Source: an uncultured Clostridia bacterium (lineage in GTDB: Bacteria; Bacillota; Clostridia; Oscillospirales; Ruminococcaceae). Taken from it: a stretch of 49,388 nt of DNA. The DNA is taken from positions 1 through 49,388 of the forward strand of contig CANQNG010000013.1 in the NCBI GenBank assembly GCA_947625155.1. The letters run 5' to 3'. Shown here in pieces: positions 1 to 49,388 of this stretch. The notes beneath the pieces are model-generated. The model was not told the DNA's origin. It searched no databases and saw nothing but the letters and a program-made list of their open reading frames with translations. Position 1 is the first letter of the stretch; every line of letters begins with the position of its first letter. A program made the position numbers and the translations under genes.

Positions 1-102
1 TCGTCAGAAATCAACAAGGGTTCCAGTTCTTTTTCTTGCCTTTTCTTGCTTGGTATTGTTCACTTTTCAAGATGCAGGTGCTGTTCATCAGACAGCTTAA
101 TT

Positions 103-131
103 ATTATACCATGTTTTCGCAAAGTTGTCAA
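103..131 (-). promoter_or_regulatory. Strong sigma-A promoter firing off the left edge, probably of an rRNA operon
   Basis: On the minus strand TTGACA is followed after 17 bp by TATAAT, a perfect match to the vegetative consensus. The transcript would start near position 96 and run out of the window. Its first hundred bases hold no open reading frame, and TTGAAAAGTGAACAATA resembles the TTGAAAACTNAACAA stretch common in leaders of Firmicutes 16S rRNA. The rRNA assignment is inference, since no 16S sequence is present. Confidence 0.75.
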
Positions 132-174
132 TATGTAATTGTGCACAAACTTATGTGTGATTTCGTTCCTGTTT

Positions 175-846
175 TTAGCCATTTTTACGGCTATTTAGAA
201 ATTCTCGATATTCTATCATTGGTTCATCTTCACCTTTAGCCATATATTCTATCAAATCATCTTCATCACAGTCATGGATCATTTCCGTATACCACCCATA
301 ATCTACCATTTCTTTTGTTCCATCTGCATATTCCAGTAAAATGCTATCGATTATCAGTTTGCTGCAAGCGCTGCAATACGCTTTCGGATCTAATTCTGTT
401 GACATATCCGTTAACCAATCACCTGTCACAATAGGACCGACGTACTTCTGTGTAAATTCATCCTGATGTGTAATATCCTCTTCTGCCGGATCACCAACCG
501 GATTTTCCATTCTGTAATATATCGTACAATAATTTACATCCTTGCTTCCATTATATTTTTGTGCCCATAAGTACACCAAACCATTTGCGGAACTGGATGA
601 CACCATGACAAATACAGGGTCATCATCAAATATGCCGTCACTGTCCACATCTATATATTCCGTCGGCGGCTCTGTTGGTGGTTCAGTCGGTGGTTCTGTT
701 GGCGGCTCCGTCACCACTTCCGCTGCCTGCTGCTGCGGTGTCACTTCACTTGTCGTACCGTCTGATGCATTATTGCTGCATCCCGCAAGCAATACCCCCA
801 CCAAAACGACTGACAAAACACCCGACAAATACTTCAGATTTTCCAT
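175..846 (-). CDS. Secreted lipoprotein with a (PPTE)n linker
   Basis: This 223-residue protein starts with a hydrophobic signal segment ending in the lipobox LLAGC at residues 19-23, so it should be lipid-anchored on the outer face of the membrane. A Thr/Pro/Glu spacer follows, with a tandem four-residue unit (PPTE) encoded by near-identical 12-bp repeats at about 661-712. After it comes DVDSDGIFDDD, an acidic calcium-loop-like stretch, then a globular region with no family that I recognise. The ribosome-binding site AAGGGGAA lies correctly before the ATG. The gene is preceded by a 106-bp promoter segment that is duplicated elsewhere in the window. A weak hairpin overlaps the stop codon. Function unknown. 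Confidence 0.8.
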   Translation of the reverse strand: MENLKYLSGVLSVVLVGVLLAGCSNNASDGTTSEVTPQQQAAEVVTEPPTEPPTEPPTEPPTEYIDVDSDGIFDDDPVFVMVSSSSANGLVYLWAQKYNGSKDVNYCTIYYRMENPVGDPAEEDITHQDEFTQKYVGPIVTGDWLTDMSTELDPKAYCSACSKLIIDSILLEYADGTKEMVDYGWYTEMIHDCDEDDLIEYMAKGEDEPMIEYREFLNSRKNG

Positions 847-894
847 ATACTTTCCCCTTTCTGTCAGAAACTGCTCAACAGCTTGACATTGATC

Positions 895-1000
895 CAGCCT
901 TCCGGCTCATCTTTATTATAGCAAAGCGGCAGGAAAAAGTATAGAGGCATTTCCGATGCGCTTTTACATCAGAAATGCCCCTTTTCGGCAAAATAAAAAA
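895..1000 (-). repeat. 106-bp direct repeat, copy 1 (promoter segment of the lipoprotein gene)
   Basis: This segment is nearly identical to 2175-2280. On the minus strand it contains a 13-bp stem-loop (GGCATTTC/GAAATGCC core), then TGCTATAAT, an extended -10 element at 915-923. It sits directly after a terminator and before a gene in both copies, so it behaves as a portable insulator plus promoter. Confidence 0.85.
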
Positions 1001-1020
1001 GGAGCGTATTGCTACGCCCC
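991..1020 (-). terminator. Rho-independent terminator of the small-protein operon
   Basis: On the minus strand an 8-bp stem (GGGGCGTA/TACGCTCC with one wobble) is followed by TTTTTTATTTT. It ends the transcript carrying the zinc-ribbon, VanZ-like, 79-aa and 54-aa genes. Confidence 0.85.
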
Positions 1021-1024
1021 TTGC

Positions 1025-1189
1025 TCACCTTGGATTTCCAAAAATATCATGTGTTCTGATCCACCACTCATCGTATGCTCTGACCTCCGGGTCTGTTGTT
1101 GTGTGTGTATCGTTATCACATCCTGTAAACATTGCAAGCATAGACAAGCTCATCAGAGCCGCAAGCACAATTGTAACTATCCTTTTCAT
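1025..1189 (-). CDS. 54-residue lipoprotein-like peptide
   Basis: A short reading frame starts MKRIVTIVLAALMSLS and reaches a lipobox-like FTGC, cysteine at residue 24. About 30 residues follow the cysteine, beginning DNDTHTTTDPEV and ending in the stop. The mature part would be a tiny exposed peptide. It lies 24 bases behind the 79-residue gene and is followed at once by a terminator, so it is the last gene of that operon. The ribosome-binding site (GAGGG) is modest. Function unknown; the signal sequence, lipobox and position support a real gene. Confidence 0.6.
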   Translation of the reverse strand: MKRIVTIVLAALMSLSMLAMFTGCDNDTHTTTDPEVRAYDEWWIRTHDIFGNPR

Positions 1190-1213
1190 ATTGCCCTCAT
1201 TTCTTGTATAGTA

Positions 1214-1453
1214 TCACCCAATGCCATTTGCACGGTTCCAGTCGCCTACTGCCTGATCCCAGCCAATGCCATCCCCGTCATTGTCCCAGTCTACGTCATT
1301 ATCATTATAGCCGTTTCCTGCCGCATCATGATAATCATAATTTGTAGTACTGCCGCTGCTGCTGTCACTGTCGCTGCCCATTGCAAGAGCCCCATAAACG
1401 CCAAGCACAGCCAAAAGTATCCCCGCTCTTGCGATCAGATCTTTACGTTTCAC
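1214..1453 (-). CDS. Small secreted or membrane protein with an acidic DNDGDG motif
   Basis: A 79-residue protein with a GTG start five to six bases after a perfect AGGAGG. The N-terminus (KRKDLIARAG followed by ILLAVLGVYGALAMG) is one membrane-spanning or signal segment. The remainder is Ser/Gly/Asn/Asp-rich and contains VDWDNDGDGIGWDQAVGDW, which resembles an EF-hand/dockerin calcium loop. No enzyme family is recognisable. It lies between the VanZ-like gene and the 54-residue lipoprotein in one operon. It may bind calcium outside the cell, but that is inference from the Asp spacing. Confidence 0.65.
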   Translation of the reverse strand: MKRKDLIARAGILLAVLGVYGALAMGSDSDSSSGSTTNYDYHDAAGNGYNDNDVDWDNDGDGIGWDQAVGDWNRANGIG

Positions 1454-1506
1454 TATATTTCCTCCTGTTCATGTAAAATACGCAGTTCCGGGTGTGCAGT
1501 TATGTG

Positions 1507-1929
1507 CTAATGACACTTCACACTGCCTTTTTCCCTTACCGCAATTGCCGCTATCAGGATCGCTGCCCATTCACAGACAATGTCCAGATAGTCGAACGTC
1601 CCCTCGAAAATTCTGAAATATTGCAAATATTCCGTCATCGCCGCAAATAGTCCCCCTATCAGGAGCGCCGTCCGCCTGCTGCCCGTCAGCAATATCAGGA
1701 CTGCTGAAAGTGAATATGCCCAGAGCATGTCCAGTCCGTAATTCCTCACGAGCCTGCACAAGATGCCATCCGGCTGCATGCCCGCAAAAAGCGGCAGTCT
1801 GATGCATTCCGAAAGCCACCGGAACACTGCCGCTTCCGGCGCATAGACACAGTAGAAAGCCGTCCCCAAAACGACCGGCAGCACGACATGGATGAAAACG
1901 GCTCCCGGCATCCCCGTTTCCCGTCCCAT
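1507..1929 (-). CDS. VanZ-like membrane protein
   Basis: A 140-residue hydrophobic protein with four likely membrane helices. The C-terminal half shows the pattern typical of the VanZ family: RNYGLDMLWAYSLS, then a helix, then TEYLQYF...GTFDYLDIVCEW. The EYLQ and GTFDYLDI elements correspond to the family's E-x-x-Q and G-x-x-D-x-x-D motifs. VanZ of glycopeptide resistance gives low-level teicoplanin resistance, but most relatives have no known role. The start overlaps the zinc-ribbon gene's stop by one base (TAATG), which indicates translational coupling. Confidence 0.6.
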   Translation of the reverse strand: MGRETGMPGAVFIHVVLPVVLGTAFYCVYAPEAAVFRWLSECIRLPLFAGMQPDGILCRLVRNYGLDMLWAYSLSAVLILLTGSRRTALLIGGLFAAMTEYLQYFRIFEGTFDYLDIVCEWAAILIAAIAVREKGSVKCH

Positions 1930-2147
1930 TATGCGTCATACTGAAATGTGAAGCCGCAATTTTTACAGGAATACGTCACCTTGGGTTTCCCCAACGCACC
2001 GCCAAGCAGTCCCACCGGACCAAGCAGCAGTCCGCCCACCGCCGCTTTCCCGACACTGAACCCCTCGTTAGAATGGTCTACCTTGACCCAGTCTTTGGTA
2101 TAACGTGATGCGCCGCATTTCGGGCAGGAATTTGGAGCAAGTCCCAT
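1929..2147 (-). CDS. Small zinc-ribbon protein with a glycine-rich membrane segment
   Basis: A 72-residue protein with CPKC near the N-terminus and CKNC near the C-terminus, which should form one zinc ribbon. Between them lies a Gly-rich hydrophobic stretch (GKAAVGGLLLGPVGLLGGALG) like a glycine-zipper membrane hairpin. The start chosen is the ATG six bases behind GAGGTGA; an upstream in-frame GTG lies inside that ribosome-binding site. It is the first gene of a four-gene operon driven by the promoter in the second 106-bp repeat. Function unknown. Confidence 0.7.
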   Translation of the reverse strand: MGLAPNSCPKCGASRYTKDWVKVDHSNEGFSVGKAAVGGLLLGPVGLLGGALGKPKVTYSCKNCGFTFQYDA

Positions 2148-2174
2148 TGTTATCACCTCTGTTTTTCATCATTT

Positions 2175-2280
2175 CAGCCTTCCGGCTCATCTTTATTATA
2201 GCAAAGCGGCAGGAAAAAGTATAGAGGCATTTCCGATGCGCTTTTACATCAGAAACGCCCCTTTTCCGGCAAATAAAAAA
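2175..2280 (-). repeat. 106-bp direct repeat, copy 2 (promoter of the zinc-ribbon operon)
   Basis: This second copy matches 895-1000 with only a few differences. One of them changes an A-T stem pair to a G-U pair, so the 13-bp hairpin survives. The extended -10 TGCTATAAT lies at 2195-2203 on the minus strand and directs the zinc-ribbon operon. Confidence 0.85.
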
Positions 2281-2300
2281 GTCCCGGACGTTTCCGGGAC
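2271..2300 (-). terminator. Terminator of the tRNA operon
   Basis: On the minus strand GTCCCGGA pairs with TCCGGGAC and is followed by TTTTTTATTT, directly downstream of tRNA-Gly. Confidence 0.9.
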
Positions 2301-2335
2301 TCGCTTCTATACCGGGAATATTTCCCCGGTACATA

Positions 2336-2411
2336 TGGAGCGGATTACGAGGCTCGAACTCGCTACCTCCACCTTGGCAAGGTGGCGCTCTACCAGATGA
2401 GCTAAATCCGC
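2336..2411 (-). tRNA. tRNA-Gly (GCC)
   Basis: A 76-base cloverleaf with acceptor GCGGATT/AATCCGC, D-loop AGCTCATCTGGTAGAGC, and a five-pair anticodon stem (CCACC/GGTGG) around TTGCCAA. The T-loop is GTTCGAGCC and CCA is encoded. It is last in a four-tRNA operon. Confidence 0.96.
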
Positions 2412-2414
2412 ATA

Positions 2415-2490
2415 TGGTGCTTCCGGGTGGAATCGAACCGCCGACACAGGGATTTTCAGTCCCTTGCTCTACCGACTGAGCTACAGAAGC
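2415..2490 (-). tRNA. tRNA-Phe (GAA)
   Basis: A 76-base tRNA with anticodon loop CTGAAAA between AGGGA and TCCCT, T-arm GGTTCGATTCC and encoded CCA. The acceptor stem includes one U-G pair. Confidence 0.96.
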
Positions 2491-2492
2491 AA

Positions 2493-2569
2493 TGGCGACC
2501 TGGATGAGACTCGAACTCACGACCTCCGCCGTGACAGGGCGGCGTTCTAACCAACTGAACTACCAGGCC
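2493..2569 (-). tRNA. tRNA-Asp (GTC)
   Basis: A 77-base tRNA with anticodon loop CTGTCAC between CCGCC and GGCGG, discriminator G as expected for Asp, and encoded CCA. Confidence 0.96.
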
Positions 2570-2579
2570 AAAAGGGAAG

Positions 2580-2652
2580 TGGAAGCTATAGGGCTCGAAC
2601 CTATGACCCTCTGCTTGTAGGGCAGACGCTCTCCCAGCTGAGCTAAGCTTCC
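2580..2652 (-). tRNA. tRNA-Val (TAC), CCA not encoded
   Basis: Acceptor GGAAGCT/AGCTTCC and anticodon loop CCTACAA between TCTGC and GCAGA identify tRNA-Val. After discriminator A the DNA reads CTT instead of CCA, so the 3' end must be completed by the CCA-adding enzyme. The other three tRNAs in the operon encode CCA. It is the first gene of the operon. Confidence 0.95.
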
Positions 2653-2687
2653 ACATTGCTTGCCGCCGTTCTCCCTGCGACTTTCTC

Positions 2688-2716
2688 AGTATACCACAAC
2701 TCTTGCCGATCGTCAA
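2688..2716 (-). promoter_or_regulatory. Promoter of the tRNA operon
   Basis: On the minus strand TTGACG, 17 bp, TATACT. The start point falls about 30 bases before tRNA-Val. Confidence 0.9.
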
Positions 2717-2796
2717 GGATTTTTTTCAAATAAATTTGAACTTTGTAAAATATAACTATTTTCTATATATAAATTTGCATTTTTCTCACAAATATG

Positions 2797-4836
2797 TCAA
2801 TTCAGACCGTTATCCCCGAGCTGTGCAAACAGCCGGACAATGTCGGCATAGAGCGCATGGTGCTGCTCTTTCTGCAAAGCGGGGTCATCCTGCATCAGCA
2901 GATCAGCCGCTTCCTGCACGTCATGGAGCATTTTTGTATCCGTCAGGCTTGCCAGCTTCATCGGCGGCAGTCCGTGCTGCATGCTCCCGAAGAGATCGCC
3001 CGGTCCACGCAGCTCCAGATCGGCTTCTGCGATCTTGAAACCGTCCGTTGTGCTGCTGAGTAAGCGCAGACGCTCACGCCCCTCCTCGGTCGGATGCTCT
3101 GAGATCAAAATACAGTAGCTCTTGTACTGCCCCCGTCCCACTCTGCCCCGTAACTGGTGCAGTTGAGAAAGCCCGAAACGCTCGGCATCCTCGATCATCA
3201 TGACCGTGGCGTTCGGCACATCTACGCCGACTTCGACGACCGTCGTGCAGACGAGCACGTCTGTTTCCCCCGCCCGGAAGCGCTCCATGGCGGCATCCTT
3301 TTCCTGTGTGTTCATCTGCCCGTGCAGCACGTCCACACGCCAGCCTTTCAGCATTCCGGTGCGCATCATCTCCGCATAGGCAGTCACGGCTCTCAGGTCG
3401 CTTTCGCCCTCCTCGATCGCCGGGCAGACGATATAGCCCTGCCGTCCCTGCTGCAATTCCCGGATCATGAAATTGACTGCCCGCTGGCGGAGCTTTCCAG
3501 TAACGGCATATGTCTCGATCGGCTGCCTGCCCTTTGGCATACTGTCCAGCACCGAGACTTCCAGATCGCCGTACATCAGCAGTGCCAGTGTCCGGGGGAT
3601 CGGCGTTGCGGACATGACAAGCTTGTGCGGGATGCCGCCCTTTTCGGCAAGTGCTGTCCGCTGGGCTACCCCGAAACGATGCTGTTCGTCCGTGATGACA
3701 AGCCCTAATTTCTGGTATTCTGCCGCTTTCTGAAATACCGCATGTGTCCCGGCAATGACCTGTGCCGTGCCATCTGCCAGCTTGGCGTACAGTTCACGCC
3801 GTTCCTTTGCCTTCATGCCGCCCGTCAGTAGGACGACTGAGATCCCCAGCGGTGCAAGAAGCGTGTGCAGCGTCTGATAATGCTGCCCTGCTAAAATTTC
3901 CGTGGGTGCCATTAGAACGCTTTGGCAGCCATTTTTGGCGCAAAAATAGCAGGCTGCTGCCGCTACTGCCGTCTTGCCGCTGCCGACATCGCCTTGCAGC
4001 AGGCGGTTCATGGGCTTGCCGGATGTCAGGTCGGCAGTGATCTCCCGGATCGCCCGTTCCTGTGCATCGGTCGGTGCAAAGGGCAGACTGCCGAAAAACG
4101 GCTGCATATCCGTTTCCGGGCGCATGGGGTACTCCGTTTCCTGCAAGGCACGCTGCCGCAGCAGGCGCAGACCAAGCTGTAGGCGCAGCATTTCCTCAAA
4201 GGCAAGGCGGTGCTTCGCTTCCTCTGCACCGGTCAGGCTTTCCGGCTGGTGAATGTTGTGAAGGGCTTTCACCAGCGGCATCAAATCATAACGGCTGCGC
4301 AGGTCAGAGGGCAGTGTCTCAAAGGGCGCTTCGTCCAGCAATTGCAGGCACTCCCGGATATTGGTGCGCACCATGGCGCTTGTCAGTCCTGTGGTCAGGG
4401 GGTAGACCGCTTCAATGGGGCTGTCGTCCTCCCGGTGGATCTGCGGGGAAAGCAGCTCTTTCTGCGCTTCACTTCCGGCGATCTTCCCGTACATCGTGTA
4501 GGTCTCGCCTTGCTGGAACGCCTGATAGCTGTAGGGATTGTTGAAAATACGGATGCTGATGGGCGTTCCGTCTGCATCTTCCGCATCGAGGATGAACAGC
4601 TGCATACCGCTTCGGGCGTAAAACGGTCGTTTTTTGCGGGTGATCGTGACTTTTACCACTGTCTGCGTGTCCAGTTCCGCAAGGGCGACCGGAACAGGTT
4701 CCCGGTAGTCCCGGTAAGTCCTCGGCAGGTAGTACAGCAGGTCATAGGGGGTCTGGATGCCCAGTTTCCGGTAAATTTGCAGGCGCTTCTGTCCCACGCC
4801 TTTCAGGTGTTCGATGGATAAAAATAATCGGGTCAT
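2797..4836 (-). CDS. recG: ATP-dependent DNA helicase RecG
   Basis: This 679-residue protein has the full length of RecG, the branch-migrating superfamily 2 helicase that remodels stalled replication forks and Holliday junctions. Residues 1-230 form the wedge/OB-fold region. The helicase core follows, with Walker A GDVGSGKT at 282-289, the DEQH box (ITDEQHRFG) near 384, and motif VI QLRGRVGRG near 548. The C-terminus carries the ELRGPGDLFG element conserved in RecG. It lies downstream of the Asp23-like and fakA genes on the same strand, an order common in Firmicutes, but is separated from fakA by a 142-bp palindromic repeat cassette. Confidence 0.96.
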   Translation of the reverse strand: MTRLFLSIEHLKGVGQKRLQIYRKLGIQTPYDLLYYLPRTYRDYREPVPVALAELDTQTVVKVTITRKKRPFYARSGMQLFILDAEDADGTPISIRIFNNPYSYQAFQQGETYTMYGKIAGSEAQKELLSPQIHREDDSPIEAVYPLTTGLTSAMVRTNIRECLQLLDEAPFETLPSDLRSRYDLMPLVKALHNIHQPESLTGAEEAKHRLAFEEMLRLQLGLRLLRQRALQETEYPMRPETDMQPFFGSLPFAPTDAQERAIREITADLTSGKPMNRLLQGDVGSGKTAVAAAACYFCAKNGCQSVLMAPTEILAGQHYQTLHTLLAPLGISVVLLTGGMKAKERRELYAKLADGTAQVIAGTHAVFQKAAEYQKLGLVITDEQHRFGVAQRTALAEKGGIPHKLVMSATPIPRTLALLMYGDLEVSVLDSMPKGRQPIETYAVTGKLRQRAVNFMIRELQQGRQGYIVCPAIEEGESDLRAVTAYAEMMRTGMLKGWRVDVLHGQMNTQEKDAAMERFRAGETDVLVCTTVVEVGVDVPNATVMMIEDAERFGLSQLHQLRGRVGRGQYKSYCILISEHPTEEGRERLRLLSSTTDGFKIAEADLELRGPGDLFGSMQHGLPPMKLASLTDTKMLHDVQEAADLLMQDDPALQKEQHHALYADIVRLFAQLGDNGLN

Positions 4837-4860
4837 GGGTCACTCCATTTATAAAAATAG

Positions 4861-5002
4861 CAACATTCGAGCGACTGCTCTCAGATCAAGATAAAAGTAT
4901 CAGTCATGCAAGCCGACCTTTGTCGCCTTTGGCGGCATTGGGAGGCACAACGGGTGCAGCGTCACGCTGCTTGGGAGGCAAATCGGGAGCGCAGGCACTG
5001 CG
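4861..5002. repeat. Intergenic palindromic cassette, locus A
   Basis: Fills the gap between fakA and recG. On the plus strand it reads GCAAGCCGACCTTTG, a stem-loop around CGCC/GGCG, CATTGGGAGGCACAACGGG, the palindrome GCAGCGTCACGCTGC, GGGAGGCAAATCGGG, and the palindrome CGCAGGCACTGCG. The same modules recur at 13811, 24489, 31390 and 38189. Confidence 0.85.
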
Positions 5003-6655
5003 TCACTCGGCGGCGATCATGTAGTAGTAGACCGGCTGTCCGCCGTTCACCAGCATGACTTCGAGACGGTCGCCGAATTTCTCCTCTAACCGGTTTACCA
5101 GCTCTTCGGCATCCCGTTCGTCTACATCCTGCCCGAATGTCACGGTCAGAAAGCCTGTGTCGCTCCCGGTCAGGCGTTTTGCCAGCTTGTATGCCGCATG
5201 GTGTACGTCTCTGTCCGTAAATGCAAGCTTCCCGTTGTCCAGCGCCATGACTTCGCCCTTGCGGATCGGCTTGCCATCCAGTTCGGAATCCCTTGCCGCA
5301 AAGGTCACGAGCCCGGTAGACACTTTCTCAAACGCCTTGGTCATGGCGATACGGTTGCCCTCGCCGTCCAGTGTTTCGTCAAATGCCAGCATCGCCGACA
5401 TGCCCTGCGGGATCGTTCTCGTCTGCAATACGCATACGTTCCGGTCGGCAAGGCTCACTGCCTGTTCGGCTGCCATGATGATGTTCTTGTTGTTCGGGAG
5501 GACGAATACATTCTTTGCCGGGGTCGCATGGATCGCCCGCAAGATATCCTCGGTGGACGGGTTCATGGTCTGTCCGCCGCACACCACACAGTCTACGCCA
5601 AGCTCCCGGAACATCTTCTCCAGCCCCTCTCCGGCTGCCACTGCCACAAAGCCGAACTGCTTTTCCGGTTCGGCACGGACATAGGTCTCATCCTGTGCGG
5701 CGTTCTGGGCTTCCCGCACCCTGCCGGCATGCTGGATGCGCATATTCTCGATCTTCGGCTTCGGGTCGTTGATGAACTGCCCGAATTCCAGCGCTTTCTG
5801 CAAGGCAAGACCCGGCTGGTCAGTGTGGACGTGTACCTTGATGATCTCCTCATCATCCACGACGACCACGCAGTCGCCGATGGTCTCCAGATAGGCACGG
5901 AGCTTGAACGGGTCGGGGCAGTCCTTTGCCTTTTCTACGATAAACTCCGTACAGTAGGTATAGGTGATCTCCTCTTCCAGATCTTCCCTGCCAATGGCAA
6001 TGACCTCTGCCGCTTTCTTCGGGGCAGGGGTATCGGCTTCTTCGGGGGCTTCGCCGCGCATGACGGCAAGCATGGCTGACCAGATCATGACAAGCCCCTT
6101 GCCGCCTGCATCGACTACGCCTGCTTTTTTCAGGATGGGGAGCTGTTCGGGCGTTCGGGAAAGGGCTTCTTCCGCTGCGGCAACTGCCTGTGCAAAGACG
6201 GAAACAGGGTCATTGTTGTCCCTTGCGGTCATCTGTGCCTGTTGAGCGCCCATGCGGGCAACGGTCAGGATCGTGCCCTCTGTGGGCTTCATGACTGCCT
6301 TATAGGCGGCATTGACACCGATCTCCATGGCGTTGGCGAGGTCTCTGCCGTTCACGGTCGTCATGCCTGACAGTCCTTTGGCAAAACCACGGAACAACAG
6401 GGACAGGATCACGCCCGAATTGCCCCTTGCGCTGCGAAGCATGGCAGCGGCTGCCTTTTCTGCCACATCGGCAACGGTCACGTTCTCCGGGAGCACGCTC
6501 AGTTCCCGCCGGGCGGCAGACATGGTCATGGACATATTTGTACCCGTGTCACCGTCCGGGACGGGGTAGACATTCAACTCATCGATGATCCTGCGGTTCT
6601 TCTCGATCGTCACGGCTGCGCTGCACATGGCAGCTTTCAAAAGTGTACCATTCAT
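5003..6655 (-). CDS. fakA: DAK2-domain protein, FakA/YloV-type fatty-acid kinase
   Basis: A 550-residue cytosolic protein of the FakA/YloV family. The N-terminal 200 residues are a DhaL/DAK2 nucleotide-binding domain with VYPVPDGDTGTNMSMTM near residue 29, whose aspartates chelate the Mg-ATP. The central and C-terminal regions match the longer family proteins. In relatives FakA phosphorylates fatty acids presented by a FakB (DegV-family) partner, feeding exogenous acyl chains into phospholipid. No FakB gene is in the window. An AGGAGG lies 12 bases before the ATG. It is the second gene of the Asp23-fakA-recG operon, as in many Firmicutes (yloU-yloV-recG). Confidence 0.9.
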   Translation of the reverse strand: MNGTLLKAAMCSAAVTIEKNRRIIDELNVYPVPDGDTGTNMSMTMSAARRELSVLPENVTVADVAEKAAAAMLRSARGNSGVILSLLFRGFAKGLSGMTTVNGRDLANAMEIGVNAAYKAVMKPTEGTILTVARMGAQQAQMTARDNNDPVSVFAQAVAAAEEALSRTPEQLPILKKAGVVDAGGKGLVMIWSAMLAVMRGEAPEEADTPAPKKAAEVIAIGREDLEEEITYTYCTEFIVEKAKDCPDPFKLRAYLETIGDCVVVVDDEEIIKVHVHTDQPGLALQKALEFGQFINDPKPKIENMRIQHAGRVREAQNAAQDETYVRAEPEKQFGFVAVAAGEGLEKMFRELGVDCVVCGGQTMNPSTEDILRAIHATPAKNVFVLPNNKNIIMAAEQAVSLADRNVCVLQTRTIPQGMSAMLAFDETLDGEGNRIAMTKAFEKVSTGLVTFAARDSELDGKPIRKGEVMALDNGKLAFTDRDVHHAAYKLAKRLTGSDTGFLTVTFGQDVDERDAEELVNRLEEKFGDRLEVMLVNGGQPVYYYMIAAE

Positions 6656-6680
6656 CTGTATCTGTTACCTCCTACCTATT

Positions 6681-7016
6681 TCAAGGCTCTGCGATCTCGT
6701 CCACATAGACACGCACACGGGAAACGGGGATGCGCACGGCTTCTTCCACGACAAATTCCACCTTATGCATCAGCGAATGCACAACGGCGGGAATGTTCAC
6801 ACCGTACATCACCCGGATGTGCAGCGAAATTTCAAGCTTACTGCCGTCGGCTTCGATCTCCACGGGAGAAAAGCGTCCTTCCAGCAGCTTGTCGGTCAGC
6901 CTGACATCTGCAAAGCCTGCCACACCAAAGCATTGCAGGACTGTCTGCTCGGTCAGCGCCTGCAGGTAGGTATCGGAAATGATGATCTTTCCGATATGGT
7001 TCTCCATGTACAGCAT
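6681..7016 (-). CDS. Asp23/Gls24 family protein (YloU-like)
   Basis: A small cytosolic protein of about 111 residues related to Asp23/Gls24. The family signatures include HIGKIIISDTYLQAL, ADGSKLEISLHIRVMYGVNIPAV and a terminal SRVRVYVDEIA. Members affect cell-envelope stress resistance, and the single-domain YloU type habitually precedes fakA. The start was placed at the ATG eight bases behind AAAGGG; an in-frame GTG nine bases upstream overlaps that site. The promoter at 7113-7141 serves this operon. Confidence 0.85.
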   Translation of the reverse strand: MLYMENHIGKIIISDTYLQALTEQTVLQCFGVAGFADVRLTDKLLEGRFSPVEIEADGSKLEISLHIRVMYGVNIPAVVHSLMHKVEFVVEEAVRIPVSRVRVYVDEIAEP

Positions 7017-7112
7017 AGTTGCCACCCTTTCCTTTCAGAAGTCAGATATACAGAAGTCAGGGACTGCGGAAAGCGCCTGCTTCTGATCTCCATTTTCTGA
7101 TGACTACTTTCT

Positions 7113-7141
7113 ATTATAGCATACTATCCGGAAAATTACAA
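7113..7141 (-). promoter_or_regulatory. Promoter of the Asp23-fakA-recG operon
   Basis: On the minus strand TTGTAA, 17 bp, TATAAT, with TGC before the -10 (extended -10). It is divergent from the phage-derived cluster. Confidence 0.85.
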
Positions 7142-7165
7142 GTATCGCCTGCAATTTTTTTACTG

Positions 7166-7181
7166 TGTACAGAAACGTACA
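7166..7181. promoter_or_regulatory. Possible operator, TGTAC-N6-GTACA
   Basis: A perfect 5-bp inverted repeat spaced by six bases lies in the 207-bp gap between the divergent Asp23 operon and the phage-derived cluster. No convincing plus-strand -35/-10 pair was found nearby. Its position is right for a repressor or activator of the cluster, but there is no direct evidence of binding. Confidence 0.3.
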
Positions 7182-7223
7182 TGTTTTTTCTGTTCCGGCT
7201 TACTAACGAAAGGAGGTCAGGCA

Positions 7224-7538
7224 ATGGAACAGAAAACGAAGCTAGTTCTGGACGGGCTGGAAAAGCTCGCTTTCGGGCGGGTCAATGATGCAGTGCGCCT
7301 TGCCTTTGCAGATGAGATGCCGTCACAGGCGGCGCTGTCCCGGATGAATCTGTTCAACGTTTCCTCGATCAAGCGGGTCAAGGGCGGCGGTGTGGAGATC
7401 CAATTCTTCGACAGACAGAAGGCGCTGGAAAAGCTGTACGACTTTGCCCATGCAGGCGAAAACGGTGCAGCGGCGGAAAGTCTCCTAGAAGCGCTGACGG
7501 GGGAGGATGCGGATGCGGTTCAGCAGGTTCTCCCCTAA
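7224..7538 (+). CDS. Short terminase-small-subunit-like protein
   Basis: A 104-residue protein with an ideal AAAGGAGGT ribosome-binding site. The segment VEIQFFDRQKALEKLYDFA resembles the conserved part of PBSX-type small terminase subunits, which usually reads like KLYDKLKALELL. Those proteins have a DNA-binding helix-turn-helix before this segment. Here only about 60 residues precede it and no helix-turn-helix is evident. Its position directly before, and overlapping by 26 bases, the large terminase supports the assignment. If right, this is a reduced small subunit lacking the usual site-recognition domain. Otherwise it is an unrelated small leader protein of the cluster. Confidence 0.5.
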   Translation: MEQKTKLVLDGLEKLAFGRVNDAVRLAFADEMPSQAALSRMNLFNVSSIKRVKGGGVEIQFFDRQKALEKLYDFAHAGENGAAAESLLEALTGEDADAVQQVLP

Positions 7539-8763
7539 ACAGAAGCTATGCCTGAAATGGTGGGCAATGCCGGAACTGCGGCAGTATGATGCGCTGATCT
7601 GTGACGGGGCAGTCCGCAGCGGCAAGACACTTGCCATGTCGCTGGGGTTTTTGTTCTGGGCACAGGCTTGTTCGGACGGGGGAACGTTTGCGCTGTGCGG
7701 TAAGACCATTACTTCGCTGCGGCGGAATGTCGTCCGTCCGCTTCAAGCGGTGCTGGAGGACTGCGGCTTTGACGTGCGGGAGACGGTGAGCAGGAATTAC
7801 CTCGATGTGACGGCGTTCGGGCATTGCAACCGATTTTACCTGTTCGGGGGAAAGGACGAAAGCTCGGCGACGCTCATCCAAGGCATGACGCTGTGGGGCG
7901 TATTCTTTGACGAAGTCGCACTGATGCCCCGTTCCTTTGTGGAACAGGCGCTTGCCCGGTGTTCGGTACGGGGGGCGAAGCTCTGGTTCAACTGCAATCC
8001 GGAGCATCCCTACCACTGGTTCTACCGGGAATGGATCTGCAAGGCTGCGGAAAAGCATGCGCTCTGCCTGCATTTTACCATGGAGGACAATCCCTCCCTG
8101 CCGGAGAGCGTAAAGGCACGCTACCGGAGAATGTACGGGGGCGTGTTCTACGACAGGTTCATCCTCGGAAAATGGACAGTTCCGGCAGGGCTGGTCTACC
8201 CGATGTTCGATGCGAAACGGCACGTGACGGAGCACTTGCCGGAACGGTGCGACAGGTATGTGATCTCCTGCGACTACGGCACGATCAATCCCACTTCCAT
8301 GGGGCTGTGGGGCAGATCGGACGGGGTCTGGTACAGACTGCGGGAATACTACTATGCCGCAAGGCGGGAAGGGATCTCCCGCACCGATGAGCAGCACTAT
8401 GCGGGGCTGGTACAACTGGCAGGGACACTTCCGGTGGAATGCGTCATTGTTGACCCGTCGGCGGCAAGCTTCATTGCGTGCATTGCGGCACACAGGCAGT
8501 TCCGGGTCATCAAAGCCGAAAATACGGTGCTGACGGGGATCCGGCAGGTGAGTGAAGCCCTGCAGCAGGACAGACTGCGGTTCTCGGCAGGGTGCAGGGA
8601 CATTCTGCGGGAGTTCGGGCAGTATTGCTGGAAAGAGGACAGCGCCGGGGATGTTCCGAAAAAAGAAAACGACCATGCCATGGACGATATGCGCTATTTT
8701 GTGAGCACCATGCTCCATGGCACACAGAAAGAGGACTTTGTGGCGATCACAGTCGGGAGGTGA
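7513..8763 (+). CDS. Phage terminase large subunit (PBSX family)
   Basis: A protein of about 416 residues, full length for PBSX-type packaging motors. The ATPase part has a Walker A-like DGAVRSGKT at residues 31-39 and a Walker B GVFFDEVAL near 135. The C-terminal RNase H-fold nuclease keeps its acidic residues: SCDYGTINP, IVDPSA and HAMDDMRYF. Both activities therefore look intact. The start was set at the second of two ATGs because the first abuts the ribosome-binding site GGGGGAGG. The downstream portal gene is spaced as in tailed phages. Base composition matches the housekeeping neighbours. Confidence 0.9.
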   Translation: MRFSRFSPKQKLCLKWWAMPELRQYDALICDGAVRSGKTLAMSLGFLFWAQACSDGGTFALCGKTITSLRRNVVRPLQAVLEDCGFDVRETVSRNYLDVTAFGHCNRFYLFGGKDESSATLIQGMTLWGVFFDEVALMPRSFVEQALARCSVRGAKLWFNCNPEHPYHWFYREWICKAAEKHALCLHFTMEDNPSLPESVKARYRRMYGGVFYDRFILGKWTVPAGLVYPMFDAKRHVTEHLPERCDRYVISCDYGTINPTSMGLWGRSDGVWYRLREYYYAARREGISRTDEQHYAGLVQLAGTLPVECVIVDPSAASFIACIAAHRQFRVIKAENTVLTGIRQVSEALQQDRLRFSAGCRDILREFGQYCWKEDSAGDVPKKENDHAMDDMRYFVSTMLHGTQKEDFVAITVGR

Positions 8764-8766
8764 CAT

Positions 8767-9915
8767 ATGCGATTCGGAAAGAAAAAAGAAAAGCCGCTTC
8801 TCCCGCAGGTGCAGACGGCGGCACGAGAGCAGTTCTGTGAGACACCGGTGCAGCTTTACAGCTATGCCTTATTTGACAAGGTGCGGCGGACGGTGCCGAT
8901 CGTGGATGCAGCGCTTTCTAAACTGGTGCGGCTGATCGGGTCGTTTACCGTCAAATGCGGTGACGCTGCACAGCAGGCAGGGTTAGACCGCTTTCTGCGG
9001 GAAGTGCCGGTGGGGCTGACGGGGCAGTCGATCTACAGCTTTATCGACTGCTATCTGGATAGTTTGCTGGTCTGCGGCAATGCGGTCGGGGAGATCGTTC
9101 TCAGCAGAGGGGACCGCTCTGTTGCCGGGCTGTGGAACGGCAAGATCGCGGACATCATCGTCCGCCCCGGTGCTGCTCCGATGGAACGGCAGTACCTGCT
9201 GCGCACGCCGGACGGCGAACAGCTGCTCCCGCACCCGGAGCGTATCCTGTTTTCTGCCCTGAAACCGCCGCCGGGCGGTATTTACGGGGTATCGCTCTTA
9301 CAGGGGCTGCCCGTGTTTGCGGACATTCTGCTGCGCATTTATGAATGCGTGGGGCAGAACTTCGACAGGGCGGGCAATATCCGCTATGCTGTGACTTATA
9401 AGCCGTCCGGCGACCCTACGGAGGCTGCCTATGCGGCTGACCGGGCGAAAACCATTGCACGGGAATGGTCGGAGGGGATGCAGGCTGCCCGGCGGGGTGA
9501 GATACGGGATCTTGTTTCGGTCGGGGATGTGGACATTAAAGTGATCGGCGCTGAGGGGACGATGCCGGACACGGAGATCCCTGTCCGGCAGCTCCTCGAA
9601 CAGATGCTGTCAAAGCTCTCTGTACCGCCGTTTTTGCTCGGGCTGAACTGGTCCTCGACGGAACGTATGTCGGCACAGCAGGCAGACATCCTCACGTCGG
9701 AGCTGGAATATTACCGGAGACTGCTCGAGCCGGTCATCTGCCGCATCGCACAGGCGTATTTGCAGCTGGCGGGCGCTTACACGACGGTCGAGGTCGTATG
9801 GGACAACATCAACTTACAGGACGAAGTGGAGCTTGCAAGGGCAAGGCTCTACAATGCACAGGCGGCGGATGCAGAACAGAAACTCACCGCCGCACAACCA
9901 AAGGAGGGTTCATGA
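8767..9915 (+). CDS. Phage portal protein
   Basis: A 382-residue protein directly after the terminase with GGGAGGTGA before its ATG. Family features include YLDSLLVCGNAVGEIV, the SVGDVDIKVIG segment, and the C-terminal LSVPPFLLGLNWSSTERMSA followed by long helices, as in HK97/PBSX-type portals. The portal is the dodecameric ring at one capsid vertex through which DNA is pumped. The length is slightly short for the family (usually about 400-450), but no internal break is visible. Its stop overlaps the start of the capsid gene (ATGA). Confidence 0.85.
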   Translation: MRFGKKKEKPLLPQVQTAAREQFCETPVQLYSYALFDKVRRTVPIVDAALSKLVRLIGSFTVKCGDAAQQAGLDRFLREVPVGLTGQSIYSFIDCYLDSLLVCGNAVGEIVLSRGDRSVAGLWNGKIADIIVRPGAAPMERQYLLRTPDGEQLLPHPERILFSALKPPPGGIYGVSLLQGLPVFADILLRIYECVGQNFDRAGNIRYAVTYKPSGDPTEAAYAADRAKTIAREWSEGMQAARRGEIRDLVSVGDVDIKVIGAEGTMPDTEIPVRQLLEQMLSKLSVPPFLLGLNWSSTERMSAQQADILTSELEYYRRLLEPVICRIAQAYLQLAGAYTTVEVVWDNINLQDEVELARARLYNAQAADAEQKLTAAQPKEGS

Positions 9916-10880
9916 TGTATAACGAGATCAAACTGGAAAAGGGACTGTATCACCTTGCTAACAAGAGCTTTTTGCAGGCGCTGGAAGAGGCTGACCCGGA
10001 TGTGCAGTATGCGGGCACACCGCTGGGGAAACTCGATGCCTATGAACGGCAGCTCAAGCGGTTTGACATTCGTGTCAGCGGTCCGCTTTGCGACAGGGTG
10101 GAAAAATTCTTTACCACAACGGAAAGCGCCGTGCTGTTTCCGGAGTTCGTGCGCAGGGCTGTGATGCAGGGCATAGAGGATCCTGTGCTCGGAGACATTA
10201 CGGCTGTCGTCTCCCGCAGTGAGTCGAACAGATATCAGGGCATCGACCTGACGGATACGGCTGCCTATACTACAACGGCTGCCGGAGAGGAAATGCCGGC
10301 TTCTTCCATCGGGGAATGCACGGAGGTGATCACTCTCACGAAATACGGCAGACTTGTCAAGGCGACCTATGAGGCTGTCCGTCAGCAGAGACTGGATGTG
10401 TTCGCCCTCATGCTGCGCAGGGTCGGCAAGCGTCTGGCGGATGCGATGCTTTCTGCGGCACTGGATGTCCTGAAGACCGGGGCGACTTCCGTGACGACTT
10501 CCTCCTCGACACTGACCTATGCGGATGTCGCAGGGCTGTATGGCAGTTTCAAGAGCTTTTCTTTGCAGGCGGTGCTGGCTTCGCCGTCGGTCATTGCACA
10601 GATCTTGGCAATGACACAGATGGAGCATACGAGTGCAGCGGATGCCAAGGAGCTGCGTCTGCCGTTCGGGGCAAGGCTGATCTGCTGCCCACAGCTCGAT
10701 GACAATACGGTGCTTGGGCTGGATACGGATTTCGCACTGGAACAGATCCAGAGCAGCGATGTTGTACTGGAGACGGACAAGCTCATCGACAGACAGCTCG
10801 ACTGCATTGGCATTTCCGTGAATATCGGCTTCCGCAGGCTGATGAAGGATGCGGTGCAGGTCGTGAACATTCAGGCGTAA
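9912..10880 (+). CDS. Phage major capsid protein (HK97-fold type)
   Basis: A 322-residue protein beginning MMYNEIKLEKG, with AAGGAGGG four bases upstream and an ATGA overlap with the portal gene. The pattern fits an HK97-like coat: a short helical N-arm, ITAVVSRSESNRYQGIDLT, EEMPASSIGECTEVITLTKYGRLVKATYE (typical E-loop/P-domain transition), and a C-terminal FGARLICCPQLDDNTVLGLDTDFALE. The reading frame can be extended upstream into the portal gene, but the ribosome-binding site fixes the start here. No large N-terminal delta domain is present, so scaffolding must come from elsewhere, possibly the next gene. Confidence 0.8.
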   Translation: MMYNEIKLEKGLYHLANKSFLQALEEADPDVQYAGTPLGKLDAYERQLKRFDIRVSGPLCDRVEKFFTTTESAVLFPEFVRRAVMQGIEDPVLGDITAVVSRSESNRYQGIDLTDTAAYTTTAAGEEMPASSIGECTEVITLTKYGRLVKATYEAVRQQRLDVFALMLRRVGKRLADAMLSAALDVLKTGATSVTTSSSTLTYADVAGLYGSFKSFSLQAVLASPSVIAQILAMTQMEHTSAADAKELRLPFGARLICCPQLDDNTVLGLDTDFALEQIQSSDVVLETDKLIDRQLDCIGISVNIGFRRLMKDAVQVVNIQA

Positions 10881-10925
10881 GCGGGGCGGGGGCTTTTTGC
10901 TCCCGCTGCCGGAAAGGAGGCAGAT

Positions 10926-11729
10926 ATGACTGACATGGAAAAGCTGAACCGCTTTACCCGGCGGACACTCACAGAGGAGGAAGTCTATCTCTTTGATGTG
11001 ATCCTCTGTGACAATGATGTGGACAGGGATATGGAACGGTTTTCCGATACGGCTCTGGAGCAGATGCAGAAGCTCTTTGTCGGGAAAACGGGGATCTTTG
11101 ACCACAATATGCGCTCCGGCGGGCAGACGGCACGCATTTATGATACTGCCGTTGTGACAGGATCGGACAAACGCACGAAAGACGGCAGACCTTACCGTTC
11201 GCTCCGGGCGAAAGCCTATATGGTGCGCACGGATTCCAATGCCGACCTGATCCGGGAGATCGAGGGCGGTATCAAGAAAGAGGTCAGCGTTTCCTGCTCG
11301 GCGGCAAAGCGTGTCTGCTCCGTCTGCGGGGCTGACAGGACACAGGCTGTCTGTGTACACGTGCCGGGCAGGACTTACGGCGATAAGTTCTGTCATATTA
11401 TTCTGGATGATGTGCAGGATGCGTATGAATGGAGCTTCGTGGCAGTGCCGGCTCAGGTCGGGGCAGGTGTCACCAAACATTTCAGCGGAAAGGAGAATGA
11501 CGGCATGGAACAGGTACAGGAGACATTGCAGGAAGTAGAAAAAATGCTCCGGGCGGAGGTACTCACCCTTTGCAGCGGAACGGGTACAGTTTCCAAGGCA
11601 ATGCAGCTAGCGGCGGAGAAAATGGACGTGCGTGAGCTGATGCAGTTCCGGCAGGCACTGCTTGCCTCGGAAACGGCGGGGGATGTACAGCTTGCGGGGG
11701 AACAGCTCGATGCCTTTGTACAGAGATAA
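10926..11729 (+). CDS. Prohead-protease-like protein with a Cys/His motif and helical tail
   Basis: This 267-residue protein has GGAAAGGAGG before its ATG. Residues 1-190 resemble a phage prohead protease or protease-like maturation protein: GIFDHNMRSGGQTARI offers a candidate catalytic His, and KKEVSVSCSA a candidate Ser. Between them and the C-terminal part lies CSVCGADRTQAVCVH, a possible zinc-binding insertion. Residues 195-267 are predicted helical and charged, like a scaffold domain. In most phages the protease precedes the capsid gene; here it follows. The assignment rests on motif pattern and position, so a non-proteolytic structural protein remains possible. Confidence 0.5.
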   Translation: MTDMEKLNRFTRRTLTEEEVYLFDVILCDNDVDRDMERFSDTALEQMQKLFVGKTGIFDHNMRSGGQTARIYDTAVVTGSDKRTKDGRPYRSLRAKAYMVRTDSNADLIREIEGGIKKEVSVSCSAAKRVCSVCGADRTQAVCVHVPGRTYGDKFCHIILDDVQDAYEWSFVAVPAQVGAGVTKHFSGKENDGMEQVQETLQEVEKMLRAEVLTLCSGTGTVSKAMQLAAEKMDVRELMQFRQALLASETAGDVQLAGEQLDAFVQR

Positions 11730-11741
11730 GGGGGACTGGAT

Positions 11742-12095
11742 TTGAATATTCAGATGATCAGTTCGCTGTTCGTGCTTTTTTCCGGTGAGACGGACAGCAG
11801 GCGGTATTTGCCGCTGATCACGGCTGCGGTGTATGAAGTGATGCAGCAGCTGCGCCCTGAGGCGGACGGCTCGGAGGCAAGGCTCTGCTATCTGGCGGCA
11901 GCGGTCGCAAATCTTCGGTATGTGCAGATGTTCGGGGCAAGGGAAACGGCGCTGGCGACTTATGCGGGCAATGTCACGAGAAATTCTGACTTTTCCCATA
12001 TCCGCTTTGCGAAACAGCTTGTGCTTTCCTACAGGCGGCTCTGCACAGATCTGCTGAAAGAAGAGGACTTTGTGTTTACCGGGATCAGGGGGTGA
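11742..12095 (+). CDS. Probable head-tail connector or phage structural protein
   Basis: A 117-residue protein with a TTG start behind AAGGGGGACTGGA. The sequence is mostly helical (MQQLRPEADGSEARLCYLAAAVANLRYVQMF) and is about the size of head-completion proteins that usually follow the capsid genes. I recognise no specific family. It is part of the nine-gene run with gaps or overlaps under 50 bases. Confidence 0.45.
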   Translation: MNIQMISSLFVLFSGETDSRRYLPLITAAVYEVMQQLRPEADGSEARLCYLAAAVANLRYVQMFGARETALATYAGNVTRNSDFSHIRFAKQLVLSYRRLCTDLLKEEDFVFTGIRG

Positions 12096-12099
12096 GTGC

Positions 12100-12507
12100 T
12101 TGCTGGCATTGACGGAACGTGTGGTCGGACACCTGAAAGCGGCTGGGCTGCGGGAAGTCTATCCTGCTTTTGATGCTGTGCCGTTTTCACGAAAATCGCA
12201 GACACTTTTTACGGTCGTCACACCGGAAACCATACAGCTCGACTTCCCCTTCCCTGACAGCAGGGGGGATGTCCGTCCGTTTACGGCACGGTTCCGGGCT
12301 TCGGTGCTGATCCCGATGGGTGCACCGGTGCAGTGGGCGGAGGACTTCTTTTACCAAAAACTGCTGCCGTGCCTGGAGCAGATGGGCAGCGTACTGTGTG
12401 AGATCCATGCACCGCAGACGGATATTGCACTGGGGCGTGTGGCGTTTGCGGCATCGTTCCGGCTGCGGGGGATGTATGTCGATGACGGAAAGGGGGGCGC
12501 ACTATGA
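12100..12507 (+). CDS. Probable phage tail-terminator or neck-type protein
   Basis: About 135 residues starting LALTERVVGHLKAAG after a TTG placed behind AGGGGGTGAG. An upstream in-frame ATG at 12070 lies inside the preceding gene without a ribosome-binding site. The pattern of one N-terminal helix then alternating beta strands, with a hydrophobic middle (FTARFRASVLIPMG), and its place after the connector gene suggest a tail-terminator or neck role. No family is firmly recognised. The last four bases overlap the next start (ATGA). Confidence 0.4.
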   Translation: MLALTERVVGHLKAAGLREVYPAFDAVPFSRKSQTLFTVVTPETIQLDFPFPDSRGDVRPFTARFRASVLIPMGAPVQWAEDFFYQKLLPCLEQMGSVLCEIHAPQTDIALGRVAFAASFRLRGMYVDDGKGGAL

Positions 12508-12896
12508 GCTTGCAATTACGGCAGATGCAGGATATTCCGTTACTGGTCAATGATATTCTGCTGCGCCTGACGGACTATTCTATTACGGGCGGCTGTCTGG
12601 TGCGGGAACAGGGAACGGCAGAGGGAACGGCGGCGGTCACTGCCTGCTACCCCAAAGGCACAAGGCTGACACTGAAGGGCAGACTGACGGACATGAACAC
12701 GGACACGGCAAAAACGGCAGCGGCACTCGATGACATTCTGCATTGCGGTTCGGCTTGTAAGGTGAGTATCGGGGCGCTGAGCTGCAGTGAACTGCGGCTG
12801 GTAGGGTATGCACTTTCCGGGGGAGAAGATTTCCCGGTACTGAAACTGGTGTTCTACACACAGGCGGCTCTTACGGAGATGACAGAATGGAACTGA
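12504..12896 (+). CDS. Phage tail-associated protein of unknown family
   Basis: A 130-residue protein coupled by a 4-base overlap to the preceding gene and by a 10-base overlap to the next. It is beta-rich (RLTLKGRLTDMN, KVSIGALSCSELRLVGYAL, FPVLKLVFYTQ), a composition seen in small tail-tube or baseplate components. It could be the tail-tube protein of a reduced particle, but this is inference from context. Confidence 0.4.
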   Translation: MSLQLRQMQDIPLLVNDILLRLTDYSITGGCLVREQGTAEGTAAVTACYPKGTRLTLKGRLTDMNTDTAKTAAALDDILHCGSACKVSIGALSCSELRLVGYALSGGEDFPVLKLVFYTQAALTEMTEWN

Positions 12897-13810
12897 CACT
12901 GCGGCTGTATGCGGGGGACAGCTATATAGATGAGACCACGTGTATCGGGCTTTCCCTCGAACGGGAAGCGTATACGCCGTATACGCAGCTTTCGGCTTCG
13001 TTTCTTTCCACAGCGCCGGACGGCTACGGGGCGGTCAGCCGCATAGAACTGCTTCTGGATGATGCGCTCCTGTTCTGCGGAACGACAGATCTTGTGGACT
13101 GTTACTGGAAAAACGGCGCACATCTGGTGAAGGTGCGCTCCCGAAGCTTTACGGCGGCACTGGCACAGAATGAATTTCCGCAGGGGATGTATACGAATAT
13201 CACCTTTGCACAGCTCATGACGGACTTCTGTCAGATGCCGCACGTCACCTACGAAAACGAGACACGCACCAATTATATTGCCGTCAAAGAGGGGACGACT
13301 GCTTGGGACTGCGTGGTGGCATTCGGCTATAAGCTGACGGATCATTATCCCTATATCGTGGACAACTGTGTGATGCTCAGTCCGCCGGCTGCGCCGGTGC
13401 AGCATACGGTCGATGCTGCACAGGTAACGGCTTACGGGGAAACGGCTGACTCCACAAGGATCATCAGCCATTACCACATGGAAGAAATAGACGGCACACC
13501 GAATGCCTATGAATCGGAAAATGCGGCGGCGGCGGCTTCGGAGATCGTGCGGCACAAGCAGATCACTTTTGACAGGCAGTTTTCCTATTTCCCGATGCAG
13601 GCGCTGGCGTTCCGGAATGCCTATTCCTGCCGGCAGTGCAGGTCGAAATACCTTGTCTACAATGGCTTCGGGAACGAGCAGATCGGTGACAAGGTCAGCT
13701 TCGGGGCATTTATGGACAATATGACGATCAGCCGGGTACTGCTCACGGTCGGGCAGCAAGGTGTCCGTACCAAGCTGTGGGCGTATCAGGATGAATTTTA
13801 CAATAAATAG
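12887..13810 (+). CDS. Phage tail hub / late-control-D-like protein
   Basis: A 307-residue protein resembling the hub proteins of tailed phages (XkdQ/gpD type). It opens with beta strands LTLRLYAGDSYIDETT, then an LDDALLFCGTTDLVD strand pair, the NITFAQLMTDFCQ helix and VKEGTTAWDCVVAFGYKLT, which matches the second domain of hub proteins. A C-terminal OB-like strand set follows (GNEQIGDKVSFGAFM). It ends the cluster; no tape measure, sheath, fibre or lysis gene follows. A palindromic repeat cassette begins one base after its stop. Confidence 0.55.
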   Translation: MELTLRLYAGDSYIDETTCIGLSLEREAYTPYTQLSASFLSTAPDGYGAVSRIELLLDDALLFCGTTDLVDCYWKNGAHLVKVRSRSFTAALAQNEFPQGMYTNITFAQLMTDFCQMPHVTYENETRTNYIAVKEGTTAWDCVVAFGYKLTDHYPYIVDNCVMLSPPAAPVQHTVDAAQVTAYGETADSTRIISHYHMEEIDGTPNAYESENAAAAASEIVRHKQITFDRQFSYFPMQALAFRNAYSCRQCRSKYLVYNGFGNEQIGDKVSFGAFMDNMTISRVLLTVGQQGVRTKLWAYQDEFYNK

Positions 13811-13990
13811 CGGCAGGCTGCCGCATCCGATTTGCCTCCCAATGCCGCCAAAGGCGGCAAAGGTCGGCTTGCTCGACTGGTAGTGTAGTTTAGGTTGCCG
13901 CAAAGGTCGGCTTGCTCGGTTGATAGTGCAAGTAAAGGGCGACTGCTCTCAGGGTAGTTTAGATAGCAGTCAGACAAGCCGACTTTCCCA
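13811..13990. repeat. Intergenic palindromic cassette, locus B
   Basis: Reads as the family on the minus strand: GAGCAAGCCGACCTTTG, CCGCC/GGCGG stem-loop, CATTGGGAGGCAAATCGG, GCGGCAGCCTGCCGC. A second partial GCAAGCCGACCTTTG lies about 50 bases away, and an inverted GACTGCTCTCAGG module sits at 13941. It separates the phage-derived cluster from pgsA. Confidence 0.8.
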
Positions 13991-14021
13991 CTTTCTCCGG
14001 TTTTGCCGGTTTATATAGAGA

Positions 14022-14060
14022 GACCCCGGTGCTTTTACGGCACCGGGGTCGGTTTTATTT
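14022..14060 (+). terminator. Terminator between the phage-derived cluster and pgsA
   Basis: An 11-bp perfect stem GACCCCGGTGC/GCACCGGGGTC followed on the plus strand by GGTTTTATTT. On the minus strand the tract after the stem is poor in U, so it acts mainly on the plus strand. Confidence 0.8.
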
Positions 14061-14630
14061 GAGGTCAATATATTTCCAGTAGCCTTTCAGGTACACCGCA
14101 CCCGAGATCACCGTCAGCAGAACGGAGATCCATACCAGTATGGTCATGACAAGATCTACGATCCCTGTGCCGCTTCCGGAAAGGGTCGGGATAAATTCGC
14201 AGACTGAAAACCAGAGCAGAATGCCCACGATCGTCACCATGGTGAATGCTGTTTTCAGCTTGCCCCAGATACCGGCTGCCACTACGACACCCTTTTCCGC
14301 TGTCACAAGGCGCAGTCCGCTCACCATGAATTCCCGTGCGGCAATGACCGTCACCACGATCCCGTTGACCGGGCAGTCATACACGTCCGACAGCACTGCC
14401 AGCGCCGCAAGCACCAGAATTTTATCCGCAAGCGGGTCGGCGAATTTGCCGAATGTCGTGATCAAATGATCTCGCCGGGCAATTTTCCCGTCCAGTGCAT
14501 CCGTGACGGATGCTGCTGCAAATACCAGCAGGGCGCAGCTCACGTGAAACGGAAAATTCACATACATACACACAAGGAACACCGGGACAAGGCAAATGCG
14601 CAGCAATGTCAGCTTGTTCGGGAGATTCAT
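14055..14630 (-). CDS. pgsA: CDP-diacylglycerol-glycerol-3-phosphate 3-phosphatidyltransferase
   Basis: A 191-residue integral membrane enzyme that makes phosphatidylglycerophosphate, the first committed step to phosphatidylglycerol and cardiolipin. The CDP-alcohol phosphotransferase motif is complete: DALDGKIARR followed eight residues later by GKFADPLADK, supplying all four aspartates. Five to six membrane helices are visible. The start overlaps the rimO stop by four bases. It is the last gene of the long minus-strand run; the rimO-pgsA pairing is typical for Firmicutes. Confidence 0.95.
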   Translation of the reverse strand: MNLPNKLTLLRICLVPVFLVCMYVNFPFHVSCALLVFAAASVTDALDGKIARRDHLITTFGKFADPLADKILVLAALAVLSDVYDCPVNGIVVTVIAAREFMVSGLRLVTAEKGVVVAAGIWGKLKTAFTMVTIVGILLWFSVCEFIPTLSGSGTGIVDLVMTILVWISVLLTVISGAVYLKGYWKYIDLK

Positions 14631-15937
14631 GCGATCACCTCGCCCAGCATGTCATAGTCCAGTGTATCAGTGATACGGATCTGCACATAGTCGCCGATCT
14701 GCAATTGTTCCGCCGAGGTAAAGAACACCTTGCCATCAATGTCCGGCGCATCGGCTTCTGTTCTGCCGAAATAGCATTCCGCCCAGCGGTCAAAGCCCTC
14801 GACCACTGCCGTTTTTTCCGTGCCGAGCTGTGCGGCATTGTAGTCGGCACTGATCTGCGCCTGATGCTCCATTAAAATGTCCGCACGGTGCAGCCGTTCT
14901 TCCTCCTCGACCTGATCGGGCATTTCTGCCGCCTTAGTGCCTTCCTCCTGAGAATAGGCAAAGCACCCCATGCGTTCAAAGCGCATTTCCTTGACAAACT
15001 CCGCAAGTTCCGTGAACTGTTCTTCCGTCTCCCCCGGAAAGCCTGTCATCAGCGTTGTCCGAAGCACGATGCCCGGTATGCGTGCCCGGATCTTGGCGAT
15101 CAGTGCCTGTAATGCTGCTTTGGTGGAAGGACGACCCATGCGGTGCAGGATCTCGTCATTGCAGTGCTGGATGGGCATGTCGATGTATTTCACGATCTTG
15201 TCCTGCTCGGCGATCGTATCGATGAGTTCGTCCGTGATTCGCTCCGGGTAGCAGTACAGCACCCGGATCCAGCGGAGCTTGTCGATCTCACACAGCTTTT
15301 CCAGCAATTCCGGCAGGCAGGGCTTGCCGTAGAGATCCTCGCCGTAGCGGGTCGTATCCTGTGCGATCACGCACAGCTCTGTTACGCCGTTTTCCGCAAG
15401 CTGCCGGGCTTCGGCAAGCACATCTTCCATGGGTACGCTCCGGTAGCCGCCCCGTATCATCGGAATGGCGCAGTAGGTGCAGCAATTTGAGCAGCCCTCG
15501 GCGATCTTCAGGTAGGAGAAAAAGGGCAGTGTGGTGATGATGCGGTCTCCGGTCAGTTCGGCATCCCGCTTCGGGGAAAACTGCACCACACGCTCCCCGT
15601 GCAGCACTCTGTCTAAAATGTCCACGATGTCCTTGTTGTCGCCGATACCGATGACGGCATCGGCTTCTGGGAATTCTTTGGCGGCTTCTTCCCGGTAACG
15701 TTCTGTCAGGCAGCCGGTGAGGATGAGCTTCTTCACCGTGCCCTCTTTTTTGAGGGCGGCAATTTCGAGAATGGTCTCGATCGCTTCTTCCTTTGCCGCT
15801 TGGATGAAGCCGCAGGTGTTCACCACTGCCACATCGGAATCCCCGAATTCCGTCACCAGTTCATAGCCGTGTACACGGAGCTTTTTCAGCATCCGTTCGG
15901 AGTCCACCAAATTCTTGCTGCACCCGAGCGATACCAT
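14627..15937 (-). CDS. rimO: Ribosomal protein S12 methylthiotransferase RimO
   Basis: A radical-SAM enzyme of 436 residues that adds a methylthio group to an aspartate of ribosomal protein S12. The N-terminal MTTase domain has VSLGCSKNLVDSE and cysteines at 6, 42 and 76 for the auxiliary cluster. The radical-SAM cluster motif CSNCCTYC (C149, C153, C156) follows, and a C-terminal TRAM domain closes the protein. VSLGCSKN distinguishes it from MiaB. The ATG used leaves only one residue before VSLGC, shorter than usual; an ATC codon four codons upstream (IKVSM) sits better behind AGGAGG and might be a rare start. Confidence 0.93.
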   Translation of the reverse strand: MVSLGCSKNLVDSERMLKKLRVHGYELVTEFGDSDVAVVNTCGFIQAAKEEAIETILEIAALKKEGTVKKLILTGCLTERYREEAAKEFPEADAVIGIGDNKDIVDILDRVLHGERVVQFSPKRDAELTGDRIITTLPFFSYLKIAEGCSNCCTYCAIPMIRGGYRSVPMEDVLAEARQLAENGVTELCVIAQDTTRYGEDLYGKPCLPELLEKLCEIDKLRWIRVLYCYPERITDELIDTIAEQDKIVKYIDMPIQHCNDEILHRMGRPSTKAALQALIAKIRARIPGIVLRTTLMTGFPGETEEQFTELAEFVKEMRFERMGCFAYSQEEGTKAAEMPDQVEEEERLHRADILMEHQAQISADYNAAQLGTEKTAVVEGFDRWAECYFGRTEADAPDIDGKVFFTSAEQLQIGDYVQIRITDTLDYDMLGEVIA

Positions 15938-15948
15938 ACTAACTTTGA

Positions 15949-16590
15949 TTACGCCTCGTCCTCCTCGTCCGTTTCGTTCGCAAAATGATCTGCAATGGCA
16001 GCTTTCACACTGCGGTAGTCATACCCGAGCCTTGCCATGCCGGCAATGACCTTTTCCCGTGTCCGGTAGTCTTTCGGGTCGGTCAGCACTTTGCCGTACT
16101 TCTTTTCCAACACTTCCGGCAGGTTCTCCTCTGCCGTGTCGGCATACTGTTCCAGAACATCTTCCGTCAGCGTTTTGTCAAGCCCCCGGTGCAGCATTTC
16201 CTGCTCTGCCCGGAACAGCCCGTAATGCTTGCGCTCCACCAGATATTCTGCCAATTTTTCCGCATAGCGGGCATCGTTCAGCAAGCCTTTCTGCACAAGG
16301 GCTGCTATCACATACTGGCAGAGGGGCTTGTCCTGATAGGTCTGCATCAGCTTCCGGTACAGCATCAGGCAGGAATAGTCCCTGTCATCGAGCAGGTACA
16401 GCGCACGCTGCATTGCCCTGTGGCGGCGGGATTTCTCGTGCAGCTCCGACAGCAGGGCTTCTTCCGTTTCTCCGCCGGCGGTCATGCCGTTCTGTTCCAG
16501 CAGTCTCCCGTCGATCTCATAGACGGCGGTCTCCGTCACCACTTCATAATAGCTCCGTTTCCGCCTTAGTTCCTGTATCCGCATCGTCAC
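15949..16590 (-). CDS. recX: RecA regulator RecX
   Basis: A 213-residue protein of the RecX family, which binds RecA filaments and modulates their assembly. Three-helix repeats are visible ([64 protein letters not shown]). The N-terminal extension before the repeats is typical of Firmicutes members. Its start overlaps the end of recA by four bases, so the regulator is translationally coupled to its target. The C-terminus is very acidic. Confidence 0.9.
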
Positions 16591-17795
16591 TCGTCTGTCG
16601 GGTCAAATTCCTCGAAATCATCATCGGCATTGATGTCCTCGGAAATGTCCGGCACATCGTCTGTTTTCGGGGGTTCTTCTCCTGTCTCGACAGCCTCCTG
16701 AACAGCTTGTGTCTCCTCGCTCTCCTCATCGGAGGGGGTCATGTCGATCTGGTCGATGTGTTCCATGATCTTTGCCTCGATCTCTTGGCGGAACGCTTCG
16801 TCCTCTACCAAGCGCTTTTTCACATTATCCCGTCCCTGTCCCAGCTTGCTGCCGTTATAGCTGAACCACGAACCGCTTTTCTTGATGATGTCCAGCTCCA
16901 CAGCCAGATCCATGATCTCACCGTCACGGGAGATGCCCTTGCCGTAGATATTGTCAAATTCACACTCCCGGAACGGCGGTGCGACCTTGTTCTTGACGAC
17001 CTTCACCTTCATACGGTTGCCGATGGGGACACCGCCCTCTTTGAGCACCTCGCCCTTGCGCACATCCATGCGGATGGTAGCGTAGAATTTCAGGGCACGT
17101 CCGCCGGGGGTCGTCTCGGGGTTGCCGTACATGACACCGATCTTTTCACGGATCTGGTTGATGAAAATGGCAACGCATCCTGTCTTGGAAATGACAGAGG
17201 TCAGCTTGCGCATTGCCTGCGACATCAGACGGGCAAGCTGCCCGACATGGCTGTCGCCCATTTCGCCGTCGATCTCGGCTTTGGTCGTCATAGCAGCAAC
17301 AGAGTCCACGACCAGCACGTCGATACCGCCCGAACGGACAAGCTGCTCGGCGATCTCCAGTGCCTGTTCGCCGCTGTCCGGCTGGGAAACGAGCAGTTCA
17401 TTGATGTCCACGCCCAGTGCCATGGCATATTTCGGGTCAAGAGCATGCTCGACATCGATGAAAGCTGCCGTGCCGCCCATTTTCTGGGCTTCGGCAACAA
17501 TGTGGAGCGCAACGGTCGTCTTGCCGGAACTTTCCGGACCGTACAGTTCCACGATACGTCCTCTCGGCACACCGCCGACGCCCAGTGCAAGGTCCAGTGT
17601 CAGAGAACCTGTCGGTATGACATCTACATCGATCTTCTTACGCTCCCCCAGACGCATGACAGCACCCTCGCCGAAAGACTTGGCGATCATTTTCAAAGCA
17701 CGGTCAAGGGCTGCTTTCTTCTCTTCCTTCGTGATCGGTGCCTGATACATCACAGGCTTCTTTTCCTTTGTTTTGGTGGTTTTGGCTTTTGCCAT
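16587..17795 (-). CDS. recA: Recombinase RecA
   Basis: RecA catalyses strand exchange and triggers LexA self-cleavage. The start is the ATG of MAKAKTTKT, nine bases behind AAGGAGGA, giving 402 residues; an upstream in-frame ATG at 17855 lacks such a site. Walker A GPESSGKT is at residues 86-93, with loop L1 [20 protein letters not shown] and the [15 protein letters not shown] segment. The C-terminus is a long acidic tail, longer than in E. coli. The whole start region, including the ribosome-binding site, lies inside the 3' end of prmC (92-base overlap). No GAAC-N4-GTTC SOS box is visible directly upstream, so it may rely on the operon promoter. Confidence 0.96.
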
Positions 17796-18630
17796 CGGTA
17801 ATTCCTCCTTCGTATTTGCCGCAGGTACCCAGTACGATGCGGTCATTGCCGGCAAGATCCGGCAGTATCTCTATGTTCTGAAAAGCATGTTCCCTGAAAA
17901 TGTCCGCTGCCGCTTTTCCCTGTGTTTCGCCTATCTCAAAGGCAAGCATCCCGCCGGGGCGGAGCTTCTGTTTCCAGAGCGGTATCATTTTCCGGTAAAA
18001 AAGCAGTCCGTCCTTGCCGCCCCGCAGGGCAGTTTCCGGCTCACGGCGCACTTCCCTTTGCAGGGTACGCATTTCGGCATCGGTGATGTAAGGTGGGTTG
18101 CTGACGATCATGTCCGCTTCCGGGAGCGTTCCGCAAAATGCGGCATCCAGTACATCCCCCTTGTGCAGCCGCACTGGCAGCCTGTGCAGGACACAGTTGC
18201 GCCGGGCATAGGACAATGCTGTATCATACAGATCCACAGCGTGTACCTCTGCTGCCGGGAACAGCTTTTGCAGCGCAAGTGCGATGCAGCCGCTGCCCGT
18301 ACACAGGTCAAGGATACAGTGCGGCGGCTTGTCGGCAAGCCGTTCCTTTACGGCATCGATCAGCGTTTCCGTATCCGGGCGGGGGATCAGTACCCCCTCG
18401 CCCACGAACAGGCGCATGCCGTAAAATTCCCACTCCCCCAACAGATATTGCAGCGGCTCACCTGCGATACGACGCTGTGCCAGCGTGCGGATCTCCTCTG
18501 CCTGTGCCGGGGAGGGCGGTGTGAAGCGGTCTCCGGTGATGTGTTCGGTCAGGCACTGTGCCTCGAAGCGGGCATCAGGGATGCCGTTTTCTGCAAGCCG
18601 TGCGCTCAGTTCCAACAGAAAGCTCACCAT
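17704..18630 (-). CDS. prmC: Peptide chain release factor N5-glutamine methyltransferase
   Basis: A 308-residue SAM-dependent enzyme that methylates the glutamine of the GGQ loop in release factors RF1/RF2. The N-terminal helical domain is followed by [14 protein letters not shown] (SAM-binding motif I) and the signature SNPPYI. The usual length is about 280-290; the last 30 residues here are read from sequence that also encodes the beginning of recA, and they are charged and low in complexity. Its start overlaps the DUF1385 gene by seven bases. The DUF1385-prmC pair is widespread in Firmicutes. Confidence 0.93.
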
Positions 18631-19571
18631 TTGTCGTCCTCAAGGTTCTCGGGGATGCACGGCTTGAGGGCGGCGATCGCTACCTCGATCTGTGAGGCAT
18701 CCGGTTCCCGGGTGGTGATGCGCTGGAGCTGCAAGCCGGGGTAGGAGATGCACTTTGCCAGCCAGCCATTGCTCCTGCCGGCAAACTGGATGCACTCAAA
18801 CGAACACCCGACCGTTACCGGCAGCAAAAGGATGCTGCACAGGAAACGCTGCCACGTCACCGTGAACGGCACAAAGCACATCACCAGAATGCTGATGAAC
18901 AGCGTCAGGAAAATAAAGCTCGTTCCGCAGCGGGGGTGCAGGCGTGTCTGCTTTTTCACGTTCTCCACCGTCAGCGGCAGACCTGCCTCAAAGCAGGCAA
19001 TGGTCTTATGTTCTGCCCCGTGGTATTCGTAGGTGCGGCGGATGTCTTTCATCAGCCCCGTCAGTGCCATGTAGCCGATAAAGATCACGATCTTGACAAT
19101 GCCCTCCGCAAAGGAACGCACAAAGCGGTCAACTGTAAGCGGCTTGACCAGCCCGACCAGCCATTTCGGGAGAAACAGAAACAGCGCCAGCGCCATGGCA
19201 AGCCCCAGAAACATGCTCACGGTCATGATGCTCTCCACGGTCTTTTCCGTGAAATGTTCGTCCAGCCATTTCTCGAGCTTGGACTCGCCTTCTTCTTCCG
19301 CTTCTTCCTCCGTGATCTGCTTTTCGGCAGACTTCATCATATATGTATAGCCGTCTTTCAGCGACATAATGAAGCTGTACACGCCCCGGATCAGCGGCAC
19401 ACGGCGGTACCATGCCTTTTTCTTCGGCAGTTCCCATGTCTCGACATCCACCGTACCGTCCGGCAGACGGCATGCCATTGCCCCCGTGTAGACCCCTTTC
19501 ATCATGATGCCCTCGATCAGTGCCTGTCCGCCGATCTTGCTCTTGTGACAGCACTTCTGCTTGTCGCTCAT
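18624..19571 (-). CDS. DUF1385 family membrane protein
   Basis: A 315-residue member of DUF1385. Family hallmarks include GGQALIEGIMMKG near the start, the central pair of membrane helices, HGAEHKTIACFEAGLPLTVENV and HPRCGTSFIF. About five membrane segments are present. The biochemical role is unknown; the gene accompanies prmC in many Firmicutes. Its start overlaps the stop of the upstream histidine kinase gene by four bases. Confidence 0.9.
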   Translation of the reverse strand: MSDKQKCCHKSKIGGQALIEGIMMKGVYTGAMACRLPDGTVDVETWELPKKKAWYRRVPLIRGVYSFIMSLKDGYTYMMKSAEKQITEEEAEEEGESKLEKWLDEHFTEKTVESIMTVSMFLGLAMALALFLFLPKWLVGLVKPLTVDRFVRSFAEGIVKIVIFIGYMALTGLMKDIRRTYEYHGAEHKTIACFEAGLPLTVENVKKQTRLHPRCGTSFIFLTLFISILVMCFVPFTVTWQRFLCSILLLPVTVGCSFECIQFAGRSNGWLAKCISYPGLQLQRITTREPDASQIEVAIAALKPCIPENLEDDKW

Positions 19572-21019
19572 TGTGCGCCTCCTTTGGGTTCGGGCTTCTG
19601 TCCCGGCGGCAGCGTGATCGTCACCGTCGTACCAAGTCCCTCCTCGCTTAACAGATCCAGCCGTCCGCCGTGGGCGGTGATGATCTCATCTGCCACGGCA
19701 AGCCCGATACCGGAACCCCGTCGGGTATGGTTCGGCTTATAGAATTTCTCCTTGACTCTCGGCAGGTCGGATGCCTTGATGCCGCAGCCGGTATCGCTCA
19801 CGCTCACCACGATATTGCCGCCATGCTCTGCCGCTTCGATATGCACATGCCCGCCGGGGTCGGAATACTTGATGGCATTGTCAATGATATTGATGAACAC
19901 CTGCCGGATGCGGTTCTTGTCGCCGTAGAGGAACGGCAGCATTTCCGGCTCATCGTAGGTGATGCGGATCTTCTCCCGTTCCGCCTTGTCCTTGTAGATC
20001 AGCACGGCATCCCCCAGCTCCGCAAGCACGTCCATCATATCTTTCTGCAAGGTGAAATGACCGCTCTGCATCCTCGAAAAGTCCAGCAGCTCCTCCACCA
20101 TGCGGGACAGACGTTCCGTCTCGTTGACAATGACGTTCATGCCCTTGTGGATAGTCTCCGGGTCGTTTTCCATGCAGATCGTCTCCGCCCAGCCCTTGAT
20201 CGCTGTCAGCGGTGTGCGCAGTTCATGGGACACGGAGGAAATGAATTCATTCTTCATCTCCTCCGCATTGGAGAGTTCATCTGCCATATGGTTGATGGCG
20301 GTACACAGATCGCCGATCTCGTCATTGCCGTTGTAGCGGATGCGAAAGGAAAAATCGCCCTTAGCGAATTTCCCGGCAGTGGTGCTCAACTGCGTGATCG
20401 GGCGGATGATGCTGCCCACAAAATAGATCCCCGTGACGACCAGCAGCAGCAAAATGGCAGCACACACGACCGTTGCCCCGATCGTGATCGTCGTGATACT
20501 GGCATCGACCTCCGAAAGGGAAGTCACGACCCGCACGGCGCTGTATTCCGTACTGAATGTGGAAATATCCATGCAGACTGCCATGATCTTTTCGCCGTTC
20601 TCCGCCTTGCCGACCCAGTAGCCGCTGCCGCCGTTTTGCAGGTCGGCATGATCCGGCAGCGCCGTGTCCGATGACGGCGAAAAGCCCGATGAGGTCAGCA
20701 CGACACGTCCCTTGCCGTTGACTGCCATCAGCTCCATTTTGTCCTTTGCCGAAAAGCTCTCAAAGGTGGAGCGCATCTCTGAGGAGAGGTTCGTCTCCGT
20801 GTCCTGTGCATAGCGGGCAAGGATATTGACCACGCTCGTCAGCTCGTTCGTGAGCTTCTGCCGTGCGCCGGCATAGTAAAAACTCTGGATGGCATACACA
20901 AAGGCAAGCTCTATGGCAATGATGATCATGACCAGAACGGCTAAGTTATTGGCGATCCAGCGCCGGAACAGCGTCCGCTTCTTTTCGGGGGCGTGTGCGA
21001 GGTCTTTAAGCTTTATCAT
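19568..21019 (-). CDS. Sensor histidine kinase
   Basis: A 483-residue membrane kinase. Two membrane helices (about 24-46 and 176-201) bracket an extracytoplasmic sensor region of about 130 residues. A HAMP linker follows, then the phosphoacceptor site SSVSHELRTPL with His265. The ATPase domain has the N-box DNAIKYSDPGG, G1 SDTGCGIKASD, the F-box EKFYKPN and G2 GSGIGLAVADE. It overlaps the response-regulator gene by 14 bases, so the two form a two-component pair. The layout resembles PhoR/ResE/WalK-type kinases, but there is no PAS domain. The signal is unknown. Confidence 0.92.
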   Translation of the reverse strand: MIKLKDLAHAPEKKRTLFRRWIANNLAVLVMIIIAIELAFVYAIQSFYYAGARQKLTNELTSVVNILARYAQDTETNLSSEMRSTFESFSAKDKMELMAVNGKGRVVLTSSGFSPSSDTALPDHADLQNGGSGYWVGKAENGEKIMAVCMDISTFSTEYSAVRVVTSLSEVDASITTITIGATVVCAAILLLLVVTGIYFVGSIIRPITQLSTTAGKFAKGDFSFRIRYNGNDEIGDLCTAINHMADELSNAEEMKNEFISSVSHELRTPLTAIKGWAETICMENDPETIHKGMNVIVNETERLSRMVEELLDFSRMQSGHFTLQKDMMDVLAELGDAVLIYKDKAEREKIRITYDEPEMLPFLYGDKNRIRQVFINIIDNAIKYSDPGGHVHIEAAEHGGNIVVSVSDTGCGIKASDLPRVKEKFYKPNHTRRGSGIGLAVADEIITAHGGRLDLLSEEGLGTTVTITLPPGQKPEPKGGAQ

Positions 21020-21707
21020 TCCACTTGTAGCCGTAGCCCCAGATCGTCACGATATACTGGGGATTGGACGGCTCGTCCTCGATCTTCAGGCGGATGCGGC
21101 GGATGTTCACGTCCACGATCTTATAGTCGCCGTAGTAGTTCTCGCCCCAGATATGCCCCAGAATGCTGGCACGGTCAAGGGCTGTGTTCTTGTTGTTCAT
21201 GAAGTATTCGAGGATCTGATATTCCACCTGTGTCAGGTCGATAGGCACACCGTTTTTGGCTACGGTGCGGCTTTTCAGGTTGAGGGTGAACGGTCCGGAC
21301 TCAATGACCGGGCTGGAATCGTCATGGATGAAGCTCATGCACACCCGGCGGTAGATCGCATCCACCCGTGCGGTCAGCTCCGACAGGGAAAAGGGCTTGG
21401 TGATGTAATCATCCGCCCCGATCATCAGACCGCTGACCTTGTCCATTTCCTGTGTGCGGGCGGTGAGCATGATGATGCCCAGCGTGGAGCTTTTCTCCCG
21501 CAGACGCTTGCACACGGTAAAGCCGTCGATGCCGGGCATCATGATGTCGAGCAGCACAATGTCGAAATTTCCGTTCTCGTCATCAAATTTCTGCAATGCC
21601 GCTTCGCCGTTGTTCACGTCCACCACATCATAGCCGGCACGTTTCAGGTTGATGACCACGCAGTCACGGATGACATCTTCATCTTCGCAGACAAGGATAC
21701 GCTTCAT
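21006..21707 (-). CDS. OmpR/PhoB-family response regulator
   Basis: A 233-residue regulator with a receiver domain (acidic residues near 8-10, phospho-acceptor Asp54 in LLDIMMPG, conserved lysine in ITKPFS) and a C-terminal winged helix (LTQVEYQILEYFMNNKN, then VDVNIRRIRLKIEDEP). It should bind direct-repeat DNA as a dimer when phosphorylated by the adjacent kinase. PhoP would be one possible identity, given the PhoP-box-like array at 38289, but nothing in the protein proves this. Confidence 0.92.
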   Translation of the reverse strand: MKRILVCEDEDVIRDCVVINLKRAGYDVVDVNNGEAALQKFDDENGNFDIVLLDIMMPGIDGFTVCKRLREKSSTLGIIMLTARTQEMDKVSGLMIGADDYITKPFSLSELTARVDAIYRRVCMSFIHDDSSPVIESGPFTLNLKSRTVAKNGVPIDLTQVEYQILEYFMNNKNTALDRASILGHIWGENYYGDYKIVDVNIRRIRLKIEDEPSNPQYIVTIWGYGYKWNDKA

Positions 21708-21723
21708 AGCTTACCTCCTTATA

Positions 21724-23058
21724 TCAGTTAAAAAAACGCAGACAGGGCAGGAGTTTTCCGATCGTCAGGGACAGGGGCTGTCCGGCTTCTGCTTTCACCA
21801 GATAGCTTGCCGTTCCCTTGGTATACATCAGGCTGTAGCCGGCGGCGAGCCGTTCGTTCCGGTCTGCCTCGTCATAGGCGATATAGATCCGCAGCAGCAC
21901 GGGCATCGTATCTTTCCATGCGCCGTCATAGGCAACGATCCGCAGTTCGCTGTCGATCGGGTCACGTTCCACGGAAGCATGTCCCACCCATGCTTCCGGC
22001 AGCAGAAAGGCATAGCCGTTCCCGGCGCTGTAGTAGCTGCTGTATTCCGTGAACAGTCTGTCATTGTCCATCATCAGCCAGCGTGTCAGGCGCACCTGTT
22101 CCGATTCGGGGGCGTCCTCGTAGCCGAGAAAGACCGACTGCACCGGGATCTCCGGCACACCGTCCCCGTCAATATCCCGGCACACGAGCCCTGCCCGGCG
22201 CACGGTATCTTCTGCCTTGCGCCCGCAGCGCTGCAGCAGATCCACAAGACTGCCTTCCTCAAGGCTCAGGATCTCCGTTTGCAGGTTCGACGTTCCGGTC
22301 GCTGCATCCACATAGAGCGCCACGCCGCCGTCCGGCAGCGTTCCGTACAGGAGCTGCGTGTAGTCCGTGTAGTTGTCCCGGAAGCTGTACTTATGCTCGA
22401 AATACCGCCCGTCCTCCGCCAGTGAATAGACTGCCGCATAGGCAGGTTCCATGCCTGCCGCTGCCCCCAGCAGCACCAGATCGGGGTTTTCAGCGCCGCT
22501 CCCGGCATCGGCAACGTCAAACAGCGCATAGCTGTGATACAGTGTCTGCTCGAGATAGCTGTCCGTATAGGAATAGACGGAGATATATTTTTCCGACTGG
22601 TTCGCCGTCAGGTAGCCGACAATGACATTCATCCGGTCATTGTCCCCCAGCGGGGAAATGACGACCTTTTCGATCTCCGTGCCCTCGGCGCTCCGGTCGC
22701 AGACCGATGCCCACACGCCGTCGATGCAGTCCAGTACGTTGATGCGCAGACCCGTATCGGGGGCGGTGAGATTGTTCTTTTCGTAGAATACGATCGCCTC
22801 TTCCGCCGTGTCGCCGTCAATGTCGGCAATGATGAACGCCGAAAGATAGCTGCCCCGTGTGGGGTATTTCAGCCGGATGTCCGAACCGGCTGCATCCTGC
22901 AAAGCCTGATAGATCTGCTCCTGCTGTCCGCTCAGCTTCGGGGGGGTCAGCATGGTGTCCACATTGACACCCAGTGAACAGCCCGACAGCAGCACCGTCA
23001 GCAGCACCATGCAGACCAGCAGGGCAAAGCGCTTACTTGCGGTCGGAAAGCGGCACAT
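21724..23058 (-). CDS. Lipoprotein with calcium-loop/FG-GAP-like repeats
   Basis: A 444-residue protein with a signal peptide and lipobox LLSGC (cysteine 27). Two segments, IADIDGDTAEEAIVFYE and CRDIDGDGVPEIPVQ, match the DxDGDxxxE pattern of FG-GAP/VCBS-type beta-propeller repeats. No catalytic motif is recognised. It lies 16 bases ahead of the two-component genes and overlaps the end of the citrate synthase gene by 26 bases. This position suggests an accessory sensor for the adjacent kinase, though that is inference. Confidence 0.75.
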   Translation of the reverse strand: MCRFPTASKRFALLVCMVLLTVLLSGCSLGVNVDTMLTPPKLSGQQEQIYQALQDAAGSDIRLKYPTRGSYLSAFIIADIDGDTAEEAIVFYEKNNLTAPDTGLRINVLDCIDGVWASVCDRSAEGTEIEKVVISPLGDNDRMNVIVGYLTANQSEKYISVYSYTDSYLEQTLYHSYALFDVADAGSGAENPDLVLLGAAAGMEPAYAAVYSLAEDGRYFEHKYSFRDNYTDYTQLLYGTLPDGGVALYVDAATGTSNLQTEILSLEEGSLVDLLQRCGRKAEDTVRRAGLVCRDIDGDGVPEIPVQSVFLGYEDAPESEQVRLTRWLMMDNDRLFTEYSSYYSAGNGYAFLLPEAWVGHASVERDPIDSELRIVAYDGAWKDTMPVLLRIYIAYDEADRNERLAAGYSLMYTKGTASYLVKAEAGQPLSLTIGKLLPCLRFFN

Positions 23059-24394
23059 AGGGCTTCTTTCTCGAGATCGCTTTATAGGCAGGGCGGATGA
23101 TCCTGCCGCCGGTGGTCAGTTCTTCCATGCGGTGCGCTGCCCAGCCTGCCATTCTTGCCACGGCAAACAGCGGTGTATACAGCTCCTCCGGGATCTTCAG
23201 CATCCGGTAGACCAGCCCGGAATACATATCCACATTGGCGCAGAAGGTCTTTTCCTTGCCCATTTCCTCCCGCATGATGACGGGGGTCAGGCGCTCGATG
23301 GTATCGAGCAGGTGGAATTCCGCTTCGATCTCCTTGCCCTTGGCAAGGCGGAAAGCCTGCTTTTTCAAGATCACTGCCCTCGGGTCGGACAGGGTATAGA
23401 CGGCATGTCCCATGCCGTAGATCAGTCCGCTGCCGTCTCCGGCTTCCTTGCGCAGCACCTTGCGGATGTGGTCGGCAACTTCGCCCTCGTTGTCCCAGTG
23501 GGCAACATTTGCCTTGAAATCTTCCAGCATGGCGGAGACCTTGATATTCGCACCGCCGTGCCTTGCGCCTTTCAGGGAGCAGACAGCACCCGAATAGGCA
23601 GAGTAGGCATCCGTTCCGGAGGAAGTCAGCACCCGACAGGTAAATGTCGAATTGTTGCCGCCGCCGTGCTCGGCATGGAGCATCAGCATACAGTCAAGCA
23701 GCTGTGCCTCCTCCTGTGTGTACTGCCGGTCGGGGCGGAGCATGGACAGAATGGTCTCAGCTGTCTTTTCACCGGGGCGCAGGGGGTGCATGAACAGGGT
23801 CTGGTTGTCGAAATGCTTGCGCTTGACCTGATAGGCATTGACCATGATGATCGGCAGCTTGGCAAGCAGACGGATGGCTGTACGCATCTCATATTCCAGC
23901 CCGGTCTCCTCGCAGTCCTCGTCATAGTAGGAATACAGGGACAGAATGGAACGGGCAAGCTTGTTCATGATGTTCCGGGACGGGGCTTTCATCATCATAT
24001 CGACCACAAAGCCCGATGGCAGTTCCCGCTGCATGGACAGATAGTGCTCGAACGCTTCCAGTTCTTTGGCATCCGGCAGCTTGCCGAACAGCAGCAGGAA
24101 AGCGGTCTCCTCGTAGCCGAAGCGCTTTTCTTTCATGGCATTGGAGACCAAGTCATAGATATTATACCCCCGGTAGATCAGTTCGCCGGGGATCGGTTCG
24201 ACTTCGCCCTCGTTCACAACATAGCCGTGTACGTTGCAGATATTGGTGATACCTGCCAGCACCCCGGTGCCATCGCTCCGGCGCAGACCACGCTTGACGT
24301 GGAACTTCTGGTACAGTTCCGGTTCGATGCGGGAATGTTTTTGCAGATCTGCGCATAAATTTTGCATATCGGCATTGGTAAATACATGGTTCAT
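23033..24394 (-). CDS. Citrate synthase
   Basis: A 453-residue enzyme that condenses oxaloacetate and acetyl-CoA. The three catalytic positions are present: His in MLHAEHGGGNNS, His in GMGHAVYTLSDPRA, and Asp in CANVDMYSGLVY. The start is the ATG of MNHVF, nine bases behind AGGAGG; an upstream in-frame ATG lies before that site. It belongs to the longer clostridial citrate synthase group, and a 2-methylcitrate synthase activity cannot be excluded. In anaerobes this supplies 2-oxoglutarate for glutamate. It is the first gene of the ten-gene minus-strand run. Confidence 0.92.
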   Translation of the reverse strand: MNHVFTNADMQNLCADLQKHSRIEPELYQKFHVKRGLRRSDGTGVLAGITNICNVHGYVVNEGEVEPIPGELIYRGYNIYDLVSNAMKEKRFGYEETAFLLLFGKLPDAKELEAFEHYLSMQRELPSGFVVDMMMKAPSRNIMNKLARSILSLYSYYDEDCEETGLEYEMRTAIRLLAKLPIIMVNAYQVKRKHFDNQTLFMHPLRPGEKTAETILSMLRPDRQYTQEEAQLLDCMLMLHAEHGGGNNSTFTCRVLTSSGTDAYSAYSGAVCSLKGARHGGANIKVSAMLEDFKANVAHWDNEGEVADHIRKVLRKEAGDGSGLIYGMGHAVYTLSDPRAVILKKQAFRLAKGKEIEAEFHLLDTIERLTPVIMREEMGKEKTFCANVDMYSGLVYRMLKIPEELYTPLFAVARMAGWAAHRMEELTTGGRIIRPAYKAISRKKPYVPLSDRK

Positions 24395-24443
24395 AGAGCG
24401 CTGCCTCCTGTTCACAAATAAAAGTCTGCTTTATACATTATAT

Positions 24444-24472
24444 ATTATAGCACCAATTCCTTGTAAAGTCAA
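24444..24472 (-). promoter_or_regulatory. Promoter of the citrate synthase operon
   Basis: On the minus strand TTGACT, 17 bp, TATAAT. It could drive the ten genes down to pgsA, since no other strong promoter or terminator was seen between them. Confidence 0.9.
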
Positions 24473-24488
24473 GTAGCAGCGTGACACT

Positions 24489-24711
24489 GGCGGCAGGCTG
24501 CCGCCTCCGTTGTGTTGCCCAATGCGCCTAACGGCGCAAAGGGCGACTGCTCTCAGGTAAGTTTAAGTAGCATTCGAGCAAGCCGACCTTTGCCGCCGTA
24601 AGGCGGCATTGGGAGGCACAACGGGAGCGCAGGCACTGCGCCGACCTTTGCCGCCGTAAGGCGGCATTGGGAGGCACAACGGGTGCGCAGGCACTGCGCT
24701 GACCTTTGCCA
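24489..24711. repeat. Intergenic palindromic cassette, locus C, with a 58-bp tandem duplication
   Basis: The largest of the five repeat loci, filling the divergent region between citrate synthase and the SpoIID-like gene. It contains GGCAGGCTGCC, a GCGCC/GGCGC stem-loop, GGGCGACTGCTCTCAGG, then two nearly identical 58-bp units (24582-24639 and 24640-24697). Each unit consists of GCCGACCTTTG, a CCGCCGTAAGGCGG stem-loop, CATTGGGAGGCACAACGGG and a CGCAGGCACTGCG palindrome. A third unit begins at 24698. Confidence 0.85.
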
Positions 24712-24737
24712 CTTAAGAAAGGAAGAATGAAAATACC

Positions 24738-25778
24738 ATGAAAAATTATTTTCTGCAATGTCTCGTTTTCTGTGCGGGGCTGACCGTAATACCCATGATC
24801 CCGGCATTCCTGCTCACACCGGCATCGGCTTCTTCGGAGCATACGGGGGAACTGGTCTTTACGGAATTCACCGAACCAGCCACGGCAGAAACGGCAGAAA
24901 CTGCACTTTCCACAGACACCAGTGAACCTGTGGAAAACCTGCCCGAATGCTACCGGGTGCGCTGCACGGAGACGGGGGAGATCCTGAACGTGCCGGTGCG
25001 GGACTACCTCATCGGGGCTGTGGGGGCGGAGATGCCTGTCTCCTTTGCACCAGAAGCCCTCAAGGCGCAGGTCGTGGCGGCTCACACCTATGCGGAACGG
25101 CAGCGGCTGCTGTCGGCTGCAAGGGGGGACGAGGCGGATTTTTCGGACGATCCTGCGCAATTTCAGGCATTTCTCACGGACGAGCAGATGCGGGAACGGT
25201 GGGGAGACAGCTACGCTGCCAATTATGCCATTCTCTCCGCTGCCGTGGATGCGGTCGGCGGAGAACTGCTCACCTATGAAAACGAACCGATCATCGCCGC
25301 CTTTCATGCCATGTCCGGCGGAAAAACGGAATCGGCTGTCAATGTCTGGGGGAATGATGTTGCCTACCTGCGGTCGGTGGACAGTGCTGCCGACACGGAA
25401 GCGCCCGGCTTTGAAGAAAGCGTGGACTTCACCCCGGAGGAAGTCATGGAAAAGCTCACGGCTGCCCATGTCGGGCTGACGATCGGGGGAGATGCTTCGG
25501 AATGGTTCGGGACACCGATCGTTTCCGAAGCCGGAACAGTCCTCGAACTCCCGGCAGGGGACGGCATTTTTACCGGGCAGGAGCTGCGGAGCATTTTCGG
25601 GCTGCGGTCGGCGGACTTTACGGTCAGCTATGCAGAGGGGAAATTCACCTTCACCACGCACGGCTACGGGCATTCTGTCGGTATGAGCCAGTACGGGGCA
25701 AATGCCATGGCACTTGCCGGGAGCGACTACCGGGACATTTTAGCGTACTACTATCCGGGTACGCAGCTCACGCAATAG
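24738..25778 (+). CDS. Secreted SpoIID/LytB-domain protein
   Basis: A 346-residue protein with an N-terminal signal segment, a Thr/Ala/Glu-rich linker (about 35-65) and a SpoIID domain. Domain signatures include VPVRDYLIGAVGAEMPVSFAPEALKAQVVAAHTYA, FHAMSGGKTESAVNVWG and HGYGHSVGMSQYGANAMA. SpoIID is a lytic transglycosylase that works on denuded glycan strands during engulfment; homologues outside sporulation also trim peptidoglycan. The start has AAAGGA about 14 bases upstream and overlaps a four-codon upstream frame (MKIP then TGA). The stop overlaps the tail of the convergent rnr gene by 11 bases. Confidence 0.88.
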   Translation: MKNYFLQCLVFCAGLTVIPMIPAFLLTPASASSEHTGELVFTEFTEPATAETAETALSTDTSEPVENLPECYRVRCTETGEILNVPVRDYLIGAVGAEMPVSFAPEALKAQVVAAHTYAERQRLLSAARGDEADFSDDPAQFQAFLTDEQMRERWGDSYAANYAILSAAVDAVGGELLTYENEPIIAAFHAMSGGKTESAVNVWGNDVAYLRSVDSAADTEAPGFEESVDFTPEEVMEKLTAAHVGLTIGGDASEWFGTPIVSEAGTVLELPAGDGIFTGQELRSIFGLRSADFTVSYAEGKFTFTTHGYGHSVGMSQYGANAMALAGSDYRDILAYYYPGTQLTQ

Positions 25779-27927
25779 GCACATCCGGGAATGCCAAATC
25801 GATATGCCCGCCGTTGACATCGGCACGGGCGCAGAGGACTGTCACCGGGTCGCCGAGGTGGATGCCAAATTCCGGGCTGCGGATATACCAGCCGGGTTCG
25901 GTCTCATATTCCCCTTCCGGGAAATCGTGGATGTGCAGAAAGCCCTCTGCCATATTCTCCAGCGTGACATAGACACCATAGTCCGTCACACCGCTGACAA
26001 TGCCCTGAAAGACCTCCCCCACATGCGCCTGCATATATTCGGCGGCATAGCACCTGTCGGCTTCCCGTTCGAGCTGCACGGCACGCAGTTCCGTTTCCGA
26101 GGAACGGAGCGCTGCCTGTTCTGTGAAACGCCGGAAACGCCTGCGCACCGCTTCCCGGCTGCTGCCTGCAAGATAGGCGAACAAGATCCGGTGGACTGCC
26201 AGATCGGGATAGCGCCGTATCGGGGACGTGAAATGCACATAGTCCGCCAGTGCAAGCCCGAAATGTCCCAGCGGCTCTTCGCTGTACCTTGCCTTTGCCA
26301 TGGCTCGCAGCACCAGCGCATTGACGACCGGAAAATACGGCTGCGCCCGGTTTTCCTCCAGAATGCGGCGTAGATCGGACGGCTGCGCCTCGTGGAACTG
26401 CGGACGTTCTGCGCCGAGCTTTTCCAGAATGTCTTTCAGGGTGTCAAGACGTTCGGGGGACGGTCCTTCGTGTACCCGGCAGACCAGAGGCAGCTCCTGC
26501 TCCCGTGCAAAGCGGGCAACGGCTTCGTTGGCGCAGAGCATACAGGCTTCGATGATGCGTTCGCTGCGCCCTCTTTGGATGGGGGAAAGCCCTGCACATC
26601 TGCCGTTTTCGTCGAGCAGCAGGGCGGCTTCGGTGCTTTCCAGTTCGGGTGCGCCCCGTTCCCGGCGGAGCGCTTCAAGCCTGTCCGTCAGGACATCGAG
26701 CAAATGCAAAGACGGTGTGACCGCTGCATAGGCTTCCTGTAATGCGGGAGAAGCAGTGCCGTCGAGAATGGCATTGCATTCGCTGTAGACACCACGTTTC
26801 ACGGAGCGGATAACGGACTTGGTGAGCCGGGTCTCCCGGATCTCACCTGCCGGGGAAAGCGTCATGAATGCCGAAAAAGCAAGCCTGTCCGCTCCGCCGT
26901 TGAGGGAACAGATCCCGTTAGACAAGGCTTGCGGCAGCATGGGAATGACCTTGTCGGCGTAGTAAATGCTTGTTCCCCGGCGGAATGCCTCCTTGTCCAG
27001 TGCCGAACCTGCCTGCACATAGTGGGACACATCCGCAATATGCACCCCGAGCGTCCAGCTCCCGTCCGGGTGCTGTTCCACGGAAACGGCATCGTCCAGA
27101 TCTTTCGCCGCTGCGCCGTCTATCGTGAAAATGCAGCGCCCCCGGAGATCGAGCCGTCCGGTGAGGTCTGTTTCCGGGATGCCTGTTTCCGCCTTCTGCT
27201 GCGCCTCCCGGAGGACTTCGGGCGAAAAGTCTGTCGGTATATCCTGTGCGGTGATATACGCTGCCATGCAGGCTGCCGCCGATCCTGCCGTGCCGAAATC
27301 ATGCAGCACCCGCACCCGGTGGCGGCTGTGGCGGTCGCCTCGTTTGGTCAGCAGGCAAAGTACTTTATCGCCGGGCGAACAGGGCACGCTTTCCCGGCTG
27401 TCGATGCGGATCTGCACGGTCATGCTGTCCGGCAGGAGACAAAGCCCGTCCTCCCCGATGATCACCATGCCCGAAAGCCGGCAGGAGGGGTTTTCCTCGG
27501 TGATGCGGAGTACTTCGGCTTCGGGGGGATCGTTCTGGGAAGGCATGGTGCGGGCAAGCACCTTGTCTCCCGGCATCGCACCGCAGAAAGCCCTGCCGGG
27601 GACGAAATAGTCCGTTCCCGCCTCGTCCCGGATAAAGCCGAACCCTGCATGCAGACGCACGACCTCTGCCCGGAAGCTGTTTTCTGTCAGGATATAGTCA
27701 TGCCGCCGCAGGAGCAGTTCCCCGTCCCGGATGAGCTGCTGTATGGCAGCGGCATAGTTCGCCTTACAGCGGCGGGAATGGCATTTTCTGCCAAGTTCTG
27801 CCTGTGACAGCTTGCCCTCTTCCCGCAGGATCGCCCGTATCTTTCGGACAAGCGCTGCCTGTCCGGCAGGGCTCGCAGGTCTGGATGCCGCCTTGCGGGC
27901 GGCGTGTTTCCGGTCATGTCTTGCCAT
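25768..27927 (-). CDS. rnr: Ribonuclease R
   Basis: A 3'-5' exoribonuclease of 719 residues that degrades structured RNA. The order is an N-terminal winged helix (ILREEGKLSQAELGRKC), cold-shock domains, the RNB catalytic domain with TIDGAAAKDLDDAVS (metal-binding aspartates), and a C-terminal S1 domain (GEVFQGIVSGVTDYGVYVTLE). The basic tail typical of E. coli RNase R is missing; the protein ends soon after S1. The start is the ATG of MARHDRKH, five bases behind AGGGAGG. It follows secG, as in many Firmicutes, but has its own promoter and a long structured leader. Confidence 0.94.
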   Translation of the reverse strand: MARHDRKHAARKAASRPASPAGQAALVRKIRAILREEGKLSQAELGRKCHSRRCKANYAAAIQQLIRDGELLLRRHDYILTENSFRAEVVRLHAGFGFIRDEAGTDYFVPGRAFCGAMPGDKVLARTMPSQNDPPEAEVLRITEENPSCRLSGMVIIGEDGLCLLPDSMTVQIRIDSRESVPCSPGDKVLCLLTKRGDRHSRHRVRVLHDFGTAGSAAACMAAYITAQDIPTDFSPEVLREAQQKAETGIPETDLTGRLDLRGRCIFTIDGAAAKDLDDAVSVEQHPDGSWTLGVHIADVSHYVQAGSALDKEAFRRGTSIYYADKVIPMLPQALSNGICSLNGGADRLAFSAFMTLSPAGEIRETRLTKSVIRSVKRGVYSECNAILDGTASPALQEAYAAVTPSLHLLDVLTDRLEALRRERGAPELESTEAALLLDENGRCAGLSPIQRGRSERIIEACMLCANEAVARFAREQELPLVCRVHEGPSPERLDTLKDILEKLGAERPQFHEAQPSDLRRILEENRAQPYFPVVNALVLRAMAKARYSEEPLGHFGLALADYVHFTSPIRRYPDLAVHRILFAYLAGSSREAVRRRFRRFTEQAALRSSETELRAVQLEREADRCYAAEYMQAHVGEVFQGIVSGVTDYGVYVTLENMAEGFLHIHDFPEGEYETEPGWYIRSPEFGIHLGDPVTVLCARADVNGGHIDLAFPDVPIA

Positions 27928-28076
27928 AAAAACCTCCCTTTTATCCAATGGAAAGTACTCAGAATAGATCGTATGATCTCAGAAGCGTAAAAATAACACC
28001 TATACAGCCAAAAGAGGGTTTTCAGTCCCTCGGATCACTGTCACAGGACAGCAGAGCCAAGCTGATAGGTGCTACT
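27928..28076 (-). ncRNA. Structured 5' leader of rnr
   Basis: A leader of about 150 bases separates the rnr promoter from the gene. On the minus strand CACCTATCAGC (28061-28071) pairs with GCTGTATAGGTG (27997-28008), enclosing two hairpins: CTGTC/GACAG (28038-28051) and GAGGG/CCCTC (28014-28031), giving a three-way junction. A further AGATC/GATCT hairpin lies at 27966-27979. No riboswitch class that I know matches. A regulatory role is inferred from length and structure. Confidence 0.5.
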
Positions 28077-28082
28077 GGTATT

Positions 28083-28111
28083 AGTATACCACAACTTTAC
28101 GAACTTGTCAA
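28083..28111 (-). promoter_or_regulatory. Promoter of rnr
   Basis: On the minus strand TTGACA, 17 bp, TATACT, directly after the secG terminator. Confidence 0.9.
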
Positions 28112-28120
28112 GACCTATAT

Positions 28121-28153
28121 AAAAAAACCCCCTGAGCCATTTTACTCAGGGGT
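28121..28153 (-). terminator. Terminator of secG
   Basis: On the minus strand CCCCTGAG/CTCAGGGG, then GTTTTTTT. Confidence 0.9.
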
Positions 28154-28169
28154 GCGCCTATACCGCCGT

Positions 28170-28451
28170 TTACTCTCCGGTACTCTGGAAGAATGTCATG
28201 ATATACGGTATCACAACATTCATGCAGATAATAATGACAAAGCAGATGATGCCCAAGATCTTTGTCAGCTTGGCAAGTGCGGCTTCTCTGGTATTGCCCT
28301 CGTTCTGTCCGTAGAAAGATTCGTTCATGCCGCCGCCCAGTGCGGATGTCATGCTGTCCTGCGTTCTGTCGTCCTGCATCAGGCACAGGATGATGATGAG
28401 CAGCGCCAGCACCAGTACGATCGCACCGCAGATGATCTCATAGACTTCCAT
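28170..28451 (-). CDS. secG: Preprotein translocase subunit SecG
   Basis: A 93-residue protein with two membrane helices, MEVYEIICGAIVLVLALL and ILGIICFVIIICMNVVIPYI, joined by a Gly/Met-rich loop (SALGGGMNES). SecG assists SecYE-SecA-driven export. The start MEVYEI lies behind GGAGTG; upstream in-frame codons are in the promoter region. SecG ahead of rnr is a conserved Firmicutes order. The loop is longer and more charged than in B. subtilis. Confidence 0.92.
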   Translation of the reverse strand: MEVYEIICGAIVLVLALLIIILCLMQDDRTQDSMTSALGGGMNESFYGQNEGNTREAALAKLTKILGIICFVIIICMNVVIPYIMTFFQSTGE

Positions 28452-28488
28452 AGTTACACTCCTTGCTATGATGGATTCATACCTATTT

Positions 28489-28517
28489 ATTATAGCACAG
28501 TGCGGCTTTTTTGTCAA
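28489..28517 (-). promoter_or_regulatory. Promoter of secG
   Basis: On the minus strand TTGACA, 17 bp, TATAAT. Confidence 0.9.
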
Positions 28518-28597
28518 GAGGTCTGTCAAATTTTTATGGAAGCTGCGAGACTTTATACAGCAAAATGAAAAAATTCGTAGATTTTCACAAAAAGCCC

Positions 28598-28626
28598 TTG
28601 CAATTTCAGAAAAACTGTGCTATACT
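28598..28626 (+). promoter_or_regulatory. Promoter of the zinc-ribbon coiled-coil gene
   Basis: TTGCAA, 17 bp, TATACT, about 70 bases before the ATG at 28695. Confidence 0.85.
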
Positions 28627-28694
28627 ATATATGATCGGGTCTCCGCCGTCTGCGGAGCATCTCCGCAGGATACCATTACAGGGAGGAATTTACC

Positions 28695-29279
28695 ATGTCC
28701 TTTTTTGACCAGTTGAAAGCAAATCTTACCAATGCCGGCAGAACTGCACAGCAGGCTGCCAAGAACATGAGCGACAGCAGTGCGCTCAAGCGGGAAATGA
28801 ACACGGAAAAGAGCAACATCCAGCAGAAGTATCTGGAGATCGGGCAGACTTACTATACACAGCACCAGAACGACCCGGCAGATCCTTTTGCAGAACAGAT
28901 CGCTTCTATCACCGCTTCTGCCAAACGTGTAGAAGAGCTGGAAGCTGAGATCCAAGTTGTCCAGAGCCGCAAGGCTGAACTCGTTCCCGTGCCGCAGGCA
29001 ACTGCGCCCGCTGCTGCACCGCATCCCTCGGCTATGGTCTGCATGCAGTGCGGTGCGACTTATGACACCACGCAGGTATTCTGTGCGAACTGCGGTCAGA
29101 AGCTGACCCCGCAGTACCCGACATCGGCTGCCGCTGCTGCTGCGCCGGCACAGACCGCTGCGGATGTACAGCAGCAGCCTGCTGCCGCACCGGAGACAGC
29201 ACCTGCGCCGGAAACACCGGATACCACAGCGCCGGAAACACCCGATGCACCTGCATCGGATGCCAACAGCGAAGCTTAA
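28695..29279 (+). CDS. Coiled-coil protein with a C-terminal zinc ribbon
   Basis: A 194-residue cytosolic protein. Residues 1-100 are charged and helical, with coiled-coil character (KRVEELEAEIQVVQSRKAEL). A zinc ribbon follows, CMQCGATYDTTQVFCANCG, with two CxxC knuckles. The last 60 residues are an Ala/Pro/Thr/Glu low-complexity tail. There is no signal peptide or membrane helix. Proteins with this layout are common in gut Clostridia but have no assigned function. GGGAGGAA precedes the ATG. The next gene starts 104 bases downstream without a clear terminator, so the two may be cotranscribed. Confidence 0.8.
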   Translation: MSFFDQLKANLTNAGRTAQQAAKNMSDSSALKREMNTEKSNIQQKYLEIGQTYYTQHQNDPADPFAEQIASITASAKRVEELEAEIQVVQSRKAELVPVPQATAPAAAPHPSAMVCMQCGATYDTTQVFCANCGQKLTPQYPTSAAAAAAPAQTAADVQQQPAAAPETAPAPETPDTTAPETPDAPASDANSEA

Positions 29280-29383
29280 AACAACACAGCCCGTCCTGCG
29301 GCAGGCGGAACGGGTCCAGCACAGGATGCTATGAGCCTATCTTATAGGAAAGGGTTTGCCGGGCTGACCGGCGGTGAGATCGG

Positions 29384-31354
29384 ATGCCAGATAAGCACAT
29401 ACATATCGCAGTCATCGTATCAACGATCGATGAGGAATACCAAAGCGGCATCCTCAGAGGCGTGCGGCAGTTTGCCTTTGCCAACAATATCACCCTGGAA
29501 CACTTTGTCGCTTTCGGCAATATCGGGAGCGACATCCGGCACGATACGGGGGAGTATAACATTTTCTCCCTCGCCGATCTTTCCCAGTTTGACGGTGTGA
29601 TACTCGTCATCAATACCATTCAGTTTGCCGACTGCTTGGAGCGTGTGCTCGAACGGGTACGGGCTTCCGGCATTCCGGCAGTCTGCATCGACAAGAACGT
29701 TGCCGGGACCTACTACATCGGCATCGATAACGAAATGGCGATGCATGCTATGGTGGAGCATTTCATTGTCAAGCACGGCTTTGAACGCATCAATTTCATT
29801 TCGGGACCTGCGGACAATATCGACAGCGTGCAGCGCCTGAAAGCCTACAAGGACGTGCTGAACAAGCATGGCATCCTCGTAGAAGAGGAACGCATCTACC
29901 ACGGGCGGTTCGTCTCCCGTGACGGTGTAGATGCTGTCCAGAAATTCATGAACTCCGATCTCGAAATGCCGCAGGCGATCGTCTGCGCCAACGATACTAT
30001 GGCGATCGCTGCCGTCAGCGCTCTGATGCACCACGGTGTGCGTGTGCCGGAGGATGTGGCAGTTTCCGGGTTTGACTACATCTACAATGCCCGGAACTAT
30101 GCGCCCTCGCTGACCTCGGTGGAGCGTCCGCTCGAACGGGTCGGACAGCTTGCGTGTCAGAAGATCCTGAACCACCTTGCCGGCAAGCCGCAGGAGCGGG
30201 AATCCATGCTCGACATTTTCTGCCGGTTTTCCCAGAGCTGCGGCTGCTGTGAAGCACCGGTCATGGATGCGGACGAATTCAAGCGGCGGAATTTCACGGT
30301 ACTGGAATCGTTTACGGATGATGTATCGCTGGCAAGCAGGCTCTCGTCCTCTCTGGCGGAGTGCGATAATTTAGAGGAATTCGTGGAAAATCTGCGCTAT
30401 TTCATTCCGGATCTCCACTGCAAGGAGTTCTACCTCTGTCTGTGCGATAGCTGGCGGCACGGGGTGACGGACGAGCAGGAAGAACGCTATCCCGTTCCGG
30501 TGCTTTCTGCGAACGATTACATCGTAAACGGGTACGGGGAGCGCATCGTCGTACCGCTTGCCTACCGGAACGGACGCTTTTTCGATATGCCGGACTTTGC
30601 TGCGCAGGAGATGCTGCCGGGATTGTTCGATGAAAAAAATGAGACAGGGAATTATTACTTCGTTCCGCTGCATTTCCGGGAACGGTGCATGGGGTACTGT
30701 GTCATCAAGGACAGCAATTTCCCCACCAGCAGCAAGCTGTTCCACAACATCGTCATGGACATTGCCAATTCCCTCGAAAGTGTACGCAAGATCGTGCGCC
30801 TCGACAAGGTGACACAGAACCTCAATCGGCTGTACACGATCGACCCGCTTGCCGGCATCAACAACCGGAACGGTTTCCGCATCGACACCAACCAACTCTA
30901 CAGCTACTGCATGGAGGCACAGAAACCGGTCATGCTGATGTTTCTCGACATGGACGGGCTGAAGCGTATCAACGATACGTTCGGACACAAAGCGGGCGAT
31001 GCTGCCATTATGAGCATGGCAGAAGCCATCAAGCGTGCCTGCACGGGCGGTGAGGTCTGCTGTCGGTTCGGCGGGGATGAATTCATCATCTTTGCGGCGG
31101 ACTATACGGAGGAACAGGCACAGTCGCTTTCTGAACGCATTCTCGAATGTCTCGAAAGCCTGAACGCCGAAAAGCAGCTTCCCTATAAACTGGCTGCTTC
31201 ACTGGGCTTTCACATCACCGTCCCCGAACCGGGAACGAATCTGTTCCAGCTCGTGACGGTCGCTGACAACATCATGTATGCTGCCAAAAAGAAAAAGAAA
31301 ACGTCCCGCTACCTGAAACATGGCAAGGATGGGGAAGTTGATACTGATCTATAA
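29384..31354 (+). CDS. Cytosolic substrate-binding domain fused to a diguanylate cyclase
   Basis: This 656-residue protein lacks a signal peptide and membrane helices. Residues 1-280 form a LacI-type periplasmic-binding fold (HIHIAVIVSTIDEEYQSGILRG, IVCANDTMAIAAVSALMHHGVRVPEDVAVSGFDY), without the DNA-binding helix-turn-helix found in true LacI regulators. About 290-480 is a linker domain of GAF-like character. The C-terminal GGDEF domain carries DMDGLKRINDTFGHKAGDAA and an intact GGDEF signature at 563-567. The RxxD inhibitory site expected five residues before the signature is absent. The protein likely makes cyclic-di-GMP in response to a small cytosolic ligand, perhaps a sugar. Confidence 0.85.
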   Translation: MPDKHIHIAVIVSTIDEEYQSGILRGVRQFAFANNITLEHFVAFGNIGSDIRHDTGEYNIFSLADLSQFDGVILVINTIQFADCLERVLERVRASGIPAVCIDKNVAGTYYIGIDNEMAMHAMVEHFIVKHGFERINFISGPADNIDSVQRLKAYKDVLNKHGILVEEERIYHGRFVSRDGVDAVQKFMNSDLEMPQAIVCANDTMAIAAVSALMHHGVRVPEDVAVSGFDYIYNARNYAPSLTSVERPLERVGQLACQKILNHLAGKPQERESMLDIFCRFSQSCGCCEAPVMDADEFKRRNFTVLESFTDDVSLASRLSSSLAECDNLEEFVENLRYFIPDLHCKEFYLCLCDSWRHGVTDEQEERYPVPVLSANDYIVNGYGERIVVPLAYRNGRFFDMPDFAAQEMLPGLFDEKNETGNYYFVPLHFRERCMGYCVIKDSNFPTSSKLFHNIVMDIANSLESVRKIVRLDKVTQNLNRLYTIDPLAGINNRNGFRIDTNQLYSYCMEAQKPVMLMFLDMDGLKRINDTFGHKAGDAAIMSMAEAIKRACTGGEVCCRFGGDEFIIFAADYTEEQAQSLSERILECLESLNAEKQLPYKLAASLGFHITVPEPGTNLFQLVTVADNIMYAAKKKKKTSRYLKHGKDGEVDTDL

Positions 31355-31358
31355 GTAG

Positions 31359-31389
31359 CAAAGGTCGTGAAATGCGACCTTTGTTTTTT
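31359..31389 (+). terminator. Terminator of the GGDEF gene
   Basis: CAAAGGTCG/CGACCTTTG followed by TTTTTT. Confidence 0.92.
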
Positions 31390-31437
31390 GCAGCGTGACG
31401 CTGCACCCGTGGTGCCTCCCACCGGCAGCCTGCCGCC
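31390..31437. repeat. Intergenic palindromic cassette, locus D
   Basis: A short member of the family. On the minus strand it reads GGCGGCAGGCTGCCGG, TGGGAGGCACCACGGG and the palindrome GCAGCGTCACGCTGC. It abuts the GGDEF terminator. Confidence 0.75.
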
Positions 31438-31453
31438 TTTTTTCAAAAACCCC

Positions 31454-31482
31454 TTGACAAACGCTTGAAAATGTGATATACT
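31454..31482 (+). promoter_or_regulatory. Promoter of cysK
   Basis: TTGACA, 17 bp, TATACT, followed by an AT-rich leader of about 50 bases. Confidence 0.9.
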
Positions 31483-31535
31483 ATAAGCATACCAAACATA
31501 TAGGTAAACAAGTCGTTTACGGAAAGGAGTTTCAC

Positions 31536-32462
31536 ATGAAGGTCTTTCATTCTTTTACGGAACTGGTAGGAGGTACGCCGCTGCTTGAGCTGACAAACCT
31601 GGAAAAGGCAAACGGTCTGGAGGCGACTGTCCTCGGCAAGCTGGAATATTTCAACCCCGCAGGGTCGGTCAAGGACAGGGTCGCTGTTGCCATGATCGAG
31701 GATGCAGAGGCACGGGGCGTACTCCAAAAGGGCAGCGTCATCATCGAGCCGACCAGCGGCAACACCGGGATCGGGCTTGCGGCAGTGGCTTCTGCTCGGG
31801 GCTATCGGCTGATCATCACCATGCCGGAGACCATGAGCATCGAGCGCCGCAACCTGATGAAAGCCTACGGGGCAGAACTCGTGCTGACCGAGGGGGCAAA
31901 GGGCATGAAGGGTGCGATCGCCAAGGCGGAGGAGCTTGCCAAGGAGATCCCGAACAGCTTCATCCCGTCGCAGTTCACCAACCCTGCCAACCCTGCTATC
32001 CATCAGAAAACCACCGGCGTGGAGATCTGGAACGATACAGAAGGTAAGGTGGATATTCTGGTTGCCGGGGTCGGCACGGGCGGCACGATCAGCGGCGCAG
32101 GCGCTTACCTGAGATCCAAAAACCCCGACATTAAGATCGTTGCCGTAGAACCGGCAAGCTCTCCGGTGCTTTCCAAGGGGACTTCCGGACCGCATAAAAT
32201 TCAGGGCATCGGTGCGGGCTTCGTGCCGGACACGTTGGATACGGACATTTATGACGAGATCATCCCGGTCGCCAATGAGGACGCCTTTGCCGCCGGGCGG
32301 GCTGTTGCCAGAAATGAGGGCGTACTGGTCGGCATTTCCTCCGGTGCGGCAGTATGGGCTGCCATAGAACTTGCCAAGCGTCCGGAAAACAAGGGAAAGG
32401 TCATTGTGGCTGTCCTGCCGGACACCGGGGAACGCTATCTTTCCACACCGATGTTTGACTAA
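31536..32462 (+). CDS. cysK: Cysteine synthase (O-acetylserine sulfhydrylase)
   Basis: A 308-residue PLP enzyme that makes cysteine from O-acetylserine and sulfide. The PLP lysine is K46 in [18 protein letters not shown] binds the substrate carboxylate, GTGGTISG holds the PLP phosphate, and [16 protein letters not shown] is the CysK-type segment. The length is normal. The start is the ATG behind AAGGAG; an upstream in-frame codon lies in the leader. It has its own promoter and a strong terminator. Confidence 0.95.
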
Positions 32463-32485
32463 AGGGGAAAAGTTCCCCAAACACA

Positions 32486-32520
32486 GACCGGGATGCCGAA
32501 AAGCATCCCGGTCTTTATTT
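32486..32520. terminator. Bidirectional terminator between cysK and feoA
   Basis: GACCGGGATGC/GCATCCCGGTC, followed on the plus strand by TTTATTT. Confidence 0.88.
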
Positions 32521-32523
32521 ATC

Positions 32524-32757
32524 TCAATGCCGCTCCGCCTGAAAGACAATGCCCCGTGCATCGGCATTGCGTAAAGCGACCACAGCACCCCGTATCCGGT
32601 AGGCAGCAAGATCTGTTCCTTTCTGGATACAGGTCACTGCCGTTCCCGGGATCAGACCGATGTCCTGCAAGCGGCTGCGGATCACCCCTGTCAGGTGAAA
32701 TCCCAGCACCCGCCCGGTCGCCCCCTCCGGGAGCATATCCAATGATGATTGTTCCAT
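32524..32757 (-). CDS. feoA: FeoA-domain protein
   Basis: A 77-residue SH3-like FeoA protein: GATGRVLGF, SRLQDIGLIPGTAVTCIQKG and AAYRIRGAVVALRNADARGI. FeoA normally assists the ferrous iron permease FeoB, but there is no feoB here and the flanking genes are unrelated. The start MEQSS is six bases behind AGGGAGG; an alternative ATG two codons earlier touches that site. It may act in trans or have another role. Confidence 0.85.
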   Translation of the reverse strand: MEQSSLDMLPEGATGRVLGFHLTGVIRSRLQDIGLIPGTAVTCIQKGTDLAAYRIRGAVVALRNADARGIVFQAERH

Positions 32758-32861
32758 GTGCATCCTCCCTGCTGCTATTCTATGCGGCAGGGGGACGTTT
32801 GGTGTCAGGACTTCATTTCGGCATTGACACTATGGACTGGGAAAGGCAGGTCTTTCCGCAG

Positions 32862-33536
32862 TCAGTCACCCCTTTCACAGCTTAATTTTGCGGCGAGCTC
32901 CGGCAGGGTATCGCCTGTCCACGCTGCAAGGCGGCAGATCTCTGCCCATTCCGCCGGGGGACAGCTCGCATCCCGCACCCCGGCGACCAGAAATCCGCCC
33001 TTTACTGCCGTCTGCACGCAGTGCAGGGCATCTTCTACGACCAAAGTCTCTTCCGGTGCTGTACCGAGCAGGTCGGCTGCCGCCTGATACATGGCAGGTG
33101 TGGTCTTGCCGCCCGGTACATCCTCCGCTGTGAGAAGGGATCGCAGCCGTTCCAGAATGCCGAGCCGTTTCAGGGCAGCCTCTGCCGAACTCCGGTAGGT
33201 CGCTGTGGCAATGCCATAGGGGATGCCGTGTCCGTCCAGAAAGTCCAGAAACGCTGCCGCACCCGGTTTCAGGGGGATGTATGCCCGGTAATACTCCGCT
33301 GCCATTTCCTCAATGCGCCGGATCACGTCATCCGGCGTACCGCCGATGCCGAATTCCCGGACGAAATAGGCTGCCCATTCCTCCATGCTCATCTTGTTCA
33401 CCTGCTCCGAAAGCCCCTCCGGCAGGGTGAGGTGGTTTTCCTCGAAAAAGCGGATGTCGATCTCATGCCAGATCGGCATAGAGTCCAGCAGCGTACCGTC
33501 CATATCCAGAATAGCGCCCCGGATGCCCCGCAGCAT
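32862..33536 (-). CDS. HAD-superfamily phosphatase (beta-phosphoglucomutase-like)
   Basis: A 224-residue hydrolase with motif I LDMDGTLLDSM (nucleophile and acid aspartates), a helical cap (residues about 20-90), motif II in GIATATYRSSAEAAL, and motif IV EETLVVEDALHCVQTAVKGGF. The layout fits the subfamily of phosphoglycolate phosphatases and phosphoglucomutases. The substrate is unknown. Its start overlaps the tmcAL stop by one base (TGATG), so the genes are coupled. Confidence 0.88.
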   Translation of the reverse strand: MLRGIRGAILDMDGTLLDSMPIWHEIDIRFFEENHLTLPEGLSEQVNKMSMEEWAAYFVREFGIGGTPDDVIRRIEEMAAEYYRAYIPLKPGAAAFLDFLDGHGIPYGIATATYRSSAEAALKRLGILERLRSLLTAEDVPGGKTTPAMYQAAADLLGTAPEETLVVEDALHCVQTAVKGGFLVAGVRDASCPPAEWAEICRLAAWTGDTLPELAAKLSCERGD

Positions 33537-34738
33537 CAGCGCCTGCCCTCCATGACGATGCGTGCCCGGAGATCTTCCTCCGCCGAGGAGACCGTCCCCT
33601 GTGCCAGCCCGTAAACATGCGAAGCCCGTTCTTCGAGCCGGATGAATGCCTCCGCCATGCCGCCCTCATCCCGCAGACGGGACAGCGAGGTGTTGACCGG
33701 CAGCGTACAGCGTTCCTGTATCATGCCCAGCAGCTCCCGTCCTCTGTCATTAAAGGCAAGCACCCGGACGTAAGGCGGTCTTTCCTGCATCAGCTCCCGT
33801 GGGATGCCGAGCAAAGTACTCATGACGATGCGGCGGATACGGGACATGGTGTAGCACCGGGTCTTGACGGCGGCAAGGAATTCCTCGAGGCTGTTGGCAT
33901 TGCGGGCGGCATAGAAGCGGCTCGCAAGCGACTGGTTCATGTCCGGCATCGTGAGCAGCTCCTCCGTGGAGATCGTCCGCAGGCGGTAGAGAGCGACCCG
34001 TTCCAACTGCTGCATGGATGCGATGCGCCCTTCTGCGATACGGTCGCTCAACAGCTTTGCCGCAAAGGGCGGCACGAATTCCGGATAGTTCAGCTCCCCT
34101 TCCAGCACGGACTTGCGCAGGAAGCTGGCACTGGCGAACTGTCCGGCGGGGCGGCTGCTGTCATGCACCACATACCGCCGGGGCACGGTAAATGCTGAAA
34201 ACCGCACGTGCTGCCGCTGCATGGCTTTGCAATATTCTATGGCAAGGATATTGTTGGGGTCGTACATCTTGCTGGCGACTTGATCGCCGTAGCGCTGGCG
34301 GACGGTCTCAAACACGGCTGCCGGGTAGGATTCGCCCTGCTTCATGCGCTCCCGGATGCGTTCGCCGTAGATCGTGGTCGTGGAGACGATCGCTTCCGTC
34401 AGCAGGGAGATCGTCTCGATATCGCCGCTCGCACTGCCGAACGACAGCTCGTCCACCACGCCCAAATTGTGCAGCAGCCAGATCGCCCCCGAAGCGTACA
34501 GCTCCGCAGGAGCGCAGGACTGCGGGGTGGGCAGTTCGACCACAAGGTCTGCCCCTGCCCGCACGGCAAGGCGGGCACGGTCGAATTTACTCAGCAGGGC
34601 GACATCCCCCCGCTGGACGAAATTGCCGCTCAACACGCACACGATATGGGTCGCACCGTTTCTCCGAGTCTCCCGGATATGGTAGACATGCCCATTGTGC
34701 AGGGGATTGTATTCGCAGATGATACCGCTGACTTTCAT
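33536..34738 (-). CDS. tmcAL: tRNA(Met) cytidine acetate ligase
   Basis: A 400-residue nucleotidyltransferase-fold enzyme (YlbM family) that makes N4-acetylcytidine at the wobble position of elongator tRNA-Met using acetate and ATP. The N-terminus has the signature GIICEYNPLHNGHVYHI followed by VLSGNFVQRGDVALL and KFDRARLAVRAGADLVVELP. An acetate kinase gene lies next door, divergently, though this is the usual neighbourhood in Firmicutes rather than proof of linkage. AGGAGA precedes the ATG. Confidence 0.92.
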   Translation of the reverse strand: MKVSGIICEYNPLHNGHVYHIRETRRNGATHIVCVLSGNFVQRGDVALLSKFDRARLAVRAGADLVVELPTPQSCAPAELYASGAIWLLHNLGVVDELSFGSASGDIETISLLTEAIVSTTTIYGERIRERMKQGESYPAAVFETVRQRYGDQVASKMYDPNNILAIEYCKAMQRQHVRFSAFTVPRRYVVHDSSRPAGQFASASFLRKSVLEGELNYPEFVPPFAAKLLSDRIAEGRIASMQQLERVALYRLRTISTEELLTMPDMNQSLASRFYAARNANSLEEFLAAVKTRCYTMSRIRRIVMSTLLGIPRELMQERPPYVRVLAFNDRGRELLGMIQERCTLPVNTSLSRLRDEGGMAEAFIRLEERASHVYGLAQGTVSSAEEDLRARIVMEGRR

Positions 34739-34838
34739 GACTTTCTCTCCTTTTCTGATCTCGCACCGGAAAGCGGCAGTTTCAGCCGGCAGTACACGGG
34801 CGCTTCCTGAAAAAATTGTAACTTTTTTCTAGAAACAC

Positions 34839-34866
34839 TTGATTTTTCTGAAAAAAAGTGTATAAT
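34839..34866 (+). promoter_or_regulatory. Promoter of ackA
   Basis: TTGATT, 16 bp, TATAAT, within an AT-rich stretch. The transcript start would be near 34873, leaving a leader of about 230 bases. Confidence 0.85.
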
Positions 34867-34900
34867 GGTATATGGGTAAACTGTTACTGTTACCGAATCC

Positions 34901-35077
34901 AAGGCACCACCGCACAAAGACCGCCTGACGGCTTTGTACGTCATCTGCTTGCATCTTTTCCGTCATCTTGCACATAAACTCCTTGAAATACACAAAGTAT
35001 TCCTGCGTCGTTTCTGCACAAGCTGACGAAAAATCTGACGGCGCATCTGCCGCACGATCTTTGTGCGGTGTTGCCTT
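34901..35077. repeat. 177-bp inverted-repeat (MITE-like) element in the ackA leader
   Basis: The ends are 20-bp inverted repeats with one mismatch: AAGGCACCACCGCACAAAGA at 34901 and its near complement at 35058-35077. Inside, a second pair of arms is recognisable (ATCTTTTCCGTCATCTTGCAC against GCACAAGCTGACGAAAAATC). Only the central 45 bases are unpaired. No reading frame is present. The form fits a miniature inverted-repeat element, but no target duplication was found. It is transcribed as part of the ackA 5' leader. Confidence 0.6.
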
Positions 35078-35100
35078 AAAACCGAAAGGAACGATAGAAT

Positions 35101-36300
35101 ATGCTGATCTTAGTTGTAAATGCCGGGAGTTCCTCTCTCAAGTACCAGCTTCTGAACATGGACGATGAGAGTGTGCTTGCCAAGGGCAACTGCGACCGTA
35201 TCGGTATCGACGGTCATATCGCCCACAAGACGGCGGACGGCAGGGAATTTGCTGCCGACTGTGATTTTCCGACACACACCGAAGCTTTCATGAAGCTCGT
35301 GGAGGTGCTTACTACCGGAGATGCCGCTGTCATCCAAGACATGAGCGAGATCGCCGCTGTCGGTCACCGTATTGTTCACGGCTCGGAACTGTTCTCCGAA
35401 ACGACCCTTGTCACGGATGAGATCATCGACAAGATCGATGAACTCCGGGAGCTTGCGCCGGTGCATAACCATGCACACGCTCTTGCGCTGCGTGCCTGCA
35501 AGTCCGTGCTCCCTGCCGGCGTACCGCAGGCGGCTGTCTTTGATACGGCTTTCCACCAGACCATGCCGGAAAAGGCTTACATGTATGGTCTGCCCTATGA
35601 GGACTACGAACAGTATCATGTGCGCAAGTACGGCTTCCACGGCACGTCCCACAGATTCGTCTCCGCTGCCCTTGCCAAGGCAATGGGGAAAGACCCGAAG
35701 GATCTCAAGATCGTTTCCTGTCATCTGGGCAACGGTTCGTCTATTACCGCAGTGGACGGCGGCAAGTCCGTTGACACGACCATGGGATTCACGCCGCTGG
35801 ACGGTCTGCTGATGGGGACAAGGACCGGGGCGCTCGACCCTTCTGCCGTGACCTATGTCATGGAGAAACACGGTTTCACGCCGGAGGAGATGTCCGACTA
35901 CATGAACAAGAAGTCCGGTTTCCTCGGTGTTTCCGGTGTCGGCTCGGATAACCGGGACGTTTCCGCCGCTGCCAGCGAGGGCAATGCACGGGCGCAGCTC
36001 ACAAAGGATATGCTCGCCTACCAGATCAAGAAGTACATCGGCGCATTTGCCGCTGCCATGAACGGGCTGGATGCTGTCCTCTTTACGGGCGGTATCGGTG
36101 AAAATGCACCGGATGTCCGTGAGGCTGTCTGCTCCGATATGGATGTACTTGGCATCCAGATCGACACCGTTGCCAATGCCGGCGTTCGGGGCAAGCTGGC
36201 GAAGATCTCCCAGTCGGATTCCAAGGTCGATGTCTGGGTCGTACCCACCAATGAGGAACTGCTGATCGCAAGAGACACGCTGGCACTCATCACAAAGTAA
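35101..36300 (+). CDS. ackA: Acetate kinase
   Basis: A 399-residue enzyme that makes ATP and acetate from acetyl phosphate, the final energy-yielding step of acetate fermentation. The N-terminus is LVVNAGSSSLKYQL; HGTSHRFV, CHLGNGSSITAVDGG and GMGENAPD-like VLFTGGIGENAPDVR are the nucleotide and substrate-binding segments. Full length. GAAAGGAA precedes the ATG by seven bases. No phosphotransacetylase gene is adjacent. Confidence 0.97.
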   Translation: MLILVVNAGSSSLKYQLLNMDDESVLAKGNCDRIGIDGHIAHKTADGREFAADCDFPTHTEAFMKLVEVLTTGDAAVIQDMSEIAAVGHRIVHGSELFSETTLVTDEIIDKIDELRELAPVHNHAHALALRACKSVLPAGVPQAAVFDTAFHQTMPEKAYMYGLPYEDYEQYHVRKYGFHGTSHRFVSAALAKAMGKDPKDLKIVSCHLGNGSSITAVDGGKSVDTTMGFTPLDGLLMGTRTGALDPSAVTYVMEKHGFTPEEMSDYMNKKSGFLGVSGVGSDNRDVSAAASEGNARAQLTKDMLAYQIKKYIGAFAAAMNGLDAVLFTGGIGENAPDVREAVCSDMDVLGIQIDTVANAGVRGKLAKISQSDSKVDVWVVPTNEELLIARDTLALITK

Positions 36301-36308
36301 GAGCTTCG

Positions 36309-36340
36309 GAGGGGGCTTATCAGTCCCCTCTTTTCTATTA
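36309..36340 (+). terminator. Terminator of ackA
   Basis: GAGGGG/CCCCTC stem with a ten-base loop, followed by TTTTCTATTA. Confidence 0.75.
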
Positions 36341-36417
36341 TAACAGACTTTTGGCAGAATTGCAAGCAGAATTTGCAGCGCCTCGCTGCTTTCAAAAAAA
36401 ACTAAAGGGGGAAATGT

Positions 36418-36807
36418 ATGGAGCAGTTAATGGAATATGCCCGCCGGGCAAGGGAACAAGCTTACTGCCCGTATTCGCATTTTGCGGTAGGGGCTGCGCT
36501 GCTGACGGCGGACGGGACGATCTGCACGGGCTGCAATATCGAGAACGCCTCGTATTCTTTGGGGGTGTGTGCGGAACGGACTGCCGTGTTCAAGGCGGTC
36601 TCAGAGGGGAAGCGGAAATTCTCGGCAATTGCCGTCTGCGGTGCGCCCGAAGGGGAAAGCCCGGACAAGCCCTGCATTCCTTGCGGTGCTTGCTTACAGG
36701 TGCTGGCACAGTTCTGCGTGGATGATCTCCCGGTCATCCTCTCGGACGGGGTGCATCCCCTAAAAGAATTTCTCCCGGTGCGCTTTACCATGACAGAACA
36801 GGAGTGA
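36418..36807 (+). CDS. cdd: Cytidine deaminase
   Basis: A 129-residue homotetrameric-type enzyme that turns cytidine and deoxycytidine into uridine and deoxyuridine. The zinc site is clear: CAERTAVF (Cys and catalytic Glu) and PCIPCGACLQ (two Cys). CPYSHFAVGAAL is the nucleoside-binding start. AAAGGGGG lies before the ATG. The next gene begins four bases after its stop. Confidence 0.95.
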   Translation: MEQLMEYARRAREQAYCPYSHFAVGAALLTADGTICTGCNIENASYSLGVCAERTAVFKAVSEGKRKFSAIAVCGAPEGESPDKPCIPCGACLQVLAQFCVDDLPVILSDGVHPLKEFLPVRFTMTEQE

Positions 36808-36811
36808 CCAT

Positions 36812-38083
36812 ATGAAACTGAAATACCAACGATATGTCCGCATCGGGCTGACAGGCTTTGGCATCGTGGCGGCAGGGCTGCTGTTCTTCTTTCTGCTGTT
36901 CCGCTTTGCACAGGTGCAGGCAGCGGTAAGCTCTGTCATGGGCATTGTCACGCCGTTTATTTACGGGGCAGTCATTGCCTATATCCTTGCGCCGCTGTGC
37001 GACCGCATTGAGACCACGCTGATGAAACTGCTCCGCCTGCAAGAGCGAAAGGGCTGGATCGCTGCCATTGCCATTGTCGTTTCACTAGTGCTGCTGATCG
37101 CTGTGATCTGGGTGCTGGTACTGCTGGTCATCCCGCAGGTGTGGGACAGCATCCTCGGCATTGCGGCTGCCGTACCGGATCAGCTCGCTTCTGCCAATAG
37201 CTGGCTGCATCGGCTTTTGCAGCAGTTCCCGGAATTGCAGACCTACTGGGATCAGGCATATCTCTATGTGACGACAGGCACGGACAGCCTGTTGAGCAAG
37301 CCGGACGGCTTAGAGGACTGGCTGAAAAACGATCTGCTCCCCCATGTCGGGACGGTGATGAGCGGTGTGGGAACAGGTGTCGCTGCCTTTGTGAATGCGG
37401 TCAAGAACCTGTTCCTCGGGCTGCTGATCTCCATCTATTTCCTTGCCAGCCGCAAGCAGTTTGCGGCACAGGGGAAAATGCTCCTGAGCGGTATTTTCCG
37501 CCCGCACTGGGCTGATCTTGTGGAGGAAGAATTCCGGTATGCGGACAGGATGTTCAACGGCTTCCTCATGGGCAAGCTGCTGGATTCGGCGATCATCGGA
37601 GCGCTCTGTTTTATCGGAACGACGATCTTAGGCTTTGAGTCCGCTGCCCTGATCAGCGTTGTGATCGGCGTGACGAATATCATCCCGTTTTTTGGTCCGT
37701 TCATCGGGGCAATTCCGTGTTTGCTGCTGCTCTTGCTGGAAGACCCGATGCACGCTTTGTATTTCCTGATCTTCATCATTCTGCTCCAACAGCTAGACGG
37801 AAATCTGATCGGTCCGAAGATCTTGGGCAATTCCACGGGGCTGTCCAGTTTCTGGGTGCTGTTCTCGATCCTGCTGTTTGGCGGACTATGGGGATTTGTG
37901 GGCATGCTTGTCGGTGTGCCGCTGTTTGCGGTCATTTATGATATTATCCGGAAGCTGGTCTTTTACGGTCTGAACAAGCACGAACGGGCGGAAATGATCG
38001 ACACCTACAATGCTGCTTTCCACCCCGCCCCCCTGCCAAAAAAGCCCCGGGAGAAGAAGGAAAAGGGGAAGAAAGCAAAATAA
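36812..38083 (+). CDS. AI-2E family (UPF0118) membrane transporter
   Basis: A 423-residue protein with about eight membrane helices. The family pattern includes TPFIYGAVIAYILAPLCDRIE near the N-terminus, LFLGLLISIYFLASRK in the middle, and the conserved C-terminal block GVTNIIPFFGPFIGAIPCLLLLLLEDP. Family members have been linked to autoinducer-2 export, Na/H exchange or other efflux; the substrate here is unknown. The C-terminus is Lys-rich. It is probably cotranscribed with cdd. Confidence 0.9.
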   Translation: MKLKYQRYVRIGLTGFGIVAAGLLFFFLLFRFAQVQAAVSSVMGIVTPFIYGAVIAYILAPLCDRIETTLMKLLRLQERKGWIAAIAIVVSLVLLIAVIWVLVLLVIPQVWDSILGIAAAVPDQLASANSWLHRLLQQFPELQTYWDQAYLYVTTGTDSLLSKPDGLEDWLKNDLLPHVGTVMSGVGTGVAAFVNAVKNLFLGLLISIYFLASRKQFAAQGKMLLSGIFRPHWADLVEEEFRYADRMFNGFLMGKLLDSAIIGALCFIGTTILGFESAALISVVIGVTNIIPFFGPFIGAIPCLLLLLLEDPMHALYFLIFIILLQQLDGNLIGPKILGNSTGLSSFWVLFSILLFGGLWGFVGMLVGVPLFAVIYDIIRKLVFYGLNKHERAEMIDTYNAAFHPAPLPKKPREKKEKGKKAK

Positions 38084-38119
38084 AACGGCAGTCTGCTGCT
38101 ATTTACCCCCATCCCCCGA

Positions 38120-38150
38120 CCCCCTTCCCCAAGGGGAAGGGGGCTTTTTT
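38120..38150 (+). terminator. Terminator after the AI-2E permease
   Basis: CCCCTTCCCC pairs with GGGGAAGGGG, followed by CTTTTTT. A second GC-rich hairpin follows directly. Confidence 0.9.
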
Positions 38151-38188
38151 GCGGGGGCTTCGCCCCCTGCACCCCCTTTTTCATTATC

Positions 38189-38290
38189 AGTCGGGCAAGC
38201 CGACCTTTGCGGCGTAGCCGCATTGGGAGGCAAATCGGAGCCGGCAGCCTGCCGGTGGGAGGCAAAACGGGTGCAGCGTCACGCTGCTTT
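38189..38290. repeat. Intergenic palindromic cassette, locus E
   Basis: On the plus strand GGCAAGCCGACCTTTG, CGGCGTAGCCG stem-loop, CATTGGGAGGCAAATCGG, CCGGCAGCCTGCCGG, TGGGAGGCAAAACGGG, and the palindrome GCAGCGTCACGCTGC. It ends where the PhoP-box-like array begins. Confidence 0.85.
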
Positions 38291-38327
38291 AACATAGATC
38301 TAACATAAGCTTGCTTACATCTTTACA
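38289..38327 (+). promoter_or_regulatory. PhoP-box-like array upstream of the Na/Pi cotransporter
   Basis: TTAACA (38289), CTAACA (38300), a degenerate TTGCTT (38311) and TTTACA (38322) recur at exact 11-bp intervals. The Gram-positive PhoP box is TT(A/T/C)A(C/T)A repeated every 11 bp. The array lies just upstream of the -10 element of a phosphate transporter gene, where such a site is expected. Confidence 0.6.
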
Positions 38328-38342
38328 TTGTTCTGTTATAAT
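38314..38342 (+). promoter_or_regulatory. Promoter of the Na/Pi cotransporter gene
   Basis: TATAAT at 38337-38342 with a weak -35 (CTTACA, 17 bp upstream) embedded in the PhoP-box-like array, as expected for an activator-dependent promoter. Confidence 0.65.
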
Positions 38343-38421
38343 AAGTATGTGAGAAATTATCAGAATATTTTAAGAATGTTCCTGTAAGATGAGAACAGAA
38401 CACCGGAAAGGCGGTAATCGT

Positions 38422-40212
38422 ATGGATGTAAAGGATGTCGTGCTTGCCTGTATCATGGTCATTGGCGGGCTGGCTTTTTTCCTGTATGGCATGAATGTCA
38501 TGTCCTCCGGACTGGAGAAAATGGCTGGCGGCAAGCTCGAGCAAGCACTGAAAAAGCTCACCGCTTCGCCCTTGATCGCCCTGCTGCTCGGCACGGGTAT
38601 CACCATCGTCCTGCAATCCTCTTCCTCGCTGACGGTCATGCTTGTCGGGCTGGTCAACTGCGGGGTCATGGAAGTCAGTCAGACCGTCTATGTCATCATC
38701 GGGGCAAATATCGGCACGACTTTCACCACGTGGATCCTTTGCCTGATGGGAGTTGACACGGATGGTCCTCTGTGGCTGTCTTTGTTGAACCCCGAATATT
38801 TCTCCCTGCTCTTTGCCCTGATCGGTGCCATTCTCATGATGAGCAAGGGTACGGGCAGAAAAAAAGATACCGGTAATATTCTGGTCGGCTTTGCGGTGCT
38901 GATGTACGGCATGGTGCTGATGAAAGATGCTGTCGGACCGCTGAAAGATTCCCCGGAATTTCAGCAGCTCCTCACACGCTTTGACGACCCGATCCTCGGC
39001 GTTCTGGTGGGTACTGCCGTAACGGGCGTTATCCAGAGTTCTGCCGCTTCTGTCGGCATTCTCCAGACCCTTGCGGAAAGCACGGGAACGATCACGTTCG
39101 GCATGGCGATCCCGATCATCATGGGGCAGAACATCGGCACTTGCGTGACGGCGCTCATTTCCTCGATCGGTGTCAGCAAGAATGCTCGGAAAGTCAGCCT
39201 CATTCACGTTACTTTCAATATCATTGGCACAATTGTACTGCTGACACTGTATGAATTGCTGGATATGACGATCGGGTTTTCCTTTTCAGCATGGCAGATC
39301 GATGCGGTCGGCATTGCCATTGTACACACATTCTTCAATATTGCGACCATGCTTCTCATCATGCCATTCGCAAAACAGCTCGAACAGCTTGTCAACTTCC
39401 TTCTCCGGGACAAAGCCGGCGAAGCTGCGGAAAAGCCCAAAAAGCAGCATACCCTCCTCGACAAGCGCCTGCTGTCCACGCCGTCCGCTGCCCTTGCGGA
39501 ATGTGATGATGCCTCCCGGAGAATGGCACTCCTTGCCAAAGATACCGTGCTGATGAGCATTTCCCTCCTCAAGGAATATGACGAAAAGGTCGAAAAGAAA
39601 GTCTATAAGAATGAGGACAAGCTCGACAGCTATGAGGACAGGATCGGCTCCACGCTGGTACAGCTCAGTACACAGGCGCTTTCGGAGCATGACAGCCAGA
39701 TGTGTTCCCGTGTGCTGCGGGCGATCGGGGACTTTGAACGGCTCGGCGATCATGCCATCAACATTGCCCAGAGTGCCAAGGAGATCCATGATACCGGACA
39801 GCGGTTCTCCGAGGATGCCCAGAAAGAAATGCAGATCCTCACCGATGCCATCCACGAGATCTTGGAAAATACCTATGCCGTCTATCTCTCTCTCGACCAG
39901 AAAGATGCTGCCAACATCGAACCGCTGGAACAGGTCATTGACTACCTGACCAGAGACATCAAGGCGAACCACGTCAAGCGCCTGCAAAAGGGTGTTTGCA
40001 CCATAGAGACCGGCTTTGTACTGGCGGACATCCTGAACAATTACGAACGTGTGTCCGACCACTGCTCCAACATTGCGGTCTCCGTCATTGAGACTTCGCA
40101 CAACATGTTTGACACACACAATTATCTCAACAAGGTGAAATTCGGGAACAAGAACTTCAACGACAACTTTGAACGGTTCTCTGAAAAATATAAGCTGCCC
40201 GGTATGGCATAA
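38422..40212 (+). CDS. Na/Pi cotransporter with a C-terminal PhoU-like domain
   Basis: A 596-residue membrane protein. The N-terminal 330 residues hold the duplicated Na/Pi cotransport repeat with the two QSS motifs (IVLQSSSSLTVML and GVIQSSAASVGIL). Residues from about 365 on form a cytosolic helical PhoU-like domain (DRIGSTLVQLSTQALSEHD, ERLGDHAINIAQSAKEIHD, YERVSDHCSNIAVSVIE), with the E/DxxxD metal-binding pattern. The start is the ATG seven bases behind AAAGGCGG. It imports phosphate driven by sodium; the adjoining PhoP-box-like array suggests induction by phosphate limitation. Confidence 0.93.
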   Translation: MDVKDVVLACIMVIGGLAFFLYGMNVMSSGLEKMAGGKLEQALKKLTASPLIALLLGTGITIVLQSSSSLTVMLVGLVNCGVMEVSQTVYVIIGANIGTTFTTWILCLMGVDTDGPLWLSLLNPEYFSLLFALIGAILMMSKGTGRKKDTGNILVGFAVLMYGMVLMKDAVGPLKDSPEFQQLLTRFDDPILGVLVGTAVTGVIQSSAASVGILQTLAESTGTITFGMAIPIIMGQNIGTCVTALISSIGVSKNARKVSLIHVTFNIIGTIVLLTLYELLDMTIGFSFSAWQIDAVGIAIVHTFFNIATMLLIMPFAKQLEQLVNFLLRDKAGEAAEKPKKQHTLLDKRLLSTPSAALAECDDASRRMALLAKDTVLMSISLLKEYDEKVEKKVYKNEDKLDSYEDRIGSTLVQLSTQALSEHDSQMCSRVLRAIGDFERLGDHAINIAQSAKEIHDTGQRFSEDAQKEMQILTDAIHEILENTYAVYLSLDQKDAANIEPLEQVIDYLTRDIKANHVKRLQKGVCTIETGFVLADILNNYERVSDHCSNIAVSVIETSHNMFDTHNYLNKVKFGNKNFNDNFERFSEKYKLPGMA

Positions 40213-40221
40213 CACCGCAAA

Positions 40222-40256
40222 CAAAAAGGACGCTCCGGAAAGAGCGTCCTTTTTTC
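40222..40256. terminator. Bidirectional terminator between the Na/Pi gene and thrB
   Basis: GGACGCTC/GAGCGTCC flanked by AAAAA on the left and TTTTTT on the right, so it works on both strands. Confidence 0.92.
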
Positions 40257-41142
40257 ATAGCAAAGTACAGCCGGTGTTGTCGATCTTCATCTCCAGCACC
40301 TGCCAGCCTTTCAGCCCGGCATTGTCCAGAGAGAACCGGAGCTTTCCGGCAAAATACGCATTGTCCTCGTCTGCGATCGCCATTATGGTAGGTCCTGCCC
40401 CGGAAATGTATACGGCATATGCCCCGTGTGCGTAGGCAATGTCAAACACCTCCCTTGCCCGTGGGATGAGTGCCATCCGGTAGGGCTGGTGCAGTTTGTC
40501 ATGGACTGCCGTGCGCAGGTTCTCAAATTTTCCGGTCAGGAGAGAGGCGGAGAACAGCGCTGCCCGTGACAGGTTATAGACCGCATCCTTGTGGGAGACT
40601 TCCGTGGGGAGACAGGCTCTTGCCCGTTCGGTCTTCAGCTCGAAGTCCGGGATCATTGCCGCAAAGCGGAGCTTTGTGTAGACTTCCTGCTTCACCCAGT
40701 GTACCCGCCGCCCGTCAAAGACTGCCGTCACGATACCGCCCAGCAGTGCCGGGGCAGTGTTGTCGGGGTGTCCCTCGATCTGTGCCGCAAGGTCAACGAG
40801 ATCGTCCGTATCCAGAGGATCGCCGAGGAGCATATTCGCCCCCACGAGCCCTGCCACGACACATGCCGAACTCGAACCAAGTCCCCGTGTCATGGGGATG
40901 CGGTTCGTCTGCACCAGCCGCAGCCCTTTGAGGGTCTTGCCGCAGACCTGATACAAGTCCTTGGCAGACGTATAGATCAGGTTGCTTTCGTCCGCCGGGA
41001 CGGGGGTATCGTCCGCCGAGGTAATGGCAACGGTGTCGCACTCCTCCATTTCCACGTCATTGTAAAGCTGTAGGGCAAGCCCCAGCGCATCAAAGCCTGC
41101 GCCAAGGTTTGCACTGGTAGCGGGAATTTGCAGTTTGATCAT
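40255..41142 (-). CDS. thrB: Homoserine kinase
   Basis: A 295-residue GHMP-family kinase that phosphorylates homoserine on the way to threonine. N-terminal PATSANLGAGFDALGLAL, the ATP loop PMTRGLGSSSACVVAGLVGAN and the C-terminal SGAGPTIMAI are present. The upstream sequence on the minus strand has AAGGGGATGATACC before the ATG. Threonine synthase and homoserine dehydrogenase genes are not in the window. Confidence 0.94.
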   Translation of the reverse strand: MIKLQIPATSANLGAGFDALGLALQLYNDVEMEECDTVAITSADDTPVPADESNLIYTSAKDLYQVCGKTLKGLRLVQTNRIPMTRGLGSSSACVVAGLVGANMLLGDPLDTDDLVDLAAQIEGHPDNTAPALLGGIVTAVFDGRRVHWVKQEVYTKLRFAAMIPDFELKTERARACLPTEVSHKDAVYNLSRAALFSASLLTGKFENLRTAVHDKLHQPYRMALIPRAREVFDIAYAHGAYAVYISGAGPTIMAIADEDNAYFAGKLRFSLDNAGLKGWQVLEMKIDNTGCTLL

Positions 41143-41196
41143 GGTATCATCCCCTTTTTGACAGGATATTCCGGCAAGCCGGAGCGGGTGACACGA

Positions 41197-44019
41197 TCAG
41201 GCAGCCGCTTGGGCGGCTTTCTTCTTTCTGCGGCGCTCCCGGAGCACCTTGTTGTTCTCCCGGTCATAGCGGTAGAACAGCACCAGCATCCCCACACCGA
41301 TCACGAACAGGATCACACCTGCCACGAATCCGGGCGGGATGTAGGAGAACGTCACGGTATGCGTTCCGGCTTCCAGAGGCACATAGATCATTGCCTTGAT
41401 GCACTCCGAGGTCTTGACCTTTTTGCCGTCCACTTTCACCGTCCAGCCGGGTTCGTAGGGAATGGACGTGAACAGCATCTGTCCGTCCTGCGCCTCGACC
41501 GTACCTTTGATATAGGTGTCAGAATATTTCGTCACCTGAAGCTGCCCGGCTTTGAGCTTGTCGATGTCGGTCTGGAACGTATCCCGGTCAAAGTAGTAGA
41601 AGAACGGCTTCTTGACGATGATCGCATTCTGGTCATTATCGACCGTCAGGCGCAGGGAGAGCTTGGTGCCGATGTCATATCCTCCCATGCTGAAAATGCA
41701 GTAGTTGCTCTGTGCATCGAAGTATACCCCATAGCCCTTGAAATCATAGTCCCCTTTTTCCTCGTTCCAGACACCCAGCCAGAGGTTGGCTTTCTGCTCG
41801 TTTTCGGTCTTGAGGAAACAGAAGATCTCCTCCGTGCTTTCCACGGTGAAGCGGTAGTCCACGGTCGGGTCGCCGCTGTCCATTTTGGTGTAGGTCGCCT
41901 GTCCATTGTAGTCTCCGACCGTGACCGCACCCAACACTGGTTCGCCGTAGTCAATGGGGGTGTAGTATTCTGAATGCTCTGCGATCTGTCCCTCTGCATC
42001 AAAATTCGTTTGTCCCAGCATGGTACTCAGCAGAATGTTCTGACTGTTGAACGGGTTGTCATTGCCGAGGTGGTCGATGCGCAGCAGATCCTCGCTGACC
42101 ATATAGCCAATGGAGAGGGCGTTCGGGTTTTCGTAGATGCTGATCGTTTTATCGACCGAAGTGGGCTTTCCGTCGGCATCCTTACCGCTTTTGTCGGTAT
42201 AATCGTACTGCCCGACTTTGCCGTATGCCTTGTGGAGCAGCGGACGGGCGGGCGTATCGCCTCTGTCCAGCACATAGCGGATGCCCATGAGCGAATCTGC
42301 CAGCTCCGTTGTGCCGTCATAGCGGGAATAATAGCTCCGGGTGTTGTAGCCGAGCGTCTCGATGAAGGTGAGCGTTTTCGCATTCATGACGGAGCTGGAG
42401 TGGGTGAGTCCTTTCAGCCCGAAAGCAAGGTCATCATTGATAGCACGGGAGAACGTTTTCTCCGAACGGTAAAGCCCGTCATTGATCGCCTCCATGGCTT
42501 TCGTTGCGGCACGTCCGGACTGGATATAAGTCTCGTAGGAAGCTTTTGTGGAGTAGGTGACTTCCTCGTCCACGTCTTTCAGGGTGCTGACCGTGTTGAA
42601 TACCAGCTCCCCGGAGATCACACAGAGGAGCATGACCGGGACGGCCCAGCCGGAAACCTTACCTTTTTTCGGGTAGAGCATGATCAGGTACACGGCAGAA
42701 AGCCCGATGGTGAGCCAGATAGAACCCATGATGTCGAGATGTTCATAGCCCCTGCCCTGAATATAAAGCACCACCGCTAGGATCCCGAAGAAGATCCCCC
42801 CGAAGTGTCCCGGCGATATGCCATCCAGCTTCTCAAAGGCAGCGGCTGCCATATTCAGCAGGATGAAAGAGATGATGAACGAATACCGGAACGGCAGCCA
42901 GTTCGGGACTTGTCCGCCGTGCCACCACATATCGACCGGCTTGATATACATGCTGAAGAACATGGCAGCCAGCAGGAAGCCGTAGCCCAGCTTGCGGTGC
43001 AGGGTGATCTTCCGGTTCAGGAAGAATATGGGCAGCAGGACAATGGTGAGTACCCCGCAGTAAATTTCCGGGCTGCCCTGTACATTGACGGAGTCATACT
43101 GTGCCGTGAGCATCTGTGCCAGTACGGTGACAGGCTCAAACTGCACCTGAAAGCTGTAATCCGGGTCGGTGAAGCTGAATTTACCAAGCTGGAGCGCATT
43201 GACGACCGGCAAGATCATAAAGGCAGAAAGCATGACGGCGACCAGTGTCGAAACACCGAAGTTACATATCGTGTAGACATAGCTCCCTGCCTTGCCACGT
43301 TTGCCTTCCTTGCCGAAGAACAGGTAGTAGATAAAATACAGCGCCGTGAAGATGCCGATCATGTATCCAATATAGAAATTGGCAACGAACATGATCGCCA
43401 GCGGGATGATATAATTGAGCTTGCGCCCGTCGTCGATGAGGTATTCCACGCCCAGTGCGACCAGCGGCAGCATCACCAGACCGTCCAGCCACATCGGGTC
43501 GATGGTCTGGATGACCATGTACGCCATCAGCGCATAGCACAGGGAAAAGATCGTTGCGTGCAGCGGCTGCATGCCCTTGGACTTTTGCAGGTACAGGCTG
43601 AATGTCACACCTGCCGAACCGATCTTGCACAGGATCATGATGAGCAGGCTGGTGAGCATCCATTTTTCCGGCAGGAGCATGGGGATCAGCGTGAACGGGC
43701 TTGCCAGATAGTAGCCGATAATACCCATATAGCCGCCTGACAGGTTGCGTGACCAGCTGTAGAAGAAGCTGCCGTCGCCCCAGAACGCATCCCGCAGTGC
43801 CTCAAAGTAATACACATACTGCGCATTCAGGTCGAGTGCCAGCACAGACTTCTCCCCGAACGGATACAGCCCGAAGATCGCATAGGAAATATACATCAGC
43901 ACCACCGGCAGAAAGAACGCCAGAAAATACCAGCGGTTCCGGACACACCAGTTCCGGACGGCTGTCACGATACGGCTGCCGAGGGGTGCGGCGGATGCGG
44001 TCGTTTTTTCGTTTGCCAT
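41197..44019 (-). CDS. YfhO-family membrane protein
   Basis: A 940-residue polytopic protein. About 12-13 membrane helices fill residues 20-530, starting with RNRWYFLAFFLPVVLMYISY and containing SRNLSGGYMGIIGYYLASPF and TIDPMWLDGLVMLPLVALG. An extracytoplasmic domain follows to about 890 and a last helix near the C-terminus (GFVAGVILFVIGVGMLVLFY). The domain ends with ILFTSIPYEPGWTVKVDGKKV and GTHTVTFSYIPPGF, typical of the YfhO family. Relatives glycosylate lipoteichoic acid from lipid-linked sugars. The start is the ATG nine bases behind AGGAGG; the frame stays open upstream but without a start signal. Confidence 0.9.
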   Translation of the reverse strand: MANEKTTASAAPLGSRIVTAVRNWCVRNRWYFLAFFLPVVLMYISYAIFGLYPFGEKSVLALDLNAQYVYYFEALRDAFWGDGSFFYSWSRNLSGGYMGIIGYYLASPFTLIPMLLPEKWMLTSLLIMILCKIGSAGVTFSLYLQKSKGMQPLHATIFSLCYALMAYMVIQTIDPMWLDGLVMLPLVALGVEYLIDDGRKLNYIIPLAIMFVANFYIGYMIGIFTALYFIYYLFFGKEGKRGKAGSYVYTICNFGVSTLVAVMLSAFMILPVVNALQLGKFSFTDPDYSFQVQFEPVTVLAQMLTAQYDSVNVQGSPEIYCGVLTIVLLPIFFLNRKITLHRKLGYGFLLAAMFFSMYIKPVDMWWHGGQVPNWLPFRYSFIISFILLNMAAAAFEKLDGISPGHFGGIFFGILAVVLYIQGRGYEHLDIMGSIWLTIGLSAVYLIMLYPKKGKVSGWAVPVMLLCVISGELVFNTVSTLKDVDEEVTYSTKASYETYIQSGRAATKAMEAINDGLYRSEKTFSRAINDDLAFGLKGLTHSSSVMNAKTLTFIETLGYNTRSYYSRYDGTTELADSLMGIRYVLDRGDTPARPLLHKAYGKVGQYDYTDKSGKDADGKPTSVDKTISIYENPNALSIGYMVSEDLLRIDHLGNDNPFNSQNILLSTMLGQTNFDAEGQIAEHSEYYTPIDYGEPVLGAVTVGDYNGQATYTKMDSGDPTVDYRFTVESTEEIFCFLKTENEQKANLWLGVWNEEKGDYDFKGYGVYFDAQSNYCIFSMGGYDIGTKLSLRLTVDNDQNAIIVKKPFFYYFDRDTFQTDIDKLKAGQLQVTKYSDTYIKGTVEAQDGQMLFTSIPYEPGWTVKVDGKKVKTSECIKAMIYVPLEAGTHTVTFSYIPPGFVAGVILFVIGVGMLVLFYRYDRENNKVLRERRRKKKAAQAAA

Positions 44020-44071
44020 GTTGTTCCTCCTAAATATAGCATTTCTCTTTTTTGCAAAGACATACAGGAAT

Positions 44072-44100
44072 ATTATACCACGGTTTTCTGATTTTTGCAA
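44072..44100 (-). promoter_or_regulatory. Promoter of the YfhO-family gene
   Basis: On the minus strand TTGCAA, 17 bp, TATAAT. Confidence 0.87.
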
Positions 44101-44220
44101 GGAGATTTTTCCGTTTTTCGGTGAAAAGGCAATGAATTTGCAGCTTTTCCGGGTTTTTCGTGAAAATGCACAAATTTTGACTTCCGCACTGTGCAAATCG
44201 GGAACATTTGCCGGAACTAC

Positions 44221-44249
44221 TGGACAAATGCACGGAAACATGGTACAAT
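44221..44249 (+). promoter_or_regulatory. Promoter of the aldose-1-epimerase-like gene
   Basis: TGGACA, 17 bp, TACAAT, about 27 bases before the leader with AAAGGAGGA. Confidence 0.8.
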
Positions 44250-44282
44250 GTAACTATTGACTGACTACAAAGGAGGATACCC

Positions 44283-45290
44283 ATGAATACCACACAAATG
44301 ATGCAGTGGGGCGGTATGCCCTGTGTACGGCTCGATGCAGGCGGCTATACGGCGCTGATCGCACCCGACCTCGGTTCCAATGTCATCCGGCTGCGGGATG
44401 AGAAAAACGGCGTGGAATTTTTCCGCTTCAAGCCGGACAACACCTATGAGGAATTGTTGAAGTCTGCTGAAGTCTGGGGACTGCCCACACTCTACCTGCC
44501 GAACCGCTTTGCGGACGGTGTCCTGAAAACGTCCGATGCCGTCTATCATCTCCCCGTCAACGAGAAAGCCCCCTACAACAACCACATCCACGGCTTTCTG
44601 CACAAGCGTTCCCACACCGTGACGGAACACAATGCCGACGACAACTGTGCATGGTGCAAGACGGAATATCTCTACGACGAGAAAGACCCGTTTTTCCAGT
44701 ATCTTCCGGTCCGGTTCAAGGCAGAGTTCCTGTTCACGCTGTCGTCCTGCGGGCTGGAGTACGCCTTTACGCTGACCAATCTGTCCAACAAGCAGCTGCC
44801 GGTCTCCGTGGCAACGCATACGACCATCAATTCCCCGTTCGTGACGGGCGGCAAGGAAGCCGATGAACGCATCACCGTTCCGATCGGCAAGCGCTGGATC
44901 CTGAACGAACGCTGCCTGCCTACCCTCGAAACGGCAGACCTCACCATGCGTGATCTAGAATACCGCAGCGGCAGCCGCTGTCCGGTATTGCAGAATATTG
45001 ACAATGAAATGTATTTTGCCGAGCATATGACACTCGAAGGCGAGGATCTCTACGGCATTGTGGCAGAAGATCTGCAAAGCGGCAAGAAGATCGTCTACGA
45101 GGTCGGGAATGAGTACAAATTCTGGATCATCTGGAACGACAAGGGCTTCAACGGCTATTTCTGTCCCGAACCCATGACCGCCATGATCGATGCCCCGAAT
45201 CTCGACCTGCCGCAGGGCGTTTCCGGTTACCGGGAGCTTGCCCCCCAGCAGAGCGAAACGTTCCACCAGAGGTTCTTTACCCTCGTATGA
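44283..45290 (+). CDS. Aldose 1-epimerase-family protein
   Basis: A 335-residue GalM-superfamily protein. The core includes ALIAPDLGSNVIRL, HIHGFLHKRS (catalytic His region), GLEYAFTLTNLSNKQLPVSVATHTTINSPF, and the C-terminal catalytic segment WIIWNDKGFNGYFCPEPMTAMIDAPN with its Glu. These proteins interconvert sugar anomers. The exact sugar is unknown; it could be a hexose-6-phosphate epimerase. AAAGGAGG lies ahead of the ATG, with its own promoter and terminator. Confidence 0.85.
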   Translation: MNTTQMMQWGGMPCVRLDAGGYTALIAPDLGSNVIRLRDEKNGVEFFRFKPDNTYEELLKSAEVWGLPTLYLPNRFADGVLKTSDAVYHLPVNEKAPYNNHIHGFLHKRSHTVTEHNADDNCAWCKTEYLYDEKDPFFQYLPVRFKAEFLFTLSSCGLEYAFTLTNLSNKQLPVSVATHTTINSPFVTGGKEADERITVPIGKRWILNERCLPTLETADLTMRDLEYRSGSRCPVLQNIDNEMYFAEHMTLEGEDLYGIVAEDLQSGKKIVYEVGNEYKFWIIWNDKGFNGYFCPEPMTAMIDAPNLDLPQGVSGYRELAPQQSETFHQRFFTLV

Positions 45291-45308
45291 GCCTTTCACA
45301 TGGCAGTA

Positions 45309-45337
45309 TGCCCGCATGCAGCGATGCGGGCATTTTT
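45309..45337 (+). terminator. Terminator of the aldose-1-epimerase-like gene
   Basis: TGCCCGCAT/ATGCGGGCA followed by TTTTTT. Confidence 0.92.
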
Positions 45338-45378
45338 TCTCCGGCGGCGGAGAAAGAATACTGTTCGATATTTGTGCA

Positions 45379-45416
45379 GAACGATGAAATCGTTCAACAA
45401 TATGACGAAAATATTG
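45379..45416. promoter_or_regulatory. Two adjacent inverted repeats upstream of the EAL gene promoter
   Basis: GAACGAT-GAA-ATCGTTC (45379-45395) and CAATAT-N7-ATATTG (45398-45416) lie 10 bases ahead of the -35 element. They have the form of operator sites; the binding protein is unknown. Confidence 0.35.
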
Positions 45417-45424
45417 CCAGATGA

Positions 45425-45454
45425 TTGACAAACACGCTGTTTCGGTGCTATAAT
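45425..45454 (+). promoter_or_regulatory. Promoter of the EAL-domain gene
   Basis: TTGACA, 18 bp, TATAAT. Confidence 0.87.
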
Positions 45455-45515
45455 AGTATTGATCAACGGCTGACATTGACAGCTTTGGAGAGGGGGGAGC
45501 ACCACGAAAACGTTT

Positions 45516-47429
45516 ATGCTGTTACAGGCAGTCCCGAACGTGCTGGAAGGCTATATGCCCATCGGTGACATTACCGTCATCGGGCTTTGTCTGCTGATGG
45601 CAGCGCTGCTGTCACAGATGCACATTTTCAAGGATAAAAGCTTTCGGCTGCTGCTGATGATGCTGGTCTCCTGTGCTGCCGCTTCAGTGAGCAATGTCAT
45701 GCTCTTCGGTGTACGCACGCAGGAAAGCTGCCCGGTCATGCTGATCTACGGGCTTCGGCTGGTACACTACACGATGCTGACACTGTCCATGGTGCTCTAC
45801 ATACGGTATCTGCTGAAAGCCATGTGGGTGCGCACCTATGTCCGAAAACGCTATGATCTTGCGGTCCTGCTCCTGCTGGCCGCAGGGGTCGCAGTGGATA
45901 TTGCCGGGACGGTGTTCCGGTTCGGGTTTTATATCGCACCGGACGGACACATCGAGGACAGACCGAGCCTGTTCCTGATCCCGAATCTTCTGTTCATGAC
46001 GCTGATGCTGTGGCTTTTGGTCCGCTACCGGAAACGCCTGATCCGGCAGATCTTCTGGTCGCTGATCGGCACGGATGTTATCTGTGTGATGATCGTTGCC
46101 ATACAGGAATATTTCGGGCAGACTTCCTATACCGGCGTTGCCCATTTCCTACCGTTCCTGAGCATTTTGTTCCTGTTCCACTCCAATCCCTACGACATCA
46201 ATACCGGTGCCATTTCCGAGAGCTTCTTCTATGATGAGCTGGACGAGGACCGCAGTGATAAGCATACCCTCATCCTGATGAGCTGTATCATGATGAACTT
46301 TTCCAAGGCATTGCAGCAGTCAAAGGATCTGAGCGACGTGTTCCGGGATTTCTTCCGGGTACATATGCGGCAGGCTACGCTTTACCGCTTCACGAACGAC
46401 CGCTTTATCCTCTGTTTCCCGAGATCCTACGATGTGCGGCAGGATAGAGAGATCGAGGATATGCTGGAAGAATTCAAGGAGCATTATAAGCGTTTTGCGC
46501 TTGACTACAAGATCGTCATTATGGAGACCAACCCGGAAGTCGTGTCCGGTGCGGATTATCTGCGGCTGATCGAATTTGCCGAACAGACGATGCCGTTCAA
46601 CGTGATCTACCGGGTCGGGGAAACGGACATCCGGCGGTTCTACAGCAACAGCTACATCCTGAGCCAGCTGGAAGATATTGTTCAGAATCATGATCTGGAT
46701 GATGAACGGGTGCTTGTGTACTGCCAGCCCGTGTTCAACATCAGCACCAACAAATATGACACCGCTGAAGCCCTCATGCGTCTGCGGCTGGAAAAGACGG
46801 GCATGGTCTACCCTGACCAGTTCATCCCGCTTGCCGAGCAGCATGGGCTGATCCACATGATGAGCCTCATCATCCTGAACAAGACCTGCGGTGCGATCCG
46901 CACGATGATGGAGGACGGGTATGACATTTCCCGCATCTCCGTGAATTTCTCTACGCTGGACATCCGGTATGAGGGATTCTGTCAGGAGGTGCAGCAGATC
47001 ATCGACCGCAACCAGATCCCCTACAGCAAGATCGCCATTGAGATCACCGAAAGCCGGAGCGAGTATGATTTCAACATCATGAAAGGCAAGGTCATGGAGC
47101 TCCAGCAGCTCGGCATCAAGTTCTATCTGGACGATTTCGGGACGGGGTATTCCAATTTTGAGCGTATCATGGAGATCCCGTTTGACATCATCAAATTTGA
47201 CCGTTCCCTGCTGATCGAATCCGGGCGGAGCGATTCGTCCCGGTACATGGTAAGTACGTTTGCAAGTATGTTCAACCAGCTCAAGTACTCCATCCTGTTT
47301 GAGGGCGTGGAGAATGAGAATGACGAGGAAAGCTGTGTGAGCATGAGTGCGAAATATTTGCAGGGTTACAAGTACTCCAAGCCCATTCCGATCGAGGAAC
47401 TGCATAAATTTTTGGAAGTAAAAGTATAA
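45516..47429 (+). CDS. Membrane-bound EAL-domain cyclic-di-GMP phosphodiesterase
   Basis: A 637-residue protein. Residues 1-210 contain six to seven membrane helices, a membrane sensor module. About 230-380 resembles a degenerate GGDEF domain without the signature. The EAL domain (about 395-637) looks active: EAL at 418-420, VNFST, EITES, DDFGTGYS at 539-546, IKFDRSL, FEGVEN and QGYKYSKP. It should hydrolyse cyclic-di-GMP to pGpG. The ATG given lies about 17 bases from the GGGGGGAG ribosome-binding site, which is too far. An in-frame ACG at 45504 sits at the ideal distance and reads ACG AAA ACG TTT ATG, so a non-canonical start or an ATG-to-ACG mutation is possible. Confidence 0.88.
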   Translation: MLLQAVPNVLEGYMPIGDITVIGLCLLMAALLSQMHIFKDKSFRLLLMMLVSCAAASVSNVMLFGVRTQESCPVMLIYGLRLVHYTMLTLSMVLYIRYLLKAMWVRTYVRKRYDLAVLLLLAAGVAVDIAGTVFRFGFYIAPDGHIEDRPSLFLIPNLLFMTLMLWLLVRYRKRLIRQIFWSLIGTDVICVMIVAIQEYFGQTSYTGVAHFLPFLSILFLFHSNPYDINTGAISESFFYDELDEDRSDKHTLILMSCIMMNFSKALQQSKDLSDVFRDFFRVHMRQATLYRFTNDRFILCFPRSYDVRQDREIEDMLEEFKEHYKRFALDYKIVIMETNPEVVSGADYLRLIEFAEQTMPFNVIYRVGETDIRRFYSNSYILSQLEDIVQNHDLDDERVLVYCQPVFNISTNKYDTAEALMRLRLEKTGMVYPDQFIPLAEQHGLIHMMSLIILNKTCGAIRTMMEDGYDISRISVNFSTLDIRYEGFCQEVQQIIDRNQIPYSKIAIEITESRSEYDFNIMKGKVMELQQLGIKFYLDDFGTGYSNFERIMEIPFDIIKFDRSLLIESGRSDSSRYMVSTFASMFNQLKYSILFEGVENENDEESCVSMSAKYLQGYKYSKPIPIEELHKFLEVKV

Positions 47430-47432
47430 AAG

Positions 47433-47468
47433 ATGACCGTCCAGTCCGTACTCTGGGCGGTCATTTTG
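47433..47468 (+). terminator. Terminator of the EAL gene
   Basis: ATGACCGTCCAG pairs with CTGGGCGGTCAT, followed by TTTTGG. The stem resembles the one at 49129-49166. Confidence 0.85.
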
Positions 47469-47495
47469 GTAAGTGATCCAGCACGGGAGCTGCCG

Positions 47496-48875
47496 TCACG
47501 CTGTGAATGGCTCTGCTTTTTCCGGATCGCACGGAACATCCGTGCTGGCAAGCGTTTCGGGAGAGATCCCTTTCACCCGGTACCCCAGCCCCAACAGGCA
47601 GAAGAACAGCGGGCTGACGTAATACGTGGTATTCCCGAAAAACGCCGAAACAAGATACCCGAATGCGGCGATCAGGGCAACTATGGTCGGTACATCGAGT
47701 TTCCGCTTGCTGCGCAAGCCGTGGAGATAGACCTCCAGCACAGCCCAGATATAGAGCAGCCCGGCAGGAATGCCGAAAAATAACATTTGCTGTAGGTATT
47801 CGTTGTGCGAACGGTCACAGCCTGTGGGACGAAGGACTTCGCTTTGTGTATCAATGCCCCATCCGGTCAGCGGTCTTTGCGAGATCAGTTCCAGCGTTTT
47901 CCCCCAGATCGCCCACCGGGACGAACCGGCATGCCCGGCATCTTCGTTGGAAACGATCTTGCCGAGGTCAAAAAAGAGTGTCAGAAAATTCCGGAAAACG
48001 GTATCATACCAGAACCCCATGACCAAGGAAATGCCGAGATACAGCCCTAAAACACACCACATGGCTATGTTCGTGCGCTTGTGGATGATGCAATGCACGA
48101 TCTGCGCAAAGAGCAAGCCAAACGCCACCGCCAGATAACACCCGAACGTATCGTCCCGGATCAGGACGACTGTGTTCACAGCAAACGAAAGCCAGCCAAG
48201 GATCCGGAATGTCCTATTTTTATCCAAAACAGCCATTCCAGCAGATGCCAGCAGCACTAAAGTCAGGTAATAGCCAAAGTGGTTAAAATGCGAAAATACA
48301 CCGGACACATTCTTGTATACATGGTTGAAGATCGGGATCTCTACGCAATACAGATCGATCAGGCATAGGATCCCCATTAACAGCCCACTTATGGTGAAAA
48401 TGCGGAGAATATTGTATTTCAAGGTGTTGTTTTCGATCAGGGATGCGCAAAAGAAATAGGCGAAAATGTACGTAATATAGGTAAAAAGGTCCTCATTTCT
48501 TCCCCCTGCCATTTCATTGGAGACAACGGCAGCATTATAGGCGACCGTTAGTATCATCAGGATAGAAAAGAGGGCGAAAATAGCAAAAGCAGAATTCTCC
48601 TTGATCAGGCTCTTTACACCCTGCCGGGCGTTCAGGCGCTTGCCAAAGTACAAAACCAAGGCGCAAACCGCAGCTACCCTTGCGATCAGGTCAATATCGT
48701 CCACAAAAACGGGATACGACCAAACACTGATGCAGTTCCGGATGACGTACAACAGCGGGGATGTCAGGAACAGCACCACAGGCACAGCGCAGATCCATTC
48801 AATGAAATGGTAGGGCAAATACCGAAAGAATTCTGAAAAAGTCTTGACCTGACTTAATTTTGTGGGGGTCTCCAT
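47496..48875 (-). CDS. O-antigen ligase / Wzy-type polymerase family membrane protein
   Basis: A 459-residue protein with ten to twelve membrane helices. The family segment is recognisable: SSRWAIWGKTLELISQRPLTGWGIDTQSEVL, then SHNEYLQQMLFFGIPAGLLYIWAVL. Members join or polymerise undecaprenyl-linked oligosaccharides on the outer membrane face; in Gram-positive bacteria they serve capsule or wall polysaccharide. No glycosyltransferase cluster is in view. The start follows AAGGCTGGTGA. The leader includes the first copy of a 45-bp repeat also found at 49270, and a possible 15-codon upstream frame (MKKIRIFACRSVKGW). Confidence 0.82.
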   Translation of the reverse strand: METPTKLSQVKTFSEFFRYLPYHFIEWICAVPVVLFLTSPLLYVIRNCISVWSYPVFVDDIDLIARVAAVCALVLYFGKRLNARQGVKSLIKENSAFAIFALFSILMILTVAYNAAVVSNEMAGGRNEDLFTYITYIFAYFFCASLIENNTLKYNILRIFTISGLLMGILCLIDLYCVEIPIFNHVYKNVSGVFSHFNHFGYYLTLVLLASAGMAVLDKNRTFRILGWLSFAVNTVVLIRDDTFGCYLAVAFGLLFAQIVHCIIHKRTNIAMWCVLGLYLGISLVMGFWYDTVFRNFLTLFFDLGKIVSNEDAGHAGSSRWAIWGKTLELISQRPLTGWGIDTQSEVLRPTGCDRSHNEYLQQMLFFGIPAGLLYIWAVLEVYLHGLRSKRKLDVPTIVALIAAFGYLVSAFFGNTTYYVSPLFFCLLGLGYRVKGISPETLASTDVPCDPEKAEPFTA

Positions 48876-48920
48876 TTGTTCACCAGCCTTTGACAGATCT
48901 GCAGGCGAAGATCCTGATTT

Positions 48921-48965
48921 TTTTCATTTCAGGGAGCAGAGATCGCCGCCTACCGTTTTCAAGTG
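48921..48965 (-). repeat. 45-bp leader repeat, copy 1
   Basis: Matches 49270-49314 in 42 of 45 positions. On the minus strand it reads GAAAACGGTAGGCGGCGAT, then CTGCTCCCTGAAATGAAAA, right behind the start point of the O-antigen-ligase promoter. Confidence 0.85.
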
Positions 48966-48977
48966 TGTTCTGAAATA

Positions 48978-49006
48978 ATTATAGCATGATCTCCGGTATT
49001 TGTCAA
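48978..49006 (-). promoter_or_regulatory. Promoter of the O-antigen-ligase-type gene
   Basis: On the minus strand TTGACA, 17 bp, TATAAT, with TGC before the -10 element. Confidence 0.92.
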
Positions 49007-49038
49007 CGATCCGTCTGTAGATCCGCCGAAAAAAGTGC

Positions 49039-49067
49039 TTGACAAAGTGCGGGCTGTGTGGTATAAT
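49039..49067 (+). promoter_or_regulatory. Promoter of the putative antitoxin RNA
   Basis: TTGACA, 17 bp, TATAAT, a perfect consensus with no reading frame downstream on this strand. Confidence 0.92.
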
Positions 49068-49073
49068 GATAGA

Positions 49074-49168
49074 AAGAGCACACCATCAAACGTTTTGACG
49101 GCTGCTCCACAGGCTACTTTAATGAAATAGTAACCGTCCAGATACCAGCTGGGCGGTTACTTCCTTTT
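49074..49168 (+). ncRNA. Small RNA convergent with the toxin gene (candidate type I antitoxin)
   Basis: A transcript of about 95 bases is delimited by the promoter at 49039 and a 12-bp terminator stem (GTAACCGTCCAG/CTGGGCGGTTAC, then TTCCTTTT). Near its 5' end GAGCA/TGCTC closes a hairpin around 49076-49113. The 3' half is complementary to the end of the peptide gene on the minus strand, including its stop codon. This is the geometry of Fst/RNAII and TxpA/RatA systems, where the RNA blocks toxin synthesis. The assignment as antitoxin is inference. Confidence 0.65.
49129..49168. terminator. Shared terminator of the toxin-antitoxin candidate
   Basis: A 12-bp stem with a seven-base loop. On the plus strand it is followed by TTCCTTTT; on the minus strand by TATTTCATT, a weaker tract. 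The toxin stop codon lies within the stem. Confidence 0.75.
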
Positions 49169-49249
49169 ATCGGAATCACGGAACGTGATGTACGCAATTA
49201 CAATGTTTGTAAATGCAATAATGAAGTTAAAAAACTCATTCCATTCCAT
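49157..49249 (-). CDS. 30-residue hydrophobic peptide, candidate type I toxin (Hol_Tox/TxpA-like)
   Basis: The peptide starts MEWNEFFNF, has one membrane-spanning segment (about residues 6-22, IIAFTNIVIAYITF) and a charged end DSDKRK. GGGAGGGAA lies eight bases before the ATG. This form, a short acidic start with aromatic residues, one helix and a Lys/Arg tail, matches the putative holin-like toxin family of Firmicutes, which damages the membrane when overproduced. A strongly expressed convergent small RNA overlaps its 3' end. Possible weak promoter on the minus strand: TTGATG and TAATCA about 17 bp apart near 49315-49345. The peptide is too short for standard gene calls, and its toxicity is not shown by the sequence. 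Confidence 0.65.
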   Translation of the reverse strand: MEWNEFFNFIIAFTNIVIAYITFRDSDKRK

Positions 49250-49269
49250 AACGTGTTCCCTCCCTTCCA

Positions 49270-49314
49270 TTTTCATTTCAGGGAGCAGGAATCGCCGCCT
49301 ACCGTTTTCAGGTG
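49270..49314 (-). repeat. 45-bp leader repeat, copy 2
   Basis: Second copy of the 48921 element, here in the 5' leader of the 30-residue peptide gene. Confidence 0.85.
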
Positions 49315-49322
49315 ATTATTCC

Positions 49323-49388
49323 GCACTCCGGAAAACATCAATCCGCCGGAAGGAAAACAACGATCCGCGGCAAGGAAAACGCCAATCC
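49323..49388. repeat. Three tandem 22-bp repeats at the right edge
   Basis: Three successive 22-bp units share GGAAAAC and end in ATCC (first unit GCACTCCGGAAAACATCAATCC split here by GGAAAAC). The array reaches the window edge and may continue. The period of two helical turns suits a protein-binding array upstream of the toxin gene. Confidence 0.75.

Follow-up and report, generated by a model that had tools for sequence, protein, structure and literature searches.

A probable chromosomal type I toxin-antitoxin module with a short antisense RNA, and its family in gut and rumen clostridia

The TxpA/RatA and BsrG/SR4 systems of B. subtilis combine convergent genes, which overlap at their 3' ends, with a small hydrophobic peptide carrying a basic end, and the locus described here has the same composition. 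In BsrG/SR4 the Shine-Dalgarno sequence is sequestered, the contact loop of bsrG contains a YUNR motif and the antitoxin has the stronger promoter (PMC7430163). Pairing starts at YUNR loops in BsrG/SR4 as well as in BsrE/SR5; SR4 then extends the helix over the Shine-Dalgarno sequence, and cleavage by RNase III takes place close to the stop codon (PMC7430163). For the interacting loops of TxpA/RatA no U-turn is reported in the accessible parts of the same source (PMC7430163). The par locus of pAD1 (Fst/RNAII) encodes an antitoxin of about 40 nt, has convergent promoters and holds its Shine-Dalgarno sequence in a 5' stem-loop, and first contact is made at the loop of the shared bidirectional terminator (PMC7472228). 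Convergent small membrane peptides with antisense RNAs, as found here, are also described from Clostridioides difficile (CD2517.1-RCd8 and others). The three characterised peptides have 50-53 aa and their RNAs a long complementary region (PMC6563280), a comparison that is by description only. The text of this 2019 review of type I systems in Clostridia, in its available form, reports no homology of the C. difficile peptides to known type I toxins and does not mention Ruminococcus (PMC6563280).

The stretch of DNA analysed here (in the following the window, 49,388 nucleotides) is the whole contig C13 of a draft genome of 1.96 Mb, which is 86.5% complete. A first-pass annotation had described a convergent pair of a small RNA and a membrane peptide, and the sequence confirms that this locus is real and that its description is correct. 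The minus strand encodes the toxin-like peptide MEWNEFFNFIIAFTNIVIAYITFRDSDKRK (49157-49249), which comprises 30 residues with one hydrophobic helix and ends in DKRK, just as had been claimed. Its frame runs from an ATG at 49247-49249 to a TAA at 49157-49159; an in-frame ATG further upstream (49276) would make a peptide of 39 residues. A small hydrophobic peptide with a charged C-terminus is a feature of type I toxin-antitoxin systems and is present in the window locus. The frame lies behind the Shine-Dalgarno sequence GGGAGGGAA (49256-49264, minus strand), which is predicted to be hidden in a stem CTCCCT...AGGGAG (49258-49285, minus strand). The leader motif ACGGTAGGCGG (49295-49305, minus strand) was found to be conserved in searches of the own genome and of relatives as well as in an unbiased test described below.

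The plus strand carries the promoter TTGACA-N17-TATAAT of the putative antitoxin RNA (49039-49067), which matches the consensus at 12/12 positions, has a TG before the -10 box and is kept at this position in relatives. The first-pass annotation was right to call this promoter perfect. A GTG frame of 31 aa (49035-49130) spans the RNA start and is the only plus-strand frame of at least 25 aa to do so. Since this frame begins upstream of the -10 box, the RNA is taken as untranslated. The predicted RNA of about 95 nt (49074-49168), with ends placed by promoter and terminator, has a predicted fold of -33.4 kcal/mol. A predicted 5' hairpin, GAGCA...TGCTC with an inner stem (49076-49107, plus strand), sits where the family has the motif CCGATAGACGGTTAGCCC; at this place the window RNA and some copies from the same genome show a lengthened, altered form. 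A stem-loop of 13 pairs (49129-49161) is common to both genes and is probably a two-way terminator; a T-rich run follows it on the plus strand. The proposed transcript of about 95 bases ending in a stem over the peptide's stop codon could thus be reproduced as a predicted RNA, the stem covering the TAA. Judged by promoter, terminator and overlap, an antisense RNA gene would overlap the gene of the toxin mRNA.

Both transcripts would finish in the same palindromic terminator and therefore be perfectly complementary at their 3' ends over about 40-45 nt, in contrast to overlaps of 114-120 nt in the B. subtilis systems, and of about 120 nt in TxpA/RatA (PMC7430163). The antitoxin is also shorter, with about 95 nt compared to 163-222 nt in the TxpA/BsrG systems of B. 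subtilis (PMC7430163). The layout had been likened to Fst/RNAII and to TxpA/RatA; the first likeness stands, given the short RNA and the shared terminator, while the locus is less similar to TxpA/RatA with its longer overlap. The family shares convergent promoters and a bidirectional terminator with Fst/RNAII, and the window copy is without a toxin promoter. It could hence be asked if the locus belongs to the Fst/RNAII (par) family itself, since short antitoxin, convergent promoters, bidirectional terminator and sequestered Shine-Dalgarno sequence are all found in par of pAD1 (PMC7472228). However, the PXXXG motif is absent, the window peptide being free of any proline, and the repeats are inverted here and direct (DRa, DRb) there, so that the RNAs share 5' motifs which are not complementary. 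Moreover, relatives of the peptide match Hol_Tox, and no Fst model appears among the Pfam and NCBIfam matches. As two defining features fail, membership in the Fst/RNAII family was rejected and is given next to no probability.

We regard the locus with good confidence as a chromosomal type I toxin-antitoxin module, and the candidate pair proposed from the window alone is now supported by comparative evidence. The minus strand would encode a single-helix membrane peptide whose mRNA hides its own Shine-Dalgarno sequence in a local hairpin, and the plus strand a short antitoxin RNA, made from a near-perfect promoter and probably in excess. By analogy with the described systems, pairing would probably begin loop to loop at the terminators, which mostly bear YUNR in the family, and would then spread through stem and stop codon, with RNase III cleavage and/or locked translation as the likely outcome. 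The peptide is very likely a self-poison, which the antitoxin would probably silence.

To look for further members, the pattern ACGGTAGGCGG-N105..135-TARCCGCC was used. It is present in nine of 150 related genomes (reversed control 0/150), in at least 114 stretches of named genomes and in 38 stretches of viral contigs. Among the 158 distinct matches listed, 103 encode a hydrophobic peptide whose end is basic or polar and whose frame terminates at the stop codon of the pattern; 18 of these 103 are viral contigs. Judging from the record titles, many come from rumen and gut, and Oscillospiraceae, Ruminococcus and Selenomonadaceae bins are among the sources. Matches in Streptomyces, Mycobacterium, Pseudomonas and others were taken as chance. 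A promoter with at least 11 of 12 consensus positions is found on the antitoxin side of 84 of the 101 listed peptide loci with enough sequence (control windows 16/659) and on the toxin side of 48 of the 103 listed (controls 8/672). At 63 of 101 listed loci the antitoxin has the higher-scoring promoter, at 27 the two promoters score equally, and at 11 the toxin promoter is ahead. The remaining 55 of the 158 listed matches have no peptide by our filter; an antitoxin-side promoter of at least 11 occurs in 6/52 of them as compared to 8/379 controls, so a few of them may be real.

From the 103 listed peptide-bearing loci 94 passed a filter for the antitoxin promoter, and 88 were left after removal of near-duplicates. 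The 88 non-redundant RNAs share a conserved motif with the consensus CCGATAGACGGTTAGCCC, which lies outside anything the search pattern selected for, and the toxin leader of many loci holds a sister motif, CGGTAGGCGGTTAGCCC, in whole or in part. The terminator consensus is TAACCGC...GGCGGTTA with a variable loop. RNAalifold supports 11 terminator pairs in the 88 sequences, and in four of these pairs both partners are exchanged in one sequence or more. A 5' hairpin is not predicted for this alignment. A covariance model, R1, was built from these RNAs. It matches the window at 49071-49165 with 41.4 bits, the window being one of the 88 training sequences. At E up to 0.01, R1 detects antitoxins in 65 of the 150 relatives, of which G066 has the most copies, 21; in the phylum-wide set, 46 of 398 genomes have a match at E up to 0.001. 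The E-values are rough due to a shortened calibration. The RNA family spans orders and classes.

An unbiased test was made at 62 R1 loci, seven of 69 having been set aside as training members. The exact leader motif is found at 17 of them (1/370 control windows), and at 28 if one mismatch is allowed (2/370). A hydrophobic peptide is encoded at 43 of the 62 loci and no clear peptide at 19. The 34 loci without a leader at up to one mismatch are a mixed group: a few have ACGGTGGCGG, some a Hol_Tox-type peptide and some none. As far as sequence comparison can tell, the window locus is thus a member of a large, little-noticed family of gut and rumen clostridia.

Several elements of the proposed control could be addressed by prediction. 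At 33 loci with a clear toxin promoter, to which the window does not belong, the mean predicted unpaired probability of the Shine-Dalgarno sequence is 0.11, compared to 0.25 with the upstream leader shuffled. The Shine-Dalgarno sequence is less accessible than in this control at 29 of the 33 loci and not so at four, a significant tendency. A YUNR motif occurs in the antitoxin terminator loop of 80 of the 88 RNAs (200 shuffles: mean 60.8, maximum 71) and in the mRNA-strand terminator loop of 65 (mean 49, maximum 58); since alignment columns served to delimit the loops, a few bases of the stem are counted with them. The predicted hidden Shine-Dalgarno sequence, the YUNR loop and the stronger antitoxin promoter are further likenesses of this family to BsrG/SR4. 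At 89 loci, pairing between the 5' domain of the antitoxin and the cognate leader differs weakly from that of shuffled sequences (p=0.03) and is no better than with non-cognate partners (p=0.26), so it is not considered specific. These comparisons give no support to a second contact at the 5' ends, as made by DRa and DRb in par, and the 5' parts share a motif instead of complementing it. Long-range 5'-3' pairing GGCGG/CCGCC within the toxin mRNA is predicted above 0.5 in only 16 of the 33 loci, both halves being fixed by the search pattern, and may be considered a possibility.

In the own genome parts of the region recur with 74-82% identity in five longer matches on the contigs C38 and C4. 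R1 detects six antitoxin copies, the window's included. Five of them face a convergent peptide that ends in (D/E)KRK, namely the window copy, three on C38 (two with identical peptide) and one on C4. The sixth, likewise on C4, lacks a toxin. This antitoxin-like orphan RNA (L027 1013-1102) has its own promoter and terminator and reaches as far as the RNA methyltransferase gene directly behind it, which encodes Methyltrans_RNA and PUA_4 domains and which we take to be rsmE. On C38 (L026) the toxin-antitoxin units form a tandem array and alternate with genes for type IV pilin-like proteins, which carry an N-terminal methylation motif (N_methyl in the two tested). It looks as though this array served to amplify or maintain the pilin cassettes. 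The leader motif CACCTGAAAACGGTAGGCGGCGA occurs eight times in the genome at up to one mismatch; a ninth match with three mismatches was taken as chance. One occurrence in the window is an orphan second leader with one mismatch (48943-48965, minus strand), situated in the 5' UTR of a gene of the Wzy_C (O-antigen ligase) family (47496-48875, minus strand). It is preceded by a promoter TTGACA-N17-TATAAT with 12/12 matches (48978-49006, minus strand), and orphan leader and promoter may drive the Wzy_C gene.

Where a copy in the own genome is complete, its leader reads promoter-AGAGCACACCTGAAAACGG, and both promoters together with the first bases of both RNAs form near-identical inverted repeats. 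The window leader is broken at 49313, and the sequence outward starts with TGATTATTCC. The 83 window bases that precede the leader motif contain no toxin promoter (best score 7/12), because the usual leader gives way to other sequence from 49313 on. The place of the toxin promoter is taken by one end of an insertion-like element (TGATTATTYC..., 49313-49388), the last 77 bases of the window aligning with the start of contig C8 (76/77 aligned, 100% identity). The end of C38 reads promoter-AGAGCACACCTGAA, then TGATTATTTC. The same two element ends recur where C9 ends and where C8 starts, in apparently one other gene, with CTAAAGG on either side. These ends of draft contigs fit an element with inverted ends TGATTATTYC and a target duplication of 6-7 bases, in which case C38 and the window would be two sides of one insertion. 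The window copy is probably a toxin which was cut off from its promoter by insertion next to an intact antitoxin gene. In genome G009 two parts of a homologous toxin frame are found at two contig ends; toxins of this family may therefore have been interrupted more than once. The insertion-like element was seen at five contig ends (window 49313-49388; L026 6740-6892; L030 1-160; ends of L215 and L216) and has inner repeats of the CAATCCGC...AAGGAAAACG kind; it is known from its ends alone. The first-pass annotation noted neither the multicopy family with its arrays nor the conserved leader, and it likewise overlooked that the toxin promoter is missing and that an orphan leader precedes the Wzy_C gene.

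Inverted repeats of this kind are also what a MITE-like element would present, with the promoter-bearing ends as its repeats and peptide and RNA as by-products, and the copies in tandem and near contig ends would agree with that. Selection on the peptide frame speaks against it. It was measured in two subfamilies, the WNxFF type of the window (13 sequences) and the IELI/FDL type (12 sequences), with 24-25 and 34 pairs of limited divergence. For these pairs pN/pS is 0.25 (WNxFF) and 0.27 (IELI/FDL), and 0.23 and 0.24 if the five codons overlapping the terminator are left out; over all pairs it is 0.42 and 0.43, where saturation is likely. Purifying selection of this strength (0.23-0.27) indicates that the frame is probably translated and constrained. 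The family moreover reaches across orders and classes. A MITE-like origin was therefore rejected and appears very improbable to us. The first-pass annotation had named missing conservation of the peptide frame in relatives as the outcome that would count against a toxin-antitoxin locus; instead the frame is conserved, as seen from relatives of the window peptide in three genomes of the same genus, from the family peptides and from pN/pS.

The window peptide itself has no match in Pfam or NCBIfam. A resemblance to the holin-like toxins had been suggested, and the Pfam check confirms it for some relatives and not for the window peptide. Among 31 family peptides nine match Hol_Tox at E up to 1 (best 1.4e-11), a number that gives no frequency because the 31 were chosen by hand for diversity. 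At the same threshold NCBIfam ComI, which has the name competence inhibitor there, is matched by five (best 2.6e-6) and PepG1 by two (best 5.7e-4); the latter represents SprG/SprF of Staphylococcus aureus, which the window peptide does not match. With PHROGs (E up to 0.1) an unnamed family was obtained for five of the 31 and nine other families for one each, one of them called holin. The DNA 48890-49314 shows no similarity to phage and plasmid records. When a Hol_Tox-type peptide was used instead, 27 phage records matched at E up to 1, the best of those listed with 0.03. Hol_Tox (PF16935) is encoded in 34 of 299 genomes of the phylum; of 14 control genomes, those of Bacillus subtilis and Lactococcus lactis have it, and a whole-genome search of the own genome gave none.

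On the RNA side, the earlier remark that the small RNA resembles no recognised antitoxin agrees with Rfam, which gives no family for it. At gathering threshold the whole window yields four tRNAs only, and 48880-49388 yields, at E up to 10, five weak matches far below gathering and no BsrG. In 19 relatives one ribosomal leader was detected and nothing at the toxin-antitoxin loci. BsrG is found at gathering at 10 of the 20 Hol_Tox loci examined (of 30 fetched). R1 places an antitoxin at the expected position beside eight of 30 Hol_Tox genes (E up to 0.03), five of them partial, with two equally strong matches elsewhere. R1-type loci with Hol_Tox-like peptides score 35.4 (L205), 26.3 (L061) and 24.9 bits (L096) against RF01412, for which the gathering threshold is 55, and a fourth such locus (L195) has no BsrG match. 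Because of the Hol_Tox matches of some relatives, the sub-threshold BsrG matches and the R1 matches beside Hol_Tox genes we consider the locus as probably a compact, divergent branch related by descent to the TxpA/BsrG (Hol_Tox) superfamily. At the Hol_Tox loci L284, L299 and L302 leader and antitoxin side seem, by eye, to share the sense motif GGGCGGTCA. The inverted-repeat design may be general to such systems.

The peptide could also be a benign or signalling membrane protein, for instance a regulator of a stress response, that is controlled by antisense RNA without being a toxin. Purifying selection and control of the Shine-Dalgarno sequence would look alike in both cases, with the sequence alone being known, and the ComI matches of five chosen family peptides would agree with such a role. 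The presence of up to 21 copies and the great diversity of the peptides fit toxins better, as do the apparent interruption in two genomes and the Hol_Tox and PepG1 toxin matches among relatives. We therefore judge a benign protein to be unlikely and prefer the reading as a toxin-antitoxin module.

The RNA family is absent from Rfam 15, and the window-type peptide from Pfam and NCBIfam. A literature search, which included the letters GGTAGGCGG and covered few subscription papers, found no description of the R1 RNA family, which is not proof of its absence. It seems that the kind of system is known and the variant new. Standard gene calling passes over both genes because of their small size, and the window type also escapes the peptide models; it is the RNA model and not the peptide that detects these modules and thereby provides a handle for annotators. 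The family links the short Fst-like layouts with the longer TxpA/BsrG systems, and up to 21 paralogues per genome offer a natural series on cognate specificity set by terminator loops. A more far-reaching picture is put forward tentatively and remains doubtful. In it, one RNA scaffold that is not in Rfam would serve radiating, very different membrane peptides in Clostridia and Negativicutes as an inverted-duplication cassette. The shared 5' motif CGGTAGGCGGTTAGCCC/CGATAGACGGTTAGCCC would perhaps dock protein or RNA dimers, and orphan antitoxins and orphan leaders, of which the one preceding Wzy_C (48875) is an example, would have been co-opted for the regulation of host genes or for the neutralisation of incoming copies.

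In Selenomonas and relatives (L104, L125, L127, L144, L092) the RNA motif is kept, the spacer is longer and the peptides are very short and Leu-rich. These selenomonad loci possibly constitute a separate subfamily.
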